From NCBI GenBank assembly GCA_030533405.1, contig JAUNJF010000016.1, positions 1-64,000 on the forward strand: DNA of 64,000 bases, in the 5' to 3' direction. The stretch's first letter is position 1; each line of letters starts with the position of its first letter. This document shows positions 1 through 64,000 of this stretch, one piece after another. Below the pieces are notes generated by a model that saw only the letters and a list, made by a program, of their open reading frames with translations, did no database searches and was not told the DNA's origin. The stretch is from Eubacteriales bacterium. GTDB taxonomy: Bacteria; Bacillota; Clostridia; Lachnospirales; Lachnospiraceae. Made by a program: the position numbers and the translations under genes.

Positions 1-482
1 GAATAAAAAACGAATTGGTATTAAAAAAAATAGCTTCTGAAACAGAGTTAGTCGCGTTTTATTCGATTTTATGCGAAAATTTAGGTAAATATAATGTAAA
101 GCCTGTCCATACATTGGAGGAAGTAAATAAATTATTACATTTTTATATAAAAGATGAAAGTGAAGTATTTGGAGTATATAAAGGTGAAGAAATGATTGCT
201 GGTGGTATGTTGTTTTATTTCCAAAATGTGAAATGTGCGCATACACAGTATCTTGCTGCAAAACAGGAATATAATAGTCTTAGCCCTATGACATATTTGT
301 ATTATTCGATTTTGGAGCAAATGAAAGAGAAAGGATTTTCAAAGGTGTCATGGGGAACGGTTACAGAAGATAGGGGAAAAGTTATTAATTTAGGTTTGGT
401 TTTAAGTAAGGAATCATATGGAGGAGAATATTGTAATAATTTTAGTTATTATTATGATTTGTGTGAAGGGAGTAAATCATGA
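1..482 (+). CDS. GNAT/FemAB-type acyltransferase, C-terminal part (cut by window edge)
   Basis: The frame is open to the left edge. The first start-like codon is a TTG at 15, but no in-frame stop precedes it, so this is probably the C-terminal 160 residues of a longer protein. The visible part resembles the second half of the GNAT domain found in FemAB-like acyltransferases (PF13480 type). It has a strand-turn-strand GVYKGEEMIAGGML, a helix starting SPMTYLYYSILEQ, a WGTVTEDRG segment and a late KESYGGE motif. Relatives in polysaccharide loci acylate amino-sugars or move aminoacyl groups. That fits the neighbouring sugar genes, but the substrate cannot be read from this fragment. The stop overlaps the next start as ATGA, indicating translational coupling. 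Confidence 0.6.
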   Translation, partial: IKNELVLKKIASETELVAFYSILCENLGKYNVKPVHTLEEVNKLLHFYIKDESEVFGVYKGEEMIAGGMLFYFQNVKCAHTQYLAAKQEYNSLSPMTYLYYSILEQMKEKGFSKVSWGTVTEDRGKVINLGLVLSKESYGGEYCNNFSYYYDLCEGSKS

Positions 483-1207
483 GAGATATAGATGCATATA
501 CACAAGAGTATTTAAAAAACAGTTTTGAGGATTATCAAGTAAAGTATAGAAAACATAATATTTTAAAAATTATTCAGGAAAAAAAACCAAAAACTATTTT
601 GGAAATTGGTTGTGGAACAGAACCATTATTTCTTGATATTGATATGAACGAAGTGTCTTTGTATACGGTTGTTGAACCAAGCAAAGTTTTTTTTGAACAT
701 GCAAAAGATGTATCTATGGGTCAGAAAAAAATACAAGTTGTTAATGATTTCTTTGAAAATTTTAATAATCAGGATAGTTTGAAATATGATTTGATTGTTT
801 GCAGTGGTTTGTTGCATGAATTGGCAAATCCAGAAACAATATTAGAACATGCAAAAATATTTATGAACAGTCACTCCATTTTTTATGCTAATGTACCAAA
901 TGCAAAATCGTTTCATCGATTATTGGCTTTGGAGATGGGGATGATTGATAGCATATATCAAATGAGTGAAAGAAATATACAGTTGCAACAAAGTAGTGTT
1001 TATGATAAAGATAGCTTGAATCAGCTTCTTATCCAAAATGGTTTTTTGGTGATTGAAGATGGTTCTTATTTTGTGAAACCATTTGATCATAAGCATATGG
1101 AATGGCTTGTAGAGAAGATGGGAGAATCTGTTCTTGAGGGATTGGATAAAATGATAGAATATATGCCTGATTTAGGTTCTGAAATATTTGCAATCTGTAA
1201 ACTATGA
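479..1207 (+). CDS. Class I SAM-dependent methyltransferase
   Basis: A 242-residue Rossmann methyltransferase. Motif I is ILEIGCGTEP (residues 40-49), an acidic residue follows the second strand (VVEPSKVF), and the motif IV region reads YDLIVCSGLLHEL (about 103-115). The pattern matches the small methyltransferases scattered in capsule and O-antigen loci that methylate sugars or other small molecules. The acceptor is unknown. The start is supported by AAGGGAG six bases upstream and by the 4-base overlap with the preceding acyltransferase. It lies in a run of plus-strand polysaccharide genes, so a role in decorating a surface glycan is an inference from context. Confidence 0.75.
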   Translation: MRDIDAYTQEYLKNSFEDYQVKYRKHNILKIIQEKKPKTILEIGCGTEPLFLDIDMNEVSLYTVVEPSKVFFEHAKDVSMGQKKIQVVNDFFENFNNQDSLKYDLIVCSGLLHELANPETILEHAKIFMNSHSIFYANVPNAKSFHRLLALEMGMIDSIYQMSERNIQLQQSSVYDKDSLNQLLIQNGFLVIEDGSYFVKPFDHKHMEWLVEKMGESVLEGLDKMIEYMPDLGSEIFAICKL

Positions 1208-1259
1208 GTTAAATCTTTTGAATTGGAATTAAGGAAAGAAGATACGGGGAATTATTGTT

Positions 1260-2159
1260 ATGGATAGAATGAGATATTTGTATATGCAAATGTGCAAATT
1301 TGTTCGTCAAGGTGGGTGGATTTGGAAGTTGCTTTCGTTCATATACATTATAAAATCTGATAAAAAATGTAATAAATTAAAATTGTTAAAGAAAAATAAA
1401 AGTCTAAAAAATATTCATAAAGGTGAACGTTGTTTTGTTTTAGGAAATGGGCCATCTCTGAATAATCTTGATTTTTCGTTACTAGAAAATGAACAGGTGT
1501 TTACTGTGAATTGTCTTATGGTAGATGAAAGATATAAACTATTAAAACCCAATTATCATTTTTGGATGGATTATAATGGATTTGGATTAAGAGACGACGT
1601 TAAAGGGGATGCAAGTAAGTCTGCGGAATTGATGAAAATGTTAGAGGATTACGAAAACCTTCTTTTTTTTGTTCCTGCACAGGCATATCCGGTTATTCGC
1701 CAATATGGTGTTGATCAAAATATAGATATGAGATATTTGGATATGATAGACTATGGTCATATTCATAAAATCGATATTTCAACAGTATCATTAGGTTTTT
1801 CGACAGTAGTGCAATATGCAATTGAAACAGCGATTTATATGGGCTTTAAAGAGATATATTTGTTGGGATGTGATACCACAATAATAAAATCGGTTATTGA
1901 TGTTGCATTAGGACAAGAAGTGTCAACTGTACACGCGTATCAGGAAGATGAAGAAAAGTCTCAAGAAGATGCATATAAACAGGTGTTAAAAAATAATGGC
2001 GTGAAATTTGTGTTGGAAGATACATTGTCTGTCATAAAAGGATATGAGGAGTTGGATAGATATTGTGACAAAAATGACATTAAATTAGTGAACTTATCTG
2101 ATATTACATTGATTGATTGTATAAAAAGAGATAGAATTGAAAATGTATTGAAGCAATAA
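1260..2159 (+). CDS. MptE/DUF115-like protein of a polysaccharide locus
   Basis: A 299-residue protein with a basic N-terminus and a nucleotide-sugar-binding type loop VLGNGPSL (residues 60-67), a strand VFTVN (80-84), and a late GFKEIYLLGCDTT motif (about 196-208). This arrangement is shared by the DUF115/6-hydroxymethylpterin diphosphokinase MptE-like family. It also recalls bacterial GT42 sialyltransferases, where a GNGPSL loop begins the fold and an EIYLxGxD strand follows. In surface-polysaccharide loci such proteins are usually thought to be glycosyltransferases or glycan-modifying enzymes rather than pterin enzymes. The start at 1260 has only a weak ribosome site, and ATG at 1269 is an alternative. 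Confidence 0.6.
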   Translation: MDRMRYLYMQMCKFVRQGGWIWKLLSFIYIIKSDKKCNKLKLLKKNKSLKNIHKGERCFVLGNGPSLNNLDFSLLENEQVFTVNCLMVDERYKLLKPNYHFWMDYNGFGLRDDVKGDASKSAELMKMLEDYENLLFFVPAQAYPVIRQYGVDQNIDMRYLDMIDYGHIHKIDISTVSLGFSTVVQYAIETAIYMGFKEIYLLGCDTTIIKSVIDVALGQEVSTVHAYQEDEEKSQEDAYKQVLKNNGVKFVLEDTLSVIKGYEELDRYCDKNDIKLVNLSDITLIDCIKRDRIENVLKQ

Positions 2160-2173
2160 GAAAGAAGAATACT

Positions 2174-3571
2174 ATGACAAAGAAAAAAGAAAATTTGAAT
2201 TTGATTGTTATAATTAATGTAATGAGTACAGTGCTTGTACAAGGTTTGTCTTTTTTTACTTCCATTTTGTTTATGAGAATGTTGGGAACTGCACAGTATG
2301 GGTTGTTTTCCATCAGTAACGCGTGGATGGGAGTGATTGCCTGCTTTATGGGGTTGGGAGTAAATAATGCTTTGATAATTGGAAAAATTCAATTTAAAGA
2401 GGATTATTTACGCTATAGAAGTTGTATTTTATTATTTGGTTTTTTAAGCTGTGTAGTGATTTTTTTTAGCATTTGTGTATTTCTTTTCCCACTTTCAGTG
2501 ATTATGAAAATTTCACCAATGATGGTCGTTCTAATAAGTTTTGGGGCAAGTAGTCAGTTTATTATTTCAATGGTAAATCAATCTAATACATTTGAAAAAA
2601 AAGCATTAGAGAATTTTATAATTGCAATATCGTTAGCTGTATCATCTGTGTTGTTATCTTATTTTTTGATTCTAAACATGGATCCTGAATCGAAGTATGT
2701 GGCAAGAATGATTGGTCTTGTTGTTCCGAATATTATTATTTCGTTTGTTATGGGTTTGAAAATGTATTTGGAAAAACCCGCATTATTAAAAAAAGAATAT
2801 TGTGAATTCGCATTTAAATATGGAATTCCTATTGTTTTTCATTTGTTGATAGGCATTGTTTTAACACAGTCTGATCGAATCATGATGCAAAGATTTGGTA
2901 TTACTGATAGTGAAATAGGAATTTACAGTTTTTTTTACACAGTTAGTAGTATTTTAAATTTTATTTTGCAAGCATTGAATAATTCATGGTGTCCGTTTTA
3001 TTGTGAGGATTTAATTAAGAAAGATTACGAAAAGATAAAGGAAAAAACAAAAAATTATGTGGAAGTTTTTTCGATTCTTACATTTGGTTTTCTATTACTT
3101 GTTCGTGAAGTTAGTTATCTTATGGGTGGGAAAGAATATCAAAGTGGAATAGGACTAATCCCTGTTTTGGTGTTATCTGTTTTCTTTACATTTATGTATC
3201 AATTTCCGGTGAATTATGAATTTTTTCATAAAAAAACATATTTTATTACGATAGCAACTTTTATCTCAGGAATCATTAATATTGTATTAAATTGGTTTTT
3301 GATTCCGCAATATAGGATGGAGGGTGCGGCAATTGCAACAACGATATCTTATGGAATTTTGTTTTTAATTCATTATATTATTGTTATAAAGCTGATTGAT
3401 AGAGATTTTCATTTAGATTTGAAAGTGTTTGTCCCAGGATTGTTCACGTTTGTTTTGGGATGGATAATATTTGTAAAACTCCGCAATTTATGGTTGATTC
3501 GTTGGGGAAGCGGGTTGGTGATTGGAATTATTGAATTAAGTAGAATAAGAAAAAGAAAAACTATTTTTTAA
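2174..3571 (+). CDS. Wzx-type polysaccharide flippase
   Basis: A 465-residue, very hydrophobic protein with about 12 predicted membrane segments. The N-terminus has the signature of the MOP exporter superfamily: a first helix, then RMLGTAQYGLFSISNAW, as in oligosaccharide flippases (PF01943/PF13440). Such proteins move undecaprenyl-linked repeat units across the cytoplasmic membrane during capsule, teichuronic-acid-like or O-antigen synthesis. It follows the MptE-like gene by 14 bases and precedes rmlA and rmlB, consistent with one glycan locus. No polymerase or ligase gene is visible, so the rest of the pathway must lie left of the window. Confidence 0.8.
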   Translation: MTKKKENLNLIVIINVMSTVLVQGLSFFTSILFMRMLGTAQYGLFSISNAWMGVIACFMGLGVNNALIIGKIQFKEDYLRYRSCILLFGFLSCVVIFFSICVFLFPLSVIMKISPMMVVLISFGASSQFIISMVNQSNTFEKKALENFIIAISLAVSSVLLSYFLILNMDPESKYVARMIGLVVPNIIISFVMGLKMYLEKPALLKKEYCEFAFKYGIPIVFHLLIGIVLTQSDRIMMQRFGITDSEIGIYSFFYTVSSILNFILQALNNSWCPFYCEDLIKKDYEKIKEKTKNYVEVFSILTFGFLLLVREVSYLMGGKEYQSGIGLIPVLVLSVFFTFMYQFPVNYEFFHKKTYFITIATFISGIINIVLNWFLIPQYRMEGAAIATTISYGILFLIHYIIVIKLIDRDFHLDLKVFVPGLFTFVLGWIIFVKLRNLWLIRWGSGLVIGIIELSRIRKRKTIF

Positions 3572-3642
3572 TAGTGGAAAAGATGAATAGAAAAAATTAG
3601 AGAAAGGAAAAGAAAACTGTAATAAGTTTTACTGATAGTGGT

Positions 3643-4527
3643 ATGAAGGGAATTATTCTTGCAGGTGGAACTGGATCAAGGTTATATCCACTTACATTAG
3701 TTACATCGAAACAATTGCTTCCGGTATATGATAAGCCAATGATATATTACCCGTTGTCAGTGTTGATGTTGTCAAATATAAAAGATATTTTAATCATTTC
3801 TACACCAGATGATATATTAAAGTATGAGAATTTATTGGGAAGTGGCGAAGAGTTAGGAATCTCAATTACATATGAAATCCAACCTTCTCCTGAAGGTTTA
3901 GCGCAAGCGTTTATGATTGGTGAGAAATTTATTGGTGACGATGCATGTGCAATGATCTTAGGAGATAATATATTTTATGGTGGTGGTTTTTCAGAAGTGC
4001 TTCAGAGAGCAATTGATAATGCAGAAAATGGTTATGCAACAATTTTGGGATATTATGTTGAAAATCCTGAGCGCTTTGGAATTATGGAATTTGATCAAGA
4101 TTGGAATGTTATTTCTGTAGAAGAAAAACCTAAAATACCAAAAAGTAATTACTGTATTACTGGTTTGTATTTTTATCCATCGGGTGTTGCGAAAGAAGCA
4201 GAGAAGGTGGAACCATCCTTAAGGGGAGAGTTAGAAATAACCACATTAAATGATAGATATTTGAAGAAAGGGAAGTTGAAAGCAGAGATTTTAGGTAGAG
4301 GTTTTGCGTGGCTTGATACAGGAACGATGGATAGTTTGATGGATGCTTCGCTATTTGTTCAGATGGTGGAAAAAAGACAAGGCGTTATGATTTCTGCACT
4401 AGAAGAGATTTCGTATCGAAAAGGATGGATTTCAAAAGAGAAATTGCTTGAAAACGCAGGCAAATATGGAAATTCTCCATATGGAGAGCATTTAAAGAAA
4501 GTGGCAGAGGGAATTTTAAAATATTAG
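3643..4527 (+). CDS. rfbA: Glucose-1-phosphate thymidylyltransferase
   Basis: A 294-residue nucleotidyltransferase, the normal length for RmlA. The nucleotide-binding loop GGTGSRLYPLT starts at residue 8, the catalytic lysine segment is KQLLPVYDKPM (23-33), and the metal-binding LGDN is at 106-109. The enzyme joins glucose-1-phosphate and dTTP to form dTDP-glucose, the first step toward dTDP-rhamnose and other dTDP-6-deoxysugars. No good ribosome site sits next to this ATG, but no other in-frame start is nearby and the protein begins exactly as the family does. The product of the next gene uses its product. Confidence 0.93.
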   Translation: MKGIILAGGTGSRLYPLTLVTSKQLLPVYDKPMIYYPLSVLMLSNIKDILIISTPDDILKYENLLGSGEELGISITYEIQPSPEGLAQAFMIGEKFIGDDACAMILGDNIFYGGGFSEVLQRAIDNAENGYATILGYYVENPERFGIMEFDQDWNVISVEEKPKIPKSNYCITGLYFYPSGVAKEAEKVEPSLRGELEITTLNDRYLKKGKLKAEILGRGFAWLDTGTMDSLMDASLFVQMVEKRQGVMISALEEISYRKGWISKEKLLENAGKYGNSPYGEHLKKVAEGILKY

Positions 4528-4578
4528 TTGATTTGGCCTATATATTAAATGAGCAGAAGGAGAATGAAAAGAGATAGT

Positions 4579-5619
4579 ATGAGTAAAACAGTAATTGTTA
4601 CAGGTGGAGCAGGTTTCATTGGATCGAATTTTATTTTTCATATAAATAAAACATATCCAGAGTATAAGGTTATATGCGTAGATAAATTGACATATGCGGG
4701 TAATTTAAGTACGATTGAAAGCCTGTTATCTGAGGAAAAATTTCAATTGGAAATATTAGATATTTGCAATAGAGATGGAATCTATGAGTTGTTTCGCAGT
4801 ACACAACCAGATATTGTAGTTAATTTTGCAGCAGAATCCCATGTGGATCGCTCGATTGATAATCCGGAGGTTTTTTTAGAAACCAATATTGTTGGGACAT
4901 CTGTATTGTTAGATGCTTGCAGAAAATATGGTGTTGGTAGGTTTCATCAGGTTTCGACAGATGAGGTGTATGGAGATTTACCGCTTGATAGACCTGACTT
5001 GCTTTTTACTGAAGAAACACCAATACATACTAGTAGCCCGTATAGTTCTTCGAAAGCAGCAGCAGATTTGTTGGTATTATCATATGGTCGAACGTATGGG
5101 CTTCCGGTTACAATAAGTCGTTGTTCAAATAATTATGGACCGTATCATTTCCCAGAAAAATTAATACCATTAATGATAACAAATGCATTAAATAATAAAT
5201 CATTACCAGTATATGGAACAGGTGAAAATATACGAGATTGGCTATATGTAGAGGATCACTGTAGAGCAATAGATCTAATTATTCACAATGGAAAAATAGG
5301 AGAGGTTTATAATATTGGCGGAAACAATGAAAAAAGCAATATTGAAATTGTAAAAATTATTTGCAGAGCATTAAAAAAAGATGAGGATCTTATTAAGTTT
5401 GTTGAGGATCGAAAAGGGCATGATTTACGATATGCTATCGATTCAACAAAAATAATGAGACAGCTGGCATGGAGACCACAGGTTGAATTTGAGGATGGTA
5501 TCAGAAAGACAATTCAATGGTATGTTGATCATCAGGATTGGTGGAAAGATATTTTGTCTGGAGAATATGTTAAAAAGAATGATTGGATTATAGAAACAAA
5601 ATTGAAAATGGAGAGATAG
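4579..5619 (+). CDS. rfbB: dTDP-glucose 4,6-dehydratase
   Basis: From ATG 4579 this is a 346-residue extended short-chain dehydrogenase. The NAD-binding GGAGFIGS is at residues 9-16, followed by the family motif STDEVYGDL and the catalytic SPYSSSK (Tyr/Lys pair). It oxidises, dehydrates and re-reduces dTDP-glucose to dTDP-4-keto-6-deoxyglucose. A longer frame starts at 4549, but it would add ten charged residues absent from the family, and an AGAAGGAG lies inside that extension, so 4579 is preferred. RmlC and RmlD, needed for dTDP-rhamnose, are not in the window, so the final sugar is open. Confidence 0.92.
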   Translation: MSKTVIVTGGAGFIGSNFIFHINKTYPEYKVICVDKLTYAGNLSTIESLLSEEKFQLEILDICNRDGIYELFRSTQPDIVVNFAAESHVDRSIDNPEVFLETNIVGTSVLLDACRKYGVGRFHQVSTDEVYGDLPLDRPDLLFTEETPIHTSSPYSSSKAAADLLVLSYGRTYGLPVTISRCSNNYGPYHFPEKLIPLMITNALNNKSLPVYGTGENIRDWLYVEDHCRAIDLIIHNGKIGEVYNIGGNNEKSNIEIVKIICRALKKDEDLIKFVEDRKGHDLRYAIDSTKIMRQLAWRPQVEFEDGIRKTIQWYVDHQDWWKDILSGEYVKKNDWIIETKLKMER

Positions 5620-5621
5620 AG

Positions 5622-6059
5622 ATGTTACAAAAATATTTATCAATGATACGACAAGATATAAAGAACGGAATGCAAAATCGATGTGGATTAGATCAGCTTA
5701 ACAATTTACTCATGCTGGTTGGATTCATCTTTGTAGTAATTGCTTTATTTACAAATAAATGGATATTTACATTGATCGGAACCGTTTTTATTGTTTTGTG
5801 CTATTTGAGAGTTTTCTCAAAAAAGATAGAAAAACGACGCAAAGAAAACGATTTGTATATGAAATATATGGGTGGCGTTGTAAGATATGTGGAATATGTC
5901 ATCTTATGTATCAAAATGAAAATAAGAAGTATTTCAGATAAAGAATTTGCTTATTTTGTTTGCAAAAACTGTAAACAAATCGTTCGTGTTCCGAAGGGAA
6001 AGAATAAGGTAAGTATTCGTTGTCCAAAGTGCAACAATACATTTATTAAATCAACATGA
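5622..6059 (+). CDS. Small membrane protein with C-terminal zinc ribbon
   Basis: A 145-residue protein from ATG 5622, which has GGAG eight bases upstream. A longer in-frame start at 5583 would run back into rfbB and is less likely. Two hydrophobic helices lie at about residues 30-65 (LLMLVGFIFVVIALF, then WIFTLIGTVFIVLCYL). They are followed by a basic linker and a C-terminal CKNC...CPKC pair typical of a zinc ribbon. It is probably anchored in the cytoplasmic membrane with the ribbon inside. No specific function is recognised. It is the last gene of the polysaccharide run and ends just before a terminator. Confidence 0.75.
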   Translation: MLQKYLSMIRQDIKNGMQNRCGLDQLNNLLMLVGFIFVVIALFTNKWIFTLIGTVFIVLCYLRVFSKKIEKRRKENDLYMKYMGGVVRYVEYVILCIKMKIRSISDKEFAYFVCKNCKQIVRVPKGKNKVSIRCPKCNNTFIKST

Positions 6060-6066
6060 CAAAAAT

Positions 6067-6110
6067 GAGACTGTTACTTAGAATGATTGAGAAGAGTGAC
6101 AGTCTCTTTT
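6067..6110 (+). terminator. Rho-independent terminator after the polysaccharide genes
   Basis: A 12-bp stem (6067-6078 with 6095-6106, one G-T pair) starts GAGACTGT and closes GACAGTCTC. A T-rich stretch follows. It separates the polysaccharide locus from the heat-shock promoter. Confidence 0.8.
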
Positions 6111-6142
6111 GTATTTTTATATAAAAAATTCTTCCTTTTTTC

Positions 6143-6171
6143 TTGACAAAACAAATCCTCGGTGCTACTCT
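6143..6171 (+). promoter_or_regulatory. Sigma-A promoter of the hrcA operon
   Basis: A perfect -35 TTGACA (6143-6148), a 17-base spacer and TACTCT (6166-6171) preceded by TGC, an extended -10. The predicted start point near 6178 places the CIRCE operator at the very 5' end of the transcript. Confidence 0.7.
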
Positions 6172-6182
6172 ATACACAGATG

Positions 6183-6209
6183 TTAGCACTCGAATATGCT
6201 GAGTGCTAA
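6183..6209 (+). promoter_or_regulatory. CIRCE operator (HrcA binding site)
   Basis: TTAGCACTC, nine bases, then GAGTGCTAA: an exact match to the CIRCE inverted repeat bound by HrcA. It lies between the promoter and hrcA, so HrcA is expected to repress the whole hrcA-grpE-dnaK-dnaJ operon until heat stress occupies GroEL. Confidence 0.97.
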
Positions 6210-6236
6210 TAACTAAATAGAGAAAGGATGTGCTAT

Positions 6237-7268
6237 ATGGAGTTAGATGAGCGTAAGCTTAAGATTTTAAAAGCAATCATTTCGAACTATTTAGAGACTG
6301 GAGAGCCGGTTGGTTCTAGAACAATTTCAAAATATACGGATTTGAATTTGAGTTCGGCAACCATTCGTAATGAAATGGCAGATTTGGAGGAATTGGGTTA
6401 TATTATGCAACCTCACACTTCGGCAGGTCGAATTCCAACGGATGCGGGATATCGTTTGTATGTGGACCGTATGATGTTGGAAAAGGATGTTGAGATGGAG
6501 GAGATGAAGACCAAGTTACTTGATCGGGTAGATAAGATGGAAACAATGCTCAAGCAGGTGGCAAAGGTTTTGGCATATAATACGAATTATGCAACAATGG
6601 TGTCAGCTCCTCAGTATCAGAATTCAAAGCTTAAGTTTATTCAGCTTACACAAGTAGATGAGCATCAGTTACTTGCAGTTATCGTAGTAGATGGTAATGT
6701 CATTAAGAATAAGTTGATGCAGGTAACCAGAACACTTGCGAATGATGAAGTGTTGAAACTGAATGTTTTATTGAATACCTTCTTGCAGGGTGCGTCGCTT
6801 CAGGATATTAATTTAGAGATGATCCAGACAATCAAGGCGCAGGCAGGAGAGTTTGCAGATATCATGGAAAATGTATTTCAGGGTATTGCAGAGGCAATTC
6901 ATGAAGCAGATGAAGTGGAGATATACACAAGTGGAACATCGAATATGTTAAAGTATCCGGAATTGGGAACAATAGAACAGACCACAAAGCTTCTTGAGGC
7001 ATTAGAAGATCGACAGGGATTGAATGAATTAGTCGATGATGCCATGAATAGTAATGAGAATCATGGAATTCAGGTGTATATTGGTGAAGAAGCGCCGGTT
7101 TCGAATATGAAGGATTGTAGTATTGTAACAGCAACGTATGAGTTGGCTGAAGGTGGTAAAGGTACAATCGGTATTATTGGTCCTAAGCGTATGGATTATC
7201 AAAAAGTAGTCAGCACCCTGAAAAATCTTACGGGTGAGTTAGATACTATATTTAAGAAGAAAGAATAG
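6237..7268 (+). CDS. hrcA: Heat-inducible transcription repressor HrcA
   Basis: A 343-residue HrcA of normal length. It has an N-terminal winged helix (LDERKLKILKAII; TIRNEMADLEELGY), then the HrcA-specific HTSAGRIPTDAGYR segment, and the long dimerisation domain ending GTIGIIGPKRMDY. It binds CIRCE, found directly upstream, and so represses its own operon. The first in-frame ATG (6228) overlaps the AGAAAGGA ribosome site. ATG 6237, eight bases after that site, is the better start. It is the first gene of the classic Gram-positive class I heat-shock operon. Confidence 0.97.
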   Translation: MELDERKLKILKAIISNYLETGEPVGSRTISKYTDLNLSSATIRNEMADLEELGYIMQPHTSAGRIPTDAGYRLYVDRMMLEKDVEMEEMKTKLLDRVDKMETMLKQVAKVLAYNTNYATMVSAPQYQNSKLKFIQLTQVDEHQLLAVIVVDGNVIKNKLMQVTRTLANDEVLKLNVLLNTFLQGASLQDINLEMIQTIKAQAGEFADIMENVFQGIAEAIHEADEVEIYTSGTSNMLKYPELGTIEQTTKLLEALEDRQGLNELVDDAMNSNENHGIQVYIGEEAPVSNMKDCSIVTATYELAEGGKGTIGIIGPKRMDYQKVVSTLKNLTGELDTIFKKKE

Positions 7269-7278
7269 AGGTGTCAGA

Positions 7279-7965
7279 GTGGAAGAGAATAAGAAGCAGA
7301 ATACAGCCAAAAAGAAACCAGCTTCGAAAAAGCCGAATACAAAAGAGGCAAAGCCTTCAACAGCAGAAGCGGTGGAAGAGGCAGTAGAAGAGGTTATGGT
7401 TGATGCCACAGAAGAGACTGAAGTTGAAGAACAGGAAGTTGCAGAAGAACTTGAGAAAAAGCCTGGAAAAGGAAGAAAAAGCGCAAGAAGATCTGGTGGC
7501 AATAATAAAGCATTAGAGTTAGAGTTAGAGAGACAGAAAGAAATCACAGAAGAGGCAAATGACAAATATAAGCGTTTGTTAGCTGAGTTTGAGAATGCGC
7601 GTAATCGTAATGAAAGAGAATCAAAGAGAATGTACGATGTTGGTGCTAAGGAAGTATTGGAAAAATTGTTACCAATTGTAGACAACTTTGAGAGAGCATT
7701 ACAGACGATTCCAGAGGAAGACAAAGAGCGCGGATTCGAGCAGGGAATCGATAAGATTTATAAACAGTTAATGGTTTCTTTGGAAGAGATTGGAGTGAAT
7801 CCAATGAATGCAGAAGGAACAGAATTTAATCCAGATCTTCATAATGCTGTAATGCATGTGGAAGATGAAGAATTTGGTGAGAATGTTGTAGTAGAAGAAC
7901 TACAAAAAGGATATATGTACAAAGAAGAAGTACTTCGTCACAGTATGGTAAAAGTGGCAAACTAA
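7279..7965 (+). CDS. grpE: Nucleotide exchange factor GrpE
   Basis: A 228-residue GrpE starting at GTG 7279, with GAGG six bases upstream. The first 75 residues are a low-complexity Lys/Ala/Glu-rich extension. After it come the long dimerising coiled coil (starting about LELERQKEITEE) and the beta-domain with the signature NPDLHNAVMHVED near residue 175. GrpE releases ADP from DnaK in the cytoplasm. The N-terminal extension is longer than in Bacillus and is probably disordered. It lies 10 bases after hrcA. Confidence 0.96.
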   Translation: MEENKKQNTAKKKPASKKPNTKEAKPSTAEAVEEAVEEVMVDATEETEVEEQEVAEELEKKPGKGRKSARRSGGNNKALELELERQKEITEEANDKYKRLLAEFENARNRNERESKRMYDVGAKEVLEKLLPIVDNFERALQTIPEEDKERGFEQGIDKIYKQLMVSLEEIGVNPMNAEGTEFNPDLHNAVMHVEDEEFGENVVVEELQKGYMYKEEVLRHSMVKVAN

Positions 7966-8013
7966 TTTTTGTGAACAATATAATAATATAGATGTTTTTA
8001 GGAGGAATGAACA

Positions 8014-9864
8014 ATGGGAAAGATTATTGGTATTGACTTAGGTACAACAAATTCATGTGTAGCCGTTATGGAAGGTGGTAAGCCAGTTGTTATCAACAAC
8101 GCAGAAGGTGCAAGAACAACACCATCTGTAGTAGCATTTACAAAGACTGGTGAGCGTGTAGTTGGTGAACCTGCAAAGCGTCAGGCTGTAACAAATGCAG
8201 ATAAGACAATTTCATCAATCAAGAGACATATGGGTTCTGATTATAAGGTGGCAATTGACGAGAAGAATTATTCTCCACAGGAGATTTCAGCTATGGTACT
8301 TCAGAAATTGAAGGCAGATGCTGAGAGCTACTTAGGTGAGAAGGTAACAGAGGCAGTTATCACAGTTCCTGCTTACTTCTCAGATTCACAGAGACAGGCA
8401 ACAAAGGATGCTGGACGTATCGCTGGTCTTGATGTAAAGCGTATCATCAACGAGCCAACGGCAGCAGCTCTTTCATATGGTTTGGATAATGAGAATGAGC
8501 AAAAGATTATGGTATATGACTTAGGTGGTGGTACATTCGATGTATCTATCATTGAGATTGGTGACGGAGTTATTGAAGTACTTGCAACTGCTGGTGATAA
8601 TCAGCTCGGTGGTGATGATTTCGATAATGTAATCACTGATTATATGTTAAATGAGTTCAAGAATCAGGAAGGTGTTGATTTATCATCAGATAAGATGGCT
8701 ATGCAGAGATTAAAAGAAGCTGCAGAGAAGGCAAAGAAAGAGCTTTCTTCTTCAACAACAACGAATGTAAACCTTCCATTCATCACTGCAACAGCAGATG
8801 GTCCTAAGCATTTCGATATGAACTTAACCCGTGCTAAATTTGATGAGTTAACAGCACATTTGGTAGAGAGAACAGCAACTCCAGTACAGACAGCATTAAA
8901 GGATGCTGGATTATCAGCTTCAGAGCTTGATAAGGTATTGTTAGTAGGTGGTTCTACAAGAATTATCGCTGTACAGGATAAGGTAAAACAGTTAACAGGT
9001 AAAGAGCCATTTAAGGGAATCAACCCAGATGAGTGTGTAGCAATTGGTGCTTCAGTACAGGGTGGTAAGCTTGCAGGTGATGCAGGAGCAGGCGAAATCT
9101 TACTTCTTGATGTTACTCCACTTTCACTTTCTATTGAGACAATGGGTGGTGTTGCTACAAGATTGATTGAGAGAAACACAACAATTCCTACAAAGAAGAG
9201 TCAGATTTTCTCAACAGCACAGGATAATCAGGATGCCGTTGATATTAATATCTGCCAGGGTGAGAGACAGTTCGCAAGAGATAATAAGTCATTAGGACGT
9301 TTCCGTTTGGATGGTATTGCACCAGCTCGTCGTGGTGTACCTCAGATTGAAGTAACATTTGATATCGATGCAAATGGTATCGTAAATGTTTCTGCTAAGG
9401 ATTTAGGAACAGGAAGAGAGCAGCATATTACAATTACAGCTGGTTCTAACATGTCTGATGATGATATCGAAAAGGCAATCAAGGAAGCTGCTGAGTATGA
9501 AGCACAGGATAAGAAGCGTAAAGATGCAATCGAAGCTAGAAATGATGCAGATGCTATGGTATTCCAGACAGAGAAGGCATTACAGGATGTAGGAGATAAG
9601 CTTCCAACAGAGGATAAGACAAAGGTTGAGGCTGATCTTGCAGCACTTAAGAGCTTGATTGATAGCACAGATGCTGAGAATATGAGCGACTACGATGTAG
9701 AGCAGATTAAGAACGCAAAAGAAACATTAATGACAAGTGCACAGAACTTATTTGCAAAATTATATGAGCAGAACGGTCCTGGCGCAAATGCTGGTACTGG
9801 CGCAGAAGGTCCAGCTGATTATTCAGAGGCTGATGTTGTTGACGGAGATTACACTGAGATCTAA
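8014..9864 (+). CDS. dnaK: Chaperone protein DnaK (Hsp70)
   Basis: A 616-residue Hsp70. The ATPase domain shows phosphate-1 [13 protein letters not shown] near the start, then [41 protein letters not shown] and VGGSTRI. The linker [10 protein letters not shown] leads to the peptide-binding domain and a helical lid. The C-terminus is Gly-rich and ends acidic (DGDYTEI). It folds and protects cytoplasmic proteins with DnaJ and GrpE. A strong AGGAGGA ribosome site precedes the start. The coding sequence is richer in GT/CA synonymous codons than its neighbours, as expected for a highly expressed gene. A TATAAT at 7979-7984 with a poor -35 could give extra internal transcription. Confidence 0.98.
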
Positions 9865-9882
9865 AGATAAAAGGTGGGGAAT

Positions 9883-11055
9883 ATGGCGGAGACAAAGAGA
9901 GATTATTATGAGGTCCTTGGCGTAAGCAAGGGTGCCAGTGATGCAGAACTTAAAAAAGCGTATAGACAGGTTGCTAAGAAGTATCATCCGGATATGAATC
10001 CGGGTGATGCAGAGGCAGAAGCTAAGTTTAAAGAGGCTTCTGAGGCATACAAGATATTAAGTGATCCAGATATGAGAGCTAGATATGACCAGTTTGGTCA
10101 CGCTGCATTTGATCAAAATGGCGGCGGCGGTGGTGGATTTGGTGGATTCGAGTTCAACATGGGCGATATGAGTGATATTTTCGGCGATATTTTTGGTGAT
10201 ATGTTTGGTGGTGGAAGTAGAAGCCGCCAGTCAAATGGTCCAATGAAGGGTGCTAATATCAAAACTTCTGTACGTGTGAAGTTTGATGAGGCAGTATTTG
10301 GATGTCAAAAAGAGTTAGAATTACCATTGAAGGATGAATGTAGTATTTGTCATGGAACAGGTGCACAGCCTGGTCATGATCCTGAAACTTGTCCAAAGTG
10401 TAATGGAAAAGGTCAGGTTGTATTTACACAGCAATCTTTATTTGGTGTAGTTCGTAATGTGCAGACATGTCCAGATTGTTCTGGTACAGGTAAAGTAATT
10501 AAATTCAAGTGTAATCAGTGTTCAGGAACTGGTTATGTGAAGAGTAAAAAGAAGATTCAGGTCGTTGTTCCGGCTGGTATTGATAATGGACAGAGTATTC
10601 GAATTCGTGAAAAGGGTGAACCAGGTACAAATGGTGGTGGAAGAGGAGATTTGCTTGTTACTGTATTGGTAGACAGACATCCACAGTTCCAACGTCAGGA
10701 GTACGATTTATTCTCAACGGAGCCGATTACATTTACACAGGCAGCGCTTGGTGGTACAGTAAGTATCAATACCATTGATGGACCAATGGATTATGAAGTG
10801 AAGGCAGGAACACAGACAGATACAAAGGTGAAGTTAAAAGGAAAAGGTGTTCCAACATTGCGTAATAAGAATGTACGTGGTGATCATTATGTCACATTGG
10901 TTGTTCAGGTTCCAGATAAGTTAACTGAGGAACAGCGTAGTATTTTGAATAACTTTGATGAGGCAACTGGTTCAACCGCAAGAAGATCCACAGATTCGGC
11001 AGGAGATTTCAGTTTTGCTGGTCATAAGAAAAAAGGATTTGGCAAAAAGAAATAA
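9883..11055 (+). CDS. dnaJ: Chaperone protein DnaJ (Hsp40)
   Basis: A 390-residue class A J-protein. The J domain has HPD at residues 35-37, followed by a Gly/Phe-rich stretch, four zinc motifs ([32 protein letters not shown]), the substrate-binding beta domains and a Lys-rich C-terminus. It delivers clients to DnaK and stimulates its ATPase. A GTG at 9874 could extend the protein by three residues, but ATG 9883, behind AAGGTGGGG, fits better. It is the last gene of the CIRCE operon and is followed by a terminator. Confidence 0.97.
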
Positions 11056-11070
11056 TCGAACATAAAATAG

Positions 11071-11109
11071 CTGAAGCATGATTTGATGAATGTCATGCTT
11101 CAGTTTTTT
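11071..11109 (+). terminator. Terminator of the heat-shock operon
   Basis: Perfect 11-bp stem CTGAAGCATGA / TCATGCTTCAG (11071-11081 with 11093-11103), followed by TTTTTT. Confidence 0.9.
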
Positions 11110-11181
11110 GTTGCGTCTAATGTGCAATCTCTAACTGAGATGACTTATATTTTATGATGGTGAGACCTGTGAATATTGGGG

Positions 11182-11211
11182 TTGTTTTCAAAAAGAATAG
11201 TATGTTATAAT
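11182..11211 (+). promoter_or_regulatory. Probable promoter of prmA
   Basis: TTGTTT (11182-11187), an 18-base spacer and a consensus TATAAT (11206-11211) preceded by TGT. An ATG inside this -10 box (11210) is in frame with prmA, but a start there would lie upstream of the transcript. This supports the later prmA start. Confidence 0.55.
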
Positions 11212-11263
11212 GAGCGTTAGCGAATTAACGCATAGTAGAAAAATGTTCGGTGAGGATAAAAGG

Positions 11264-12223
11264 ATGAAATGGATAAAAATTACAATTGAAACAACAACAG
11301 AAGCAACGGATATGTTAAGTTATTTGTTAAATGAAAAAGAAGTAGAAGGCATAGAGATTGAGGATAAGATTCCGTTGTCAGAGGAAGATAAAAGTGCAAT
11401 GTTTATTGATATTTTACCAGAACTTCCACCGGACGATGGAGTTGCTTATATTTCCTGCTATGTGGAAGAAGATAGAGATTTGGATGACTTACAGACATAT
11501 ATCAGACAGGAATTAGACGATATGTCCACATATATGAATGTAGGAAGTGGAAAGATTACTTTGGGTGAAACAGAGGATAAAGATTGGATTAATAATTGGA
11601 AGGATTTCTTTCATCCATTTCGTTTGGAAGAGAATATCGTCATTCAACCAACCTGGACGGAAATATTTGATGCAAAGGAAGATGACATCATTATCAATAT
11701 TGATCCAGGAACAGCATTTGGAACGGGTTCTCATGAGACTACCAAGTTATGTATTTCCAACATTAAAAAGTATTTGAAGGAAGATGGCAGTAGTGAGGTA
11801 TTAGATGCTGGCTGTGGTAGTGGTATTCTTTCGATTATTGCCATGAAACTTGGTGCGAAGCGTGTATATGGAATCGATATTGATGCATTGGCAGTGCAGG
11901 CTAGTGTGGAAAACCTGGAGTTGAATGGTATTTCAAAGGATAATTTTCAGATTGTAAAAGGCGATGTGATCGGTGATAAGGAATTTGCTGAAAGTGTTGC
12001 TAAGATTGGTCAATATGATATTGTTGTAGCAAATATTTTGGCAGATGTTATTATTCCGTTATCAGGTGTAATCAGACCATTTATGAAAGAGGATGCCGTG
12101 TTTATTACATCTGGTATTATTGATATGAAAGAAGAAGCTGTAAAAGAAGCGTTGATTCAAAATGGTTTTGAAATCATTGATATTACCCATATGGGAGAAT
12201 GGGTTTCTATTGTGGCGAAATAG
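11264..12223 (+). CDS. prmA: Ribosomal protein L11 methyltransferase
   Basis: From ATG 11264 (TGAGG eight bases upstream) this is 319 residues, the usual PrmA length. The N-terminal substrate-recognition domain (MKWIKITIET) is followed by the PrmA signature DPGTAFGTGSHETT and motif I VLDAGCGSGIL (about 179-189), GIDIDALAV, and VVANILADVII for the catalytic NILA-type motif. It trimethylates ribosomal protein L11 with S-adenosylmethionine. The frame extends back to 11210, but that ATG sits in the -10 promoter element. PrmA followed by RsmE downstream of dnaJ is a common Firmicute arrangement. Here a YfhO-like gene separates the two. Confidence 0.94.
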   Translation: MKWIKITIETTTEATDMLSYLLNEKEVEGIEIEDKIPLSEEDKSAMFIDILPELPPDDGVAYISCYVEEDRDLDDLQTYIRQELDDMSTYMNVGSGKITLGETEDKDWINNWKDFFHPFRLEENIVIQPTWTEIFDAKEDDIIINIDPGTAFGTGSHETTKLCISNIKKYLKEDGSSEVLDAGCGSGILSIIAMKLGAKRVYGIDIDALAVQASVENLELNGISKDNFQIVKGDVIGDKEFAESVAKIGQYDIVVANILADVIIPLSGVIRPFMKEDAVFITSGIIDMKEEAVKEALIQNGFEIIDITHMGEWVSIVAK

Positions 12224-12258
12224 ATAGATTGTGAATTGGATAAGAAGGAGCATGGCAA

Positions 12259-14823
12259 ATGAAGAAAACAGAGTGGTTAAAGAAAAATTGGCAGTATGTA
12301 GGAGCATTTTTAATGCCAGTTATTTTGATGTTAATGCACTGCTTAATACGAGATTCTTGGTTATTAGGAAATGGTAGTATATTAAGAGGTGATGCTGGAG
12401 TTCAGTACGTTTATATCTTTTATGAACTTTGGAATAAAGTGCATCAGGGTGATTTTTCTTTTTTTAGTTGGAACGCAGCTTGTGGTTTTGATTTTTATTT
12501 GAATATGCTATATTATGCGATGTCACCATCAACGATTATAGTGCTTTTGCTCCCTGTTCGTTTTTTGGAGGATGCATTACAATGCTTTATTGTCCTTAAA
12601 TGGGCATTGATTTCGTTGACAGCTGTGTATTTCTTTATGAATACACGTTATAACAAATTAAGTTCACACAAACAATTTGTTGCATTTTCGCTTGGATTAT
12701 GTTATGCGTTAAGCGGATTTTTCTTAAAATCGTTATTTTTATTTAATTGGCTTGATACAATCGCATTATTCCCTATTTTATTGTTATTGATAGAAAAACT
12801 TGTGTGGAAGGGAAGCTGGAGATTATATACGTTACTTTTAGCGATAGCAATACTTTGTAATTTTTATATTGCTTTTCCGATTTGTATTTTTTTGGTATTC
12901 TGGACCGTACTTCAGGTGCTGGAATTAGAGAGCGGACGATTAAAAAAATTTGTTTTGTTTATAAAAAGTTCGTTGTTAGGCGGATGTATGGCTATGGTGG
13001 CAGTGATTCCATGTGTTTGCAATGTTGGTGATCGTTATTCGGTAGAACAAAATGTATCTGAATATATCAAAAGTATTCGAATGACATTTGGAACGTTTGT
13101 TTCTAGATTTTGGTCGTATCAGACTTTGCAAGAATATCAAATGTATTTTTCAATTACAGCAGGTGCGCTTGTGTTATTCCTGTTTTGTTTTTTTGTAAAA
13201 TCTAATAAAAAAATTAAAATTGCTAAATTAACAATGATGCTGATATTAATTACCTCTGTCATATTTGGAGCTCCTAATTTTGTATGGCATGGTTTTTCGA
13301 TTCCACATATGTTTGAACCAAGATTTGGTTTTTTGGTGATTTTTGTGATGCTTGTCATGGTATTAGATGGTTTGATTTATATTGATACGATTCGATATTG
13401 GCATTGCTTTGTTGTTATACTGACTTGGATTGCATTATTTGTGTATGCATTCTTTGATGTATCAGAATATGATGACTTTTACGTATATTTAATACATTTT
13501 ATGTTACTTGCATTGGTGAGTTCGGTTGTGCTTTTATATGTTAAAAAAAGTATTACGTTGAAAAGTTTTGTTATGGTCACGTTTGGAATATGTTTGCTGG
13601 AATTGATTAGTAATGCATATATTAGCTTATCAGAATATGATATTGTGGCTGTAGGAGAGCATGAAAAAGTAAAAGATGTTGTGGCGTTTGATGAGGATAT
13701 TCAACTTGCACCAGGAGAGCGATTTGCATTTGTCCATGGAGGATATAATGTGGGTATGATGTTGACAAAACCTTGCACATCTGGTTTTGTTTCGTATGCA
13801 AATGGTAAGCTGTGTAGTCTGATGGCGGATTTGGGAATGAATGTGACAGAGGATTCGGGTTTCCTATATTTAGGACAATCCCCATTAACGAATATGATGT
13901 TTAATGTTCGTTATGGTATAGGTACGGAGAATCAGGATTTTGGTGATTCTATTCAGGAGAAAGAAAAATCGTCTATGTATTTGTATCAGATAGAACAATT
14001 ACCTGGACTTGGTTATATGGTTAATGATGAAGTACAGCAGTGGAAGACGGACTATGGTTTGCCTCTAATGGCTCAAAATGAGTTTGTTAATAAAGCGTTA
14101 GGAATTGAGCAGGATTTGTTTATGATGTTTGAGCCAAAAGACTTAACATGTCAGACTATGTTTGGAAATGTTGAAAACCAATTTGATGGTGAGAATGGAG
14201 TGTTCGCATACCAATACGAATTGGGATTTGGAGAGGATGGTTGTATTATTAGCTATCAGGTTGATAAAGATGGAGATTACTTTGCAAGTTTAAGTATTAA
14301 TTCACCAGCTTCTATAGGCATTAAAGTTGAGGATGAACTTACATATATAAGTTCAGAGCAATATGGAAGATGTGTACTTCATATTGGTAAAGTGAAAAAA
14401 GGACAGAACGTTAAATTGATTTGTGTTCCTAAAAATGAAGGAAAAGGTGTAGGAATTGTTGGACAACTCGTACAATTTGATGATTCTGTTTGGAAGGCTG
14501 TAAAGAATGTGATGCTGCAACAGACAATGAAAATTGACGAGATGAAGAGTGATTATATAAAGGGACATATTGTAGTTGAAAAAGAAGGAATGATGATGAC
14601 CTCTATACCTGCTTCAAAAGGATTTACTGTATATGTGGATGGGAAGAAGGTTTCATATCAGTCAATTGCAGGGGCTTTAATTGGTGTCAAGTTAAAAGAA
14701 GGAAATCATGAAATTGAATTTGTATATGAAACACCATATGCAAAGTTAGGAATGATGATTTCTTTAGTAGGTGTTTTGCTTTTTAGTTTAAGTTTCAAGG
14801 TGGGGAAGAGGAAGTATGCATAG
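12259..14823 (+). CDS. YfhO family multi-pass membrane protein
   Basis: An 854-residue protein. The N-terminal half contains about 12-13 membrane helices, an early RGDAGVQYV and NAACGFDFYLNMLYY, and the family segment CYALSGFF followed by NWLDTIALFPILLLL. A large extracytoplasmic domain follows, then a final helix (MMISLVGVLLFSLSF). This is the layout of YfhO (PF09586), a GT-C-like fold implicated in Bacillus and Listeria in glycosylating lipoteichoic acid or related polymers. The acceptor here is unknown. The start has AGAAGGAG eight bases upstream. The gene overlaps rsmE by 8 bases. Confidence 0.85.
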   Translation: MKKTEWLKKNWQYVGAFLMPVILMLMHCLIRDSWLLGNGSILRGDAGVQYVYIFYELWNKVHQGDFSFFSWNAACGFDFYLNMLYYAMSPSTIIVLLLPVRFLEDALQCFIVLKWALISLTAVYFFMNTRYNKLSSHKQFVAFSLGLCYALSGFFLKSLFLFNWLDTIALFPILLLLIEKLVWKGSWRLYTLLLAIAILCNFYIAFPICIFLVFWTVLQVLELESGRLKKFVLFIKSSLLGGCMAMVAVIPCVCNVGDRYSVEQNVSEYIKSIRMTFGTFVSRFWSYQTLQEYQMYFSITAGALVLFLFCFFVKSNKKIKIAKLTMMLILITSVIFGAPNFVWHGFSIPHMFEPRFGFLVIFVMLVMVLDGLIYIDTIRYWHCFVVILTWIALFVYAFFDVSEYDDFYVYLIHFMLLALVSSVVLLYVKKSITLKSFVMVTFGICLLELISNAYISLSEYDIVAVGEHEKVKDVVAFDEDIQLAPGERFAFVHGGYNVGMMLTKPCTSGFVSYANGKLCSLMADLGMNVTEDSGFLYLGQSPLTNMMFNVRYGIGTENQDFGDSIQEKEKSSMYLYQIEQLPGLGYMVNDEVQQWKTDYGLPLMAQNEFVNKALGIEQDLFMMFEPKDLTCQTMFGNVENQFDGENGVFAYQYELGFGEDGCIISYQVDKDGDYFASLSINSPASIGIKVEDELTYISSEQYGRCVLHIGKVKKGQNVKLICVPKNEGKGVGIVGQLVQFDDSVWKAVKNVMLQQTMKIDEMKSDYIKGHIVVEKEGMMMTSIPASKGFTVYVDGKKVSYQSIAGALIGVKLKEGNHEIEFVYETPYAKLGMMISLVGVLLFSLSFKVGKRKYA

Positions 14824-15562
14824 ATTTTTTGTAAAACCAGAACAATGGAACGAGGAAGATGCTTTTATCGAAGGGGAAGATTATAATCATATTCATAATG
14901 TGCTTCGGATGAAAGCAGGAGAAGAACTTTTAGTTTGCGATGAAGGGGAAAAAGAATATCAGTGTAAAATCGTCGGTTACGATGAAACACTTTTCCACGT
15001 AAATCTTGAAATTGTTGACGTTTTTGGAAATGCAAGAGAACTTCCAACAGAGTTGGTATTATTTCAAGGTTATCCCAAAGGAGATAAGCTTGAATGGATT
15101 GTACAAAAGGCGGTTGAACTTGGAGTTAGTAAAATTGTTCCAGTTAGTATGAAACGTTGTGTTGTCAAATTAGATGATAAAAAGGCAGCGAAAAAAGTTG
15201 AGCGAATGAGTGCGATTGGATTAAGTGCTGCGAAACAATCAAAACGCGGTAAAATACCAGAGGTAACAAGTGTAATGTCCATGAAAGAGGCATGTGAATA
15301 CGCAAAGACGTTAGAGTATGTTTTATTGCCATATGAGAATGCAGAAGGCATGGAAGCTGCAAGAACATTGATTGCGAACGCAAAGGGGAAAAAATCCGTT
15401 GGTATTTTTATTGGACCAGAGGGCGGATTTGCCCCAGAAGAAGTTGCTATGATTGAAGCAATTGGCGGAAAAACAATGTCGCTTGGACACCGGATTCTTC
15501 GAACGGAGACTGCAGGTATGACAATTTTATCCCTGCTGATGTTTCTAATAGATGAAGACTAA
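14816..15562 (+). CDS. rsmE: 16S rRNA (uracil1498-N3)-methyltransferase
   Basis: A 248-residue SPOUT methyltransferase of normal RsmE length. The N-terminal PUA-like part begins HRFFV and includes HNVLRMKAGEELLVCDE. The C-terminal trefoil knot carries IGPEGGFAPEE (about 197-207) and LGHRILRTETA (about 222-232), which hold S-adenosylmethionine. It methylates U1498 of 16S rRNA in the assembled 30S subunit. It overlaps the 3' end of the YfhO-like gene, so it is probably co-transcribed from the prmA promoter. Confidence 0.95.
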   Translation: MHRFFVKPEQWNEEDAFIEGEDYNHIHNVLRMKAGEELLVCDEGEKEYQCKIVGYDETLFHVNLEIVDVFGNARELPTELVLFQGYPKGDKLEWIVQKAVELGVSKIVPVSMKRCVVKLDDKKAAKKVERMSAIGLSAAKQSKRGKIPEVTSVMSMKEACEYAKTLEYVLLPYENAEGMEAARTLIANAKGKKSVGIFIGPEGGFAPEEVAMIEAIGGKTMSLGHRILRTETAGMTILSLLMFLIDED

Positions 15563-15604
15563 GAAATCAATGATAATGGGATTGATAGATATAAGGAGCA
15601 AAAA

Positions 15605-16747
15605 ATGGAAGTATATTTTGACAATGCAGCGACAACAAAAATTATTCCTGAAGTTCGACAGATTATGTTAGAACTGATGGATGAGGAATATGGAAATCCG
15701 TCATCTATGCATAAAAAAGGGGTAGAGGCAGAAAAATATGTGCGTTATGCGAGAAATGTGATTAGTAAGCAGTTAAAATGTGATGCAAAGGAAATTGTGT
15801 TTACATCTGGTGGCACAGAGGCAAATAATCTTGCGTTAATCGGAATTGCGATGGCGAATAAGAGAACTGGTAACCATATTATTACAACTTCTGTAGAACA
15901 TGCATCTGTGTATAATCCGGTGTTGTATTTGGAAGAACAAGGCTTTCGAGTTGATTTTTTAAGGGTTAATCGAGATGGCAAGGTTGATTTGGAGCATTTA
16001 AAAGCGTTGTTATGTGAAGATACGATTTTGGTTTCTACTATGGCTGTAAATAATGAGATTGGAACGATTGAGCCAATCGAAGAGATCGCAAAGATGATTA
16101 AAGATTACAATGAAAAAATTATTTATCATGTGGATGCTGTTCAGGCATTTGGTAAAATGATAATATACCCAAAAAGAATTGGCGTGGACGCACTTTCTAT
16201 GAGTGGGCATAAGATTCATGGTCCAAAGGGAAGTGGTGCTTTATTTGTGGATAGCAAGGTGAAAATGATACCGATTATACATGGTGGCGGTCAGGAAAAA
16301 GGAATGCGTTCTGGTACAGAAAATACATTTGGAATTGCCGGTATGGGAAAGGCGACAGAGGTGATTTATGGTCGACTGGAAGAGAATCGAGCTGTCATGC
16401 AACAGGTAAAGGATGCATTGATTGCAGGTGCAACGAAAATAGAAGGTGTGACAAACAATTCAGGTGAAGCGCCACATATTGCTAGTTTAAGCTTTCAAGG
16501 TGTAAGAAGTGAAGTGTTGTTACATGCATTAGAGGATAAAGGAATTTGCGTGTCAGCAGGTTCTGCGTGTTCATCCAATCATCCTGCAATTAGTGGTGTT
16601 TTAAAAGCCATTGGACTTGATCAGGATTTATTGGAATCGACACTTCGATTTAGTTTTTCTGAGTATAATACAGTGGAAGAGGCGGAGTATACAGTAAAGG
16701 TGTTGGAAGAATTATTGCCAGTGTTAAGACGTTTTACAAGAAAGTAG
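15605..16747 (+). CDS. Cysteine desulfurase (NifS/IscS-like)
   Basis: A 380-residue PLP enzyme. The FDNAATT start, TSGGTEANNLAL, and HVDAVQAFGK are typical. The PLP lysine is K203 in SMSGHKIHGPKG, and the persulfide cysteine is C322 in SAGSACSS. It removes sulfur from L-cysteine as a protein-bound persulfide. Because thiI follows immediately, it most likely supplies sulfur for 4-thiouridine in tRNA and perhaps thiamine, as NifZ (YrbH-type) desulfurases do next to ThiI in Bacillus. No scaffold gene (IscU/SufU) is adjacent. Good AAGGAG ribosome site upstream. Confidence 0.93.
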   Translation: MEVYFDNAATTKIIPEVRQIMLELMDEEYGNPSSMHKKGVEAEKYVRYARNVISKQLKCDAKEIVFTSGGTEANNLALIGIAMANKRTGNHIITTSVEHASVYNPVLYLEEQGFRVDFLRVNRDGKVDLEHLKALLCEDTILVSTMAVNNEIGTIEPIEEIAKMIKDYNEKIIYHVDAVQAFGKMIIYPKRIGVDALSMSGHKIHGPKGSGALFVDSKVKMIPIIHGGGQEKGMRSGTENTFGIAGMGKATEVIYGRLEENRAVMQQVKDALIAGATKIEGVTNNSGEAPHIASLSFQGVRSEVLLHALEDKGICVSAGSACSSNHPAISGVLKAIGLDQDLLESTLRFSFSEYNTVEEAEYTVKVLEELLPVLRRFTRK

Positions 16748-16762
16748 GATTAGTGGTATAAT
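16733..16762 (+). promoter_or_regulatory. Candidate promoter of thiI at the edge of a palindromic element
   Basis: TTTACA (16733-16738), an 18-base spacer and perfect TATAAT (16757-16762). The -10 box overlaps the left end of the palindromic element, so a transcript from here would carry the whole palindrome as its 5' leader before thiI. Sequence match only. Confidence 0.45.
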
Positions 16763-16972
16763 AGATAGTTGTGAAACAAAATTTATACTGTAGAGATGTA
16801 CGATATAAATAAATCTAAGTTGAGTCGCTTTCGCTTAGTTGCAAATGTAACAGTACATAAGGTAGCAAAGAACGCTACCTAAGTACTGACATTTGCAAAT
16901 ACCTCAACTTAGATTGTTATTTATATTGTACAACATTATCTAGATAATTGAGAGTTTCACAATTATCTATTA
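16759..16972 (-). repeat. Palindromic repeat element, copy 1
   Basis: A 214-bp imperfect palindrome. The outer inverted repeats are 19 bp with one mismatch (16759-16777 and 16954-16972, core GTTGTGAAAC / GTTTCACAAT). Inside are paired arms (AATCTAAGTTGAG type with CTCAACTTAGATT), a perfect 10-bp stem (16839-16848 with 16889-16898), and a central hairpin GGTAGC / GCTACC with CAGTAC / GTACTG. The reverse complement aligns along its length with the element at 61231-61457, including five base-pair-preserving double changes. Read on the minus strand, a small loop GC-GAAA-GC (16827-16834) is a GNRA tetraloop. That is why the minus strand is assigned as the likely RNA sense. No coding capacity or transposase. 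Confidence 0.85.
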
Positions 16973-16995
16973 ATATAAACATAAGGGAGAAAAAG

Positions 16996-18192
16996 ATGGA
17001 TTACAGAGCTTTTTTGATTAAATATGCGGAAATTGGAACAAAGGGAAAGAATCGATATGTGTTTGAGGATATTTTGTGCAAACAGATTCGTGTGCATTTG
17101 GCATCACTAGGCGAGTTTCAGATTCGTAAGGAATATGGACGTATTTTTGTGGAGGCAGAGTCGGATTTTGATTATGAGGATACGATCAAAGAGTTAAAAA
17201 AGGTATTTGGTATTATTGGAATCTGTCCAATCGTAATTGAAGAGCGTACGGATTTTGATACGATGAAGCAGAGAGCAATTGACTATATGAGAGAGTGCTA
17301 CGGAGAAAAGGCATTGACATTTAAGGTGGATGCCAGACGTGGTGATAAGTCTTATCCAATGAAATCAATGGAGATTAATAGTGAAATTGGTCATTATTTG
17401 CTTGAGGCGTTTTCTGAGTATAAAGTTGATGTACATCAGCCAGATGTATTATTGCATATTGAGATTCGTGATCAGTTATACTTGTATTCTCAGACAATCA
17501 AGGGAGCAGGTGGTTTGCCTGTTGGTACCAACGGAAAAGCGATGTTGTTATTGTCAGGTGGTATTGATTCGCCAGTTGCAGGATACATGATTTCAAAACG
17601 TGGTGTTGAATTGGAGGCAGTGTATTTTAATGCGCCACCATACACATCAGAGCGTGCAAAACAAAAGGTAGTGGATTTGGCGAGAATTGTATCAGGATTT
17701 TCAGGTAAAATACGCCTTCATGTTGTAAACTTTACAGATATTCAGCTCGCTATCTATGAAAAGTGTCCACATGAGGAACTTACCATTATTATGCGTCGTT
17801 ATATGATGAAGATTGCTGAGGAATTAGCAAAGAAAAATAAATGTCAGGCGCTGATTACAGGAGAAAGTATTGGACAGGTTGCATCGCAGACGATGCATAG
17901 TCTTGCATGTACCAATGAAGTATGTACATTGCCAGTGTTCCGTCCTTGCATTGGTATGGATAAGCAGGAGATTATTGATATATCTGAGGAAATTGATACT
18001 TATGAAACATCAATTCAGCCGTATGAGGATTGTTGTACGATTTTCGTGGCAAAACATCCAGTTACAAAACCGATTTTAGAGATTATCAAGCGTTCGGAAG
18101 AAAAATTAAATGATGTAATCGATGATTTGATGAAAAAGGCATTAGATACTGTTGAGGTAGTTGAGGCTAGATTTGAAGATTGGGAACGATAA
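16996..18192 (+). CDS. thiI: tRNA 4-thiouridine synthase ThiI
   Basis: From ATG 16996 (AAGGGAGA just upstream) this is 398 residues. The N-terminal ferredoxin-like and THUMP domains (about 1-165) are followed by a PP-loop adenylation domain with LLLSGGIDSPVAGYM (SGGIDSP at 187-193) and later LITGESIGQVASQTM. It adenylates U8 of tRNA and transfers sulfur to form s4U. It may also feed thiamine thiazole. The C-terminal rhodanese domain of the E. coli enzyme is absent, as usual in Firmicutes, so sulfur must come from the adjacent cysteine desulfurase. An upstream in-frame start at 16948 lies inside the palindromic element and is rejected. Confidence 0.95.
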   Translation: MDYRAFLIKYAEIGTKGKNRYVFEDILCKQIRVHLASLGEFQIRKEYGRIFVEAESDFDYEDTIKELKKVFGIIGICPIVIEERTDFDTMKQRAIDYMRECYGEKALTFKVDARRGDKSYPMKSMEINSEIGHYLLEAFSEYKVDVHQPDVLLHIEIRDQLYLYSQTIKGAGGLPVGTNGKAMLLLSGGIDSPVAGYMISKRGVELEAVYFNAPPYTSERAKQKVVDLARIVSGFSGKIRLHVVNFTDIQLAIYEKCPHEELTIIMRRYMMKIAEELAKKNKCQALITGESIGQVASQTMHSLACTNEVCTLPVFRPCIGMDKQEIIDISEEIDTYETSIQPYEDCCTIFVAKHPVTKPILEIIKRSEEKLNDVIDDLMKKALDTVEVVEARFEDWER

Positions 18193-18227
18193 GAAAAAAA
18201 GAGATTGTCACGATATGTGGCAATCTC
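18193..18227 (-). terminator. Terminator of the HPr-like gene, perhaps bidirectional
   Basis: An 11-bp stem GAGATTGTCAC / GTGGCAATCTC (18201-18211 with 18217-18227, one G-T pair). On the minus strand it is followed by seven Ts (the A run at 18194-18200), so it fits the minus-strand gene best. It may also stop thiI transcription. Confidence 0.7.
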
Positions 18228-18266
18228 TTAAATGCTTTGTTATTCAACCAATGTTATAATGAATAA

Positions 18267-18497
18267 TTAGATGATGTATTGCTCTAAAGCTTTCATGATA
18301 TCAGTATCATCACCTTCAGCATGAATATTCAATGTAATAGGCTGTGAGATGTCTAAACTGAAGATACCCATGATAGACTTTGCATCGATGACATATCGAC
18401 CAGATACCAAATCGAATTCTGCATCAAATCTAGCAATGTCGTTCACGAAACTTTTTACTTTGTCAATTGAATTTAATGAGATTTTAACTGATTTCAT
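18267..18497 (-). CDS. HPr-like protein lacking the phosphorylated histidine
   Basis: A 76-residue protein with the HPr fold pattern: the helix 2 region SGRYVIDAKSIMGIFSLD (about 32-49) matches the segment around the regulatory serine of HPr, here S41 in AKSIMG, and the C-terminal strand and helix follow. The N-terminal active-site loop, where true HPr has a histidine in HARP, reads NSIDK (10-14) with no histidine. It therefore cannot relay phosphate in the PTS in the usual way. It may be a Crh-like regulator through S41, or a divergent structural protein. AGGAGGA precedes the start, and its own promoter is visible. Confidence 0.8.
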   Translation of the reverse strand: MKSVKISLNSIDKVKSFVNDIARFDAEFDLVSGRYVIDAKSIMGIFSLDISQPITLNIHAEGDDTDIMKALEQYII

Positions 18498-18547
18498 ATA
18501 GATTCCTCCTAAAAATGTTAAGTGAATAAAGTCACTCGTCTAATACC

Positions 18548-18576
18548 ATGATAACTTTTTACATAACAAAAGTCAA
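18548..18576 (-). promoter_or_regulatory. Promoter of the HPr-like gene
   Basis: On the minus strand: TTGACT (plus 18571-18576), a 17-base spacer and TATCAT (plus 18548-18553). The leader then carries a small AGTGA / TCACT hairpin ahead of the AGGAGG site. Confidence 0.65.
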
Positions 18577-18595
18577 TATACTTACATCATAAATA

Positions 18596-18604
18596 TGTTA
18601 TAAT
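18596..18604 (+). promoter_or_regulatory. Extended -10 promoter of mtaB
   Basis: TGTTATAAT, an extended -10 element with a perfect TATAAT (18599-18604), lies about 30 bases before the mtaB start and is divergent from the HPr-like promoter. No clear -35 is seen. Confidence 0.5.
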
Positions 18605-18634
18605 ATAAACAACAGGGAAAGTGAGAAAAAAAGT

Positions 18635-20029
18635 ATGCATCAATATAGCGCAGCAATAATTAATCTTGGATGTAAAGTGAATAAATATGAAGCCGATGCT
18701 ATGCGGGACAAGCTGGTAGCTGCAGGAATTCAAATGGTAGAGCCAGAAGATATAGCGGACATTTATATTGTGAATACCTGCTCTGTCACCAATATGGCAC
18801 AAAAGAAATCAAGGCAGATATTAAGACGAGCCAAACGGAAAAATCCAGAGGCGATCATTGTTGCAGCAGGTTGTTATGTGAATGCAGAACATGATGTTTT
18901 AAAGCAGGAGGATTTCGTAGATATTGTTGTTGGAAACAATTGTAAAAAAGATATTGTTGAGGTAATCTTTGGGTATATACAAGAAAATTATCATGATGAT
19001 TACTATGTTGATATCAATCGTACAAAAGAATACGAAGAGATGGGAAGCTTACAGGCTTCACACCTTGACCATCAAAGAGCCTATATCAAGATTCAGGATG
19101 GTTGTAATCAGTTTTGTTCCTACTGTATTATACCATATACAAGGGGGCGTGTAAGAAGTCGAAGACCGGATAATATTTTGGAAGAAATCACCAAGCTAGC
19201 CCAAAATGGAGTAAAAGAATTTGTTTTGACGGGAATTCATATTTCTTCTTATGGTGTTGACTTTGCAAAAGAGGAAATAGAATATGATGCGATAATGGAT
19301 TGTAAACAAAAAGATGCGAATATTGGATTGGGTGAATTGGTGTCTATGATTGCAGCAATTCCAGAGGTACAAAGAATTCGACTTGGCTCTTTGGAACCGA
19401 GAATTGTGACAGATGACTTTTTGAAGCTGATTACACAGACGGAAAAAATCTGTCCGCATTTTCATTTATCGCTACAGAGTGCTTGTAATGATACGTTAAA
19501 GCGAATGAATCGAAAATATACAATTGAGGAATTTGAAGAAAAGTGTGAATTATTACGGAAATATTTTGATCGACCAGCACTTACAACAGATGTAATTGTT
19601 GGTTTTCCAGGAGAAACGGAAGAAGAATTTGCAACAACGGTAGAGAATCTGAAAAAGATTCATTTGTACGAGATTCATGTATTCAAATATTCTGTGCGTG
19701 CTGGTACGGTGGCTGAGAAGTTACCAAATCAGGTGCCGGAAGAAAAGAAGAATAGTAGAAGTGATGTGCTACTAAAGCTAACAGCACAGCAAAAATCAGA
19801 GTATGAACAATCCTTGCGAGGAACGGTTCAGGAAGTTCTAATTGAAGAACCTTGGAAGGAACATATGAATACAGAAGATGGTGCTGCTGTTGAGGCCGAA
19901 TTGTTAGAACAGTTGGATGAAACAGAGGAAAAACAATGGTATGTTGGACATACTAAGCGATATATCAAAGTGAAAGTTGCATCGAAAACAAATATTGTGA
20001 ATGAGATTGTGAAAGTTGAACTGTTATAA
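18635..20029 (+). CDS. mtaB: tRNA t6A37 methylthiotransferase MtaB
   Basis: A 464-residue radical-SAM methylthiotransferase. The N-terminal cluster-binding domain has C13 (NLGCKVNKYEADAM), C49 (NTCSVTN) and C80 (AAGCY). The radical-SAM motif C157-x3-C161-x2-C164 is in DGCNQFCSYCIIPYTRG, and a C-terminal TRAM-like domain ends the protein. The LGCKVNxYE and NTCSVTN motifs are characteristic of MtaB rather than MiaB or RimO. It converts t6A37 to ms2t6A37 in ANN-decoding tRNAs. A charged stretch at about residues 209-228 (VDFAKEEIEYDAIMD) looks like a lineage insertion. It is transcribed divergently from the HPr-like gene and followed by a terminator. Confidence 0.95.
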   Translation: MHQYSAAIINLGCKVNKYEADAMRDKLVAAGIQMVEPEDIADIYIVNTCSVTNMAQKKSRQILRRAKRKNPEAIIVAAGCYVNAEHDVLKQEDFVDIVVGNNCKKDIVEVIFGYIQENYHDDYYVDINRTKEYEEMGSLQASHLDHQRAYIKIQDGCNQFCSYCIIPYTRGRVRSRRPDNILEEITKLAQNGVKEFVLTGIHISSYGVDFAKEEIEYDAIMDCKQKDANIGLGELVSMIAAIPEVQRIRLGSLEPRIVTDDFLKLITQTEKICPHFHLSLQSACNDTLKRMNRKYTIEEFEEKCELLRKYFDRPALTTDVIVGFPGETEEEFATTVENLKKIHLYEIHVFKYSVRAGTVAEKLPNQVPEEKKNSRSDVLLKLTAQQKSEYEQSLRGTVQEVLIEEPWKEHMNTEDGAAVEAELLEQLDETEEKQWYVGHTKRYIKVKVASKTNIVNEIVKVELL

Positions 20030-20058
20030 GCAGATCGGTAAAGATTTGCTTTCTTTTT
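20029..20058 (+). terminator. Terminator of mtaB
   Basis: AGCAGATC / GATTTGCT stem (20029-20036 with 20043-20050, one G-T pair) followed by TTCTTTTT. The stem begins inside the mtaB stop codon. Confidence 0.7.
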
Positions 20059-20094
20059 AAACGAGATGTGATGAAAAACAGGAGGGTGAATGTT

Positions 20095-23000
20095 ATGAGG
20101 AGAAAAAACATAGGAAAACGAATACTGGTGTATTCTTTGACTGCTGCTATGATTTTTAGCAATGGTTTTGTGGTGCCACAAACCATGAAAACGGTGCAGG
20201 CTGCAAGCGGATTTACAGTAACGGGTGGAACACAGGGAATAGATTATAGCTATGAAAATGGGCAGTTAAAAATCTTAAATGGTACTGAGATGAAGATTTC
20301 TGGTTCGACGACAGATACCATTTATATTGTAAAGGATGCGAATCTGATATTGTCTAATCTTACGATTGGTCTGCCATATGATCCAAGTGCGAATAATGGA
20401 ATTGCAGGAATTACGGTTGAGGAGAATAGTGGTGGAACTGTGAATCTGATGCTAGAAGGTACGAATTATATTGATGGTTGGTATGGAGGTATTCAAAAAA
20501 ATGGTACAGTAGGGCAACTAACAATCAGTGGAAAATCAAATGCGAAATTGAATGTTAATTCGTGGAATAGCTGTGCAGCAATCGGAAGTAGCGTTGGGAA
20601 GGATACAGGTAATATTGCGATTATAAGTGGTAGTATAACAGCAAAATCGAATGGTGAAGGCGCAGCAATTGGAAGTGGAAAAAATGGAAGTGTAAGTAAT
20701 ATCCAGATTACTGGAGGTACTGTAGATGCAAAATGCAAGCTAAATGCTGCAGCCATTGGTGGTGGTGGCAACGGCAATGCAAATGGAATTTATATAAAGG
20801 GTGGCAATGTGAGTGCCAGTCCAGTTGACTTAAGTAAGGGAATTGATGATAGTATAACTGCATTAGGAGCAGCAATCGGCGGCGGTTCTGGTGCGAATGG
20901 AAATAATATAGAGATATCAGGTGGAATTGTTAAAGTAAGTATTGCTTGTCCTAGTTCAGATGTGACTAACCGTATTGAGGCAGGCGCAGCAATCGGTGGT
21001 GGAAATCACGGAAATGGCTCTAATATTACGATATCAGGTGGTGAAGTGACTGTAACAGAAACAGGACTTACTAGTGGAAAAGTATTTATCGGAGGAGCAG
21101 CGATTGGCGGCGGATATGGAGCAGATGGTGAAAATATCACAATATCAGGTGGCGATGTAGATGTAGTTGGTGGAAAACATGCAGCAGCCATAGGTGGTGG
21201 AGTGAAAGGAAATGGTAAGAATATCCAGATTACTGGCGGAAAAGTAAAAGCAAGAGCATATTGGACTTGTGATAATCATTATTACGGAGGTGCAGCGATT
21301 GGTGATGGTGGCTGTAATACCAGTGATGTAAATAGTTTGTATATGAACAAATCTGATGTGTCCATTTTGGGTGGTACTATTGATGCAACTGGTTCTGCTG
21401 GTGCTGCAGCGATTGGCGCAAGAGCTGAAAATGATTCAAAAGTATACATATCGGGCGGAAGTGTGAACGGAAAAGCAGGAAAATCAGTTTTTATTAAGGA
21501 GCAGACTAAGACGGTGGAGTATTATCCAGAAGTGATTGGATCCGGTGCAAAGGGGGATACTTCTGTAGTTGCACATAGCACAGAACAGACAGCTAAGAAA
21601 GTAACTTTGAATACATATAGAGGATATACAGCGAATGAGAAAGTGGTTCCGAAACTAATTGATGCCAATAATCAGCCATATTCTGGTTATGGAACAAATG
21701 ATATTTATGCGGATTCACAGGGAATCATTTATTTGTATTTAGAGGATGGTGTGAAGTTAGATCCTTCCAGTCAGAATTTAGCATGTAAGCATACTGGTGA
21801 AACAGAAACGAGAGATGCAAAAGAGGCTACCTGTAAAGAAAAAGGCTATACAGGAGATGTATATTGTAAGACATGTCAGGAACTGATTAAAAAGGGAACG
21901 GAAATAGCAGTAATTCAGCATGTCACAGAATTAAAAGATGCAAAAGCTGCTACTTGTAAAGAAAAAGGGTATACAGGAGATGAGTATTGTAAGAACTGTC
22001 AGGAACTGATAAAAAAAGGAACAGAAATAGCAATGGTTCAGCATATCACAGAATTAAAAAATGTGAAGGAAGCTACCTGTAAGGAAAAAGGCTATACAGG
22101 AGATGTTTGTTGTACGCTATGTAAGGAAGTTATTACAAGAGGAAAAGAAATTGCCTCACCTGCGCATGTGAAAGAATTGAGAAATGCCAAGGAGGCTACC
22201 TGTAAGGAAAAAGGGTATACGGGAGATGAGTATTGTAAGGTATGTCAGGAATTACTTACAAAGGGAAAAGAAATCGCAGTACTTGAGCATATCACAGAAA
22301 TAAAAAATGTCAAAAAAGCAACGTGTAAGGAAAAGGGATATACAGGGGATACTTGTTGTAAGATATGTAATGAAGTCATTGTAAAAGGACAGGAAACGGA
22401 TATTGTAGCGCATACCTGGGAATTGAAGGTAGAAAAAGAAGCAACTGTAGAGGCAGAAGGATACCAATATGAGTATTGTAAGGTGTGTGGTGTAAAAAGG
22501 AATGAAAAAACACTTCCTAAATTAGAAAAACCACACGTTCATGTGGGAAAAAAGGTAGCTGCTACAACACCAACCTGTTTAAAGGAAGGTAATATTACAT
22601 ATTACACATGTTCAAATACTACGAATGAATGTGGAAAGCTTTTTAAAGATGCAACCTGCAGTACGGAGATTTCAAAGGAAGATACTGTGTTACCAAAAAC
22701 AGACCATAAGTATGGTGAGTGGGTTGTGGTAAAGCCAGCGACATGTATAGAAAAGGGAAAATCAAAACATACCTGTATGACATCTGGTTGTACAAAATAT
22801 GAAGAACGTGAGGATAACGCACTAAAACATGATTTCTCAGAACAATGGACTAGTGATGGAAATACACACTGGAAGGCATGTAAGAGAACAGGTTGTGATG
22901 TGAAGCAGAGCCAGGAACAACATAATATGGTTACACTCACAGATGTTGTACCGACAGAAGAAAAAGAAGGTAAGGAACATGATGAGTGTAGTGTATGTCA

Positions 23001-24411
23001 CTACAAAAAAGAAGCGGTAACGCTTCCGAAAATTGAGAAAGCGCATGTTCATGCGGTGAAGGAAAAGATTGAGGCGATTCCTGCAACCTGCGAAAAAGAC
23101 GGAATGAAAGAGTATTTCCGATGTGAATGTGGTATGTTGTTTAAAGACAGTGCCTGCACGGAAGAAACGAAGCAGGCGGATATGGTGCAAAAGGCATTCG
23201 GGCATAAACCAGGTGAGTGGAAAGAAGAAAAAGCAGCAAGCTGTATCGTGGCTGGTAAATCTGTTCGCAAATGTGAAAACCAATCCTGCGAGTGGAAAGA
23301 AGAAAAAGCAATTGAACCACTTGGTCACAAAATGATGGAAGAATGGCAAAAAGATGCGCAAAAGCATTGGAAAAAATGCGAAGTAAAAGATTGTGAGTAT
23401 ATCGATAGCGAAGAAGAACATACATGGAAAAAGATTGTTGATAAACAGGCAACGGAGGAAGAGGAAGGCTCACAGCATGAGGAATGCGTTGTTTGTAAAT
23501 ATGCAAAAGAACCAGAAGTGATCGAAAAATTGGAAAAAGACCATGTGCATGAACCGATTTTTATACCAGCAATTCCAGCAGAGTGTGAAAAAGATGGTAC
23601 GATTGAGTATTATTTCTGTAAATGTGGTAAAATTTTTATGGACAAGGCTTGTGAAAAAGAAATCAATTTTGATCAGATTGGACAGAAGGCGTTAGGTCAC
23701 CAGTTTGGTGAATGGAGAGTTTGGAAAGAGCCAACTGCGGTTGAAGATGGAATTGAGAAGCGCGTCTGTGTGGCTTGTGAAAAAGAGGAAGCAAGAGGTA
23801 TTGCGGCAACAGGAGAAAAGCCATCGGATGATCCAAAAGATGAGCCTGGTGACCAACCAGGTGATCAGCCTGGAGGTTCGAAAGATGAAGATACAAAACC
23901 AAATCCAGAAACACCTTCGACGGAACAAAAGCCAGAAGTAAAAACGTTGAAAAAGGGCACAAGCAAAACGGACAAAAAGACAAATAGTAAGATTAAGGTT
24001 GTTAGTTCTGGTAAGGTGAAAAATGGAAAAGTAACTGGTGCAAAGGTAGAATATGTAAAACCTGCAAAGAGTTCAGCAAAGGTAAAGGTACCAGAAAGTG
24101 TTAAGATTGGTGGAGTAACATATAAGGTTACTGCAATCAGTGCAAATGCATTTAAAAATGATAAAAAAGTAAAAGAGGTAACGATTAGTAGTAATGTTAC
24201 TACAATTGGTGCAAATGCTTTTTCGGGTTGTAAGAAGCTAAAGAAAATTACAATCAAATCAGCCAATATTAAATCAATTGGAAAAAATGCATTGAAGAAT
24301 ATTGATAAGAGAGCGACTATTTATGTTCCGAAAAAACAATATAGCAAATACAAAAAGTTATTGACTGCTAAGACAGGTTACAAGAAAACAATGAAGATTA
24401 AAAAACGATAA
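20095..24411 (+). CDS. Large secreted Cys/His-repeat surface protein with LRR-like C-terminus
   Basis: From ATG 20095 (GGAGGGTGA upstream) this is 1,438 residues. Residues 1-37 form a signal peptide ending VQAAS. About 40-510 is a Gly/Ala/Ser-rich region of repeating AAIGGG turns and ISGG strands, like a right-handed beta-helix (carbohydrate-binding Cthe_2159-like). About 565-1240 is Cys/His-rich, with five near-identical 41-residue repeats (ATCKEKGYTGD, CxxC, His) and then more divergent ones. A Pro/Asp/Gly spacer follows, and the C-terminal 120 residues are BspA-type leucine-rich repeats (ANAFSGCKKLKKI). There is no LPxTG or membrane anchor. It is probably a wall-associated adhesin or glycan-binding protein. 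That role is inferred. Confidence 0.8.
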   Translation: MRRKNIGKRILVYSLTAAMIFSNGFVVPQTMKTVQAASGFTVTGGTQGIDYSYENGQLKILNGTEMKISGSTTDTIYIVKDANLILSNLTIGLPYDPSANNGIAGITVEENSGGTVNLMLEGTNYIDGWYGGIQKNGTVGQLTISGKSNAKLNVNSWNSCAAIGSSVGKDTGNIAIISGSITAKSNGEGAAIGSGKNGSVSNIQITGGTVDAKCKLNAAAIGGGGNGNANGIYIKGGNVSASPVDLSKGIDDSITALGAAIGGGSGANGNNIEISGGIVKVSIACPSSDVTNRIEAGAAIGGGNHGNGSNITISGGEVTVTETGLTSGKVFIGGAAIGGGYGADGENITISGGDVDVVGGKHAAAIGGGVKGNGKNIQITGGKVKARAYWTCDNHYYGGAAIGDGGCNTSDVNSLYMNKSDVSILGGTIDATGSAGAAAIGARAENDSKVYISGGSVNGKAGKSVFIKEQTKTVEYYPEVIGSGAKGDTSVVAHSTEQTAKKVTLNTYRGYTANEKVVPKLIDANNQPYSGYGTNDIYADSQGIIYLYLEDGVKLDPSSQNLACKHTGETETRDAKEATCKEKGYTGDVYCKTCQELIKKGTEIAVIQHVTELKDAKAATCKEKGYTGDEYCKNCQELIKKGTEIAMVQHITELKNVKEATCKEKGYTGDVCCTLCKEVITRGKEIASPAHVKELRNAKEATCKEKGYTGDEYCKVCQELLTKGKEIAVLEHITEIKNVKKATCKEKGYTGDTCCKICNEVIVKGQETDIVAHTWELKVEKEATVEAEGYQYEYCKVCGVKRNEKTLPKLEKPHVHVGKKVAATTPTCLKEGNITYYTCSNTTNECGKLFKDATCSTEISKEDTVLPKTDHKYGEWVVVKPATCIEKGKSKHTCMTSGCTKYEEREDNALKHDFSEQWTSDGNTHWKACKRTGCDVKQSQEQHNMVTLTDVVPTEEKEGKEHDECSVCHYKKEAVTLPKIEKAHVHAVKEKIEAIPATCEKDGMKEYFRCECGMLFKDSACTEETKQADMVQKAFGHKPGEWKEEKAASCIVAGKSVRKCENQSCEWKEEKAIEPLGHKMMEEWQKDAQKHWKKCEVKDCEYIDSEEEHTWKKIVDKQATEEEEGSQHEECVVCKYAKEPEVIEKLEKDHVHEPIFIPAIPAECEKDGTIEYYFCKCGKIFMDKACEKEINFDQIGQKALGHQFGEWRVWKEPTAVEDGIEKRVCVACEKEEARGIAATGEKPSDDPKDEPGDQPGDQPGGSKDEDTKPNPETPSTEQKPEVKTLKKGTSKTDKKTNSKIKVVSSGKVKNGKVTGAKVEYVKPAKSSAKVKVPESVKIGGVTYKVTAISANAFKNDKKVKEVTISSNVTTIGANAFSGCKKLKKITIKSANIKSIGKNALKNIDKRATIYVPKKQYSKYKKLLTAKTGYKKTMKIKKR
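21790..22410 (+). repeat. Tandem 123-bp coding repeats (five units)
   Basis: Units begin at CAT codons at 21790, 21919, 22042, 22165 and 22288. The spacing is 129 and then exactly 123 bases three times, ending at CAT 22411. Each unit encodes one Cys, one CxxC pair and a His. The high nucleotide similarity points to recent unequal recombination within the gene. Confidence 0.9.
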
Positions 24412-24432
24412 AAAAGTCGAATAATCTGACAG

Positions 24433-24470
24433 AAAAGTTGCAGGTCGTAAAGATACGACTTGCAACTTTT
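24433..24470 (+). terminator. Terminator of the surface-protein gene
   Basis: AAAAGTTGCA(G)GTCGTA pairs with TACGACTTGCAACTTTT (24433-24449 with 24454-24470) around a four-base loop, and the T run lies in the 3' arm. Confidence 0.85.
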
Positions 24471-24515
24471 GTTAATTTATATTATCATAAGGATATCAAA
24501 TAAGGACGTGATAAT

Positions 24516-24782
24516 ATGAATAATCAGAATACATTTAATACACAATTTGTAGAAGTAGTAAAGGATACGAATCTTTCTGTGGCAGATATATTGGCACAGG
24601 TTTATGTAGCTTTGTCTGAAAAAGGATATAATCCGGTTAGTCAGATTGTTGGTTATGTCATGAGCGGAGATCCAACATACATTACAAGCTATAAGAATGC
24701 ACGTAGCCTGATTATGAAGGCTGAGAGAGATGAGATTCTTGAAGTTTTGTTAGAGAATTATATTGAAACGAAACTAAAATAA
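24516..24782 (+). CDS. IreB family regulatory phosphoprotein
   Basis: An 88-residue member of the IreB/YrzL (DUF965) family. It has the typical start [13 protein letters not shown], then [15 protein letters not shown], the [14 protein letters not shown] motif and [13 protein letters not shown]. In Enterococcus, IreB is phosphorylated on N-terminal threonines by the kinase IreK and modulates cephalosporin tolerance. Two candidate threonines (T6, T9) are present here. It precedes ruvX by 13 bases, the usual conserved Firmicute order. Confidence 0.92.
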
Positions 24783-24795
24783 CAGGAGATAGAAG

Positions 24796-25239
24796 ATGCG
24801 GGTTTTAGGACTGGATTATGGTACGAAGACAGTTGGTGTAGCCTTAAGTGATGAATTAGGAATAACTGCACAACCGATTCGGACCATAGAGAGAAAGTCG
24901 GAGAATAAGCTACGAAAGACCTTGGCTGAGATTGAGTCGATCATCGAGGAGTACAAGGTTTGTTTTGTTGTGCTTGGATATCCGAAGAATATGAATAATA
25001 CAGTAGGACCTCGTGCAATTGCAACCGAGGAGTTTAAGGAACATATTGAAAGAAGGACAGGTCTTACAGTCTATTTACAGGATGAGAGACTTACAACTGT
25101 GGAATCGGAACGAATTTTGATGGAATCAGGTGTTCGAAGAGAACATCGAAAAGAATATGTTGATAAGATGGCTGCTGCAATTATTTTGCAAAGTTATCTG
25201 GATGGAATGAGTGAAGAGGAACGGATGCGTTTTCGTTAG
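24796..25239 (+). CDS. ruvX: Putative Holliday junction resolvase RuvX (YqgF)
   Basis: A 147-residue RNase H-fold protein. Conserved motifs are LGLDYGTKTVGVALSDE (acidic D7), VVLGYPKNMNNTVGPRA, YLQDERLTTVESE and DKMAAAIILQSYL. These supply the metal-binding acidic residues. YqgF/RuvX proteins act in pre-16S rRNA 5' processing and have been proposed as junction resolvases. It sits between ireB and a DUF1292 gene, as across Clostridia. A good AGGAGAT ribosome site precedes it. Confidence 0.94.
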   Translation: MRVLGLDYGTKTVGVALSDELGITAQPIRTIERKSENKLRKTLAEIESIIEEYKVCFVVLGYPKNMNNTVGPRAIATEEFKEHIERRTGLTVYLQDERLTTVESERILMESGVRREHRKEYVDKMAAAIILQSYLDGMSEEERMRFR

Positions 25240-25319
25240 AATGTAGATGCCTTATTTTGATGAGCAATGAAGAATAGGATTGCTGTGAAGTTTGCAATCT
25301 GGCAAGAAAGGATTAGATT

Positions 25320-25607
25320 ATGGAAGAATTAGAAACAATTGTAATTACATTTGATGATGGGGAAGAAACAGAATTTTATGTGTTAGAACAGACGTCACTT
25401 ATGGGTGTGAATTATTATCTGGTAGCACCTGTTGAAGATGAGAACGAAGAGGATGAATCAGAATGTTATATTTTGAAAGAGCATACTGATGAAAAAGATA
25501 AAGAGTACGGTATGTACGGTTTTGTTGAGGATGAGAATGAGTTGAATGCGTTATTCCCAATTTTTGAAGAGTTATTAGAAGACAGTGATATGGAGGTAGA
25601 GATTTGA
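25320..25607 (+). CDS. DUF1292 (YrzB-like) acidic protein
   Basis: A 95-residue, strongly acidic protein with a beta-rich pattern (TIVITFDDGEETEFYVLEQ, then YYLVAPVED) and an acidic C-terminus. It matches DUF1292/YrzB, which follows ireB and ruvX in most Firmicutes. The function is unknown. Its stop overlaps the TTG start of the RNase J gene, so the two are probably translationally coupled. Confidence 0.88.
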   Translation: MEELETIVITFDDGEETEFYVLEQTSLMGVNYYLVAPVEDENEEDESECYILKEHTDEKDKEYGMYGFVEDENELNALFPIFEELLEDSDMEVEI

Positions 25608-27304
25608 AAATGAACATAAAGAGGGGCGAGTCGAACAAGAAGAAAAAAGAAGCGGCTCCCAGCGTAAAGATTATTCCTTTAGGAGGTCTTGAGCAAATCG
25701 GTATGAACATTACTGCGATTGAGTATGAAGATACGATTGTAGTAATCGATTGCGGTTTGGCATTTCCGGAAGAGGATATGTTAGGTATTGATTTGGTAAT
25801 TCCTGATGTTTCGTACTTGAAGGATAATATAGAAAAAGTAAAAGGCTTGGTTGTTACACATGGTCATGAGGATCATATCGGCGCAATTCCTTATGTGGAA
25901 AAAGAATTGAATATGCCGATTTATACAACGAAGTTAACAATGGGATTGATTGAGAACAAACTTCGTGAGCATAATTTAATGAATAATGTGAAACGCAAGG
26001 TAGTAAAACATGGACAGACGATTAATCTGGGTGCATTTCGAATTGAGTTTATTCGTTCGAATCATTCAATTGCAGATTCGTCTGGTTTGGCGATTTATAC
26101 ACCTGCAGGTATCTTGGTACACACTGGTGACTTTAAAGTAGATTTTACACCAGTATTTGGAGAGACTATTGATTTACAACGATATGCAGAACTGGGTAAG
26201 AAGGGCGTTTTGGCATTGATGGCGGATTCTACGAATGTAGAACGTCCTGGATTTACACCAAGTGAAAAGACAGTTGGAAGAACATTTGATACATTGTTTG
26301 CAGAACATAAGAAGAATCGTTTGATCATTGCAACATTTGCTTCAAATGTGGACCGTGTACAGCAGATTATTAACAGTGCGGACAAGTATGGTCGTAAGGT
26401 TGTAATTGAAGGTCGTAGTATGGTCAATGTGATTAGTACGGCGTCTGAATTGGGATTTATTCAGATTCCGGATAATACATTGATTGATATTGCACAGATG
26501 AAGAGTTATCCGGATGAACAGATTGTGTTGATCACAACAGGTAGTCAGGGTGAGAATATGGCAGCTCTTTCTAGAATTGCTGCGAATATTCATAGTAAGG
26601 TTAGTATCAAACCAGGTGATACCGTTATTTTTAGTTCAAGCCCGATTCCGGGAAATGAGAAAGCAATTAACAAGGTTATCAATGAATTGGAGATGAAGGG
26701 TGCCAATGTTATTTTCCAGGATACGCATGTATCAGGACATGCATGTCAGGAAGAACTCAAGTTGATTTATGCATTGACAAAACCACAGTATGCAATACCA
26801 GTACATGGAGAATTTAGACATTTAAAGCGTCACTCAGAGCTTGCGATGGAGATGGGTGTTGCAAAAGAAAACGTTCAGATTTTAAACAATGGTACGGTTT
26901 TGGAATTGTCAACAGAGCGTGCCAGAATTGCAGGAAGAGTAACATCACAGGGTATTCTAGTAGATGGTTTGGGTGTTGGTGACGTAGGTAACATTGTTTT
27001 AAGAGATCGTCAGCATTTATCGCAAAATGGATTGATCATCGTTGTTGTGACATTGCAAAAGGATGGCAATTATTTAGTTGCTGGTCCAGATATTGTCTCA
27101 AGAGGATTTGTATATGTAAGAGAATCGGAGAACTTGATGGATGAATGCCGTGATGTTGTAGAGGATGCGTTATATAAATGCTTGAATAACAATATAACAG
27201 ACTGGGGTAAGATTAAGACTTCCATCAAAGATGACTTGGGTGATTTCTTATGGAAGAGAACCAAACGTAATCCGATGATTTTACCGATTATAACAGAGGT
27301 GTAA
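25604..27304 (+). CDS. rnj: Ribonuclease J
   Basis: A 566-residue metallo-beta-lactamase/beta-CASP nuclease. The metal-binding HGHEDHIG lies at residues 86-93, with later HTGDFKVDFTP, ADSTN, and the beta-CASP motifs (HVSGHA and PVHGEFRHL). The C-terminal domain is present. RNase J is the 5'-3' exonuclease and endonuclease of Gram-positive mRNA decay and rRNA maturation. A TTG at 25604, seven bases after GGAGG, gives best spacing. ATG 25610 is a close alternative. The first 20 residues are a Lys-rich extension. YlbF, linked in Bacillus to RNase Y, follows directly. Confidence 0.95.
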   Translation: MKMNIKRGESNKKKKEAAPSVKIIPLGGLEQIGMNITAIEYEDTIVVIDCGLAFPEEDMLGIDLVIPDVSYLKDNIEKVKGLVVTHGHEDHIGAIPYVEKELNMPIYTTKLTMGLIENKLREHNLMNNVKRKVVKHGQTINLGAFRIEFIRSNHSIADSSGLAIYTPAGILVHTGDFKVDFTPVFGETIDLQRYAELGKKGVLALMADSTNVERPGFTPSEKTVGRTFDTLFAEHKKNRLIIATFASNVDRVQQIINSADKYGRKVVIEGRSMVNVISTASELGFIQIPDNTLIDIAQMKSYPDEQIVLITTGSQGENMAALSRIAANIHSKVSIKPGDTVIFSSSPIPGNEKAINKVINELEMKGANVIFQDTHVSGHACQEELKLIYALTKPQYAIPVHGEFRHLKRHSELAMEMGVAKENVQILNNGTVLELSTERARIAGRVTSQGILVDGLGVGDVGNIVLRDRQHLSQNGLIIVVVTLQKDGNYLVAGPDIVSRGFVYVRESENLMDECRDVVEDALYKCLNNNITDWGKIKTSIKDDLGDFLWKRTKRNPMILPIITEV

Positions 27305-27305
27305 T

Positions 27306-27641
27306 ATGATAATAGATGTTGCTCGTCAATTAAATCAGGCAATTTTAGAGAGTGAAGAGTATAGGTGTTATCAGGATGCAAGGCGTAAGGTTTTGCAAAA
27401 TGTCGAATTGTATCAGGCAATGAATGCGTTCCGAAGAAAGAACTACGAATTGCAAAATGTTGAGGATGGATTGAATCATTATGAGGATATTCGCAATTTA
27501 ACGAAGGAATATGAACAGATATTGAAACATCCACTTGTAAATGATTTTTTAAGAGCAGAACAGATTATATCGAGAAAAATGAACAAGGTATACGAAGTCA
27601 TTGTTGAGGGTGTGGATATGGACTATGATTACATGGAGTGA
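27306..27641 (+). CDS. YlbF/YmcA family regulator
   Basis: A 111-residue, almost all-helical protein with the YlbF-type pattern: an N-terminal helix with ESEEYRCYQDARRKV and a C-terminal LVNDFLRAEQIISRKMNKVY. In Bacillus, YlbF, YmcA and YaaT form the Y-complex that guides RNase Y during mRNA maturation and influences biofilm and sporulation. Its position one base after the RNase J stop suggests a link with RNA decay here too. Confidence 0.85.
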   Translation: MIIDVARQLNQAILESEEYRCYQDARRKVLQNVELYQAMNAFRRKNYELQNVEDGLNHYEDIRNLTKEYEQILKHPLVNDFLRAEQIISRKMNKVYEVIVEGVDMDYDYME

Positions 27642-27646
27642 TAAGG

Positions 27647-28030
27647 ATGAGAGAAAAAGAAAATATATATGCTAGAATATTAGGTTTTTGTTTTCATATT
27701 TTGCTAGATGTAATGTTTGTGTTTTTTATATTGGAAGGATACACTTATTCCTATAACCTTGCTTATCGTTTGTTTGGGGATTTACCTGCAACCGTGATGT
27801 CGACGCAGACGATGCGTGTGACAATTGATGAGGGAAGTTCTGCAAAACAGGTGGCAGATGAGTTGAAGCTAAAAGGTGTGATTGATGATTCGTATGTGTT
27901 CATGGCGCGTGTTTATCTTGGAAAGTATAGCAATCGTATTGTTTCTGGAACGTATATATTAGGACCCGGTATGTCTCCAGATCAGATTTGCAGAACCATA
28001 TGTGGAATTAGAAGTGAGGAAGCATCATGA
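27647..28030 (+). CDS. MltG-like membrane protein without catalytic domain
   Basis: From ATG 27647 (GGAG eight bases upstream) this is 127 residues: a short basic N-terminus, one membrane helix (about 11-33), and an extracellular segment with the LysM-like pattern of MltG (VTIDEGSSAKQVADELK, GVIDDSYVF, then SGTYILGPGMSPDQI). Full MltG continues with a lytic transglycosylase domain bearing a catalytic Glu. Here the protein ends after the LysM-like part, and the O-methyltransferase starts 4 bases before the end. It is a natural short form or remnant, and could bind peptidoglycan or modulate a full MltG elsewhere. Confidence 0.75.
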   Translation: MREKENIYARILGFCFHILLDVMFVFFILEGYTYSYNLAYRLFGDLPATVMSTQTMRVTIDEGSSAKQVADELKLKGVIDDSYVFMARVYLGKYSNRIVSGTYILGPGMSPDQICRTICGIRSEEAS

Positions 28031-28674
28031 TTGTAGAGGAGAGGATTACTTCATTTATTCATTCGATGAGTGAAGAGAATGAAGGGATTGTAGAAGAGAT
28101 TCGCAGAGAAGCTTTGGCAGATGAAGTGCCAATTATTCGGTTGGAAACACAGGAATGGATTAAAACCATGTTACTGGTCAAACAACCGATGCGCATTTTG
28201 GAGGTTGGAACTGCAGTTGGATATTCTGCGATTTATATGAGTCAGTATATTTCACCAGAGAGTCGGATTACGACGATTGAAAAGTGGAAACCAAGAATTG
28301 AACAGGCAAAAAAGAATTTTGTGCGTGCAAATAAACAAGACCAGATTACGTTGTTAGAAGGTGATGCGGCGGAATGGTTGGCAAAGCTTGATGGCTCCTA
28401 TGATTTTATTTTTATGGATGCTGCAAAAGGACAGTATATTCATTTTTTGCCAGATGTGATTCGTCTGTTGGCACCGAATGGCGTGCTGATTTCTGATAAT
28501 GTGCTACAGGATGGGGAGATATTGGATTCTAAGTTTGTAGTGGAACGTAGGAATCGAACGATTCACAGCAGAATGCGGGAGTATTTATATACATTGAAAC
28601 ATCATGAAGCCCTTGAGACGTCTATTATTCCTTTGGGAGATGGTGTTGCATTGTCTGTAAAACGTGACTGTTAG
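28027..28674 (+). CDS. O-methyltransferase (YrrM/TrmR-like)
   Basis: A 215-residue class I methyltransferase of the catechol-O-methyltransferase-like family 3. Motif I is ILEVGTAVGYSAIYM (57-71), and YDFIFMDAAKGQY holds the metal/substrate aspartate. The C-terminus has LLAPNGVLISDNVL. Bacillus YrrM (TrmR) methylates 5-hydroxyuridine at tRNA wobble position 34, using a base made by U32 proteins encoded next to it. The same pairing occurs here with the U32 gene, so tRNA wobble modification is the likely role. It overlaps the MltG-like gene by 4 bases. Confidence 0.85.
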   Translation: MIVEERITSFIHSMSEENEGIVEEIRREALADEVPIIRLETQEWIKTMLLVKQPMRILEVGTAVGYSAIYMSQYISPESRITTIEKWKPRIEQAKKNFVRANKQDQITLLEGDAAEWLAKLDGSYDFIFMDAAKGQYIHFLPDVIRLLAPNGVLISDNVLQDGEILDSKFVVERRNRTIHSRMREYLYTLKHHEALETSIIPLGDGVALSVKRDC

Positions 28675-28703
28675 AAGGGCGAGGTCGATGGAAAGGATAA
28701 AAC

Positions 28704-29942
28704 ATGAGAAAGATAGAATTGTTAATACCAGCTGGTAGTCTTGAAGTATTAAAGGTAGCTGTGGATTACGGTGCGGATGCGGTTTACATTGGTGGTCAGG
28801 CATTTGGACTTCGTGCAAAAGCACATAATTTCACGTTGGAAGAAATGAAAGAGGCAATTGAATATTGTCATGCAAGAGATGTGAAGTTGTATGTGACAGC
28901 GAATGTATTTGCACATAATGATGATTTAGAGGGTGTCAGAAAATATTTTGAGTCAATCAAGTCTGTTGGGATTGATGCACTGATTATTTCGGACCCTGCA
29001 ATTTTTACAATTGCAAAAGAGGTACTTCCAGAGGTTGAGATTCATATTAGTACACAGGCAAATAATACGAATTATGGAATTTATCAGTTTTGGCATAAGT
29101 TAGGTGCAACAAGAGTGGTTTCTGCAAGAGAGTTATCCCTAAGAGAAATCAAAGAAATTCGTGAGCATATTCCTGAAAGTATGGAGATAGAGAGCTTTAT
29201 TCATGGAGCAATGTGTATTTCGTATTCGGGAAGATGTCTGCTTAGTCATTTTCTGACAGGTAGGGATGCGAATCGCGGAGCCTGCACACATCCATGTAGA
29301 TGGAAATATAGTGTCGTGGAAGAAACCAGACCTGGAGAATATTTCCCTGTAGAAGAGGATGACAGAGGAACTTACATTTTTAATTCCAAAGATCTTTGTA
29401 TGGTGGAACATGTGCCAGAATTAGTGGATGCTGGAATTGACAGCTTTAAAGTGGAAGGTCGTATGAAAACAGCACTTTATGTTGCGACGGTTGCAAGAAC
29501 GTATCGAAAAGCAATTGATGATTATCTAAAGGATCCAAAGCTTTATCAAGAACACTTAGAGTGGTATAAGGAAGAGATTGGTAAGTGTACCTATCGCCAA
29601 TTTACCACAGGCTTTTACTTTGGTAAGACGGATTCGGATTCACAGGTATATGACAATAATGATTATGTAAAGGAATATACATATATTGGTAAGGTTGAGT
29701 CTGTAGATGAACAGGGCAGGTTAGGATTTATTCAGCGTAATAAGTTCTCTGTGGGTGAAAAAATCGAGGCGATGATGTTTCATGGTGAGAATTTGGAGTT
29801 GGAAGTGCTTGCAATATATAATGAGGATATGGTATCAGTAGAAAATGCACCACATCCAAAAGAGCCTCTTCGGGTTGATGTAGGACAGCCTTTACCAGTG
29901 GGAACCATATTAAGACGAAAAGCTATCAAAAGCTCTCTTTAA
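28704..29942 (+). CDS. U32 family protein, TrhP-like tRNA hydroxylation factor
   Basis: A 412-residue U32 family protein. The family signature ESFIHGAMCISYSGRC begins near residue 162, followed by CTHPCRW, together giving the four cysteines thought to bind an iron-sulfur cluster. ELLIPAGSLEVLKVAVDYGADAVYIGG (split over the N-terminus) is the barrel start. Relatives YrrN/YrrO (TrhP) are needed for prephenate-dependent formation of 5-hydroxyuridine at tRNA position 34. The preceding YrrM-like methyltransferase supports this over peptidase activity. The 3' end carries its terminator and overlaps the convergent sigK gene by 33 bases. Confidence 0.88.
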   Translation: MRKIELLIPAGSLEVLKVAVDYGADAVYIGGQAFGLRAKAHNFTLEEMKEAIEYCHARDVKLYVTANVFAHNDDLEGVRKYFESIKSVGIDALIISDPAIFTIAKEVLPEVEIHISTQANNTNYGIYQFWHKLGATRVVSARELSLREIKEIREHIPESMEIESFIHGAMCISYSGRCLLSHFLTGRDANRGACTHPCRWKYSVVEETRPGEYFPVEEDDRGTYIFNSKDLCMVEHVPELVDAGIDSFKVEGRMKTALYVATVARTYRKAIDDYLKDPKLYQEHLEWYKEEIGKCTYRQFTTGFYFGKTDSDSQVYDNNDYVKEYTYIGKVESVDEQGRLGFIQRNKFSVGEKIEAMMFHGENLELEVLAIYNEDMVSVENAPHPKEPLRVDVGQPLPVGTILRRKAIKSSL

Positions 29943-30554
29943 TTTCAAGAGGGCTTTTTTTTCAATTCTGGACACATAGGATCTGGAAATGTGTAGCTTG
30001 TCAGCTACCTCTTTTTGGGTGAAGGGAGACATGCCTGTAAGACCATAACGTAATGTTAAGATTTCGTTTTCACGTGTATCCAAATGTTCTTTAATAAATA
30101 GATGTAATTGTTTCACATTGTCATGGAAGATAATTTGTTCTGAGATATCCGTTCCATCTGATTCAACGATATCCAATAAAGTAATTTCGTTTCCTTCTTT
30201 ATCAGTTCCGATAGGCTCGTATAGGGAGAATTCTTTTGCGTTCTTTTTTTCTTTGCGAAGCATCATGAGTAACTCGTTTTCAATGCAACGGGATGCATAA
30301 GTGACCAGACGATTTCCTTTTTCGATATCGTATGTATTAATGGCTTTGATAAGACCGATAGTTCCGATAGAAATCAAATCATCCATGTCTCTTTCAAAAT
30401 TATTGTATTTTTTGATGATGTGTGCAACTAAACGAAGATTATACTCAACTAAAAGGTTGCGCGCAGACAAGTCGCCCTCTTTACTACGCTTTAAATAATA
30501 TAATTCCATTTCCTTTGTCAAAGGTTGTTTGAAAGTTTGCATAGAATTCACCAT
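29910..30554 (-). CDS. sigK: Sporulation sigma factor SigK (no pro-sequence)
   Basis: A 214-residue sigma-70 family protein. Region 2 (about 30-100) contains LVEYNLRLVAHIIKKY, DLISIGTIGLIKAI and TYASRCIENELLMMLR. The middle has LYEPIGTDKEGNEITLLDI. Region 4 has the helix-turn-helix TQKEVADKLHISRSYVSRIEKKAL. These segments match SigK closely (SigE is the nearest alternative). SigK drives late mother-cell genes for spore coat and cortex. The hydrophobic pro-sequence of Bacillus pro-SigK is missing: the protein begins only some 10 residues before the mature domain, as in Clostridioides difficile. The start codon is uncertain (30554 or 30542). Confidence 0.88.
   Translation of the reverse strand: MVNSMQTFKQPLTKEMELYYLKRSKEGDLSARNLLVEYNLRLVAHIIKKYNNFERDMDDLISIGTIGLIKAINTYDIEKGNRLVTYASRCIENELLMMLRKEKKNAKEFSLYEPIGTDKEGNEITLLDIVESDGTDISEQIIFHDNVKQLHLFIKEHLDTRENEILTLRYGLTGMSPFTQKEVADKLHISRSYVSRIEKKALLKLKRAFDSFSS
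29928..29962 (+). terminator. Terminator shared by the U32 and sigK 3' ends
   Basis: An 11-bp stem AAAGCTCTCTT / AAGAGGGCTTT (29928-29938 with 29947-29957, one G-T pair), followed by Ts. The 5' arm lies in the last codons of the U32 gene and the whole structure lies inside the sigK coding end. Confidence 0.75.
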
Positions 30555-30567
30555 GAGGGCTTTTCAA

Positions 30568-30606
30568 TAGTTTATGTATTATATAGGAAAAAGTGCTTTT
30601 CCACAA
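30568..30606 (-). promoter_or_regulatory. Promoter region of sigK (sigma-A-like and SigK/SigE-like overlap)
   Basis: On the minus strand, TTGTGG (plus 30601-30606), 17 bases, then TATAAT (plus 30578-30583) could serve sigma-A. Overlapping it, an AC (plus 30593-30594), 16 bases, then CATAAACTA (plus 30568-30576) fits the loose SigK consensus AC-N16-CATANNNTA. Both matches are short. Confidence 0.4.
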
Positions 30607-30639
30607 ACTGTTTTGTGCGAAAAGACAAAAATAGATTTA

Positions 30640-30671
30640 TTGTTTCTTTTTTTTTGTCTATGTGGTACAAT
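30640..30671 (+). promoter_or_regulatory. Candidate promoter of the type IV pilus operon
   Basis: TGG-TACAAT (30663-30671), an extended -10 element, about 60 bases before pilB. The -35 region is poor (T-rich, TTGTTT at 30640-30645, spacing 20). It is divergent from sigK. Confidence 0.4.
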
Positions 30672-30731
30672 GTGATTAACTAGGTAATGTGGACAAGAGT
30701 CTGCAAGTATAATAAATGAGAGGTCTTACTT

Positions 30732-32450
30732 ATGCGTATTGGTGTAGGAAGAAAGAAAATTCGAATGGGTGACTTGCTCGTAGCAGCAGGCGCAATTACG
30801 GAAGAAGAGTTAGAAGGTGCATTAGCCCTTCAGAAGGAAAAGGGGCAGAAGCTCGGTAAAACATTAGTAGAATGTGGTTATATCAGTCAGGAATTGTTGA
30901 TTGCAATCTTAACACAACAGCTCGGTGTAGAATATATTGAGTTGAGAGGGTGTAAGTTCGATGAAGAAGTATTGCAGCTGATTCCGGAAGAAGTGGTTAT
31001 GAAGTATAATGTCATTCCACTTGGATATGATGAGAATAATCCGAATGTGTTGCGAGTTGCCATGGCAGATCCGATGGATATTATGGCGATTGATGATTTG
31101 GCAATTGTTACGGGTGCACAGATTGAACCATTGCTTGCGATGGAAGAAGATGTAACGAATGCCATTGGTAAGTATTATGGTAATCATCAGGCGATGGAGG
31201 CTGCGGAAGCGTATCGTAAAGAGCGAGAGCAGAGTATGCTTTCGGAGGCAGAAGAAGCAGAGTACAATGAAGATATTGAAAACTCGCCAATTGTATTATT
31301 GGTAAAGCAGATTTTGGAAGGCGGTGTAAGACAGAGAGCTTCCGATATTCATATTGAACCGTTGGAGAGCTCAGTTCGTGTCAGATATCGTATCGATGGT
31401 GTGTTAAAGCAGGTTATGTCATATGATTACTCACTGTTATCAGGTATCTGTGCCCGCTTGAAGATTATGGGTGGTATGGATATTTCTGAGAAGAGAAAGC
31501 CACAGGATGGACGTATTTCGATTATGGTTGACCGAAGAGAGTTTGATATCCGTGTATCTATGCTTCCGACTGTTTATGGTGAGAAGACAGTTATGCGTCT
31601 TACTTCAAAAGAAGGATTGACTCGTGCAAAATCAGGACTTGGTTTTAGTGCAGAGGAAGAGGCAAGATTTGATGGTATTTTAAGTAATCCGAATGGTATC
31701 ATCCTGGTAACAGGACCAACTGGTTCTGGTAAGTCAACAACACTATATACAGCGCTTAGTGAGTTGAATACAGAAGAAGTTAATATTATTACAGTAGAGG
31801 ATCCGGTCGAGGCGAATATTGATGGTATCAATCAGTGTCAGGTAAATGAGAAAGCGGACATGACCTTTGCAGCTGCACTTCGTTCTATTTTGCGTCAGGA
31901 TCCGGATATTATCATGATTGGTGAGATTCGAGACGGTGAGACAGCAGATATCGCGGTTAAAGCGGCTATCACAGGACACTTGGTTGTATCGACATTACAT
32001 ACGAACTCTGCAGCATCTACGGTTACACGTTTGATTGATATGGGTATTGAACCATACACAGCTGGTGATGCGTTAAAGGGTGTTATTGCACAGCGTTTGG
32101 TAAGAAGACTTTGTACCTGTAAACAACCACGATACGCAGAGGATTTTGAAAAAGCGTTCTTGGGTGTACCGGAAGATGAAGAAGATGTTATTGTATATGA
32201 ACCAAATGGATGTGCACTTTGTAATGAGACTGGCTTCACAGGTCGTATTGGTGTGTATGAGATGTTAGAGGTTTCTAGAAGCTTGCAGCAGGTTATTGCG
32301 AGAAATGCTCCTGCGCAGGAGATTGAAGCGCAGGCATTAAAAGAAGGTATGTCGACGCTGAAGATTAGTTGTTCTAGACATGTATTGAATGGTGTGACAT
32401 CGATTGGTGAGATGCGTAAGATTGTATATGAAGCTGGAGATATTATTTAA
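30732..32450 (+). CDS. pilB: Type IV pilus extension ATPase PilB
   Basis: A 572-residue secretion ATPase. An N-terminal GspE_N-type domain (KIRMGDLLVAAG... about 10-150) is followed by the ATPase core with Walker A GPTGSGKST (328-336), EDPVE Asp box (356-360), Walker B IIMIGEIRDGETA, and the His box TGHLVVSTLHTNSA. Zinc-site cysteines are C461, C463, C494 and C497. The first pair is spaced CxC instead of the common CxxC. PilB hydrolyses ATP in the cytoplasm to drive pilus assembly through PilC. It is the first gene of the pilus locus. Confidence 0.95.
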   Translation: MRIGVGRKKIRMGDLLVAAGAITEEELEGALALQKEKGQKLGKTLVECGYISQELLIAILTQQLGVEYIELRGCKFDEEVLQLIPEEVVMKYNVIPLGYDENNPNVLRVAMADPMDIMAIDDLAIVTGAQIEPLLAMEEDVTNAIGKYYGNHQAMEAAEAYRKEREQSMLSEAEEAEYNEDIENSPIVLLVKQILEGGVRQRASDIHIEPLESSVRVRYRIDGVLKQVMSYDYSLLSGICARLKIMGGMDISEKRKPQDGRISIMVDRREFDIRVSMLPTVYGEKTVMRLTSKEGLTRAKSGLGFSAEEEARFDGILSNPNGIILVTGPTGSGKSTTLYTALSELNTEEVNIITVEDPVEANIDGINQCQVNEKADMTFAAALRSILRQDPDIIMIGEIRDGETADIAVKAAITGHLVVSTLHTNSAASTVTRLIDMGIEPYTAGDALKGVIAQRLVRRLCTCKQPRYAEDFEKAFLGVPEDEEDVIVYEPNGCALCNETGFTGRIGVYEMLEVSRSLQQVIARNAPAQEIEAQALKEGMSTLKISCSRHVLNGVTSIGEMRKIVYEAGDII

Positions 32451-32508
32451 GAGAAATATAATGAGAGCATTATAGAGATTATCATAAAGGAGAAAGAGAG
32501 GAAGAACA

Positions 32509-33561
32509 ATGATTGATGTAAAAGAATTACTTGCGTTTTCGGTAGAGCAGAAAGCGTCAGATGTACATATTGCGGTAGGTATTCCGCCAAAACTCAGAAT
32601 TCATGGTAAGTTGATTGAAGTGGAGTGCCCACCACTTGATCCTATGGATGCGGCTGAAATGATTGGTGCGACAATGCATGAACGCCATAAGCAGATTCTG
32701 AAAGAAAGAGGAGAGGTCGATTTTTCGTATGACTCAGATGAGACTGGACGTTTTCGTGTGAATGTATTTATGGATCGTGGTAATATGGCAGCAGCATATC
32801 GTCGCGTGGAAACAGTCATTCCAAGACCTGATCAGTTGGGAATTCCACATGAGGTTGTGGAATTATACAAGAAGAAAAGAGGTCTTGTATTGGTAACAGG
32901 ACCAACAGGTTCTGGTAAATCAACAACACTTGCTTCTATTATTAATAAGGCAAATGAGAATTTAACAGATCACATTATCACATTGGAAGATCCGATTGAG
33001 TATGTACATCATCATAAGAAGTCGGTTGTAAACCAACGTGAGGTTGGTATGGATACATTAAGTTATGGTAATGCATTAAGAGCTGCACTTCGTGAGGATC
33101 CGGATATTATCCTCTTAGGAGAGATGCGTGACTTAGAGACAATCTCAACAGCAATTACAGCAGCTGAGACTGGTCACTTGGTATTTTCCACCTTGCATAC
33201 AATTGGTGCAGCAAATACGATTGACCGTATCATTGACGTATTCCCAACGCATCAACAGCAACAGACAAGAGTGCAGCTTGCGATGATTTTGGAAGGTGTT
33301 ATCTCGCAGGCGTTGGTACCAGCTGAAGATGGAAGAGGTCGTGTGGCAGCGTTCGAGGTTATGTTTGGTAGTCCTGCAATTCGAAGCTTAATCCGTGAAG
33401 CAAAGACACATCAGATTCAGTCTACGATTCAGACAAGCCGTCAGATGGGTATGATTACATTGGATGATTGCTTATATGATTTGTATCGTGAGGGCTCAAT
33501 TAGTCGTGAAAATGCACTAATTTACGCACAGGATCAGGCTGCAATGAAGAAAAAAATGTAA
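32509..33561 (+). CDS. pilT: Type IV pilus retraction ATPase PilT
   Basis: A 350-residue ATPase of PilT size. The N-terminal PAS-like domain (LLAFSVEQKASDVHI) precedes Walker A GPTGSGKST (131-139), LEDPIEYVH, Walker B IILLGEMRDLETI and the His box TGHLVFSTLHT. The PilT-specific AIRSLIREAKTHQI motif near residue 290 marks a retraction motor. Its presence predicts a dynamic, twitching-capable fibre rather than a secretion pseudopilus. It follows pilB by 58 bases, with a GGAGAAAGAGAGG-like ribosome site. Confidence 0.95.
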   Translation: MIDVKELLAFSVEQKASDVHIAVGIPPKLRIHGKLIEVECPPLDPMDAAEMIGATMHERHKQILKERGEVDFSYDSDETGRFRVNVFMDRGNMAAAYRRVETVIPRPDQLGIPHEVVELYKKKRGLVLVTGPTGSGKSTTLASIINKANENLTDHIITLEDPIEYVHHHKKSVVNQREVGMDTLSYGNALRAALREDPDIILLGEMRDLETISTAITAAETGHLVFSTLHTIGAANTIDRIIDVFPTHQQQQTRVQLAMILEGVISQALVPAEDGRGRVAAFEVMFGSPAIRSLIREAKTHQIQSTIQTSRQMGMITLDDCLYDLYREGSISRENALIYAQDQAAMKKKM

Positions 33562-33607
33562 AAAATAACTAAAAATGCGTAATTGTTTAATTATTACAAA
33601 ATAATAG

Positions 33608-33636
33608 TTGCATTTTGGTAAAAAGTAGTATATTAT
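33608..33636 (+). promoter_or_regulatory. Possible internal promoter before pilC
   Basis: TTGCAT (33608-33613), 17 bases, TATTAT (33631-33636) in the 175-base pilT-pilC gap. It could give separate expression of the platform and pilin genes. Confidence 0.35.
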
Positions 33637-33651
33637 CATTTTTAGAGAGTT

Positions 33652-33709
33652 GTTAATAATTTGTTCATAAATTATTCGAAGTTCGTACATAATATGAATA
33701 ATTATTAAC
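33652..33709 (+). promoter_or_regulatory. 58-nt palindrome in the pilC leader
   Basis: Perfect 10-bp arms GTTAATAATT (33652-33661) and AATTATTAAC (33700-33709) enclose a second imperfect repeat, TTCATA...TATGAA. It lies just after the candidate promoter and 17 bases before the GGAGG ribosome site of pilC. It has no T run, so it is a possible operator or RNA switch rather than a terminator. Confidence 0.45.
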
Positions 33710-33736
33710 ATGACGTAAGAGGTTGGAGGAGTCAGA

Positions 33737-34945
33737 ATGGCACAATTTAATTATAAAGCGATTGATAAGAACGGTAAGGCCAAGAAAGGAACAGTCGATG
33801 CTGCAGATCGTGCAAAAGCACAGGAGAAGCTTCGAACAGAAGGTCTTTCGGTTACAGAATTGAAAGATGCTGGTGAGGGCGGTAGAGGGTTTACGCTGAA
33901 GAAATCTGTAAAGTCTCGTGAACTCTCAATTGTGTGTAAGCAGATGGTGAGTATTTTGAATGCGGGTGTTACGGTAATTACTGCATTGGAAATGCTTTCA
34001 GAACAGATGGACAATAAGATATTGAGAGAAGCTTTGGTTGAGTCGAAAGCATATGTGGAAAAAGGTGGTAGCTTATCAGATTCGTTCCGATTGAATCCGG
34101 ATATATTTCCACCAATCATGATTAACATGGTTGCTGCAGGTGAGGCTTCGGGTAGTATGGAGATTTCGTTTGAACGTTTGGCACAACATTTTGAAAAAGA
34201 TGATGCGTTGAAGGGTAAGATTAAAGGAGCTTTAACATATCCAATTATGGTATTAATTGTAGCTGTTTTAGTTATTATCGTAGTAATGGTTGCGGTTATT
34301 CCGAATTTTGTTACAATGTTTGATGAGATGGGAACAGCGCTTCCGTTGCCGACAAGAATTATGATGGCGGGTAGTGATTTGGTGCTTCATAAGTGGTGGT
34401 TATTACTTATTATTTTGTTTGCTGTTATAGTTGGGGTTAAAGCGTTTCTTGCTTCACCGACTGGTGAAATGATGTTTGCAAAAGCGTCGATTAATGCTCC
34501 GATATTTAGTAATTTGGTTATCAAGTCAAATTCGGCTAGATTTGCTCGTACACTTAGTACATTGATGGCTGCTGGTATTCCGATGTTGGATGCGATTGAA
34601 CAGGTTGCTAAGATGATGAGTAACAAGATATTCCGTGATGGTTTGATGGAGACAAAGAATCAGGTTGCGAAAGGTCTTCCTTTATCGAAACCACTTAAAG
34701 ATATGGATGTATTTCCGACAATGTTGGTACAGATGGTTAAGATTGGTGAAGAGACTGGTAATATTGAGGATATGATGGATAAGTTAGCAGATCTCTATGA
34801 AAGAGAAGTTGACTTGGCAACGGAATCATTAACACAGGCAATGGAGCCGCTTACAATGGTTGTTATGGCATGTATCGTTGGTATGATTGTTGCTGCAGTA
34901 TATGGTCCGATTCTTAGTATGTACGATGGTATTGATAATATATAA
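33737..34945 (+). CDS. pilC: Type IV pilus platform protein PilC
   Basis: A 402-residue T2SSF-domain protein. It starts AQFNYKAIDKNGKAKKG, the family N-terminal strand motif, and holds two T2SSF repeats (about 68-190 and 270-395). These have FPPIMINMVAAGEASG and FPTMLVQMVKIGEETG and three membrane stretches, such as YPIMVLIVAVLVIIVVMV. In the cytoplasmic membrane it couples PilB or PilT rotation to insertion and removal of pilin subunits. It lies upstream of the major pilin gene. Confidence 0.95.
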   Translation: MAQFNYKAIDKNGKAKKGTVDAADRAKAQEKLRTEGLSVTELKDAGEGGRGFTLKKSVKSRELSIVCKQMVSILNAGVTVITALEMLSEQMDNKILREALVESKAYVEKGGSLSDSFRLNPDIFPPIMINMVAAGEASGSMEISFERLAQHFEKDDALKGKIKGALTYPIMVLIVAVLVIIVVMVAVIPNFVTMFDEMGTALPLPTRIMMAGSDLVLHKWWLLLIILFAVIVGVKAFLASPTGEMMFAKASINAPIFSNLVIKSNSARFARTLSTLMAAGIPMLDAIEQVAKMMSNKIFRDGLMETKNQVAKGLPLSKPLKDMDVFPTMLVQMVKIGEETGNIEDMMDKLADLYEREVDLATESLTQAMEPLTMVVMACIVGMIVAAVYGPILSMYDGIDNI

Positions 34946-35021
34946 CAAGGTTAAATCTGCTTTGACCTAGGCAGTTTTAATAAATAACTAATAATTTTAT
35001 TTAAAAAAAGGAGAGATGATT

Positions 35022-35489
35022 ATGAAAAAATCAAACAAAGGTTTCTCGTTGGTAGAGCTTATTATCGTTATTGCGATTATGGCTATTTTAGCAGGTGCGT
35101 TAGCTCCAGCATTGATGAAGTACATCAATAAGACAAGATTGGCTTCTGATATTTCTGCAGGTCAGACTGTTGCTAAAGCTGTTCAGGCTGCTATGTCTAA
35201 TGAGACAGCATTTAATGAAATGAAGTCTACATTTACATGTTCTTATACTGCTACTGATATCAGTGCTCAGAGTGGTCCATGTTTTACAGCTGAGTGTGCT
35301 TCTGTATGTGATTGGACTAAGGCAGTATCTAAGGCTAAGAAGGATATGAATGGTTCTGCAATTACACCAGGTAACTATACAGTTTCAGTTGATGTTGCAA
35401 CAAACTCAATTGTTGTTAAGTTAGGTACTGGTGCTAATATGTATGAGGTATATCCTACTCCAGATCCAGCTTTATCAGAAAAGAAATAA
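35022..35489 (+). CDS. pilA: Major type IV pilin
   Basis: From ATG 35022 (AAAGGAGA seven bases upstream, better than the in-frame ATG at 35016) this is 155 residues. The short basic leader MKKSNKG is cleaved before F8, giving the mature FSLVELIIVIAIMAILAG helix with E5 (E12 of the precursor). The globular part has four cysteines (TFTC, GPCF, AECA, SVCDW) that can form two disulfides, and a Pro/Lys-rich tail. The small size, position after pilC, and good ribosome site mark it as the main fibre subunit. A stable hairpin follows the gene. Confidence 0.92.
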   Translation: MKKSNKGFSLVELIIVIAIMAILAGALAPALMKYINKTRLASDISAGQTVAKAVQAAMSNETAFNEMKSTFTCSYTATDISAQSGPCFTAECASVCDWTKAVSKAKKDMNGSAITPGNYTVSVDVATNSIVVKLGTGANMYEVYPTPDPALSEKK

Positions 35490-35514
35490 TTTAGGTCAAT
35501 AGTATAAGGAAAAT

Positions 35515-35548
35515 TAGTAGTGCATCGGCTTAGGCGGGTGCACTACTA
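35515..35548 (+). other. Stable hairpin after the pilin gene
   Basis: Perfect 10-bp stem TAGTAGTGCA / TGCACTACTA (35515-35524 with 35539-35548) with a 14-base loop and no T run. It sits between pilA and the prepilin peptidase. It may protect the pilin mRNA 3' end or weaken read-through. Confidence 0.6.
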
Positions 35549-35566
35549 TTAAAGTGAAAGAGGATA

Positions 35567-36400
35567 ATGAGTGTTATAATACATGGTATAATTCTGGGAA
35601 TGGTTTTGGGAATGATGGGAATGAGCGCTTATTCATTGTCGAAGTATCTTGGAATGGTAGAAGATGATAACAATTGCAAAGAGTGTGAAAGGTATGAAAG
35701 TTGTTTTGCAAAGCAAACATACTGGAATGGTAGGTTTGTTTGGTTGGATGAATTCATGCTGGTTAGTTTTTTGAAAGTTAGACATCAATGCAGATATTAT
35801 CAAAAAGAATCCATGAAGTGGCGCATTGTCTATCTTTCTTTTAGTTGTATTCTGATGACTGTTCTCTTTTGGTCGAAGGGAATTTCGGGGGCAACGTATA
35901 TTTTATGTGTTGCAACGGCAATGCTATTGATGTTGTCAGTAGTGGATTGGAACACGGAATTCATTCCTATGGAATGTAATATTGGTATATTTTTATGTGG
36001 ACTAATGCAATTATTTGCAGATTTTTCTAATTGGGTGGAATATGCAATTGGTCTTATTGCGGTCAGCGGTTTTTTACTTCTGGTTAATTGGGTTGCAACG
36101 CCGATTTTACGAAAGAAATATGAGGGCGAGCGAGAAATTGATCAAGTAGTAGGGTACGGTGACATCAAATTAATGGCAGCAACTGGCTTACTATTAGGCT
36201 GGAAACTTAATTTTTTAGCATTGGGATTAGGATGTGTTATAGGGTCGATAATACATATTACTCTGATGCGAATTAAGGGGAGTGACAAACAATTCGCTCT
36301 CGGCCCGTATTTATCTTTGGGCGTTTTTATTACAATGATATGCGGTGAACAGCTGATAAGCTGGTATCTGAATGTAATGGGCGTAGTGCCTATGAATTAA
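35567..36400 (+). CDS. pilD: Prepilin peptidase (type IV leader peptidase)
   Basis: A 277-residue polytopic membrane aspartyl protease. The two catalytic aspartates are D127 in SVVDWNTEFIP and D199 in GYGDIKLMAATG, the classic TFPP motifs (A24 family). It cuts leaders after Gly in the pilin and pseudopilins of this locus. The N-terminal domain has a cysteine group CKECERYESC (37-46) rather than the usual paired CxxC methylase-type zinc site, so whether it N-methylates the new N-terminus is uncertain. Confidence 0.9.
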   Translation: MSVIIHGIILGMVLGMMGMSAYSLSKYLGMVEDDNNCKECERYESCFAKQTYWNGRFVWLDEFMLVSFLKVRHQCRYYQKESMKWRIVYLSFSCILMTVLFWSKGISGATYILCVATAMLLMLSVVDWNTEFIPMECNIGIFLCGLMQLFADFSNWVEYAIGLIAVSGFLLLVNWVATPILRKKYEGEREIDQVVGYGDIKLMAATGLLLGWKLNFLALGLGCVIGSIIHITLMRIKGSDKQFALGPYLSLGVFITMICGEQLISWYLNVMGVVPMN

Positions 36401-36429
36401 AACTTCTGATTAGCGAGGGAGGCTATGAT

Positions 36430-38100
36430 ATGGCAAAAAGTAACAAAGTCCTAACAGTGGACATTACAAACGAAAGTATTACAATTGTTGAAGCAAGTCC
36501 ATCGGACAAGAAGCAGACGATGGTGCATAATGCCTTGATTTTTGAAACACCAGAGGATTCTTATGAAGATGGTACAATCAAGGATGGAGAGAGAATTGCA
36601 TCCGCAATTCGTGAACAGTTAGATGCAAATGGCATCACTAATAAGAATGTTATCTTTGTGTTAACATCAACAAAGGTAGTATACCGTGAGGTATTAATAC
36701 CAGAAGTAAAGGCGAATAAAGTGAAGGGGATTGTAGCTGCAAATGCTTCAGAATATTTCCCTGTTAATATAGAGGATTACGTTGTATCGCACTCTGTATT
36801 AGAACATGTTGTAGGTGAGGATAAGTCAAAACAGATGAAGTTAATGGTAGTTGCCGCACCAATCACAATGGTGAAGGGCTATTATGAATTAGGAAGTATG
36901 TTAGGCTTGAATGTACAGTCAATTGATTACATTGGTAATGCAATGTTGCAGTTGATTAAGACACAGACAAGTTCTTCTATGACAACAATGGTAATCCAGT
37001 TAGGTAGTGAATCAACTATTTTAAATATTGTTAAAGGCGATACACTTTTATTACAAAGAACAATTCCATACGGAACCAATGCGGCTGTGAATGAAGTAAT
37101 GGATGAGCAGGGGGTAGATGCAACCACTGCAATGACACTTCTTCAGAATGAACGTATTATTTCAGTTGATTTTGATGACAATGCTGCAACAGGTGCATTT
37201 CGTTATTTAATTAACAATATTGGTCGTGTGATTGATTATTATGTAACAAAGAATCCAGATAAGCCAATTGACGATGTATACTTAGTAGGCGATGGTGCGT
37301 TAATCCGTGGTATTGATGGATTGTTTAAGATTCAGTTGAATATTCAGACAAAGGTTATGGATAGCTTATATAACATTAAGTTTGATAATAAGATTGACTT
37401 AAAGATTTACAACCCTGTATATCTTGTAGTTGCAATCGGTGCTTCGTTTGCACCTATGGGATTCCAACCATTCGAAGTTAAGGGCAAGAGTAGTAGTTCG
37501 ACAACAGAGTATGTGAAGTATAGTATTGTTGCTGCCTCTGTTATGATTGTAGCAGCGGTTGGTGTGGCAGCAGTTACTACAGTTGCAAAGAATAATCAGA
37601 TTAAGCAACGTGATTCGTTGCAACAGCAGATTGCAGCAATCGAAGATATTGAGCAGATTATGACAGAATACGAAGCTGTAAAAGCGCGTTATGAGGATAT
37701 TAAAGCAATGTATGATCAGACTCGTACATTGAATGAAAACTTTAATATGTTTGTCACTGCATTGGAAGAAAACACGCCAAAAGAGATAGCAGTAAGCTCA
37801 TTTGCAGCAACTGGTGAAGGTGTAACAATTGCAGCAACATCAAAAAGTTATGACGCAATTGCAAAATGGATTATCCAGTTAAAACAGATTTCTTGTATTT
37901 CAGATGCATATGTAGATGCGATTGCACAGACAAAAGATGAAGCAACAGGAGATTCCACATATACGTTCAATGTAACATGTCAATATGTATCAATGGTTGA
38001 GGAAGAAGAACCAGTTGTTGAAGATGATCAACCATCTGAGGGCGAATTGTCATCAGAGGATACAGCAAGTGATTCATCAGATGATGAAATTGCAGAATAA
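36430..38100 (+). CDS. PilM-PilN fusion protein of the type IV pilus
   Basis: A 556-residue protein. Residues 1-345 are an actin-like PilM domain (VLTVDITNESITIVEAS; DYIGNAMLQL; MVIQLGSESTILNIVKG; VYLVGDGALIRGI). About 361-384 is one membrane helix (KYSIVAASVMIVAAVGVAAV). It is followed by a coiled coil (about 387-440), a ferredoxin-like PilN-type domain and an acidic Ser-rich tail. PilM (cytoplasm) and PilN (membrane) normally are separate partners, held by the PilN N-terminal peptide. Here they are one chain. The following gene encodes the PilO-like partner. GAGGGAGGC provides a ribosome site. Confidence 0.88.
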   Translation: MAKSNKVLTVDITNESITIVEASPSDKKQTMVHNALIFETPEDSYEDGTIKDGERIASAIREQLDANGITNKNVIFVLTSTKVVYREVLIPEVKANKVKGIVAANASEYFPVNIEDYVVSHSVLEHVVGEDKSKQMKLMVVAAPITMVKGYYELGSMLGLNVQSIDYIGNAMLQLIKTQTSSSMTTMVIQLGSESTILNIVKGDTLLLQRTIPYGTNAAVNEVMDEQGVDATTAMTLLQNERIISVDFDDNAATGAFRYLINNIGRVIDYYVTKNPDKPIDDVYLVGDGALIRGIDGLFKIQLNIQTKVMDSLYNIKFDNKIDLKIYNPVYLVVAIGASFAPMGFQPFEVKGKSSSSTTEYVKYSIVAASVMIVAAVGVAAVTTVAKNNQIKQRDSLQQQIAAIEDIEQIMTEYEAVKARYEDIKAMYDQTRTLNENFNMFVTALEENTPKEIAVSSFAATGEGVTIAATSKSYDAIAKWIIQLKQISCISDAYVDAIAQTKDEATGDSTYTFNVTCQYVSMVEEEEPVVEDDQPSEGELSSEDTASDSSDDEIAE

Positions 38101-38113
38101 GGAGGGGTTACAT

Positions 38114-39277
38114 ATGAAGTTAAAAGATTCGGAAAAAAGTTTATTAATTGGTCTTTTGGGCGCAATTATTTTAGTATTCTCAATTATGTATATTGCAAAA
38201 CCTAACATTGAGGAAAAGAAACAAGTAGAAGTACAGTGCCAGGAGTTGCAGGCAAGACTCGACTATTTGCTTGAAAAAGAAGCACATCGTGATGAATATT
38301 TAGCAGGTATTGAAACATATAAAGAAAAATTTAATGCAGTTATGTCTGCATTCGCACCTGATTTGAATCAGGAAGTTTCTATTATGTTCTTACAGGGTAT
38401 TCGTGATGAATATGATTACGATATTGATAATGTAGGATTGGGGCAGAAAGAGCATTTCTATACATTAGGTATGGGTGGTGATCAGCTTTCTGATGGTACA
38501 ATTTCTACAGATGGAGAATTAACAGAAGAAGTCACACAGAGTACAGATTCACAATATGAGTGTTATTCTGCTGAGTTCCCTATCGCATATGTTGGTTCAT
38601 ATAATGATTTGAAAGATGTTGTAAGTTATGTGGACAATTTTGCACAGCGTATGGTGATTGATTCAGTAGATATTGTATATAACGCAGAAAATGATGAGTA
38701 TAGTGGTAATATGAATCTTGTATGTTATTCAATCGAAGGACCAGATCGTCCGGAAACACAGATGACATTAGATGATGTTGAAATTGGTGTGGACAACCTC
38801 TTTATTGGTGGTAGTGGTAGTTCTTCTAGTGCATCAGGACTTAAGAAGTATGATGATAATGAAGGCGCAGAGATTGTTAACAACTATGATTTCTATACTA
38901 TGTTAAATGCAGCATCTAGTGATGTTTCAGCAAAAGTTGTTGGACAGAATGGTGCTGGTAAAGAAGCAAGTGTAATTTCTAATAGTGATAATGCAGTTTC
39001 TGTTATTAACTATGATTTTTATGAGCAGGATGGAAAGAATTATTGTAAGTATACATTAGATAATTCTACATCTTATGAGGCAGAGGTAACATCTGCTGAA
39101 GATATTAAGCTTTTGATTCAGTCGTCAGCACGTAAAGATGATAATGATAAAGTAAGTGCTCGTATTACAATTCGTAATACAACAACATTACCTGTTTATG
39201 TAAAAGTAAATGGAGATGATGCGGTTTCTCCACGTGTAAATATTATTAGCAAGACAGGTGCTGTAAAAGTATACTAG
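38114..39277 (+). CDS. PilO-like protein of the type IV pilus
   Basis: From ATG 38114 (GGAGG eight bases upstream) this is 387 residues. A frame start at 37985 would overlap the PilMN gene and is rejected. A membrane helix at about 9-29 (LLIGLLGAIILVFSIMYI), a coiled coil (about 33-75), and a ferredoxin-like region give the PilO layout. An extra C-terminal half (about 220-387) contains a Gly/Ser linker and a second beta-rich domain not seen in classical PilO. With PilMN it would form the alignment complex linking motor and fibre. Assigned by position and topology more than sequence motif. Confidence 0.75.
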   Translation: MKLKDSEKSLLIGLLGAIILVFSIMYIAKPNIEEKKQVEVQCQELQARLDYLLEKEAHRDEYLAGIETYKEKFNAVMSAFAPDLNQEVSIMFLQGIRDEYDYDIDNVGLGQKEHFYTLGMGGDQLSDGTISTDGELTEEVTQSTDSQYECYSAEFPIAYVGSYNDLKDVVSYVDNFAQRMVIDSVDIVYNAENDEYSGNMNLVCYSIEGPDRPETQMTLDDVEIGVDNLFIGGSGSSSSASGLKKYDDNEGAEIVNNYDFYTMLNAASSDVSAKVVGQNGAGKEASVISNSDNAVSVINYDFYEQDGKNYCKYTLDNSTSYEAEVTSAEDIKLLIQSSARKDDNDKVSARITIRNTTTLPVYVKVNGDDAVSPRVNIISKTGAVKVY

Positions 39278-39313
39278 TCAATAGGTGTTTTAAGAGAATG
39301 GAGTGATTGAACC

Positions 39314-40966
39314 ATGAAGAAAAAACTAAATAAGGGTTTTACGATGGTAGAGATTCTGGTTTCTCTTGCCATATTCTCTATCCTTATGATACCAATTGTT
39401 TCTGGTATTGTTACTGCGTTGAAGAGTAGCACAAAGAGTAAAGAAATACAATATCGTAATGAGTTGGCTCAGAATCTTCTTGAATATACGAAGGAAGATG
39501 AACTGGAAAATGTTCTTGATTTAGGATATTTTAAAGAAATTGGTTCTTATGATGTAGAGAAGACAACAGAAGCACCAAAACAAGCGGATGTCACTTATAC
39601 AGATCCGTCAACTGGAAAAGAAGAGATTGCCTATTATGATACATATGAAATTGCTGGTAGTATGAATCTTGGAACAAATAATAAGAAATATTCATATAAG
39701 GTTCAGGTTAGTAGCTTGGATTATGCAAAGCGTATGGCAGGAAAAGAAGTTTCGGATCTTCGTGGTTCAAGTACTCCTGTATCAAGTACACCAGGTTTAT
39801 ATGAAGATCCTAACAATATGAAATTAGGTATTGTTGAGGATTTGGATTATACCAAGCTTGCGTTGATTAATGGAACGATTGCAAATTACGACGCAGCTGT
39901 TACAGATGCTTTTATTACGCGTAAGTTGCAGATTCTAAAAGAAAAGAATAGAGATTTGTTTGAACAGTATGTAAATCAGGCATATGAATTCAACCCATTT
40001 GCGAGGGATAAGGTAAAACGTAATATTATTATTTCTGTTTCTGGTAAGAAGGCAGATGGATATAAAGTGCAATGTAAATTGGAATATATTGATGATTCGG
40101 TATATCGATTGCCAAGTGGTAATACGATGGCAAATGAATTAGCAAGTAGAGGAGAAAACATTATTGAATATACACCATACACCAATTCGTTTGAAGAGTT
40201 ACCTAATATTTACTTAATGTACAATGTATGTTTGTATAATGGTTTTTATTCCGATAATGATTATATCATTGTAGATACATCTGGATTGGAAATAGAAGAT
40301 AAAGTTGAGATTTCAAATGGAATTGGCAATAGTTTATATGAGATTAATACAACAATCCCTGTGAATTTGTTTATTGTAGAGACTGCATCGCAGTTTTCAA
40401 CAGGTGTCGCAGATCAATTAACAGATATTGAGACAAAACAAAAAGAAGCCTTATTAGCAAATGAGGGCAAGTCTCTTACCGATAAGGAAAAGGCAAAAAT
40501 ATACGATGCATATCATAATCGTATTTTGTATGATGATCGTAATACTGCAACAGGTGATAACCGAGACAATGTAAATGTGTGTATTGCCGCAAAGGCGGGA
40601 TGTTCTGCTAATAATAAATTAGCAAATGTTCACATTTATCATAACTTTTCAAAGAGTCCTACGGATAAAGATGGTAATTCGATTAAGAATACAACAAATG
40701 CTAATTTTAAGTATGTTGATTATAGTACGCTTCCTAGAATTGGTGGTGTTGCAAATTCTTGTGAATATATCTATACAAGAAGACCGGTTGACTCTAAAAG
40801 AGATGAAAAATTGAGTGCATCATTTGATGCATTGAATAAGGCAAAACAGAATACAAGAGGTTTATATACTGTAAAAGTATGGGTTGCAGAAGGTGATAAG
40901 GATCAAGTTGATACAACAAAAGAGCCTTTGATCACAGGTACGAAAGGAGGTAGCGCATTTGAATAA
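39314..40966 (+). CDS. Large pseudopilin (550 residues)
   Basis: The N-terminus MKKKLNKG^FTMVEILVSLAI is a canonical class III leader, cleaved after G8 with E5 of the mature chain, followed by a hydrophobic helix. The 510-residue C-terminal part is mostly beta and polar, far larger than normal minor pilins (150-250 residues). It contains two cysteines close together (NVCIAAKAGCSANN). Such large pseudopilins usually sit at the pilus tip. No known binding domain is recognised. The stop overlaps the next start by 8 bases. Confidence 0.85.
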   Translation: MKKKLNKGFTMVEILVSLAIFSILMIPIVSGIVTALKSSTKSKEIQYRNELAQNLLEYTKEDELENVLDLGYFKEIGSYDVEKTTEAPKQADVTYTDPSTGKEEIAYYDTYEIAGSMNLGTNNKKYSYKVQVSSLDYAKRMAGKEVSDLRGSSTPVSSTPGLYEDPNNMKLGIVEDLDYTKLALINGTIANYDAAVTDAFITRKLQILKEKNRDLFEQYVNQAYEFNPFARDKVKRNIIISVSGKKADGYKVQCKLEYIDDSVYRLPSGNTMANELASRGENIIEYTPYTNSFEELPNIYLMYNVCLYNGFYSDNDYIIVDTSGLEIEDKVEISNGIGNSLYEINTTIPVNLFIVETASQFSTGVADQLTDIETKQKEALLANEGKSLTDKEKAKIYDAYHNRILYDDRNTATGDNRDNVNVCIAAKAGCSANNKLANVHIYHNFSKSPTDKDGNSIKNTTNANFKYVDYSTLPRIGGVANSCEYIYTRRPVDSKRDEKLSASFDALNKAKQNTRGLYTVKVWVAEGDKDQVDTTKEPLITGTKGGSAFE

Positions 40967-43883
40967 TAGAAAGTCAAACAACCAAGGTAACAGTTATATT
41001 ACGGTTGTTGCAACATTATCTTTTCTTGCAGTTTTAGTTGCTGCAATTTTGGTAGCAGTTGCATTGTGTTACCGATTAAGAGCATACAATTTGAATTCTA
41101 GAGATAACTTTTATTATCTAGAACAGGCAATGGATGAAATTTATGCTGGAGTTGGAGCGGATGCTATGAAGCATTTAAACACAGCATATGATGAGACAAT
41201 TGAGACCATTGTGTATTTTGATCCTGTTTCCAAATCATATGTTACAATGGAAAATAAACAGGCAAATGAATTGATGGGAAAATATTTTGTTTCATTGCTA
41301 AAAGGTGATGATAATTACAAAAGCAACAGCGAAATAAAAACACATTTAAATTCTTTCTTAACAAATAGGTATGATGCATCAGATAATCCAGAGGGTGTTC
41401 AGTTGGATCTTTTAAAAGAGCCAGAAAAGGATGATGATGGAATTGTCATCAAGAATCTTGTGTTAAGACGTCAGGCAAAATACAGTACAATGAATGCTGT
41501 AAAGAAAGATGGTAAGATTGCTGCATCAGAGGATTTTGTTCAGACAATTTCAACAGATTTGGCAATTAGAAGACCAGAGTTTGAAGTTAACTTTAATACA
41601 ATAGGTTCTGATTTGAACGAGTTATATAAGTTTGCAATGATTGCAGATATGGGTGTTGAAGTCAATAGTGCTACAACTAAGACGACTATTAATGGTAATA
41701 TCTATGCTGCAGCAGATTTTTATAATAAATCCTATAATGGTAGAACTGCAAAATATACAACATTAAATGCTGCTGGTGAAGAGAAAGAAGAAGAGAAAGA
41801 AGTTAATCTTCATTGTTACTCAGGTGCTACATTAGCAAAATTTGATGGCGTACAGGAATCTAGTATGTATTCAGGATTTTATATTAATGGTAGTGATGTA
41901 ACAATCACAGCAAATAAGGTAATTATTCCTGGAACACTTGCAATCATGAACAGTGGATCATTGAATATGGGTGGTTTGAGCCAGAGTGTTGTTAGTGCTA
42001 CAAATTTGTGGGCAGATAATGTCACATTAGGTGGTTATTCATTACAGGATCCAAATGATAAGGAAAAATTAGTTGGCTCATCGGTAACGATGAGAGCAAA
42101 TGCTTACATCTCAGACGATTTAGAGTTGAATGCAGCTGGTTCTGATTTTGTATTGAATGGTCAATACTATGGTTATAATTATGCAAGTACTGATAACCGT
42201 ACCTATTCAGTCGCTGCTTTGAAAAAGGCAGCAAATCGTACTTATTCTGATGCAGTAGCAAGTGCGATTAAGAACAAAGTTCCAGATGGAAATGTTGGTG
42301 ATGATGCGAGAGTGATTCGTTCGCAAGCACATTATAATAGTAGTGCAATTATTGTGAATGGTAAAGATTCTACATTAGATTTGTCAAAAACAAGTGCAAT
42401 GTATATTGCTGGACAATCTTACATCGAAATGTCAAAGGCAACAACTAAGAAAGAAGAAGATAAGGATACTGGTAAGAAAGATTCTAGTGGTAATGCAGTA
42501 ACTGAAAAAGTTGAGACATATACATATAACTACTTAGGTATGGATGATGATAATTATTCACAGGATACGGTTAATACTGTGAAAAAGAGTACAAAGGGTG
42601 CTGTACAGGATTATCGTACTGGTGAAGCGATTTCGGTTAAGAGTTCACAGTTAGCCTATATCCCGATTGATAAAATCGTGGATAATGGTACAGAAATGTA
42701 TGCAATTATTCCTACTGAATTACGAGATCAGGAATTATTTAAAGATATTTGGGAGAATCTTGAAAAAGTACCCGTTGTAAAGAATGTAATCTCTGGTAAG
42801 CCATATTACTATTATGATTTTTCGCAGATGGTAAAAGAGGGTGCCGATGCTAGAAAAATTAATGATTTCATTGCTGAATATTCAAGACTTGTTAATACAA
42901 AGGTGATTGATGAAAACGGCAAGGAGATGGATTATTCAGAAGGTGATGTATTAGGTCTGACAGATATTGGTGATTATACATACTTTAAGATTAATAGTCT
43001 TCGTTTACATGGTGATCGTCGTGGTAGTGAAGAAAAGAATAATGAATATAGTGTGTACACAAACTCAGCAATTTCATTCAAGGAACCTGCAATTGCAATT
43101 GATCAGGAATCAAGAGTGACAATTAAGGCAAAGAGTAGTAATATGAAAGCTTTATTAGCTGCAGCTGAGAATATCAATAGTGCTGAGAATGAAAAGCAGG
43201 GAAATACGTTATCGACAGATGATAATCCAAACGGAGTAAGCACAGTTGGTATGGAGAGTATGACAAACTCTGGTGACCAATTGTTGAAAGCTACAGAAAT
43301 TACAACAAAATTACAATCACATTATAAAGAAATGCGTTATTTGTTGACAAACACAAGTCATGATTTACAAGGTGTAAATGAGGCTCACAGTTTGTTGGAT
43401 AATGAAATTTCTCCATTGAATCATTACTTTAATATGCAGATTTTAAATAACATGAATTTGAAAGAGTACACAATGGAGTCTGGTGATCATTTATGGTTGT
43501 CAGGTAAGGATGAATCTGTTGTAATTACATCTACAGAGGATAAGGCTAGTGGTGTTATCATTTGTAAAGGTGATGTTACTTTTGCAGATAATATTAAGGA
43601 ATTCCAAGGATTGATTGTTACTGGTGGTAAGATTAAGGTAAATCATTCTATGAACTTTACTGCAAATGAAGAAATTGTGAAAACAGTATTGCGTGAATGT
43701 GATGAAGCACAAGGAAGTTCTAAGGAGCAGGCTGTTTTAATTAAAATTTTTAAACAGTATGTATCGCTTTACCAGGATAAGGTGCCGGGAACAGATATTG
43801 ATGTTGAATCAACGAAGAGTATTACAGCGATTCAGTTTGAGGATATTTTGAGCTTTGAAAACTGGAAGAAGAATGTAGAGTAG
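40959..43883 (+). CDS. PilX/GspK-like large pilus protein (974 residues)
   Basis: Starts at TTG 40959, eight bases after AAAGGAGG. The N-terminus NNQG-NSYITVVATLSFLAVLVAAILVAV resembles a PilX or GspK leader. It has a Gly before the helix but no Glu at position 5, as in tip pseudopilin GspK. The rest is exported. About 225-400 and 820-900 show repeated short strands with Gly/Asn turns (VTITANKVIIPGTLAI; GVIICKGDVTFADN), suggesting a parallel beta-helix or polymer-forming fold. It is flanked by pseudopilin genes on both sides, so a tip-complex or adhesin role is inferred. Confidence 0.7.
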   Translation: MNNRKSNNQGNSYITVVATLSFLAVLVAAILVAVALCYRLRAYNLNSRDNFYYLEQAMDEIYAGVGADAMKHLNTAYDETIETIVYFDPVSKSYVTMENKQANELMGKYFVSLLKGDDNYKSNSEIKTHLNSFLTNRYDASDNPEGVQLDLLKEPEKDDDGIVIKNLVLRRQAKYSTMNAVKKDGKIAASEDFVQTISTDLAIRRPEFEVNFNTIGSDLNELYKFAMIADMGVEVNSATTKTTINGNIYAAADFYNKSYNGRTAKYTTLNAAGEEKEEEKEVNLHCYSGATLAKFDGVQESSMYSGFYINGSDVTITANKVIIPGTLAIMNSGSLNMGGLSQSVVSATNLWADNVTLGGYSLQDPNDKEKLVGSSVTMRANAYISDDLELNAAGSDFVLNGQYYGYNYASTDNRTYSVAALKKAANRTYSDAVASAIKNKVPDGNVGDDARVIRSQAHYNSSAIIVNGKDSTLDLSKTSAMYIAGQSYIEMSKATTKKEEDKDTGKKDSSGNAVTEKVETYTYNYLGMDDDNYSQDTVNTVKKSTKGAVQDYRTGEAISVKSSQLAYIPIDKIVDNGTEMYAIIPTELRDQELFKDIWENLEKVPVVKNVISGKPYYYYDFSQMVKEGADARKINDFIAEYSRLVNTKVIDENGKEMDYSEGDVLGLTDIGDYTYFKINSLRLHGDRRGSEEKNNEYSVYTNSAISFKEPAIAIDQESRVTIKAKSSNMKALLAAAENINSAENEKQGNTLSTDDNPNGVSTVGMESMTNSGDQLLKATEITTKLQSHYKEMRYLLTNTSHDLQGVNEAHSLLDNEISPLNHYFNMQILNNMNLKEYTMESGDHLWLSGKDESVVITSTEDKASGVIICKGDVTFADNIKEFQGLIVTGGKIKVNHSMNFTANEEIVKTVLRECDEAQGSSKEQAVLIKIFKQYVSLYQDKVPGTDIDVESTKSITAIQFEDILSFENWKKNVE

Positions 43884-43894
43884 GCGGTGATAGC

Positions 43895-44500
43895 ATGAAA
43901 AAACAAAAAGGTTATACTTTAGTAGAAATGTTGATTGTACTTGCTATTATGGCGATTCTATCATCTCTTACAGTGGTTTCGGTTGGGATAATTAATAAGG
44001 CAAAATACAATGCAGCAATTTCGAATTTTAAAAGTCAATTAAGTGGTCTTAGTATTATTACTAAGGCCACAGCACAACCACAAAGTACAAGTAGCACTTC
44101 TTCGACTACTGGTTATGTTGGTGAGCCATTGTGTATGAGATTGTATGAAGATACGAATAAAGAGGTTTGTTACTTGGTATTGGGATATCAGACAACTACA
44201 GGATTTGTTCCAAAGTATGAGCGAGAGGGAAGAGATGAAGCTTATGCGAAGCAAAATCATGAGATGATAGTTTTTCCAAGATTTGTTGGTATTAAATATA
44301 CGAAATCGAAAGATGAGCAAGAAAATACGTTGACGTCAACAAGTGATACGAGTGATATTAAATCTATCACATTAATTGAGTTTAACAAGTCAGATGGTTC
44401 TGTTCGATATGGAGCAGGTGATTATGAATTCAATTTCAAAGGAAATAAAGTTGGAACGATTGTGCTTGACGAGTATACTGGTAAGAATGGCATTAAGTAG
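43895..44500 (+). CDS. Minor pseudopilin (GspH/FimT-like)
   Basis: A 201-residue prepilin. The leader MKKQKG is cleaved before Y7 (Tyr rather than Phe), and the mature helix YTLVEMLIVLAIMAILSSL has E5. The small beta domain after residue 60 begins with a Ser/Thr-rich linker (QSTSSTSSTTG) and has an unpaired-looking Cys pair (LCMRL, VCYLV). The size and N-terminus fit a minor pilin that helps start the fibre. It lies 11 bases downstream of the PilX-like gene and 15 upstream of the next pseudopilin. Confidence 0.87.
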   Translation: MKKQKGYTLVEMLIVLAIMAILSSLTVVSVGIINKAKYNAAISNFKSQLSGLSIITKATAQPQSTSSTSSTTGYVGEPLCMRLYEDTNKEVCYLVLGYQTTTGFVPKYEREGRDEAYAKQNHEMIVFPRFVGIKYTKSKDEQENTLTSTSDTSDIKSITLIEFNKSDGSVRYGAGDYEFNFKGNKVGTIVLDEYTGKNGIK

Positions 44501-44515
44501 AGGAGGAGATTGTAA

Positions 44516-45598
44516 TTGAAAAAACAAATTCAAAGCAATAAAGGTTTTTCGTTGATTGAGTTACTCATCGCAATGACAATCTTTTCCATTATTATGTTAA
44601 TGGTTGTTACATTTATGAGTACAACAACGGCTGCGTATCGTAAGACGCAGAAAAATGTTGATGTTCAAACAGAAGCGATGCAGGTTTCAGAACAGATATC
44701 AGACATTTTAATGCAAGCTAAGTATTTGCGTGTGACATCATCAGATGGTAAGGTTTATACATTAGATGCAGATTCTTCTATTAAGGGAAAGGATTCCCGT
44801 AAGTTTGAAGAGTTATCTGGTACGGTTGCATCGAATTACCCAAGTCCAACGGACGGAGCTAGTCTTGAAGTATATAAAGAGAGAATACGAAGATTGAATG
44901 ATGCGTTTAATCTTTATGGTTCAGGGGTAGCAACGGATTTTGTACCAGATAATTATCCTAATTATGTGGCTAAAAAGGTTGCTTCTGATCCTAGTACAAC
45001 CCCAGCTGTAACACCAGTTGAGGAACGAAAGGTAATTATTGATTATGAGAAGTTCCAATTGGTAGATGAAAAGGGTGTTGCTTATCCTTTGTCAGGAGAT
45101 GCTGAGGTTGGCAATATGTTCTCATTTCGTTTGTTAAAACCAATAGATGATTGGGGATATGTATATGTGAAACCACAGTACATATATGCAGAGTATCTTG
45201 GTAAAGAAAGTGGTGTCGATAAGACATATCATGTAATTTATTATGTAAGTCCAACAGGACATGAGAATGAAATATATATGTATCGTGAAGAGGAATCTGG
45301 TACTCGCGGTTATAAGGAAGCGAAAGATGAAGTCGATGCATTAGTTGGTGGAAGCAAAGGACGTCTTACAAAACTATTAGATGATTTTTATTTAACTGCC
45401 GATGTTACTGGTAATTCGGTGATTACCAATATTATGTATGATAATAGCGGATATCAGTATAATACAAGAAATACAACAAAGCTTCGTAATTCGAATGTAT
45501 TAACTGTACAACCTCAGAAGCTGTATCAAAAGAAGTTAAAGAAGTTGTTTGAAACGTCAACAACTCCTTCATCTGCACCAGAAACATTAGGACCATGA
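44516..45598 (+). CDS. Minor pseudopilin (PilW/GspJ-like)
   Basis: Starts at TTG 44516, seven bases after AGGAGGAGA. The leader MKKQIQSNKG is cleaved before F11, and the mature FSLIELLIAMTIFSIIMLMV has E5. The 360-residue length and the following amphipathic helix (YRKTQKNVDVQTEAMQ) fit PilW/GspJ-type minor pilins, which join PilV- and PilX-like partners at the tip. All of these are encoded just upstream. The C-terminal end is Lys/Pro/Ser-rich without a recognisable domain. Confidence 0.87.
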   Translation: MKKQIQSNKGFSLIELLIAMTIFSIIMLMVVTFMSTTTAAYRKTQKNVDVQTEAMQVSEQISDILMQAKYLRVTSSDGKVYTLDADSSIKGKDSRKFEELSGTVASNYPSPTDGASLEVYKERIRRLNDAFNLYGSGVATDFVPDNYPNYVAKKVASDPSTTPAVTPVEERKVIIDYEKFQLVDEKGVAYPLSGDAEVGNMFSFRLLKPIDDWGYVYVKPQYIYAEYLGKESGVDKTYHVIYYVSPTGHENEIYMYREEESGTRGYKEAKDEVDALVGGSKGRLTKLLDDFYLTADVTGNSVITNIMYDNSGYQYNTRNTTKLRNSNVLTVQPQKLYQKKLKKLFETSTTPSSAPETLGP

Positions 45599-45634
45599 TG
45601 CGTGGCAAAAAGATAAAAGAAAGGGAGAAAGAAC

Positions 45635-48600
45635 ATGTCAAAGAAAAATAAAATTTTGGCTTTTGTAGCAGCGTTTGCATTGTTGCTCACAGCAGGATCT
45701 GTAATTTCATATTCTCTTGCCACAAAATCAGTGCATGAACTTGATCAGTATGGTGAGGTTGAAGCAGATAATAATCCAGATGATTTGGGTAATTTGGGTA
45801 ATCTTGATTATATGTCAAACATTGATTGGATTATTCAAAATTCTCATGAGGATAAAAATTATACATATAATATTGTTGAGATTTTCCCAAATGGTGAGAA
45901 GCTTGATGGTGTGAAATCAGATCTTGAAAAGTATATTACATTATATAATGATCAAGCTGAAGGATTTAAAAAATGGGTTATTGATGCAAACAAGGAAAAG
46001 ATGACAGAGAATATGTCATCTAATAAGATTAATTATATTCCAATTGTGATTAAGTCTGATACAACTCTTGATACAAAGGTTGCAAATGCTTCCAGTACCA
46101 ATTCGGAGTTGACAGTAGGTCAGGCAATTGAGAATGCAGATTTAATTTATCTTACATCCAAGACAGTATCTTCTTTCAACAAAGATAATGATATGTGTGA
46201 AGATATCTATACAAAGTTAAATGGGTATTGTATGACATTAGGTAATAAAAAGCCTATCATTATTGATAAGTTAAATAGTAAGGCTGTTTCTGGCGAGACA
46301 CAGAGAACTTATGGTGTGTTTGCAAATGATGTAAAAGATTATTATAAGCGTTATCGTACAATTGATTGGGATACTGACAATGTATTGAGTGCATTAACAT
46401 TTTTCCAGGCATCAGGTCAATCACATTATATTTGGTTTGATGTAAGAGATATGGATGCATTTGGTAATATTTTATTTATTACAAATACAAATGCAGATAC
46501 AAATAATGGATTTTACAAGAAGTTAGAAGATATCGGTTGGGATCAAGTTATTGAAAATGCGTATACAGGTGATCGTAAATTAAGACCAAAGAAGATTGAA
46601 ACAAAGTTTGTTACTCCACAAGAGTTAGAAGCGGATGTATCTATTCTAAATGGTGTTGAAGTTGAGGAAGATGGCAAGAAAGTTGTTAGACCTTATGACT
46701 TCATATTCATTGAAAATGATGTAGAAAACACGATTATTCCTGATGATGTGTATGCAAAGCTTAGAGCAATCGCTGAAAAGAGTGAGTATATTATCTATGA
46801 AAAGAAATGGATTAAAGATAATCCACAGGGATCTATTGCAGATATGAACACGAATTTCCATAGATTGTACAAATTATTAGTTAATAATAATGGAGATGGT
46901 AAGTATAAGAACATTCTTACTGTCGAAAAAGATTATTTTAACCAGTTAAATGAACTTCAGACAGCAGAGAATCATGGTGTGACAGCTGCAAAGAATGTCG
47001 CTGATTTAATTAATGGTAGTGTTTATAGAGGACATGGTGGAGATAGTGAAAGTGATACATCAAAGTATCGTGTTCTTGAGATTCAGCCATGTTATCCAAT
47101 TGACTTAGAACTTGCGAAAACGCATGGTGATAAGTATTATACACAGTTAGATGAGATGAGCAAGGATTTGGATCCAGATGCTGAACTGATTGATGGACAG
47201 GAGCATTATCAGTTTGAACTTAGTAAAGCAAAGATTGCACATCTTACAGGACTGAATTATAATCAGATTCAAATTGATCATATGTCTTCAGAAGAATTGA
47301 TATCTTCTAAGAAGGTCATATCTGAAACATATGATTTGGTTTATATTGGTGGTGATACATCAGCAATTACATCGTATGAGTGGACAGGTGACCAAACAAA
47401 ATCTGTTGCTTATCGATTAAAAGGCGCAAATATGGGAGATTTGTTCTATAAGGACGATGCTGCCAAGAATGCATATACAAACTTTAATATGTTTACACAT
47501 ACAGGTTTGGCTTACAATGTGCCATTGATTGCGGGTCGTAATACCATGGAAACCAAGAATGCAACTATGACAGCTGGTACAATTGGAAATGAAACAAATC
47601 AGACAGTTGCCGAGTTAAATGGTAATGATATTACTTCGCTTAAGTTAGAAGAATTACAGGATTATGTCGATAGTGGTTTACCAGTGATTATTGAGAAACG
47701 AGTGGCAGAGGCATTTGTAAATTCATACATGTATGATCCAAATCCTGATCAGACATATCAGGCACCAAATGCTAGTCCAAGTCGTTTGGCACAATTGAAG
47801 CTACATGATATTGATCCAGATAGTAATATGTATCAGTTTTTAAAATATGCATATGTTGGAAAGAGCAGTGGACAGACTAATATTAGTTGGGGAGATTTTG
47901 CTGTAGTAGATGGTAATACAGTTACAGTTTCAGACAGTAAGAATCAGTTTGGTGCTAATAATAAGGCTATTGTTTATTCAGATTCTGTAGAAACTCCGCT
48001 AAGAGCAGTGATTGGGGCATCGAATGCACGTCCAAGAATGATTCTTAATGAGGGTCCAATGACATATGTTGATGGAAATGATGCTAGTACCAATTATGGA
48101 ACAGATGTTAATTTTGATATAACAATTCGTGATATCAATGAAGATGTAGATGGTTACGATGTTTATGCATACTATGACATGGATGGAAATGGTATTTTCT
48201 CTGACAGTGAAGCAGTTACATTGATTTCAGAGGATGATGGCGAATCTGATTATTTGGATTATCCATCAGGTACAGATTCTATGAAGTTTTCTTTCAAATT
48301 GGATGAAGATTTTGTAGGAGCAGTGAATTGGAAAATTGTTGCTAAAGAAAGAAATTCCAAGGGCGAATATACTGGAACAGGCGTCATGCTTTCTGATGTA
48401 GCATATTTCAGACCTGAAAGTAATGTAAAAAAAGAGATTCGTGTATTGCAGATTATTCCATTAAATAGTTCAGTGATTGATAAGTATAATAATGAAAATA
48501 CAGGATTCGAAGCGCGTCAGACAAATGGTATCTCATTGTATTTCTGTACCGAATGTCAGCAGGCGATGTCAAGAGTTGAGTATAATATTCATGCAGGACA

Positions 48601-51589
48601 TAACAATAATGATTTTGGTTTTAATACAGTAAATAACCAGTCAACTATTTTTAGTGGTAAGGTTAATTCGGGTCTTCATGAGCATGAGTTTGGTATTGTT
48701 AGGTATTTGCCAAATGATGATACAAGTCTAGCAGGTGATGATTGGGAAGACAATCTTGCTGATCCGTTAACACATGGATCGGATGGCACATTGGCAAGTG
48801 GAGAGTACAAATTTGATTTGGATATTATGACTGTTGATGAATTTGACGATTTATGGGATGATGCAGAGAAGCTTAGTGCAAAAGACAATAAGGATGAGTT
48901 GATTGCTGCAAGTGAACGTAATGCAAAGACAGCAAAGGAAAATTATGAAACAGCATTAAAGGAATTAGAAACAGATGGAACTGAATTGTATAAGGCGCGT
49001 GTTGCATTAGAAAATGAACTTCATAAAGTGGTAAGTAATAATTTGTATACTCCAAGAAGTGATTCTGGAAAGCTTGTATATAAGTCAACTATCGAGAATG
49101 GTATTGGAATTAAAAAGGATTCTAAGGGTAAGGTAATCGATGGTCCATGGATTAAAGACCGTAAGTATTATAAGTTTTGGGAATATTTTAATGATATTCA
49201 GGGATGTAACTTAAATGATCAGCTGACTCCGTTAGTGAATGCTTATAATAAGTATATTGCTTTGTATGATGAAAAAGTAGTAAAAGAGAAAAACGATTAC
49301 AAGAAGTATAAGAGAGAAACGGCTATCATAGATGCTAGTAAAAAGTCATGGTTGACGGAGAACTATGATATGGTTGTATTAGGATTTGCGGAGGACTTCG
49401 GTGGACAGGATGTTTCGAAGCTTTCTGCTTCACAGCTTAAGAAGTACATCGATGAAAAAGAGGGTGCAATTCTTAATACGCATGACACAATGACACGTTT
49501 TAAAGATAAGGGCGCTATTAACCTTACAAATGCTTTACGTGAAACATTCGGTCAGGATCGTTTCCATGCAGGTGCAAGTGGAAATAGTAAAGAAGTGGTA
49601 TGTTCATACTATAGACCTGAGACAAAAGAAGTTACGGTTACCTTGTATCATAAAGATGCGAATGAATATTATGATGGTGCTTGGCACTTCCCTATTAATG
49701 GGTTAGATAAGGACTGTGATGTATATTTAGAAGAGGATACTAATCCTTCAACTGCATGGTCACATCCATATGTTGTTAAATCAATTGATGAAGCAAGTGG
49801 TAATGTGAATGATGATATGATTCGATTTACAATTCATGCGACACCGAATGATACGATTAAGTACAAAATTGCAGGAACAAAAGATTTAGTAACTGTTCAG
49901 GCAAATGCACAGGGTATTATTGTTATTGATGTTCCAAAGGCTGTAGAAAACAAAGAATTGAAAGCTAAGTTTAGTGTTGCAGCTTCTAATTTAAAAGGTG
50001 ATTGGAATGTTTCTGACAAGAAGATTACTGTAACAAAAGATACAGCTGCTTCTGGTAGTGTATCTGTAGAATTAACACTTACAGATAATGGAGAAAGTGT
50101 TCCAGATGGAAGAAGTGTAAAGGTTTCTTTTAGAGGTAACGAACAGGCACTAACAACTAAGAATAGTAAGGTAAGCTTTACAGTTGATACAAATGCAACA
50201 GTAACAGCTGGTTCACTTTATGATGTACCAGCAAATGGAGTGAAGTACCGTAAGTTTGATACTGCAGATGGTTCAAAATATTTCTGGACACAGCGTGGTA
50301 TATTTGACGAAAGCCAAACAAGTTATGCAAAATGGGAGAAAGATGTGAATTATATGATTGGATATAATACGCCAATTGGTGTATCAGATTCCTTCATATT
50401 CTCTCTTGGTGCAGGAGCTGGTACGATTATCACACCATATCGATATGCATATTTGGATTTAAGTGATGCTGTTGGTGGTCAGCCAAATGCATCTGCATCA
50501 TATGATATGAAGTATGGTACAAGAAGAGCATCTCAGGTTAACAAGGGTTGTGTAACGACATATCCATTTACAATTACGAGTGAGTTGAGAATTTCTGGTA
50601 CTCATGCACAGTATTATGCGTTAGACTTGGATGATCCTACAGTTAGTGTTTGGTATACATTAGCTGCATCAGCATTTAACAAGTCTCCATATAATGGTAG
50701 TGGTGCAATGCAAGCATATGCACAAAATGTAGAGTTCAAGATGAGTTCAAATTTTGCAGCTTCACCACATGATGGTATGGATGCATATTATCTCTATAGC
50801 AAGGAAAATGTATATTATTGTGGTGCTGGTCATGCGACTGTTACAGGTACACAAAGAGATAATAATGATGAGCGTCGTTTGTTTATTAATGTTATTGTAA
50901 ATAGTGTTAAGAAAGCAAAATCAGAGACAACCATTAAGCTTTATAACAAGTGTTCAAAGCATCCTGATGAAGATTGTTCTTGTGAAAAGGATGGTCTTGT
51001 AACAGATAAGAAGACAGAAAATGCAAAACTTGCAAAAGAAAAAGAAAAGTTATTCTATGTGTCACCAAATCTATATCAGTACAATGTAGAAGATTATGAT
51101 GTAGTGCCTGAGTTTGACTTTAAGGTAATTCCAGGTATTGGTGCTGCAAAGATTAAGACGATTGATGTATTTTATGATTTAGATTATTATGATGGTCTCT
51201 TAACTGATAAGTCGAACGAATATAAGAAGGATGACAATCATGTGCTTATTAGAACTTCTGATTTAAATAAAATAGAAGGCGATAATAAGACAGATAACGT
51301 CAGATACTTAGATCCAACGACTCTTGAGCAGAGATTGAAGCTTAGAGAGACAGGCGATAATGATCCGTTAAAGTTAAAACCAGAATACTTTAAAAATTAT
51401 CGAAATTATACATACATTGTAATTCATGTAGAGGATGAAGACGGTAATTCGAAGTATGCAAGAATTAAGATTAGCTTAGTTCCAAAATTATTTGATTTGA
51501 CGGATGCAAACTTTAATGCAGAACAGAAAAGTGTTCCAACTTATAAGTTGGTATTAGATTTATCTGATAAGTTCAAATTTAATATGTAG
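45635..51589 (+). CDS. Giant secreted protein of the pilus locus (1,984 residues)
   Basis: The N-terminus MSKKNKILAFVAAFALLLT is a classic signal peptide rather than a prepilin leader. The body is Asp/Asn/Lys-rich and mostly beta. Around residue 970 a CTEC...H...H cluster could bind a metal. About 1072-1135 is a coiled coil. The C-terminal third has more beta domains and a CSKHPDEDCSC cluster near 1775. No LPxTG or membrane anchor is seen. It may belong to a Firmicute family of unknown function (possibly DUF5057), which I cannot confirm. Being last in the pilus operon, a tip or fibre-associated adhesin is the best inference. Confidence 0.75.
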   Translation: MSKKNKILAFVAAFALLLTAGSVISYSLATKSVHELDQYGEVEADNNPDDLGNLGNLDYMSNIDWIIQNSHEDKNYTYNIVEIFPNGEKLDGVKSDLEKYITLYNDQAEGFKKWVIDANKEKMTENMSSNKINYIPIVIKSDTTLDTKVANASSTNSELTVGQAIENADLIYLTSKTVSSFNKDNDMCEDIYTKLNGYCMTLGNKKPIIIDKLNSKAVSGETQRTYGVFANDVKDYYKRYRTIDWDTDNVLSALTFFQASGQSHYIWFDVRDMDAFGNILFITNTNADTNNGFYKKLEDIGWDQVIENAYTGDRKLRPKKIETKFVTPQELEADVSILNGVEVEEDGKKVVRPYDFIFIENDVENTIIPDDVYAKLRAIAEKSEYIIYEKKWIKDNPQGSIADMNTNFHRLYKLLVNNNGDGKYKNILTVEKDYFNQLNELQTAENHGVTAAKNVADLINGSVYRGHGGDSESDTSKYRVLEIQPCYPIDLELAKTHGDKYYTQLDEMSKDLDPDAELIDGQEHYQFELSKAKIAHLTGLNYNQIQIDHMSSEELISSKKVISETYDLVYIGGDTSAITSYEWTGDQTKSVAYRLKGANMGDLFYKDDAAKNAYTNFNMFTHTGLAYNVPLIAGRNTMETKNATMTAGTIGNETNQTVAELNGNDITSLKLEELQDYVDSGLPVIIEKRVAEAFVNSYMYDPNPDQTYQAPNASPSRLAQLKLHDIDPDSNMYQFLKYAYVGKSSGQTNISWGDFAVVDGNTVTVSDSKNQFGANNKAIVYSDSVETPLRAVIGASNARPRMILNEGPMTYVDGNDASTNYGTDVNFDITIRDINEDVDGYDVYAYYDMDGNGIFSDSEAVTLISEDDGESDYLDYPSGTDSMKFSFKLDEDFVGAVNWKIVAKERNSKGEYTGTGVMLSDVAYFRPESNVKKEIRVLQIIPLNSSVIDKYNNENTGFEARQTNGISLYFCTECQQAMSRVEYNIHAGHNNNDFGFNTVNNQSTIFSGKVNSGLHEHEFGIVRYLPNDDTSLAGDDWEDNLADPLTHGSDGTLASGEYKFDLDIMTVDEFDDLWDDAEKLSAKDNKDELIAASERNAKTAKENYETALKELETDGTELYKARVALENELHKVVSNNLYTPRSDSGKLVYKSTIENGIGIKKDSKGKVIDGPWIKDRKYYKFWEYFNDIQGCNLNDQLTPLVNAYNKYIALYDEKVVKEKNDYKKYKRETAIIDASKKSWLTENYDMVVLGFAEDFGGQDVSKLSASQLKKYIDEKEGAILNTHDTMTRFKDKGAINLTNALRETFGQDRFHAGASGNSKEVVCSYYRPETKEVTVTLYHKDANEYYDGAWHFPINGLDKDCDVYLEEDTNPSTAWSHPYVVKSIDEASGNVNDDMIRFTIHATPNDTIKYKIAGTKDLVTVQANAQGIIVIDVPKAVENKELKAKFSVAASNLKGDWNVSDKKITVTKDTAASGSVSVELTLTDNGESVPDGRSVKVSFRGNEQALTTKNSKVSFTVDTNATVTAGSLYDVPANGVKYRKFDTADGSKYFWTQRGIFDESQTSYAKWEKDVNYMIGYNTPIGVSDSFIFSLGAGAGTIITPYRYAYLDLSDAVGGQPNASASYDMKYGTRRASQVNKGCVTTYPFTITSELRISGTHAQYYALDLDDPTVSVWYTLAASAFNKSPYNGSGAMQAYAQNVEFKMSSNFAASPHDGMDAYYLYSKENVYYCGAGHATVTGTQRDNNDERRLFINVIVNSVKKAKSETTIKLYNKCSKHPDEDCSCEKDGLVTDKKTENAKLAKEKEKLFYVSPNLYQYNVEDYDVVPEFDFKVIPGIGAAKIKTIDVFYDLDYYDGLLTDKSNEYKKDDNHVLIRTSDLNKIEGDNKTDNVRYLDPTTLEQRLKLRETGDNDPLKLKPEYFKNYRNYTYIVIHVEDEDGNSKYARIKISLVPKLFDLTDANFNAEQKSVPTYKLVLDLSDKFKFNM

Positions 51590-51602
51590 TAAAATACATG
51601 AT

Positions 51603-51640
51603 GCGGTGTGAGAGTAATCTCACACCGCTTTTACATTTTC
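51603..51640 (+). terminator. Terminator of the pilus operon
   Basis: Perfect 11-bp stem GCGGTGTGAGA / TCTCACACCGC (51603-51613 with 51618-51628), four-base loop, then TTTTACATTTT. Confidence 0.9.
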
Positions 51641-51789
51641 ACGAATGATTAGAATTCATGCTTGCAAGGACGAAAAAGAAAAGGTAGAATACAAAGGGTG
51701 TAGGTAACTATTTTGAGAATGTGAATAATCTGTTATGTTAGTTACGAGCATATTATGAAATACAAGAAAGGAAATATACATGTTTTTAA

Positions 51790-52338
51790 ATGAAATGTGT
51801 ATATTTGATAGAGTTTATGAACAATCTTTATCCGAATCGTTATTTTGATAAAAAAGAAGATGTACCATTTGAAAAGTTATATCAGCAAGGATTTCGTGGT
51901 GTGATTTTTGACATTGATAATACGTTAGTGCCACATGATGCACCCGCAGATGAGAAAGCGATCGCATTGATTCAGCAGTTGAAACAAATTGGTTATCAGA
52001 TTTGTTTGTTGTCAAATAACAAGGAGGAAAGAGTAGCATCCTTTAACGAACCATTGCAGGTGCATTACGTTTATAAAGGTGGGAAACCATTAAAGCGTGG
52101 ATATTTGCAGGCACTTGATAAATTGGGGACGAATCTGGAGCATACATTATTTGTTGGTGATCAGATTTTTACAGATATTTGGGGTGCAAGGCGTGTGGGA
52201 TTATATAGTGTGTTATTAGATCCGATTAATCCGAAAGAAGAGATACAGATTGTTTTGAAACGAATTCCAGAAAAATATGTAAAATGGAATTATAGAAGAA
52301 AACATCATTTGCATAAGAATGAATATGATTTGGAATAG
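51790..52338 (+). CDS. YqeG family HAD phosphatase
   Basis: A 182-residue HAD-IIIA phosphatase. Motif I is the nucleophile pair in GVIFDIDNTLVPHD, motif II is LLSNN, and motifs III-IV are GGKPLKRGYLQAL and FVGDQIFTDIWGARRVG. YqeG-like enzymes are small phosphatases often near shikimate or ribosome-assembly genes in Firmicutes (yqeG-yqeH-aroE in Bacillus). Here aroE follows directly. The start is uncertain: ATG 51790 has poor spacing to the upstream GAAAGGAAA, and ATG 51817 (MNNLYPNRYF) matches the usual family N-terminus. Confidence 0.88.
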   Translation: MKCVYLIEFMNNLYPNRYFDKKEDVPFEKLYQQGFRGVIFDIDNTLVPHDAPADEKAIALIQQLKQIGYQICLLSNNKEERVASFNEPLQVHYVYKGGKPLKRGYLQALDKLGTNLEHTLFVGDQIFTDIWGARRVGLYSVLLDPINPKEEIQIVLKRIPEKYVKWNYRRKHHLHKNEYDLE

Positions 52339-52444
52339 TTACTAGAAAGTGAAAAAGATAACAATTTAAAGTTGAAATTGATAAAACAACTTAGAAGATA
52401 ATCAGAAATAAAAGGAAAAAGTGAAATAAAAGAGGATAATAGTA

Positions 52445-53872
52445 ATGAAGATAAATGGTAAGACACGATTAATTGGTTTGATAGGGAATCCAGTAGAACA
52501 TACGCTTTCGCCAATTATTCATAATGGGATTAGTGAAAGAATGGGAAATTCATCTGTGTATGTTCCATTTAAAGTGGAAAAAGATGGGTTGGCAGATGCT
52601 GTGGCAGGTGCGTATGAACTGAATATATTAGGCATGAATGTTACAGTTCCACATAAGAATGATGTCATGAATTCTCTGATTGAGGTTGATGAGGCAGCAA
52701 AGCAGATTGGTGCTGTGAACACCTTGGTTAGAGTAGAAAGAACGGATGTGGAGACACAGGAGAATAATCATTTATCCGATAAAAAAACATATGGATACAA
52801 AGGATATAATACAGATATGCTTGGCTTACAACGCCAGATTCATGAGGATGGCATTTTGTTAAAGGGAAATACAGTTGTGATTCTAGGTGCTGGTGGAGCT
52901 GCAAAGGCAGTTGTTTACATGTGTCTTTTGGAAGGGGCAAGCAAGGTATATATTCTTAATCGAACACTTGAAAAAGCAATTGCAATTGCAGAGGATATGT
53001 CCCATTTGCAGGATTTGGCAAAGGACACTTGTATTGTACCATTGCCGCTTGCAGAGTATTCAGCAATTTCTGAAAAGGATTTGATTGTCTTTCAGTCGAC
53101 GTCTATTGGATTATCACCAAATGTGGAGGATGTTGTACTAGATGATGCTGCATTTTATGAAAAAGTAAAGGTTGGAATTGATTTGATTTACAATCCTGCA
53201 AATACAAAGTTTATGCAGCTGGTAACTGCGCATGGTGGCGTTGCCTATAATGCATTAAAAATGCTTTTATATCAAGGTGTAATTGCTTATGAATTGTGGC
53301 ATGATTTAAAGGTACCAAGTGAGATTGTGGAAGACATTTATGTGGATTTAAAACGTGCAGTATATCAAAAGGATAATATTGTACTAATTGGATTTATGGG
53401 AAGTGGAAAAACAACAATTGGACAGGAGCTTGCAAAACGGTTGCATATGCAGTTTTTGGATACCGATGCATATATTGAGGAAAAAGCAGGAAAATCCATA
53501 CCAGCGATATTTGAAGAGGATGGAGAAGAGTATTTCCGTAAACTGGAGACATCTGTGTTAGAGGAATTGCGGGATGGTTTACATAATACAATTGTTTCGA
53601 CAGGTGGTGGAATGCCACTTCGGAAGCAAAATGCGAATTTATTAAAAGAAATCGGTAAAGTTTTTTATTTGACAGCTGCGAATCAAGTGATTTTTGATCG
53701 CGTAAAGGGTGGGACAAATCGTCCATTGCTTAAATGTGAGAATCCTTATGAGAAGGTATGTGCATTGATGAAGGAGAGAAGACCATTATATGAAAATGCA
53801 GCAGATTATTTAGTAGATACCAATTGTAATGATATTGATGAAGTTTGTAGTGAAATTATAAATAAAAGATAA
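52445..53872 (+). CDS. aroE-aroK: Bifunctional shikimate dehydrogenase / shikimate kinase
   Basis: A 475-residue fusion. Residues 1-290 are AroE: LIGNPVEHTLSP (shikimate site), NVTVPHK with catalytic K71, GYNTD with D124, and the NADP loop GAGGAAK (148-154). Residues about 310-475 are AroK: Walker A GFMGSGKTT, DTDAYIEEKAGKSI, STGGGMP and the lid region NRPLL. The enzyme reduces 3-dehydroshikimate and then phosphorylates shikimate, consecutive steps toward chorismate. A short linker (about 291-309) joins the two. Both active sites look intact. It is followed by hisC, which can also act on aromatic substrates. Confidence 0.95.
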   Translation: MKINGKTRLIGLIGNPVEHTLSPIIHNGISERMGNSSVYVPFKVEKDGLADAVAGAYELNILGMNVTVPHKNDVMNSLIEVDEAAKQIGAVNTLVRVERTDVETQENNHLSDKKTYGYKGYNTDMLGLQRQIHEDGILLKGNTVVILGAGGAAKAVVYMCLLEGASKVYILNRTLEKAIAIAEDMSHLQDLAKDTCIVPLPLAEYSAISEKDLIVFQSTSIGLSPNVEDVVLDDAAFYEKVKVGIDLIYNPANTKFMQLVTAHGGVAYNALKMLLYQGVIAYELWHDLKVPSEIVEDIYVDLKRAVYQKDNIVLIGFMGSGKTTIGQELAKRLHMQFLDTDAYIEEKAGKSIPAIFEEDGEEYFRKLETSVLEELRDGLHNTIVSTGGGMPLRKQNANLLKEIGKVFYLTAANQVIFDRVKGGTNRPLLKCENPYEKVCALMKERRPLYENAADYLVDTNCNDIDEVCSEIINKR

Positions 53873-54048
53873 TGTGGAGTAAGAATAGGCATTAGTTGTT
53901 AATTAGGCAGCTGGTATGTGCAGATGGAAGTGAAATATAGACTCCACAAAGTGGGTGAATACTGATTATGGTTGTGACAAGTTTTCTATGAAAACTTGAT
54001 ATGTAGCGTCAGCACCTTTGCCAAAGGCGAAATTAAAATGCGCTGATG
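53873..54048 (+). promoter_or_regulatory. Structured leader upstream of hisC, class unknown
   Basis: TGTGGAGT (53873-53880) can pair with ACTCCACA (53941-53948). The same CCAC can instead pair with the next GTGG (53951-53954), giving two exclusive states. Two further hairpins follow: CAAGTTTT / AAAACTTG (53978-53998) and CGTCAGC / GCTGATG (54007-54048) enclosing CCTTT / AAAGG. The ribosome site AGGAGG is ten bases later. No T-box TGGNACCGCG and no known riboswitch core are seen. Confidence 0.4.
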
Positions 54049-54072
54049 TTCAATATATAGGAGGACATAAAT

Positions 54073-55122
54073 ATGAGAGCATGGGAAAAGAATATTCGAA
54101 AAGTGGTGCCATATACACCAGGCGAGCAGCCAAAGGATACAGATATTATCAAATTAAACACCAATGAAAATCCGTATCCACCTTCGCCGAAGGTATTGAA
54201 TGCGCAGACGCAGTTAGAACGTCTTCGTTTGTATCCAGATGCAAAGGTAAGTGATTTGGTAAATGAGCTTGCAAAGTATCATGGATTAAAGGATGATCAG
54301 GTGTTTGTGGGTGTTGGTTCTGATGATGTTTTGGCGATGACATTTTTGACATTTTTTAACAGTGAAAAACCAATTTTGTTCCCAGATATTACATATAGTT
54401 TTTATGATGTATGGGCGGATTTATTCCGAATTCCATATGAGACAAAGGCATTAAATGAACAGTTTGAAATTATTGCAAGTGATTATTATGGAGAAAATGG
54501 TGGCGTGATTTTCCCAAATCCGAATGCACCAACAGGATTAGTTGTAACACTTGACTTTATTAAAGATGTATTAGATCACAACCAGGATGTCATTGTTGTA
54601 ATTGATGAGGCGTATATTGATTTCGGTGGAGAGTCGGCTAGAGCATTGCTTGATGCGTATGACAATTTACTTGTTGTTCGAACATTTTCAAAGTCTCGTT
54701 CTATGGCAGGCTTGAGAGTTGGTTATGCGATGGGAAATGCGGATTTGATTAAGGCATTAAATGATGTAAAATATAGCTATAATTCATATACAATGAATTA
54801 TCCATCTATCGTGCTAGGTGTGGAAAGTGTGAAAGATGAGGCGTATTTTAAGGAGACCGTGCAAAAGGTTGTGGAGACAAGAGAGTGGTTTGAAAAAGAG
54901 TTGACTAGATTGGGATTTACATATCCAAAATCAAGCTCGAATTTTGTATTTGCAACACATAGTCGTGTTTCTGCAAAGGAAATATTTGAAAAAACAAAAG
55001 AGGCGAAAATCTTTGTACGTTATTTTGATAAGCCTAGAATCGATAATTATTTAAGGATCACTATTGGTACAATGGAAGAGATGCAGACATTGGTAGCCAA
55101 ATTAGAAGAGATTGTTTTGTAA
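54073..55122 (+). CDS. hisC: Histidinol-phosphate aminotransferase
   Basis: A 349-residue fold-type I PLP aminotransferase. The family start KLNTNENPYPPSPKV is present, PNPNAPTG (149-156) and DEAYIDF (178-184) bind the cofactor, and K207 in TFSKSRSMAGLRVG forms the Schiff base. It converts imidazole-acetol phosphate to histidinol phosphate. No other his gene is nearby. Isolated hisC paralogues next to aromatic genes often act on phenylpyruvate or prephenate as well, so an aromatic role is possible. AGGAGG lies eight bases before the start, behind a structured leader. Confidence 0.92.
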   Translation: MRAWEKNIRKVVPYTPGEQPKDTDIIKLNTNENPYPPSPKVLNAQTQLERLRLYPDAKVSDLVNELAKYHGLKDDQVFVGVGSDDVLAMTFLTFFNSEKPILFPDITYSFYDVWADLFRIPYETKALNEQFEIIASDYYGENGGVIFPNPNAPTGLVVTLDFIKDVLDHNQDVIVVIDEAYIDFGGESARALLDAYDNLLVVRTFSKSRSMAGLRVGYAMGNADLIKALNDVKYSYNSYTMNYPSIVLGVESVKDEAYFKETVQKVVETREWFEKELTRLGFTYPKSSSNFVFATHSRVSAKEIFEKTKEAKIFVRYFDKPRIDNYLRITIGTMEEMQTLVAKLEEIVL

Positions 55123-55149
55123 TGTATATTATGTCAATATGAAATGATG

Positions 55150-55200
55150 AACTCCCCTATTACGAGTATTTTATGAAAAAATCCTCGTGATAGGGGAGTT
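55150..55200 (+). terminator. Strong hairpin after hisC
   Basis: A 17-bp stem (55150-55166 with 55184-55200, one G-T pair; AACTCCCCTATT / ATAGGGGAGTT ends) with a T- and A-rich loop. No T run follows, so it may be a weak terminator or an mRNA-stabilising end. Confidence 0.5.
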
Positions 55201-55316
55201 GACGTATACGGGAAATCTCTTTATCATAAATGATATACATTAGATAATCTCATTTTAGAATCATGTTATTCTCTGAATTAGATAACCAAGATTAAAAACA
55301 TAACAGGAGAATAATA

Positions 55317-56270
55317 ATGAATTATAACGAATTTTTGAATTATATTAAGGATAATATTTTAGAGGTATTAAAGAATCAAAAGGATAACGAGGATTCTGCA
55401 GAATATGAAGTTAGTTTACATAAGATATCGAAAAACAATGGAATTGTTTTAGACGGACTTTCTATTCGCAAAAAAGGAGAGTATATTAGTCCGAATATCT
55501 ATTTGAATTCCTATTACGAAGGATATCAAATGGGCAAACCAATTTCTGTGATTATGGAGGAGATTGTATACCGATATGAGCAGATTGGTGAGGAAGCAAC
55601 CATCAAGGTTGAGGACTTAACAGATTTTAATGCAATCAAAGATAAGATTGTATTGCGATTGGTGAATTATGAGAAGAATCAGGAGGTGCTAAAGCATTGT
55701 CCGCATCGCAAATACTTGGATTTGGCAATTACATTTCGATATATTGCCAGCAAAGGTGCGCTCGGGGTAGCAAGCTCTCTTGTTTCTAATACAGAGTTTG
55801 AATTGTGGAAAGTGGATTTGGAAGAGTTGTATCATTTGGCATTGTTTAATACGATGCGAGAATTTCCTTGGAAGATGGAATCATTGGTTAAGATTGTGAC
55901 AGACAGCATTCGGAATGACAAGCAGGATATATTGTCGGAAGAGTTGATACAGGAATTGGAACAAATGGAGAATGGTGTGAGCATGTATGTGTTGACGAAC
56001 GATCATGGTATTAACGGGGCGACGTCTATGCTATATGATCATGTGATTTATAATTTTGCAAAAGTGCAGGATTGTAATATTTATATTTTACCATCTAGTG
56101 TTCATGAGGTCATGTTGGTTCCGGAAAATGCAGATGTTGAACCTGAGTTTTTGAGTAATTTGGTGATGGAAGCAAACCAGAGTACAGTGGGATATATTGA
56201 TTTGTTGTCAGATCACGTTTACTACTATGATAAAGAACGTGAACAGGTGTATATATATGGACAGAATTGA
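55317..56270 (+). CDS. DUF5688 family protein
   Basis: A 317-residue soluble protein that resembles DUF5688, a family found mostly in Lachnospiraceae. The pattern KNNGIVLDGLSIRKKGEYI with YISPNIYLNSYYEGYQ, and the later LYHLALFNTMREFPWKME, MYVLTNDHGINGATSML and IYILPSSVHEVMLVPE, follow the family. There is no signal peptide or membrane segment. The function is unknown. Members are often present in several copies per genome. It has AGGAG upstream and stands just before the TetR promoter. Confidence 0.8.
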   Translation: MNYNEFLNYIKDNILEVLKNQKDNEDSAEYEVSLHKISKNNGIVLDGLSIRKKGEYISPNIYLNSYYEGYQMGKPISVIMEEIVYRYEQIGEEATIKVEDLTDFNAIKDKIVLRLVNYEKNQEVLKHCPHRKYLDLAITFRYIASKGALGVASSLVSNTEFELWKVDLEELYHLALFNTMREFPWKMESLVKIVTDSIRNDKQDILSEELIQELEQMENGVSMYVLTNDHGINGATSMLYDHVIYNFAKVQDCNIYILPSSVHEVMLVPENADVEPEFLSNLVMEANQSTVGYIDLLSDHVYYYDKEREQVYIYGQN

Positions 56271-56299
56271 TTGACAAAATAATGCGTATAACATACAAT
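56271..56299 (+). promoter_or_regulatory. Sigma-A promoter of the TetR gene
   Basis: Perfect TTGACA (56271-56276), 17 bases, TACAAT (56294-56299). It begins at the base after the stop codon of the DUF5688 gene. Confidence 0.85.
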
Positions 56300-56304
56300 G
56301 ATTC

Positions 56305-56326
56305 TATGTGAGTTATAATTCACATA
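56305..56326 (+). promoter_or_regulatory. Probable TetR-family operator
   Basis: Perfect inverted repeat TATGTGA-N8-TCACATA (56305-56311 with 56320-56326), located at the expected transcription start. The position suggests autorepression by the TetR protein encoded next. Confidence 0.75.
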
Positions 56327-56342
56327 TGATAGGAGAAGTTGT

Positions 56343-56936
56343 ATGGGAAACAGTTTTATTAACAGAAAAGATAGAATTATTGCTTCTGCAATTGAGATTA
56401 TTAGTGAAGCAGGTTTGATGTCTCTTACAACAAAATCACTTGCGATGAAGGAGAATATGTCAGAGTCATTACTGTATCGATACTTTGGAGGAATCGAGGA
56501 AGTGTTGGTAGAAGTGGTTGATGCGTTTGTGAAGTTTGATGATGGAATACTTGCGACGTTAGAATCAAAGAACATATCTCATTTGGATAAAGTGGTCGAG
56601 TTGCTCAATATATTCAGTACATATTATGATGGATACGAGGAACTTGGAGCTGTTGTTTTGAATTATGAAGGATTTCTTCATAATGTGAATACAAGAGATA
56701 AGATGGCAAAATGTATACAGCAGCGTACACAATTTGTACAGCGTGAATTAGAAGCTGCCATGAAAGAGGGAGAAATTGTTGATACATTTACTCCGGAGGA
56801 ACTTACCAATATATTAATAGGAAGTCTGGATCGTGATTTATTGAATCGTCGTATACAGTATGGGGACAAGACACACAATGAAGTTGCCAAGTCCGTATTG
56901 GAGAAGATGGCAAGATTAGTTAGGATTGAGAAGTAG
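56343..56936 (+). CDS. TetR/AcrR family transcriptional regulator
   Basis: A 197-residue one-domain repressor. The N-terminal helix-turn-helix (about 9-55) reads KDRIIASAIEIISEAG, LTTKSLAMKENMSESLLYRYF, the standard TetR pattern. The C-terminal 140 residues form the helical ligand and dimer domain, whose ligand is not predictable. The perfect 7-bp inverted repeat immediately upstream is the likely operator, so it probably controls itself and perhaps the following genes (receiver protein, rarA). A good ATAGGAGAAG ribosome site precedes the ATG. Confidence 0.9.
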   Translation: MGNSFINRKDRIIASAIEIISEAGLMSLTTKSLAMKENMSESLLYRYFGGIEEVLVEVVDAFVKFDDGILATLESKNISHLDKVVELLNIFSTYYDGYEELGAVVLNYEGFLHNVNTRDKMAKCIQQRTQFVQRELEAAMKEGEIVDTFTPEELTNILIGSLDRDLLNRRIQYGDKTHNEVAKSVLEKMARLVRIEK

Positions 56937-56972
56937 TTTTATTGGAATGAAGGAAAGGTTCGGAGGAATAGT

Positions 56973-57368
56973 ATGAGATTTTTAGTAGCAGATGATGATT
57001 TTGTGAACAGAAAATTTTTAGAAAAGGTGCTCTCGGATTATGGTGAGGTAACAGTGATTGATAATGGTATGACTGCAGTGGAAACTGCTATTACACATAT
57101 CGAGAAGCGTGAGCAGTTTGATGTTATTTGTCTTGATGTCATGATGACAAAGTTAGATGGATATAAGTCTTTGGAGGCCATTCGAGAGGCAGAGGCTAAG
57201 TATGAGATAGCGAAAGAGAATCGTGCAAAGATTATTATGATTAGTGCATTAGATGAAGATCTTTCAAATAAACTACAGGTATGTGATGATTATGATGCAT
57301 ACATATGTAAGCCAATTTTAATTGAAGATATAGACAAGATTTTACAAGACTTTGGTTTTTCAAAATAG
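56973..57368 (+). CDS. Stand-alone response-regulator receiver protein
   Basis: A 131-residue CheY-like receiver with no output domain. The acidic pocket is D7/D8/D9 (VADDDF), the phosphorylation site is D55 in VICLDVMMTKLDG, and the conserved Ser/Lys are S91 (MISALDE) and K113 (ICKP). It probably works by protein contact, like CheY, Spo0F or chemosensory receivers. No histidine kinase is encoded nearby. It sits 36 bases after the TetR gene and 12 before rarA. Confidence 0.9.
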   Translation: MRFLVADDDFVNRKFLEKVLSDYGEVTVIDNGMTAVETAITHIEKREQFDVICLDVMMTKLDGYKSLEAIREAEAKYEIAKENRAKIIMISALDEDLSNKLQVCDDYDAYICKPILIEDIDKILQDFGFSK

Positions 57369-57380
57369 GAGAATGATGAT

Positions 57381-58715
57381 ATGGATTTGTTTGACTATAT
57401 GAGAGAAACGAATATGGAAAAGGAATCCCCTTTAGCAAAGAGATTAAGACCAACAACTTTAGATGAGGTTGTTGGTCAAAAGCATATTATAGGGGAAGAT
57501 AAGTTACTTTATCGTGCTATCAAGGCAGATAAGTTAAGTTCTATCATTTTTTATGGACCACCTGGAACAGGAAAAACAACACTTGCGATGGTGATTGCGA
57601 ATACAACGAGTTCTATTTTTACGTCCTTGAATGCAACTACAGCAGGAAAAAAAGATATGGAACAGGTTGTAGAAGAGGCAAAGAATCAATATGGTATGTA
57701 TCAAAAACGTACTATATTATTTGTGGATGAGATTCATCGTTTTAATAAGGCACAACAGGATTATTTGTTGCCATTTGTTGAGGATGGAACAATTATTTTA
57801 ATTGGTGCAACGACAGAAAATCCGTATTTTGAGGTAAATGGCGCTTTAATATCAAGGTCACACATTTTTCGATTGGAACCACTTCATAAGAGTGATATAC
57901 GTGAGTTGCTAAAGCGTGCAGTGTATGACAAAGAAAAGGGAATGGGTGCTTATAATGCGGAGATTGATGAGGAAGCGTTAGATTTTTTAGCGGATATGAG
58001 TGAAGGGGATGCGAGAAGTGCACTCAATGCAATTGAATTGGGTATTCTTACAACCAATCCATCAGAGGACGGTATCATTCATATCACACTAGAAGTGGCA
58101 GAGGAATGTATTCAGCGTAGAGCATTGCGATATGATAAGGATGGCGATAATCACTATGATACCATTTCAGCATTTATCAAGAGTATGAGAGGATCAGATC
58201 CGGATGCTGCGGTGTATTATTTGGCAAAGATGTTACATGCTGGGGAAAGTGTGACTTTTATTGCAAGAAGAATTATGATTTGTGCATGTGAGGATGTTGG
58301 TATTGCAGATCCGCAGGCAATTTGTGTTGCAGTTGCGTGTGCGCAGGCAGTAGAACGTGTTGGGATGCCAGAAGCTCAGATTATATTGTCCAATGCGGCC
58401 ATATATGTGGCACAGGCACCAAAGTCAAATGCTGTAACGAATGCAATTTTTGATGCATTGGATACGGTAAAGACGGTTTCTGTAAGTGGTGTCCCGCCAC
58501 ATTTAAGGGATGCACATTACAAAGGTTCCAAAGATTTAGGTCATGTAGGATATCAGTATCCGCATGTATTCCCAGGGAATTTTGTGAAACAGCAATATTT
58601 GCCGCATGAATTGGTTGGTAGTCGATTTTATCATCCGTCGAATAATGGGTATGAACAACAAACAAGGGAGCGCTTGAATAGGTTATACGGTGATTATGAG
58701 AATGGACAGTTATGA
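57381..58715 (+). CDS. rarA: Replication-associated recombination protein A
   Basis: A 444-residue AAA ATPase of the RarA/MgsA/WRNIP1 family. It starts with PLAKRLRPTTLDEVVGQKHI, Walker A GPPGTGKTT is at 59-67, Walker B is LFVDEIHRF, and sensor 1 lies in GATTENPYFEVN. The C-terminal tetramerisation domain (about 260-440) has HLRDAHYKG and GYQYPH. RarA acts at stalled forks with SSB. The short receiver gene upstream is probably co-transcribed, although no functional link is known. Confidence 0.95.
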   Translation: MDLFDYMRETNMEKESPLAKRLRPTTLDEVVGQKHIIGEDKLLYRAIKADKLSSIIFYGPPGTGKTTLAMVIANTTSSIFTSLNATTAGKKDMEQVVEEAKNQYGMYQKRTILFVDEIHRFNKAQQDYLLPFVEDGTIILIGATTENPYFEVNGALISRSHIFRLEPLHKSDIRELLKRAVYDKEKGMGAYNAEIDEEALDFLADMSEGDARSALNAIELGILTTNPSEDGIIHITLEVAEECIQRRALRYDKDGDNHYDTISAFIKSMRGSDPDAAVYYLAKMLHAGESVTFIARRIMICACEDVGIADPQAICVAVACAQAVERVGMPEAQIILSNAAIYVAQAPKSNAVTNAIFDALDTVKTVSVSGVPPHLRDAHYKGSKDLGHVGYQYPHVFPGNFVKQQYLPHELVGSRFYHPSNNGYEQQTRERLNRLYGDYENGQL

Positions 58716-58795
58716 AATGTAGTTTCTAACTAGGATGTGTTGAATGACTAGGGTTGTTATTTATGATACCAGGAAGATATAGAGGTTGATAAATC

Positions 58796-58990
58796 ATGGA
58801 AAAATTAAGAAGAATCATTGCAATGTTAACGGTAGTGGTGATTGTAGGATTGGTCATTGCGACCTTAATTTGTGGAATTACAGGAAGTGAGTATTTTTTT
58901 GCAATGTTATTTTTAACATTTGTTGTGCCTGTTATATTATGGGTATTTATGTGGTTTACTCGCTTAGTAAATAAAAAGGATGAGACTTGA
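58796..58990 (+). CDS. Small two-helix membrane protein
   Basis: A 64-residue protein with two hydrophobic helices (about 8-28 TVVVIVGLVIATLICG, and 35-57 AMLFLTFVVPVILWVFMW) and charged ends. GAGGTTGA lies ten bases upstream. No family is recognised. It follows rarA and precedes the SEC-C gene promoter. Confidence 0.65.
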   Translation: MEKLRRIIAMLTVVVIVGLVIATLICGITGSEYFFAMLFLTFVVPVILWVFMWFTRLVNKKDET

Positions 58991-59015
58991 AAAAACTTTC
59001 TTACTTTGATATAAT
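58987..59015 (+). promoter_or_regulatory. Promoter of the SEC-C gene
   Basis: TTGAAA (58987-58992), 17 bases, perfect TATAAT (59010-59015), with TGA just before the -10. The -35 overlaps the end of the small membrane-protein gene. Confidence 0.8.
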
Positions 59016-59075
59016 TTTGCGTTGAAGTAAGTCGTTTCAAAGACGAAGATATATTTAAAAGGATGGTAAAGACAA

Positions 59076-59582
59076 ATGAGTTTATTAAAAGAATGGCGCG
59101 ACTATGCATATAGTCTTGATGACAGAACACCACAGGGAAAGCAGTTTTGGCTTAATTATTTTGGTGTAGAGCAGGGTATTTACAAGCAGTTACTTTCTAA
59201 TGTAGATGAGGTAGTTACAGGTACAGTAAAAGAACTTGCTGAGAAGTATGAGACTACCATTCAGTTAATGACTGGATTTTTAGATGGTATTGACGAAAGT
59301 CTTAAGACTCCAAACAACATTGAGGAGATGGACGAGAATACAGTTGTTTCGCTTGATTTTGATTTAGAACTTTTATATAAGAACATGGTTGGTTGTCAGG
59401 CTGAATGGTTATATACACTTCCAGAGTGGGATGCATTAATCTCTGCAGAGAGAAGAAAAGAGCTTTACAAAGAGCAGAAGATTTCAAGAACTGTTGTAAA
59501 GCCAGCTAAGATTGGTAGAAATGATCCATGTCCATGTGGCAGTGGTAGAAAATTCAAACAGTGTTGTGGTAAGAACAACTAG
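59076..59582 (+). CDS. SEC-C motif protein
   Basis: A 168-residue protein, helical for the first 140 residues, ending with a zinc-binding SEC-C motif [16 protein letters not shown]. The ligands are C152, C154, C163 and C164. The motif is known from the SecA C-terminus and in stand-alone YecA-like proteins that contact the ribosome or SecB-like partners. The N-terminal region is not recognised. It is transcribed from a strong promoter and is probably co-transcribed with gltX 20 bases downstream. Confidence 0.85.
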
Positions 59583-59602
59583 TGCAAAAGGAAGGATAAT
59601 AG

Positions 59603-61063
59603 ATGAGCACAATTAGAACCAGATTTGCACCAAGTCCAACAGGTAGAATGCATGTAGGTAATTTGCGTACAGCTCTTTATGCGTATTTGGTTGCAAAACA
59701 TGAAGATGGAGATTTTATTTTAAGAATTGAGGATACTGATCAGGAGCGTTTAGTTGAAGGTGCAGTAGATATTATTTATCGTACAATGCAGGGAACAGGA
59801 TTGCTTCATGATGAGGGCCCAGATAAAGATAAGGGTTTTGGTCCTTACGTACAAAGTGAACGTCAGGCACAGGGTATCTATATGGAGTATGCAAAGCAGC
59901 TTGTAGAGAAAGGTGAAGCATATTACTGTTTCTGTGACAAAGAGCGTTTGGATAATTTGATGGAAGAAGTAGTGGATGGAAAGTCTGTTCGTAAGTATGA
60001 TAAGCATTGTTTGTCTCTTTCGAAAGAAGAAGTGGAAGCAAAGCTTGCAGCAGGTGTTCCTTATGTCATTCGTCAAAATGTTCCTGAAGAAGGCGAGACA
60101 AGCTTTGAGGATGAATTGTACGGAACAATCACGGTTCCAAATGCAGAGCTTGATGATATGATTTTGATTAAATCAGATGGATATCCAACTTATAACTTTG
60201 CGAATGTTGTGGATGATCATTTAATGGGAATCACACATGTTGTAAGAGGACAGGAGTATTTATCATCTTCTCCAAAATACAATCGTTTGTATCAGGCGTT
60301 TGGTTGGGAAGTTCCGGCATATATTCACTGCCCAACAATTACGAATGAAGAACATCAGAAGCTTTCTAAGAGATCAGGACACTCTTCATACGAAGATTTG
60401 TTGGAACAGGGATTCTTGACAGAAGCAATCGTAAATTTTGTTGCATTGCTTGGTTGGAGTCCAGAGGATAATCAGGAGATTTTCAGCTTGGAAGAGTTGG
60501 TAAAGGCATTTGATTATCATCATATTTCGAAATCGCCAGCAGTTTTTGATATGGTGAAGTTGAAATGGATGAATGGTGAATATATCAAGGCTATGGATTT
60601 TGATCGATTCAAAGAGATGGCAATGCCATATATAAAGGATGTTATCACAAGAGATGTGAAAGTAGATGCTATTTTAGAATTGGTGAAGACAAGAATTGAA
60701 GTATTCCCTGATATTAAAGAGCATATTGATTTCTTTGAAGAATTGCCAGATTACGATATTGCAATGTACACACACAAGAAGATGAAGACCAATAGCGAGA
60801 ATGCATTGGAGATTCTTCGTGAGGAGTATGATATTTTGAAGGATGTAGAGGATTGGAGTATGGATACACTTCATGATACATTGATGGAATATATTGCAAA
60901 GAAAGAGATTAAGAATGGAACGGGCTTATGGCCAGTTCGTACAGCAGTTTCAGGAAAGCAGATGACACCAGGTGGTGCGTTTGAGATTATGGATATTCTT
61001 GGTAAAGAAGAATCCTTAAGACGTATGGAAATTGGAATTGCAAAGCTTGAACAGGCAAATTAA
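59603..61063 (+). CDS. gltX: Glutamate--tRNA ligase
   Basis: A 486-residue class I aminoacyl-tRNA synthetase. The HIGH-type motif is in [17 protein letters not shown] (HVGN at 17-20), [11 protein letters not shown] marks the glutamate site, and the KMSKS-type motif is KLSKR at about 253-257. The C-terminal anticodon-binding domain is complete. It charges tRNA-Glu, and in many Firmicutes also tRNA-Gln before amidation. This cannot be told from motifs alone. AAGGA precedes the ATG. A terminator follows. Confidence 0.96.
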
Positions 61064-61121
61064 ATAAAACGAGTGTAACGAGTTTTATGAATGCGTTTCT
61101 GAATCGTTATGATATGAGAAT

Positions 61122-61163
61122 AAAGACTGTCGCAAGGTAACACGATTGTGCGACAGTCTTTTC
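61122..61163 (+). terminator. Terminator of gltX
   Basis: A 13-bp stem AAAGACTGTCGCA / TGCGACAGTCTTT (61122-61134 with 61149-61161), with Ts in the 3' arm and after it. The 413-base gltX-helicase gap contains this terminator and the palindromic element, with no gene. Confidence 0.85.
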
Positions 61164-61230
61164 TACTTTCGAGGACAGGATGTGTTTGATATTTGAAAAG
61201 TTTTTGTCCACGTAAATTTAGTTTTTACAA

Positions 61231-61457
61231 TTTGAAATTAGGTGATTGCGAAACTCTCAACTATGTAAATTATAGTTGTACAATATAAACAACTATCTAA
61301 GTTGGGATGTTTACGAATGTCAGTACTTAGGTAGCGTATTTTGCTACCTTATGTACTGTTACATTCGTAATTAAGTGCAAACGACCCAACTTGGATTTGT
61401 TTATATTGTACAACTTTCAACCACTTAAATTGAGTTTCGCAATTGTCTAATTTGAAA
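61231..61457 (+). repeat. Palindromic repeat element, copy 2
   Basis: An imperfect palindrome of about 227 bp. Outer arms have 12 perfect pairs (ATTGCGAAACTC 61245-61256 with 61432-61443) and weaker pairing out to TTTGAAA-like ends. Next comes an 18-bp perfect helix (61275-61292 with 61397-61414), then CTAAGTTGGG / CCCAACTTGG, a 10-bp inner stem (61311-61320 with 61361-61370), CAGTAC / GTACTG and the apical GGTAGC / GCTACC. On the 3' side of the inner hairpin GT-GCAA-AC (61375-61382) forms a GNRA-like loop. Together these suggest a three-way-junction RNA sense on the plus strand. It matches the reverse complement of 16759-16972. No coding capacity. Confidence 0.85.
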
Positions 61458-61476
61458 TGAAAATAAGGAGAACAGA

Positions 61477-63330
61477 ATGCCGAAATTTAATAAAGGTCAG
61501 GAAATGGCTATTTCGCATGTGAATGGACCAATGATAGCATTGGCAGGACCAGGTTCCGGAAAAACGACTGCTATGGTGCATCGAATTAAAAATTTAATAG
61601 AAAAGGCAGGCGTGGATCCATCCCGCATTTTGGTAATTACCTTTACGAGAGCAAGTGCAAAAGAGATGGAAGAGCGATTTTTACATTTGATGAAGGGAAA
61701 AAAATATGCCTGTACATTTGGAACATTTCATTCTGTGTTTTTTTACATATTAAAAGTTGCGTACGGTTATACTTCTTCCAATATCTTATTAGAAGAAGAA
61801 AAATACCAGTTGATTCGGGAACTAATACGCAAGCGAAAGATTGAATGTGAAGATGAGGAAGAACTGATTCAGGAAATCATATCTTCGATGGGAATGATGA
61901 AGGGGGATATGATTCCGCTAGAACATTTTTATCCACAATGTTTGGGAGATGAGGTTTTTAGAAGCTTGTACAGAGAATATGAGGAAATTGTTACATCAAG
62001 GGGGAAGTTAGATTTTGATGATATGATGGTGTATTGTTATGAATTGCTAAAAGAAAGACCAGATATTTTAAAAGGACTTCAAATGCGATATACCCATATT
62101 TTGGTGGATGAGTTTCAGGATATTAATAAAATTCAGTATGAAATCACAAAAATGTTCGCAAAACCACAGGATAATCTCTTTATAGTGGGAGATGATGATC
62201 AAAGTATCTATGGGTTTCGGGGGGCAAGACCAGAAATTATGCTTCATTTTAAAGAGGATTATCCAGAGGCTGTGACTGCGTTATTGGATACCAATTATCG
62301 TTGTACAAGAAATATTACAGAAGGTGCGTTGAAGTTGATTGGTCATAATCAGATTCGTTATGAGAAGTCATTGGTGAGTGAGAAAGGCTATAGTGAACCA
62401 ATACAGATTCATCATATGAAAACTTTATGGGAAGAAAATCAACATGTAATTTCTCAAATTCAAAAATATAAAAAAGAAAATATTGCATTTGAAAATATGG
62501 CAGTGATTGTGCGAACGAATATCCAGGCACGCTCGATTGTAAATCGTTTGATGGAATATAATATACCATTTCAAATTCGTGATAAGGTGCCATGTGTGTA
62601 TGATCATTTTGCAGTGAAAAACATTTTGGATTATGTGAGACTTGCAATGGGAATTCGAGATCGTGATATATTTTTGAAAATTATAAATAAACCGAATCGA
62701 TATATATCAAGAGATGTATTTACGGAACCTGTTATGAGTTTTCAACTGTTACGTGAAAATTTGGAGGATAAAGAATGGGTGATAGAACGTGTGGAGCAGT
62801 TAGAGTATGAATTAAAAATTCTTGCGGGACTGAAACCATTTGCAGCGGTGCATTTTATTCGAAAAGCCATTGGATATGATGAATATTTAAAGGATTATGC
62901 GACATATCGCCATTTGAACGTGGAAGATTTGTACGGACCATTGGATGAATTACAGGAAATGGCAAAGCAATATAAGACATTTTCAGAGTGGTTTGATGGT
63001 ATGGAGGTGTATCGGGAGGAATTTGCAAAACATATGCAGGAAGCAAAAAAAGAAAGAACAGGTATTATGGTTACAACGATGCATAGTGCAAAAGGTTTAG
63101 AGTTTGATGTGGTATTTATTTTAGAAGCAAATGAGGGGATGGTACCTTATAAAAAAGCAGTAAAACCAGAGGAATTAGAGGAAGAAAGACGTATGTTTTA
63201 TGTTGCAATGACAAGAGCGAGAAATCATTTACATATTTATGAGGTGAACGAGTATTATAATAAACAGTTAGAGCCATCCAGGTTTCTTGAAGAAATTGTT
63301 GGAGTCGAGGATGATGTGTCAGGAGAGTAA
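61477..63330 (+). CDS. UvrD/PcrA-like ATP-dependent DNA helicase
   Basis: A 617-residue SF1A helicase. The Q motif is FNKGQEMAI, Walker A is GPGSGKT (24-30), followed by ITFTRASAKEM, FDDMMV, motif II VDEFQD (about 209-214), motif III VGDDDQSIYGFRGA, YRCTRNI, TMHSAKGLEFDVVF and motif VI YVAMTRAR. It unwinds DNA 3'-5' in repair or at stalled forks. It is about 100 residues shorter than PcrA, with a reduced C-terminus, so it is a UvrD-like paralogue rather than clear pcrA. It starts 20 bases after the palindromic element (AAGGAG present) and overlaps the convergent protease by 12 bases. Confidence 0.93.
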   Translation: MPKFNKGQEMAISHVNGPMIALAGPGSGKTTAMVHRIKNLIEKAGVDPSRILVITFTRASAKEMEERFLHLMKGKKYACTFGTFHSVFFYILKVAYGYTSSNILLEEEKYQLIRELIRKRKIECEDEEELIQEIISSMGMMKGDMIPLEHFYPQCLGDEVFRSLYREYEEIVTSRGKLDFDDMMVYCYELLKERPDILKGLQMRYTHILVDEFQDINKIQYEITKMFAKPQDNLFIVGDDDQSIYGFRGARPEIMLHFKEDYPEAVTALLDTNYRCTRNITEGALKLIGHNQIRYEKSLVSEKGYSEPIQIHHMKTLWEENQHVISQIQKYKKENIAFENMAVIVRTNIQARSIVNRLMEYNIPFQIRDKVPCVYDHFAVKNILDYVRLAMGIRDRDIFLKIINKPNRYISRDVFTEPVMSFQLLRENLEDKEWVIERVEQLEYELKILAGLKPFAAVHFIRKAIGYDEYLKDYATYRHLNVEDLYGPLDELQEMAKQYKTFSEWFDGMEVYREEFAKHMQEAKKERTGIMVTTMHSAKGLEFDVVFILEANEGMVPYKKAVKPEELEEERRMFYVAMTRARNHLHIYEVNEYYNKQLEPSRFLEEIVGVEDDVSGE

Positions 63331-64000
63331 GTCTTTGAGGGAGAGTAATCCTGCACCTTGCATATTAGTTGGCAAATAGGAAACAGGATGTGCAGATTCC
63401 ATTAAGCGTATTTTGATTTGATCATTTGTTAATTCGGGATGATGTTGTAATAGCAATGCACAGGCGCCACTAACAAATGGCGTTGCCATGGAGGTACCAC
63501 TTTTTAGGGTGTAACCATTATTGGGTTTCAGGCTTATGATTTGTGTGCCAGGAGCAATGAGTTCTGGTTTGGTAATGCGAGGGAGAAGAGGTCCTGCTGA
63601 GGAGTAATGGGTTCCGTCACTGGACCCTACAGTGATGACTTTACGACAACTTCCGGGTGCAGTGATAGAACCCGGACGAGGTCCGTTGTTTCCAGCAGAA
63701 CAGCATACGACAATGCCATGGTCCCACAATTGTTGTACCCAATAATTTAGCAGGGAATCGGTTGAGGTATCGTAAGAAGTGTTTCCCCCAATGGAGATAT
63801 TTGCAATTTGGATATGGTATTGTTCTTTGTGACGCAGTATCCATTTTACAGCATCAATAAAATGTTCTGTTTTGCCTCGCCCATATTGGTCAAGAATTTT
63901 AAGGGAAATAATATTGCATTCTGGTGCAATTCCGATTCTACGGGATGCGATGATTCCTGCAACATGCGTGCCGTGGGAAAATGCGTCTGTGCATTGCGAT
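63319..64000 (-). CDS. Subtilisin-like serine protease (S8), C-terminal part, cut by window edge
   Basis: Reading the minus strand from the right edge, one frame stays open to a stop at 63321-63319, about 226 residues. The catalytic His motif SHGTHVAGIIA lies at about 63958-63990. Downstream are the oxyanion Asn in CSAGNNGP, and the catalytic Ser in SGTSMATPFVSGA (near 63470). The Asp motif and any signal or propeptide are beyond the window. Family S8 enzymes are secreted or intracellular proteases. No transmembrane or wall anchor follows, so this short form could be an intracellular subtilisin. It overlaps the helicase tail by 12 bases. Confidence 0.92.
   Translation of the reverse strand, partial: SQCTDAFSHGTHVAGIIASRRIGIAPECNIISLKILDQYGRGKTEHFIDAVKWILRHKEQYHIQIANISIGGNTSYDTSTDSLLNYWVQQLWDHGIVVCCSAGNNGPRPGSITAPGSCRKVITVGSSDGTHYSSAGPLLPRITKPELIAPGTQIISLKPNNGYTLKSGTSMATPFVSGACALLLQHHPELTNDQIKIRLMESAHPVSYLPTNMQGAGLLSLKDLLS

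Follow-up and report, generated by a model that had tools for sequence, protein, structure and literature searches.

Two long palindromes in the window, the 64,000-nucleotide stretch of Lachnospiraceae DNA analysed here, are copies of a MITE, one family among the non-autonomous transposons without genes of their own, and this identification is well supported. The family shows terminal inverted repeats, target-site duplications, the absence of an internal transposase, a small size and an autonomous relative with matching ends. Judged from sequence comparison, the elements appear to be moved by transposases encoded elsewhere. The explanation that best accounts for the data as a whole, and which we consider very probable, is that of a MITE moved in trans, with a palindrome maintained at the level of DNA and a shared central core.

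The two copies in the window

Copy 1 lies between a cysteine desulfurase gene and thiI, and copy 2 lies between a glutamyl-tRNA-synthetase-like gene and a UvrD-like helicase gene. The boundaries of both were refined from their terminal repeats (Table 1). No open reading frame of 80 or more amino acids was found inside either copy. Copy 2 is flanked by a perfect target duplication (9/9 bp), and no recognisable target duplication was found in the flanks of copy 1.

Table 1 Features of the two MITE copies, in window coordinates.
Feature	Position	Strand	Basis or remark
Copy 1, whole MITE, 208 bp	16762-16969	- (the 'B' strand, which bears the GNRA mini-hairpin)	terminal repeats, fold
Copy 1, left terminal inverted repeat	16762..16779	+	5 mismatches to consensus
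Copy 1, right terminal inverted repeat	16952..16969	-	2 mismatches
Copy 1, conserved structured core	16808..16916	-	model R1, 118.3 bits (this core is among the 36 sequences used to build the model)
Copy 1, mini-hairpin GCGAAAGC, GNRA loop, 18 nt 3' of apical GTAC	16827..16834	-	
Copy 2, whole MITE, 211 bp, inverted relative to copy 1	61239..61449	+	terminal repeats, fold
Copy 2, left terminal inverted repeat	61239..61256	+	1 mismatch
Copy 2, right terminal inverted repeat	61432..61449	-	2 mismatches
Copy 2, conserved structured core	61293..61401	+	model R1, 118.5 bits
Copy 2, mini-hairpin GTGCAAAC, GNRA loop GCAA	61375..61382	+	
Copy 2, target-site duplication ATTTGAAAT, left copy	61230..61238	+	
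Copy 2, target-site duplication ATTTGAAAT, right copy	61450..61458	+	

Both palindromes, which an earlier note on this DNA had described, were present, and both fold far better than dinucleotide shuffles (z = -11.5 for copy 1; for copy 2, -13.4 on one strand and -15.0 on the other; each against 200 shuffles). The reverse complement of one copy aligns end to end with the other, as had been claimed. When the copies were compared over the 78 pairs of the copy 2 fold, 58 pairs were the same, five had changed on both sides and were still paired, and six had changed on one side and were still paired. A further six were changed on one side and broken, one was doubly changed and broken, and two were gapped. 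The five double changes listed in the earlier note are exactly the five in this tally; its compensatory changes were therefore right, but 13 other changed pairs, seven of them pair-breaking, had been omitted. The apical stems are identical in the two copies, as stated, but vary across the family (from AGGTAGC/GCTACCT to AGGTCAC/GTGACCT and other forms). Conservation of sequence at the tip is thus a property of this pair of copies, and family-wide the tip stem covaries freely.

No Rfam match was found in the window at the curated threshold, and the Rfam search that the note had proposed named no known family. A terminator scan found no terminator. A promoter scan gave one good promoter-like match (TTTACA-18-TATAAT, window 16733-16762), located where copy 1 begins on its left side; it agrees at 11 of 12 positions, has TG before the -10 box and ends on the first base of copy 1. 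A -10 box ahead of thiI may have been completed when copy 1 inserted. Across the copy 1 region, seven promoter-like sites were found against 2.0 expected.

A dispersed family and its candidate movers

In the genome that contains the window (G000; 3.15 Mb in 94 contigs, assembly completeness 95.8%), a search with copy 1 gave 61 matches, which include full-length and partial ones and fall on both palindrome strands. The terminal repeat TAGGTAATTGCGAAACTC occurs there at 100 sites with up to three mismatches, compared with eight for a reversed control, and the covariance model finds 34 cores. At 37 loci where element size was taken from inverted end pairs, the main class measures 208–213 bp; there are also elements of 51–52 bp (five), 80–91 bp (eight) and 112 bp (one), and three of 244–285 bp have larger interiors. 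The short elements look like internal deletions. Four of the five mini-elements of 51–52 bp (L057-L061) apparently have one internal junction in common, as judged by eye. Contigs C33, C69, C74 and C84 of this genome end within copies of the family, as expected if palindromes break short-read assembly. One element (L013, G000:C56:13010-13210) adjoins a SAM riboswitch match (G000:C56:13271-13368) and apparently lies directly after a hairpin and T run that resemble a terminator by eye. No copies were found in viral contigs with the exact pattern, or in plasmids and phages by blastn with copy 2.

Signs of transposition were sought in the flanks of cores from a manually compiled list of 140, consisting of better-scoring or listed matches rather than a random sample. 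Removal of five places entered twice left 135 distinct cores, 133 of them with enough flank. Direct repeats of at least 10 bp lie beside 36 of the 133, compared with 3.9 on average and never more than 8 in 50 partner shuffles of the flanks, and 29 of the 133 have a duplication of 8–14 bp directly outside inverted ends (37/138 and 30/138, respectively, before the double places were removed). Elements with duplications are 203–213 bp long in 28 of 29 cases, in a length search centred on the cores that allowed up to about 500 bp; the remaining one (L229, 411 bp) looks spurious. Across the family, target duplications are mostly 9–13 bp. Within the genome of the window, clear duplications were seen for 4 of 21 full-length elements (0.41 expected) and 2 of 14 short ones (0.06 expected). 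These few good duplications, and the lack of one at copy 1, fit old insertions and are not proof for copy 1. A coreless 51-bp element (L060) shows a perfect 10-bp duplication, which suggests that transposition can do without the core.

Relatives provide a view of the site occupied by copy 1. The gap between the desulfurase gene and thiI is 248 bp here versus 7–138 bp in the 23 relatives in which thiI was found, and the 210-bp element is absent from this gap in all 23. In one genome (G001, L413), a short element with like ends was observed in the gap before thiI, where copy 1 sits here.

None of the 135 distinct cores lies inside an open reading frame of more than 150 amino acids, and three have no flanking reading frame; a looser pass had found 1 of 76 overlapping a frame of more than 200 amino acids. 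Based on crude reading-frame calls, and taking the A strand as reference, the downstream gene points the same way in 91 of 132 cores and the opposite way in 41, and the upstream gene the same way in 71 and the opposite way in 61. Cores lie between diverging genes in 28 of the 132 cases and between converging genes in 8. This preference is a bias rather than a rule, and copy 2 itself lies the opposite way. All 14 inverted pairs of cores within about 700 bp of each other (L166, L170, L174, L182, L184, L185, L190, L131, L132, L136, L164, L165, L207 and L236) run minus then plus, with their B strands diverging, and at L035 three cores share one orientation. The idea that inverted neighbouring cores are the ends of a larger transposon was rejected: the interval at L188 holds ordinary, metabolic-looking reading frames, and at L189-L191 no transposase-like frame was seen by eye in the starts of the frames.

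The 26 genomes of the genus contain 25 PF01609 matches, of which only one (L101, in G008) is flanked by a pair of MITE ends with up to four mismatches; a close relative (L103) was found in G002. This type of insertion sequence is about 1.75 kb long and encodes a 491-aa transposase with a Pfam DUF772 domain and a weak DDE domain. The transposases of L101 and L103 scored 70.8 and 77.5 bits against NCBIfam IS1182, the best match listed, and are called only IS1182-like because the cut-off of 270 was not reached. The right end of the insertion sequence agrees with the MITE repeat at 17 of 18 positions in L101 and at 18 of 18 in L103, in full-length elements from two sister species, and the left end of the L101 type is TAGGCGTTTGCGAAACGCC. 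An 11-bp target duplication, TCATTTTAACC, flanks L101/L102, and L103 has an imperfect one (9/10). MITEs L208-L210 of a further genome (G020) have one end like each end of this insertion sequence. A protein match to the transposase occurs in 9 of the 26 genomes, with two full-length and the others partial copies, of which the one in G022 is a more distant relative (34% identity). A protein search found no transposase of the TAGG type in the genome of the window (assembly completeness 95.8%), and the copies there therefore look stranded. We propose that the DDE transposase of the L101-type element would recognise MITE ends in trans and move them by ordinary DNA transposition.

The genome of the window does contain a complete IS4-family insertion sequence (L078, 1655 bp) with ends CAATGTCATT and a 10-bp duplication, TCCAATTTGA. 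Its transposase and that of L079 fall in the IS4 family (NF033592, 180.6 and 172.2 bits for L078 and L079 against a cut-off of 115). The two transposases matched to MITE ends have no significant BLASTP similarity to each other (E 0.08), and both have DDE-type matches. The IS1182-like elements have TAGG ends in common with these MITEs; unlike the MITEs, the insertion sequences of both kinds lack the core, which was not found in 14 transposase loci (a single match, 14.2 bits, E 0.31). UPF0236/ISLre2, considered as a parent, gave no match in the genome of the window; as the same search matched 0 of 14 control genomes, the family may still be present.

A core shared by elements with different ends

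The core is about 109 nt long and has one architecture across an alignment of 36 cores from six genomes of the genus (A2, 36 of 38 cores, leaving out L071:501-609, truncated by an insertion, and the divergent L037; one further core analysis used 37 of the 38). An outer stem is followed by a second stem ending in GTAC and, past a conserved TT/TA(T) internal loop, by the apical stem. On the 3' side only, there is a two-pair mini-hairpin with a GNRA loop. In all 38 cores from a search that required the motif within 45 nt and left its position free, 17–18 nt separate it from the apical GTAC. Conserved family-wide are GTAC-TTA / TA(T)-GTAC, the pairs just below the tip stem and the GNRA loop. Of 156 distinct cores, 136 keep the internal loop, and the mini-hairpin has a GNRA loop in 146 and a GNYA loop in none; its stem covaries to GT/AC and AC/GT.

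With the covariance model, the core was found in every one of the 26 genomes of the genus, with between 1 and 94 copies per genome. In the order it occurs in 60 of 392 genomes, from 28 of 173 genera, and all 60 belong to the family of the window. These order-wide counts are minima, obtained with strict filters and at most nine candidates scored per genome. A scan with the exact pattern gave at least 116 stretches, labelled as Lachnospiraceae or its genera, Clostridiales, Clostridia, Clostridiaceae, Clostridium or Eubacterium; culturable carriers include Coprococcus catus, Roseburia porci and Butyrivibrio sp. NC3005. Five records labelled Bacteroidales (L296, L342, L349, L359 and L362) appear to be contigs of G009, a genome of this genus, and the label looks wrong. 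Across ten loci with cores, no core had an Rfam match at E up to 1. A sub-threshold match to Clostridiales-1 RNA was observed at L033:354-443 (31.5 bits against a cut-off of 48).

The core occurs with different ends. Two genomes (G019 and G023) hold 54 and 52 cores and no TAGG-repeat sites with up to one mismatch in 16. Cores flanked by duplications carry at least four kinds of end, namely TAGG(T/C)..., TTACTGTTCA (G016), CAATGTCATT (G021) and TAGCYATGAG (G009), the duplication evidence for the three rarer kinds coming from one element each, and some core elements have mixed ends. Because the CAATGTCATT end of MITE L137 is also that of the complete IS4-family element L078, one core is found in MITEs matched to two transposases. 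A centre shared across one bacterial family by elements with different ends is unusual. Tentatively, the core might be a portable, strand-specific folded single-stranded DNA or RNA that is recognised by a host factor of Lachnospiraceae and has repeatedly been acquired by transposons with different transposases and ends, with selection during their spread keeping the fold while the sequence drifts.

Pairing of the arms, rival explanations and known repeats

Among 16 full-length copies from the genome of the window, double changes occur in 34 of 78 pairs, on a structure taken from copy 2, itself one of the 16. Pairing holds in 94.9% of cells, whereas slid partners reach no more than 40.7%, and the covariation score of 0.277 compares with 0.119 for shuffled and at most 0.080 for slid controls. 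Within the core, double changes affect 27 of 35 pairs in A2, far above shuffled and slid controls, and 34 of 35 in A3, an alignment fitted to the model. Many copies do covary, whereas the earlier note had named a lack of covariation beyond phylogeny as a result that would tell against its reading.

In a transcribed strand that must fold, one-sided changes should appear as G.U and rarely as A.C. The 16 whole elements gave G.U 17 and A.C 21 on their consensus fold, 26 and 21 on the copy 2 fold, and 22 and 16 on the consensus fold of the opposite strand. By contrast, 25 RNase P RNAs of the same genus, treated by the same procedure, gave G.U 44 and A.C 5. Unlike RNase P RNA, whole elements are strand-neutral, which fits a DNA palindrome. 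Two other controls were discarded, tRNA acceptor stems for being too few (10 tRNAs; G.U 4, A.C 0) and the SAM riboswitch for being too conserved (G.U 6, A.C 1 at Watson-Crick-majority pairs). Other counts were mixed. Isolated arm mismatches on the B strand of 43 elements were G.T 38 versus A.C 15 (22 versus 15 distinct contexts). Changes between nearest neighbours at 18 confident core pairs comprised 16 G.U, 0 A.C, 13 double Watson-Crick, 5 other single and 2 other double, in a tally in which reciprocal neighbours can count twice. Consensus folds of 36 cores, which use different pair sets, gave G.U 4 and A.C 5 on the B strand, and 16 and 1 on the A strand. All cells of the 18 confident pairs taken together (2980) contained G.U 20, A.C 24, other 81 and Watson-Crick 2855. 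The GNRA-only mini-hairpin and the G.U excess in some counts favour one folded strand. On our reading the arms are a DNA-level palindrome, and the core may act as a folded B strand of DNA or RNA.

These patterns admit several readings. If the core acted as a structured B-strand RNA, in cis or in trans in the host, with MITEs as its carriers and means of spread, this would account for the double changes in 34 of 35 A3 pairs, for the excess of G.U over A.C among nearest neighbours (16 to 0) and of G.T over A.C among isolated mismatches (38 to 15), and for a loop that is GNRA in 146 of 156 cores and never GNYA, whereas stable DNA mini-hairpins take GNNA with any N according to PMC4686876. We nevertheless think this reading somewhat unlikely: whole elements show G.U 17 and A.C 21 where RNase P RNA shows 44 and 5, core alignments show 20 and 24 among 2980 cells, no Rfam match was obtained in the window or on a core at ten loci, and in most copies the B strand runs antisense to the gene that follows on the A strand (91/132 co-directional with A). 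The earlier suggestion of a structured RNA or a protein-recognised hairpin of a mobile element divides, with terminal repeats, target duplications, dispersed copies and a matching autonomous insertion sequence bearing out the mobile element, and evidence on both sides for the RNA. The covariation could also be functionless, one arm correcting the other by template switching or hairpin-primed repair so that double changes arise in one mutational step. The strand-neutral departures from Watson-Crick pairing in whole elements would follow, as would the 13 double Watson-Crick changes without intermediates among nearest neighbours and the frequent joint change of adjacent pairs (AGGTAGC to AGGTCAC). 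Such correction should yield symmetric arms, yet the mini-hairpin lies 17–18 nt from the apical GTAC in 38/38 cores, the TT/TA(T) internal loop persists in 136/156, and the core is common to different ends and genera, and we think this reading somewhat unlikely too.

A role for the core as a cruciform or transposition enhancer, aiding synapsis of the two ends by these transposases, is unlikely: the near-constant length of duplication-bearing elements (28/29 at 203–213 bp) would suit such a role, but coreless 51-bp elements are dispersed, one with a perfect 10-bp duplication, and the core accompanies the ends of two transposases without significant BLASTP similarity (E 0.08). REP/REPIN repeats with a RAYT are transposed as single strands by Y1 enzymes without target duplication. 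Although a bulged hairpin, many copies outside genes and some inverted neighbours recall such repeats moved as single-stranded DNA by a Y1 (RAYT) transposase, the present elements have target duplications and long terminal inverted repeats that match DDE insertion sequences, and we consider this origin very improbable.

Under the preferred explanation, a MITE moved in trans, the interior would be one long palindrome kept at the DNA level, with arms that diverge while staying Watson-Crick paired on both strands equally. Arm pairing would most likely result from repair or replication templated by the opposite arm together with selection of foldable copies during spread. In the least certain step, the core would be a module common to these elements, active as a folded single strand (single-stranded DNA or RNA) and helping them to persist or be tolerated. 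Counting against this explanation, templated repair alone should erase asymmetric bulges and the mini-hairpin, and both persist; strand neutrality is also not uniform, and the GNRA-only loops suggest RNA as well. The missing target duplication of copy 1, the small share of full-length elements in its genome with a good one (4 of 21) and the failure to find a TAGG-type transposase there weigh on the same side.

MITEs are expected to have ends in common with their own transposase and little else. ERIC, Correia/NEMIS, RUP, BOX and bcr1 are family- or genus-wide palindromic intergenic repeats, some with conserved centres or processed as RNA. Compared with these, the elements described here differ in hosts, ends and duplication length, and have ends that match a DUF772-type insertion sequence. 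REPs with GTAG or CGTC tags are likewise palindromic, extragenic and present in many copies, but are described as 20–40 bp long in the abstract of PMC3733652, compared with about 210 bp here, with terminal repeats and target duplications. According to PMC10969869, bacterial MITEs are short and geneless, have terminal inverted repeats and target direct repeats, occupy AT-rich intergenic sites, give transcripts predicted to fold as stable stem-loops and are thought to derive from insertion sequences. The present element agrees with the features given there, and differs in a core common to different ends and to 28 of 173 sampled genera of the order, in its near-constant length and in covariation that is strand-neutral along its full extent. 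Copy 1 has a mini-hairpin with the sequence of the extraordinarily stable DNA mini-hairpin d(GCGAAAGC) described in PMC4686876; unlike the mini-hairpins described there, the GNNA loops here always have a purine as third base, and the stem covaries. A literature search, whose coverage lay outside subscription journals and ISfinder, gave nothing on palindromic MITEs of Lachnospiraceae among the matches listed.

This MITE family is thus new but of a known type, and unusual for a core common to different ends and genera and for strand-neutral covariation. It carries the caution that massive double changes need not mean RNA, and a comparison of G.U with A.C alongside a known RNA control can help to separate DNA from RNA. 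With its many alleles per genome, the family lends itself to a natural test of the evolution of long DNA palindromes. A structured core common to different ends across one bacterial family suggests that the interior of these elements is under selection of its own.
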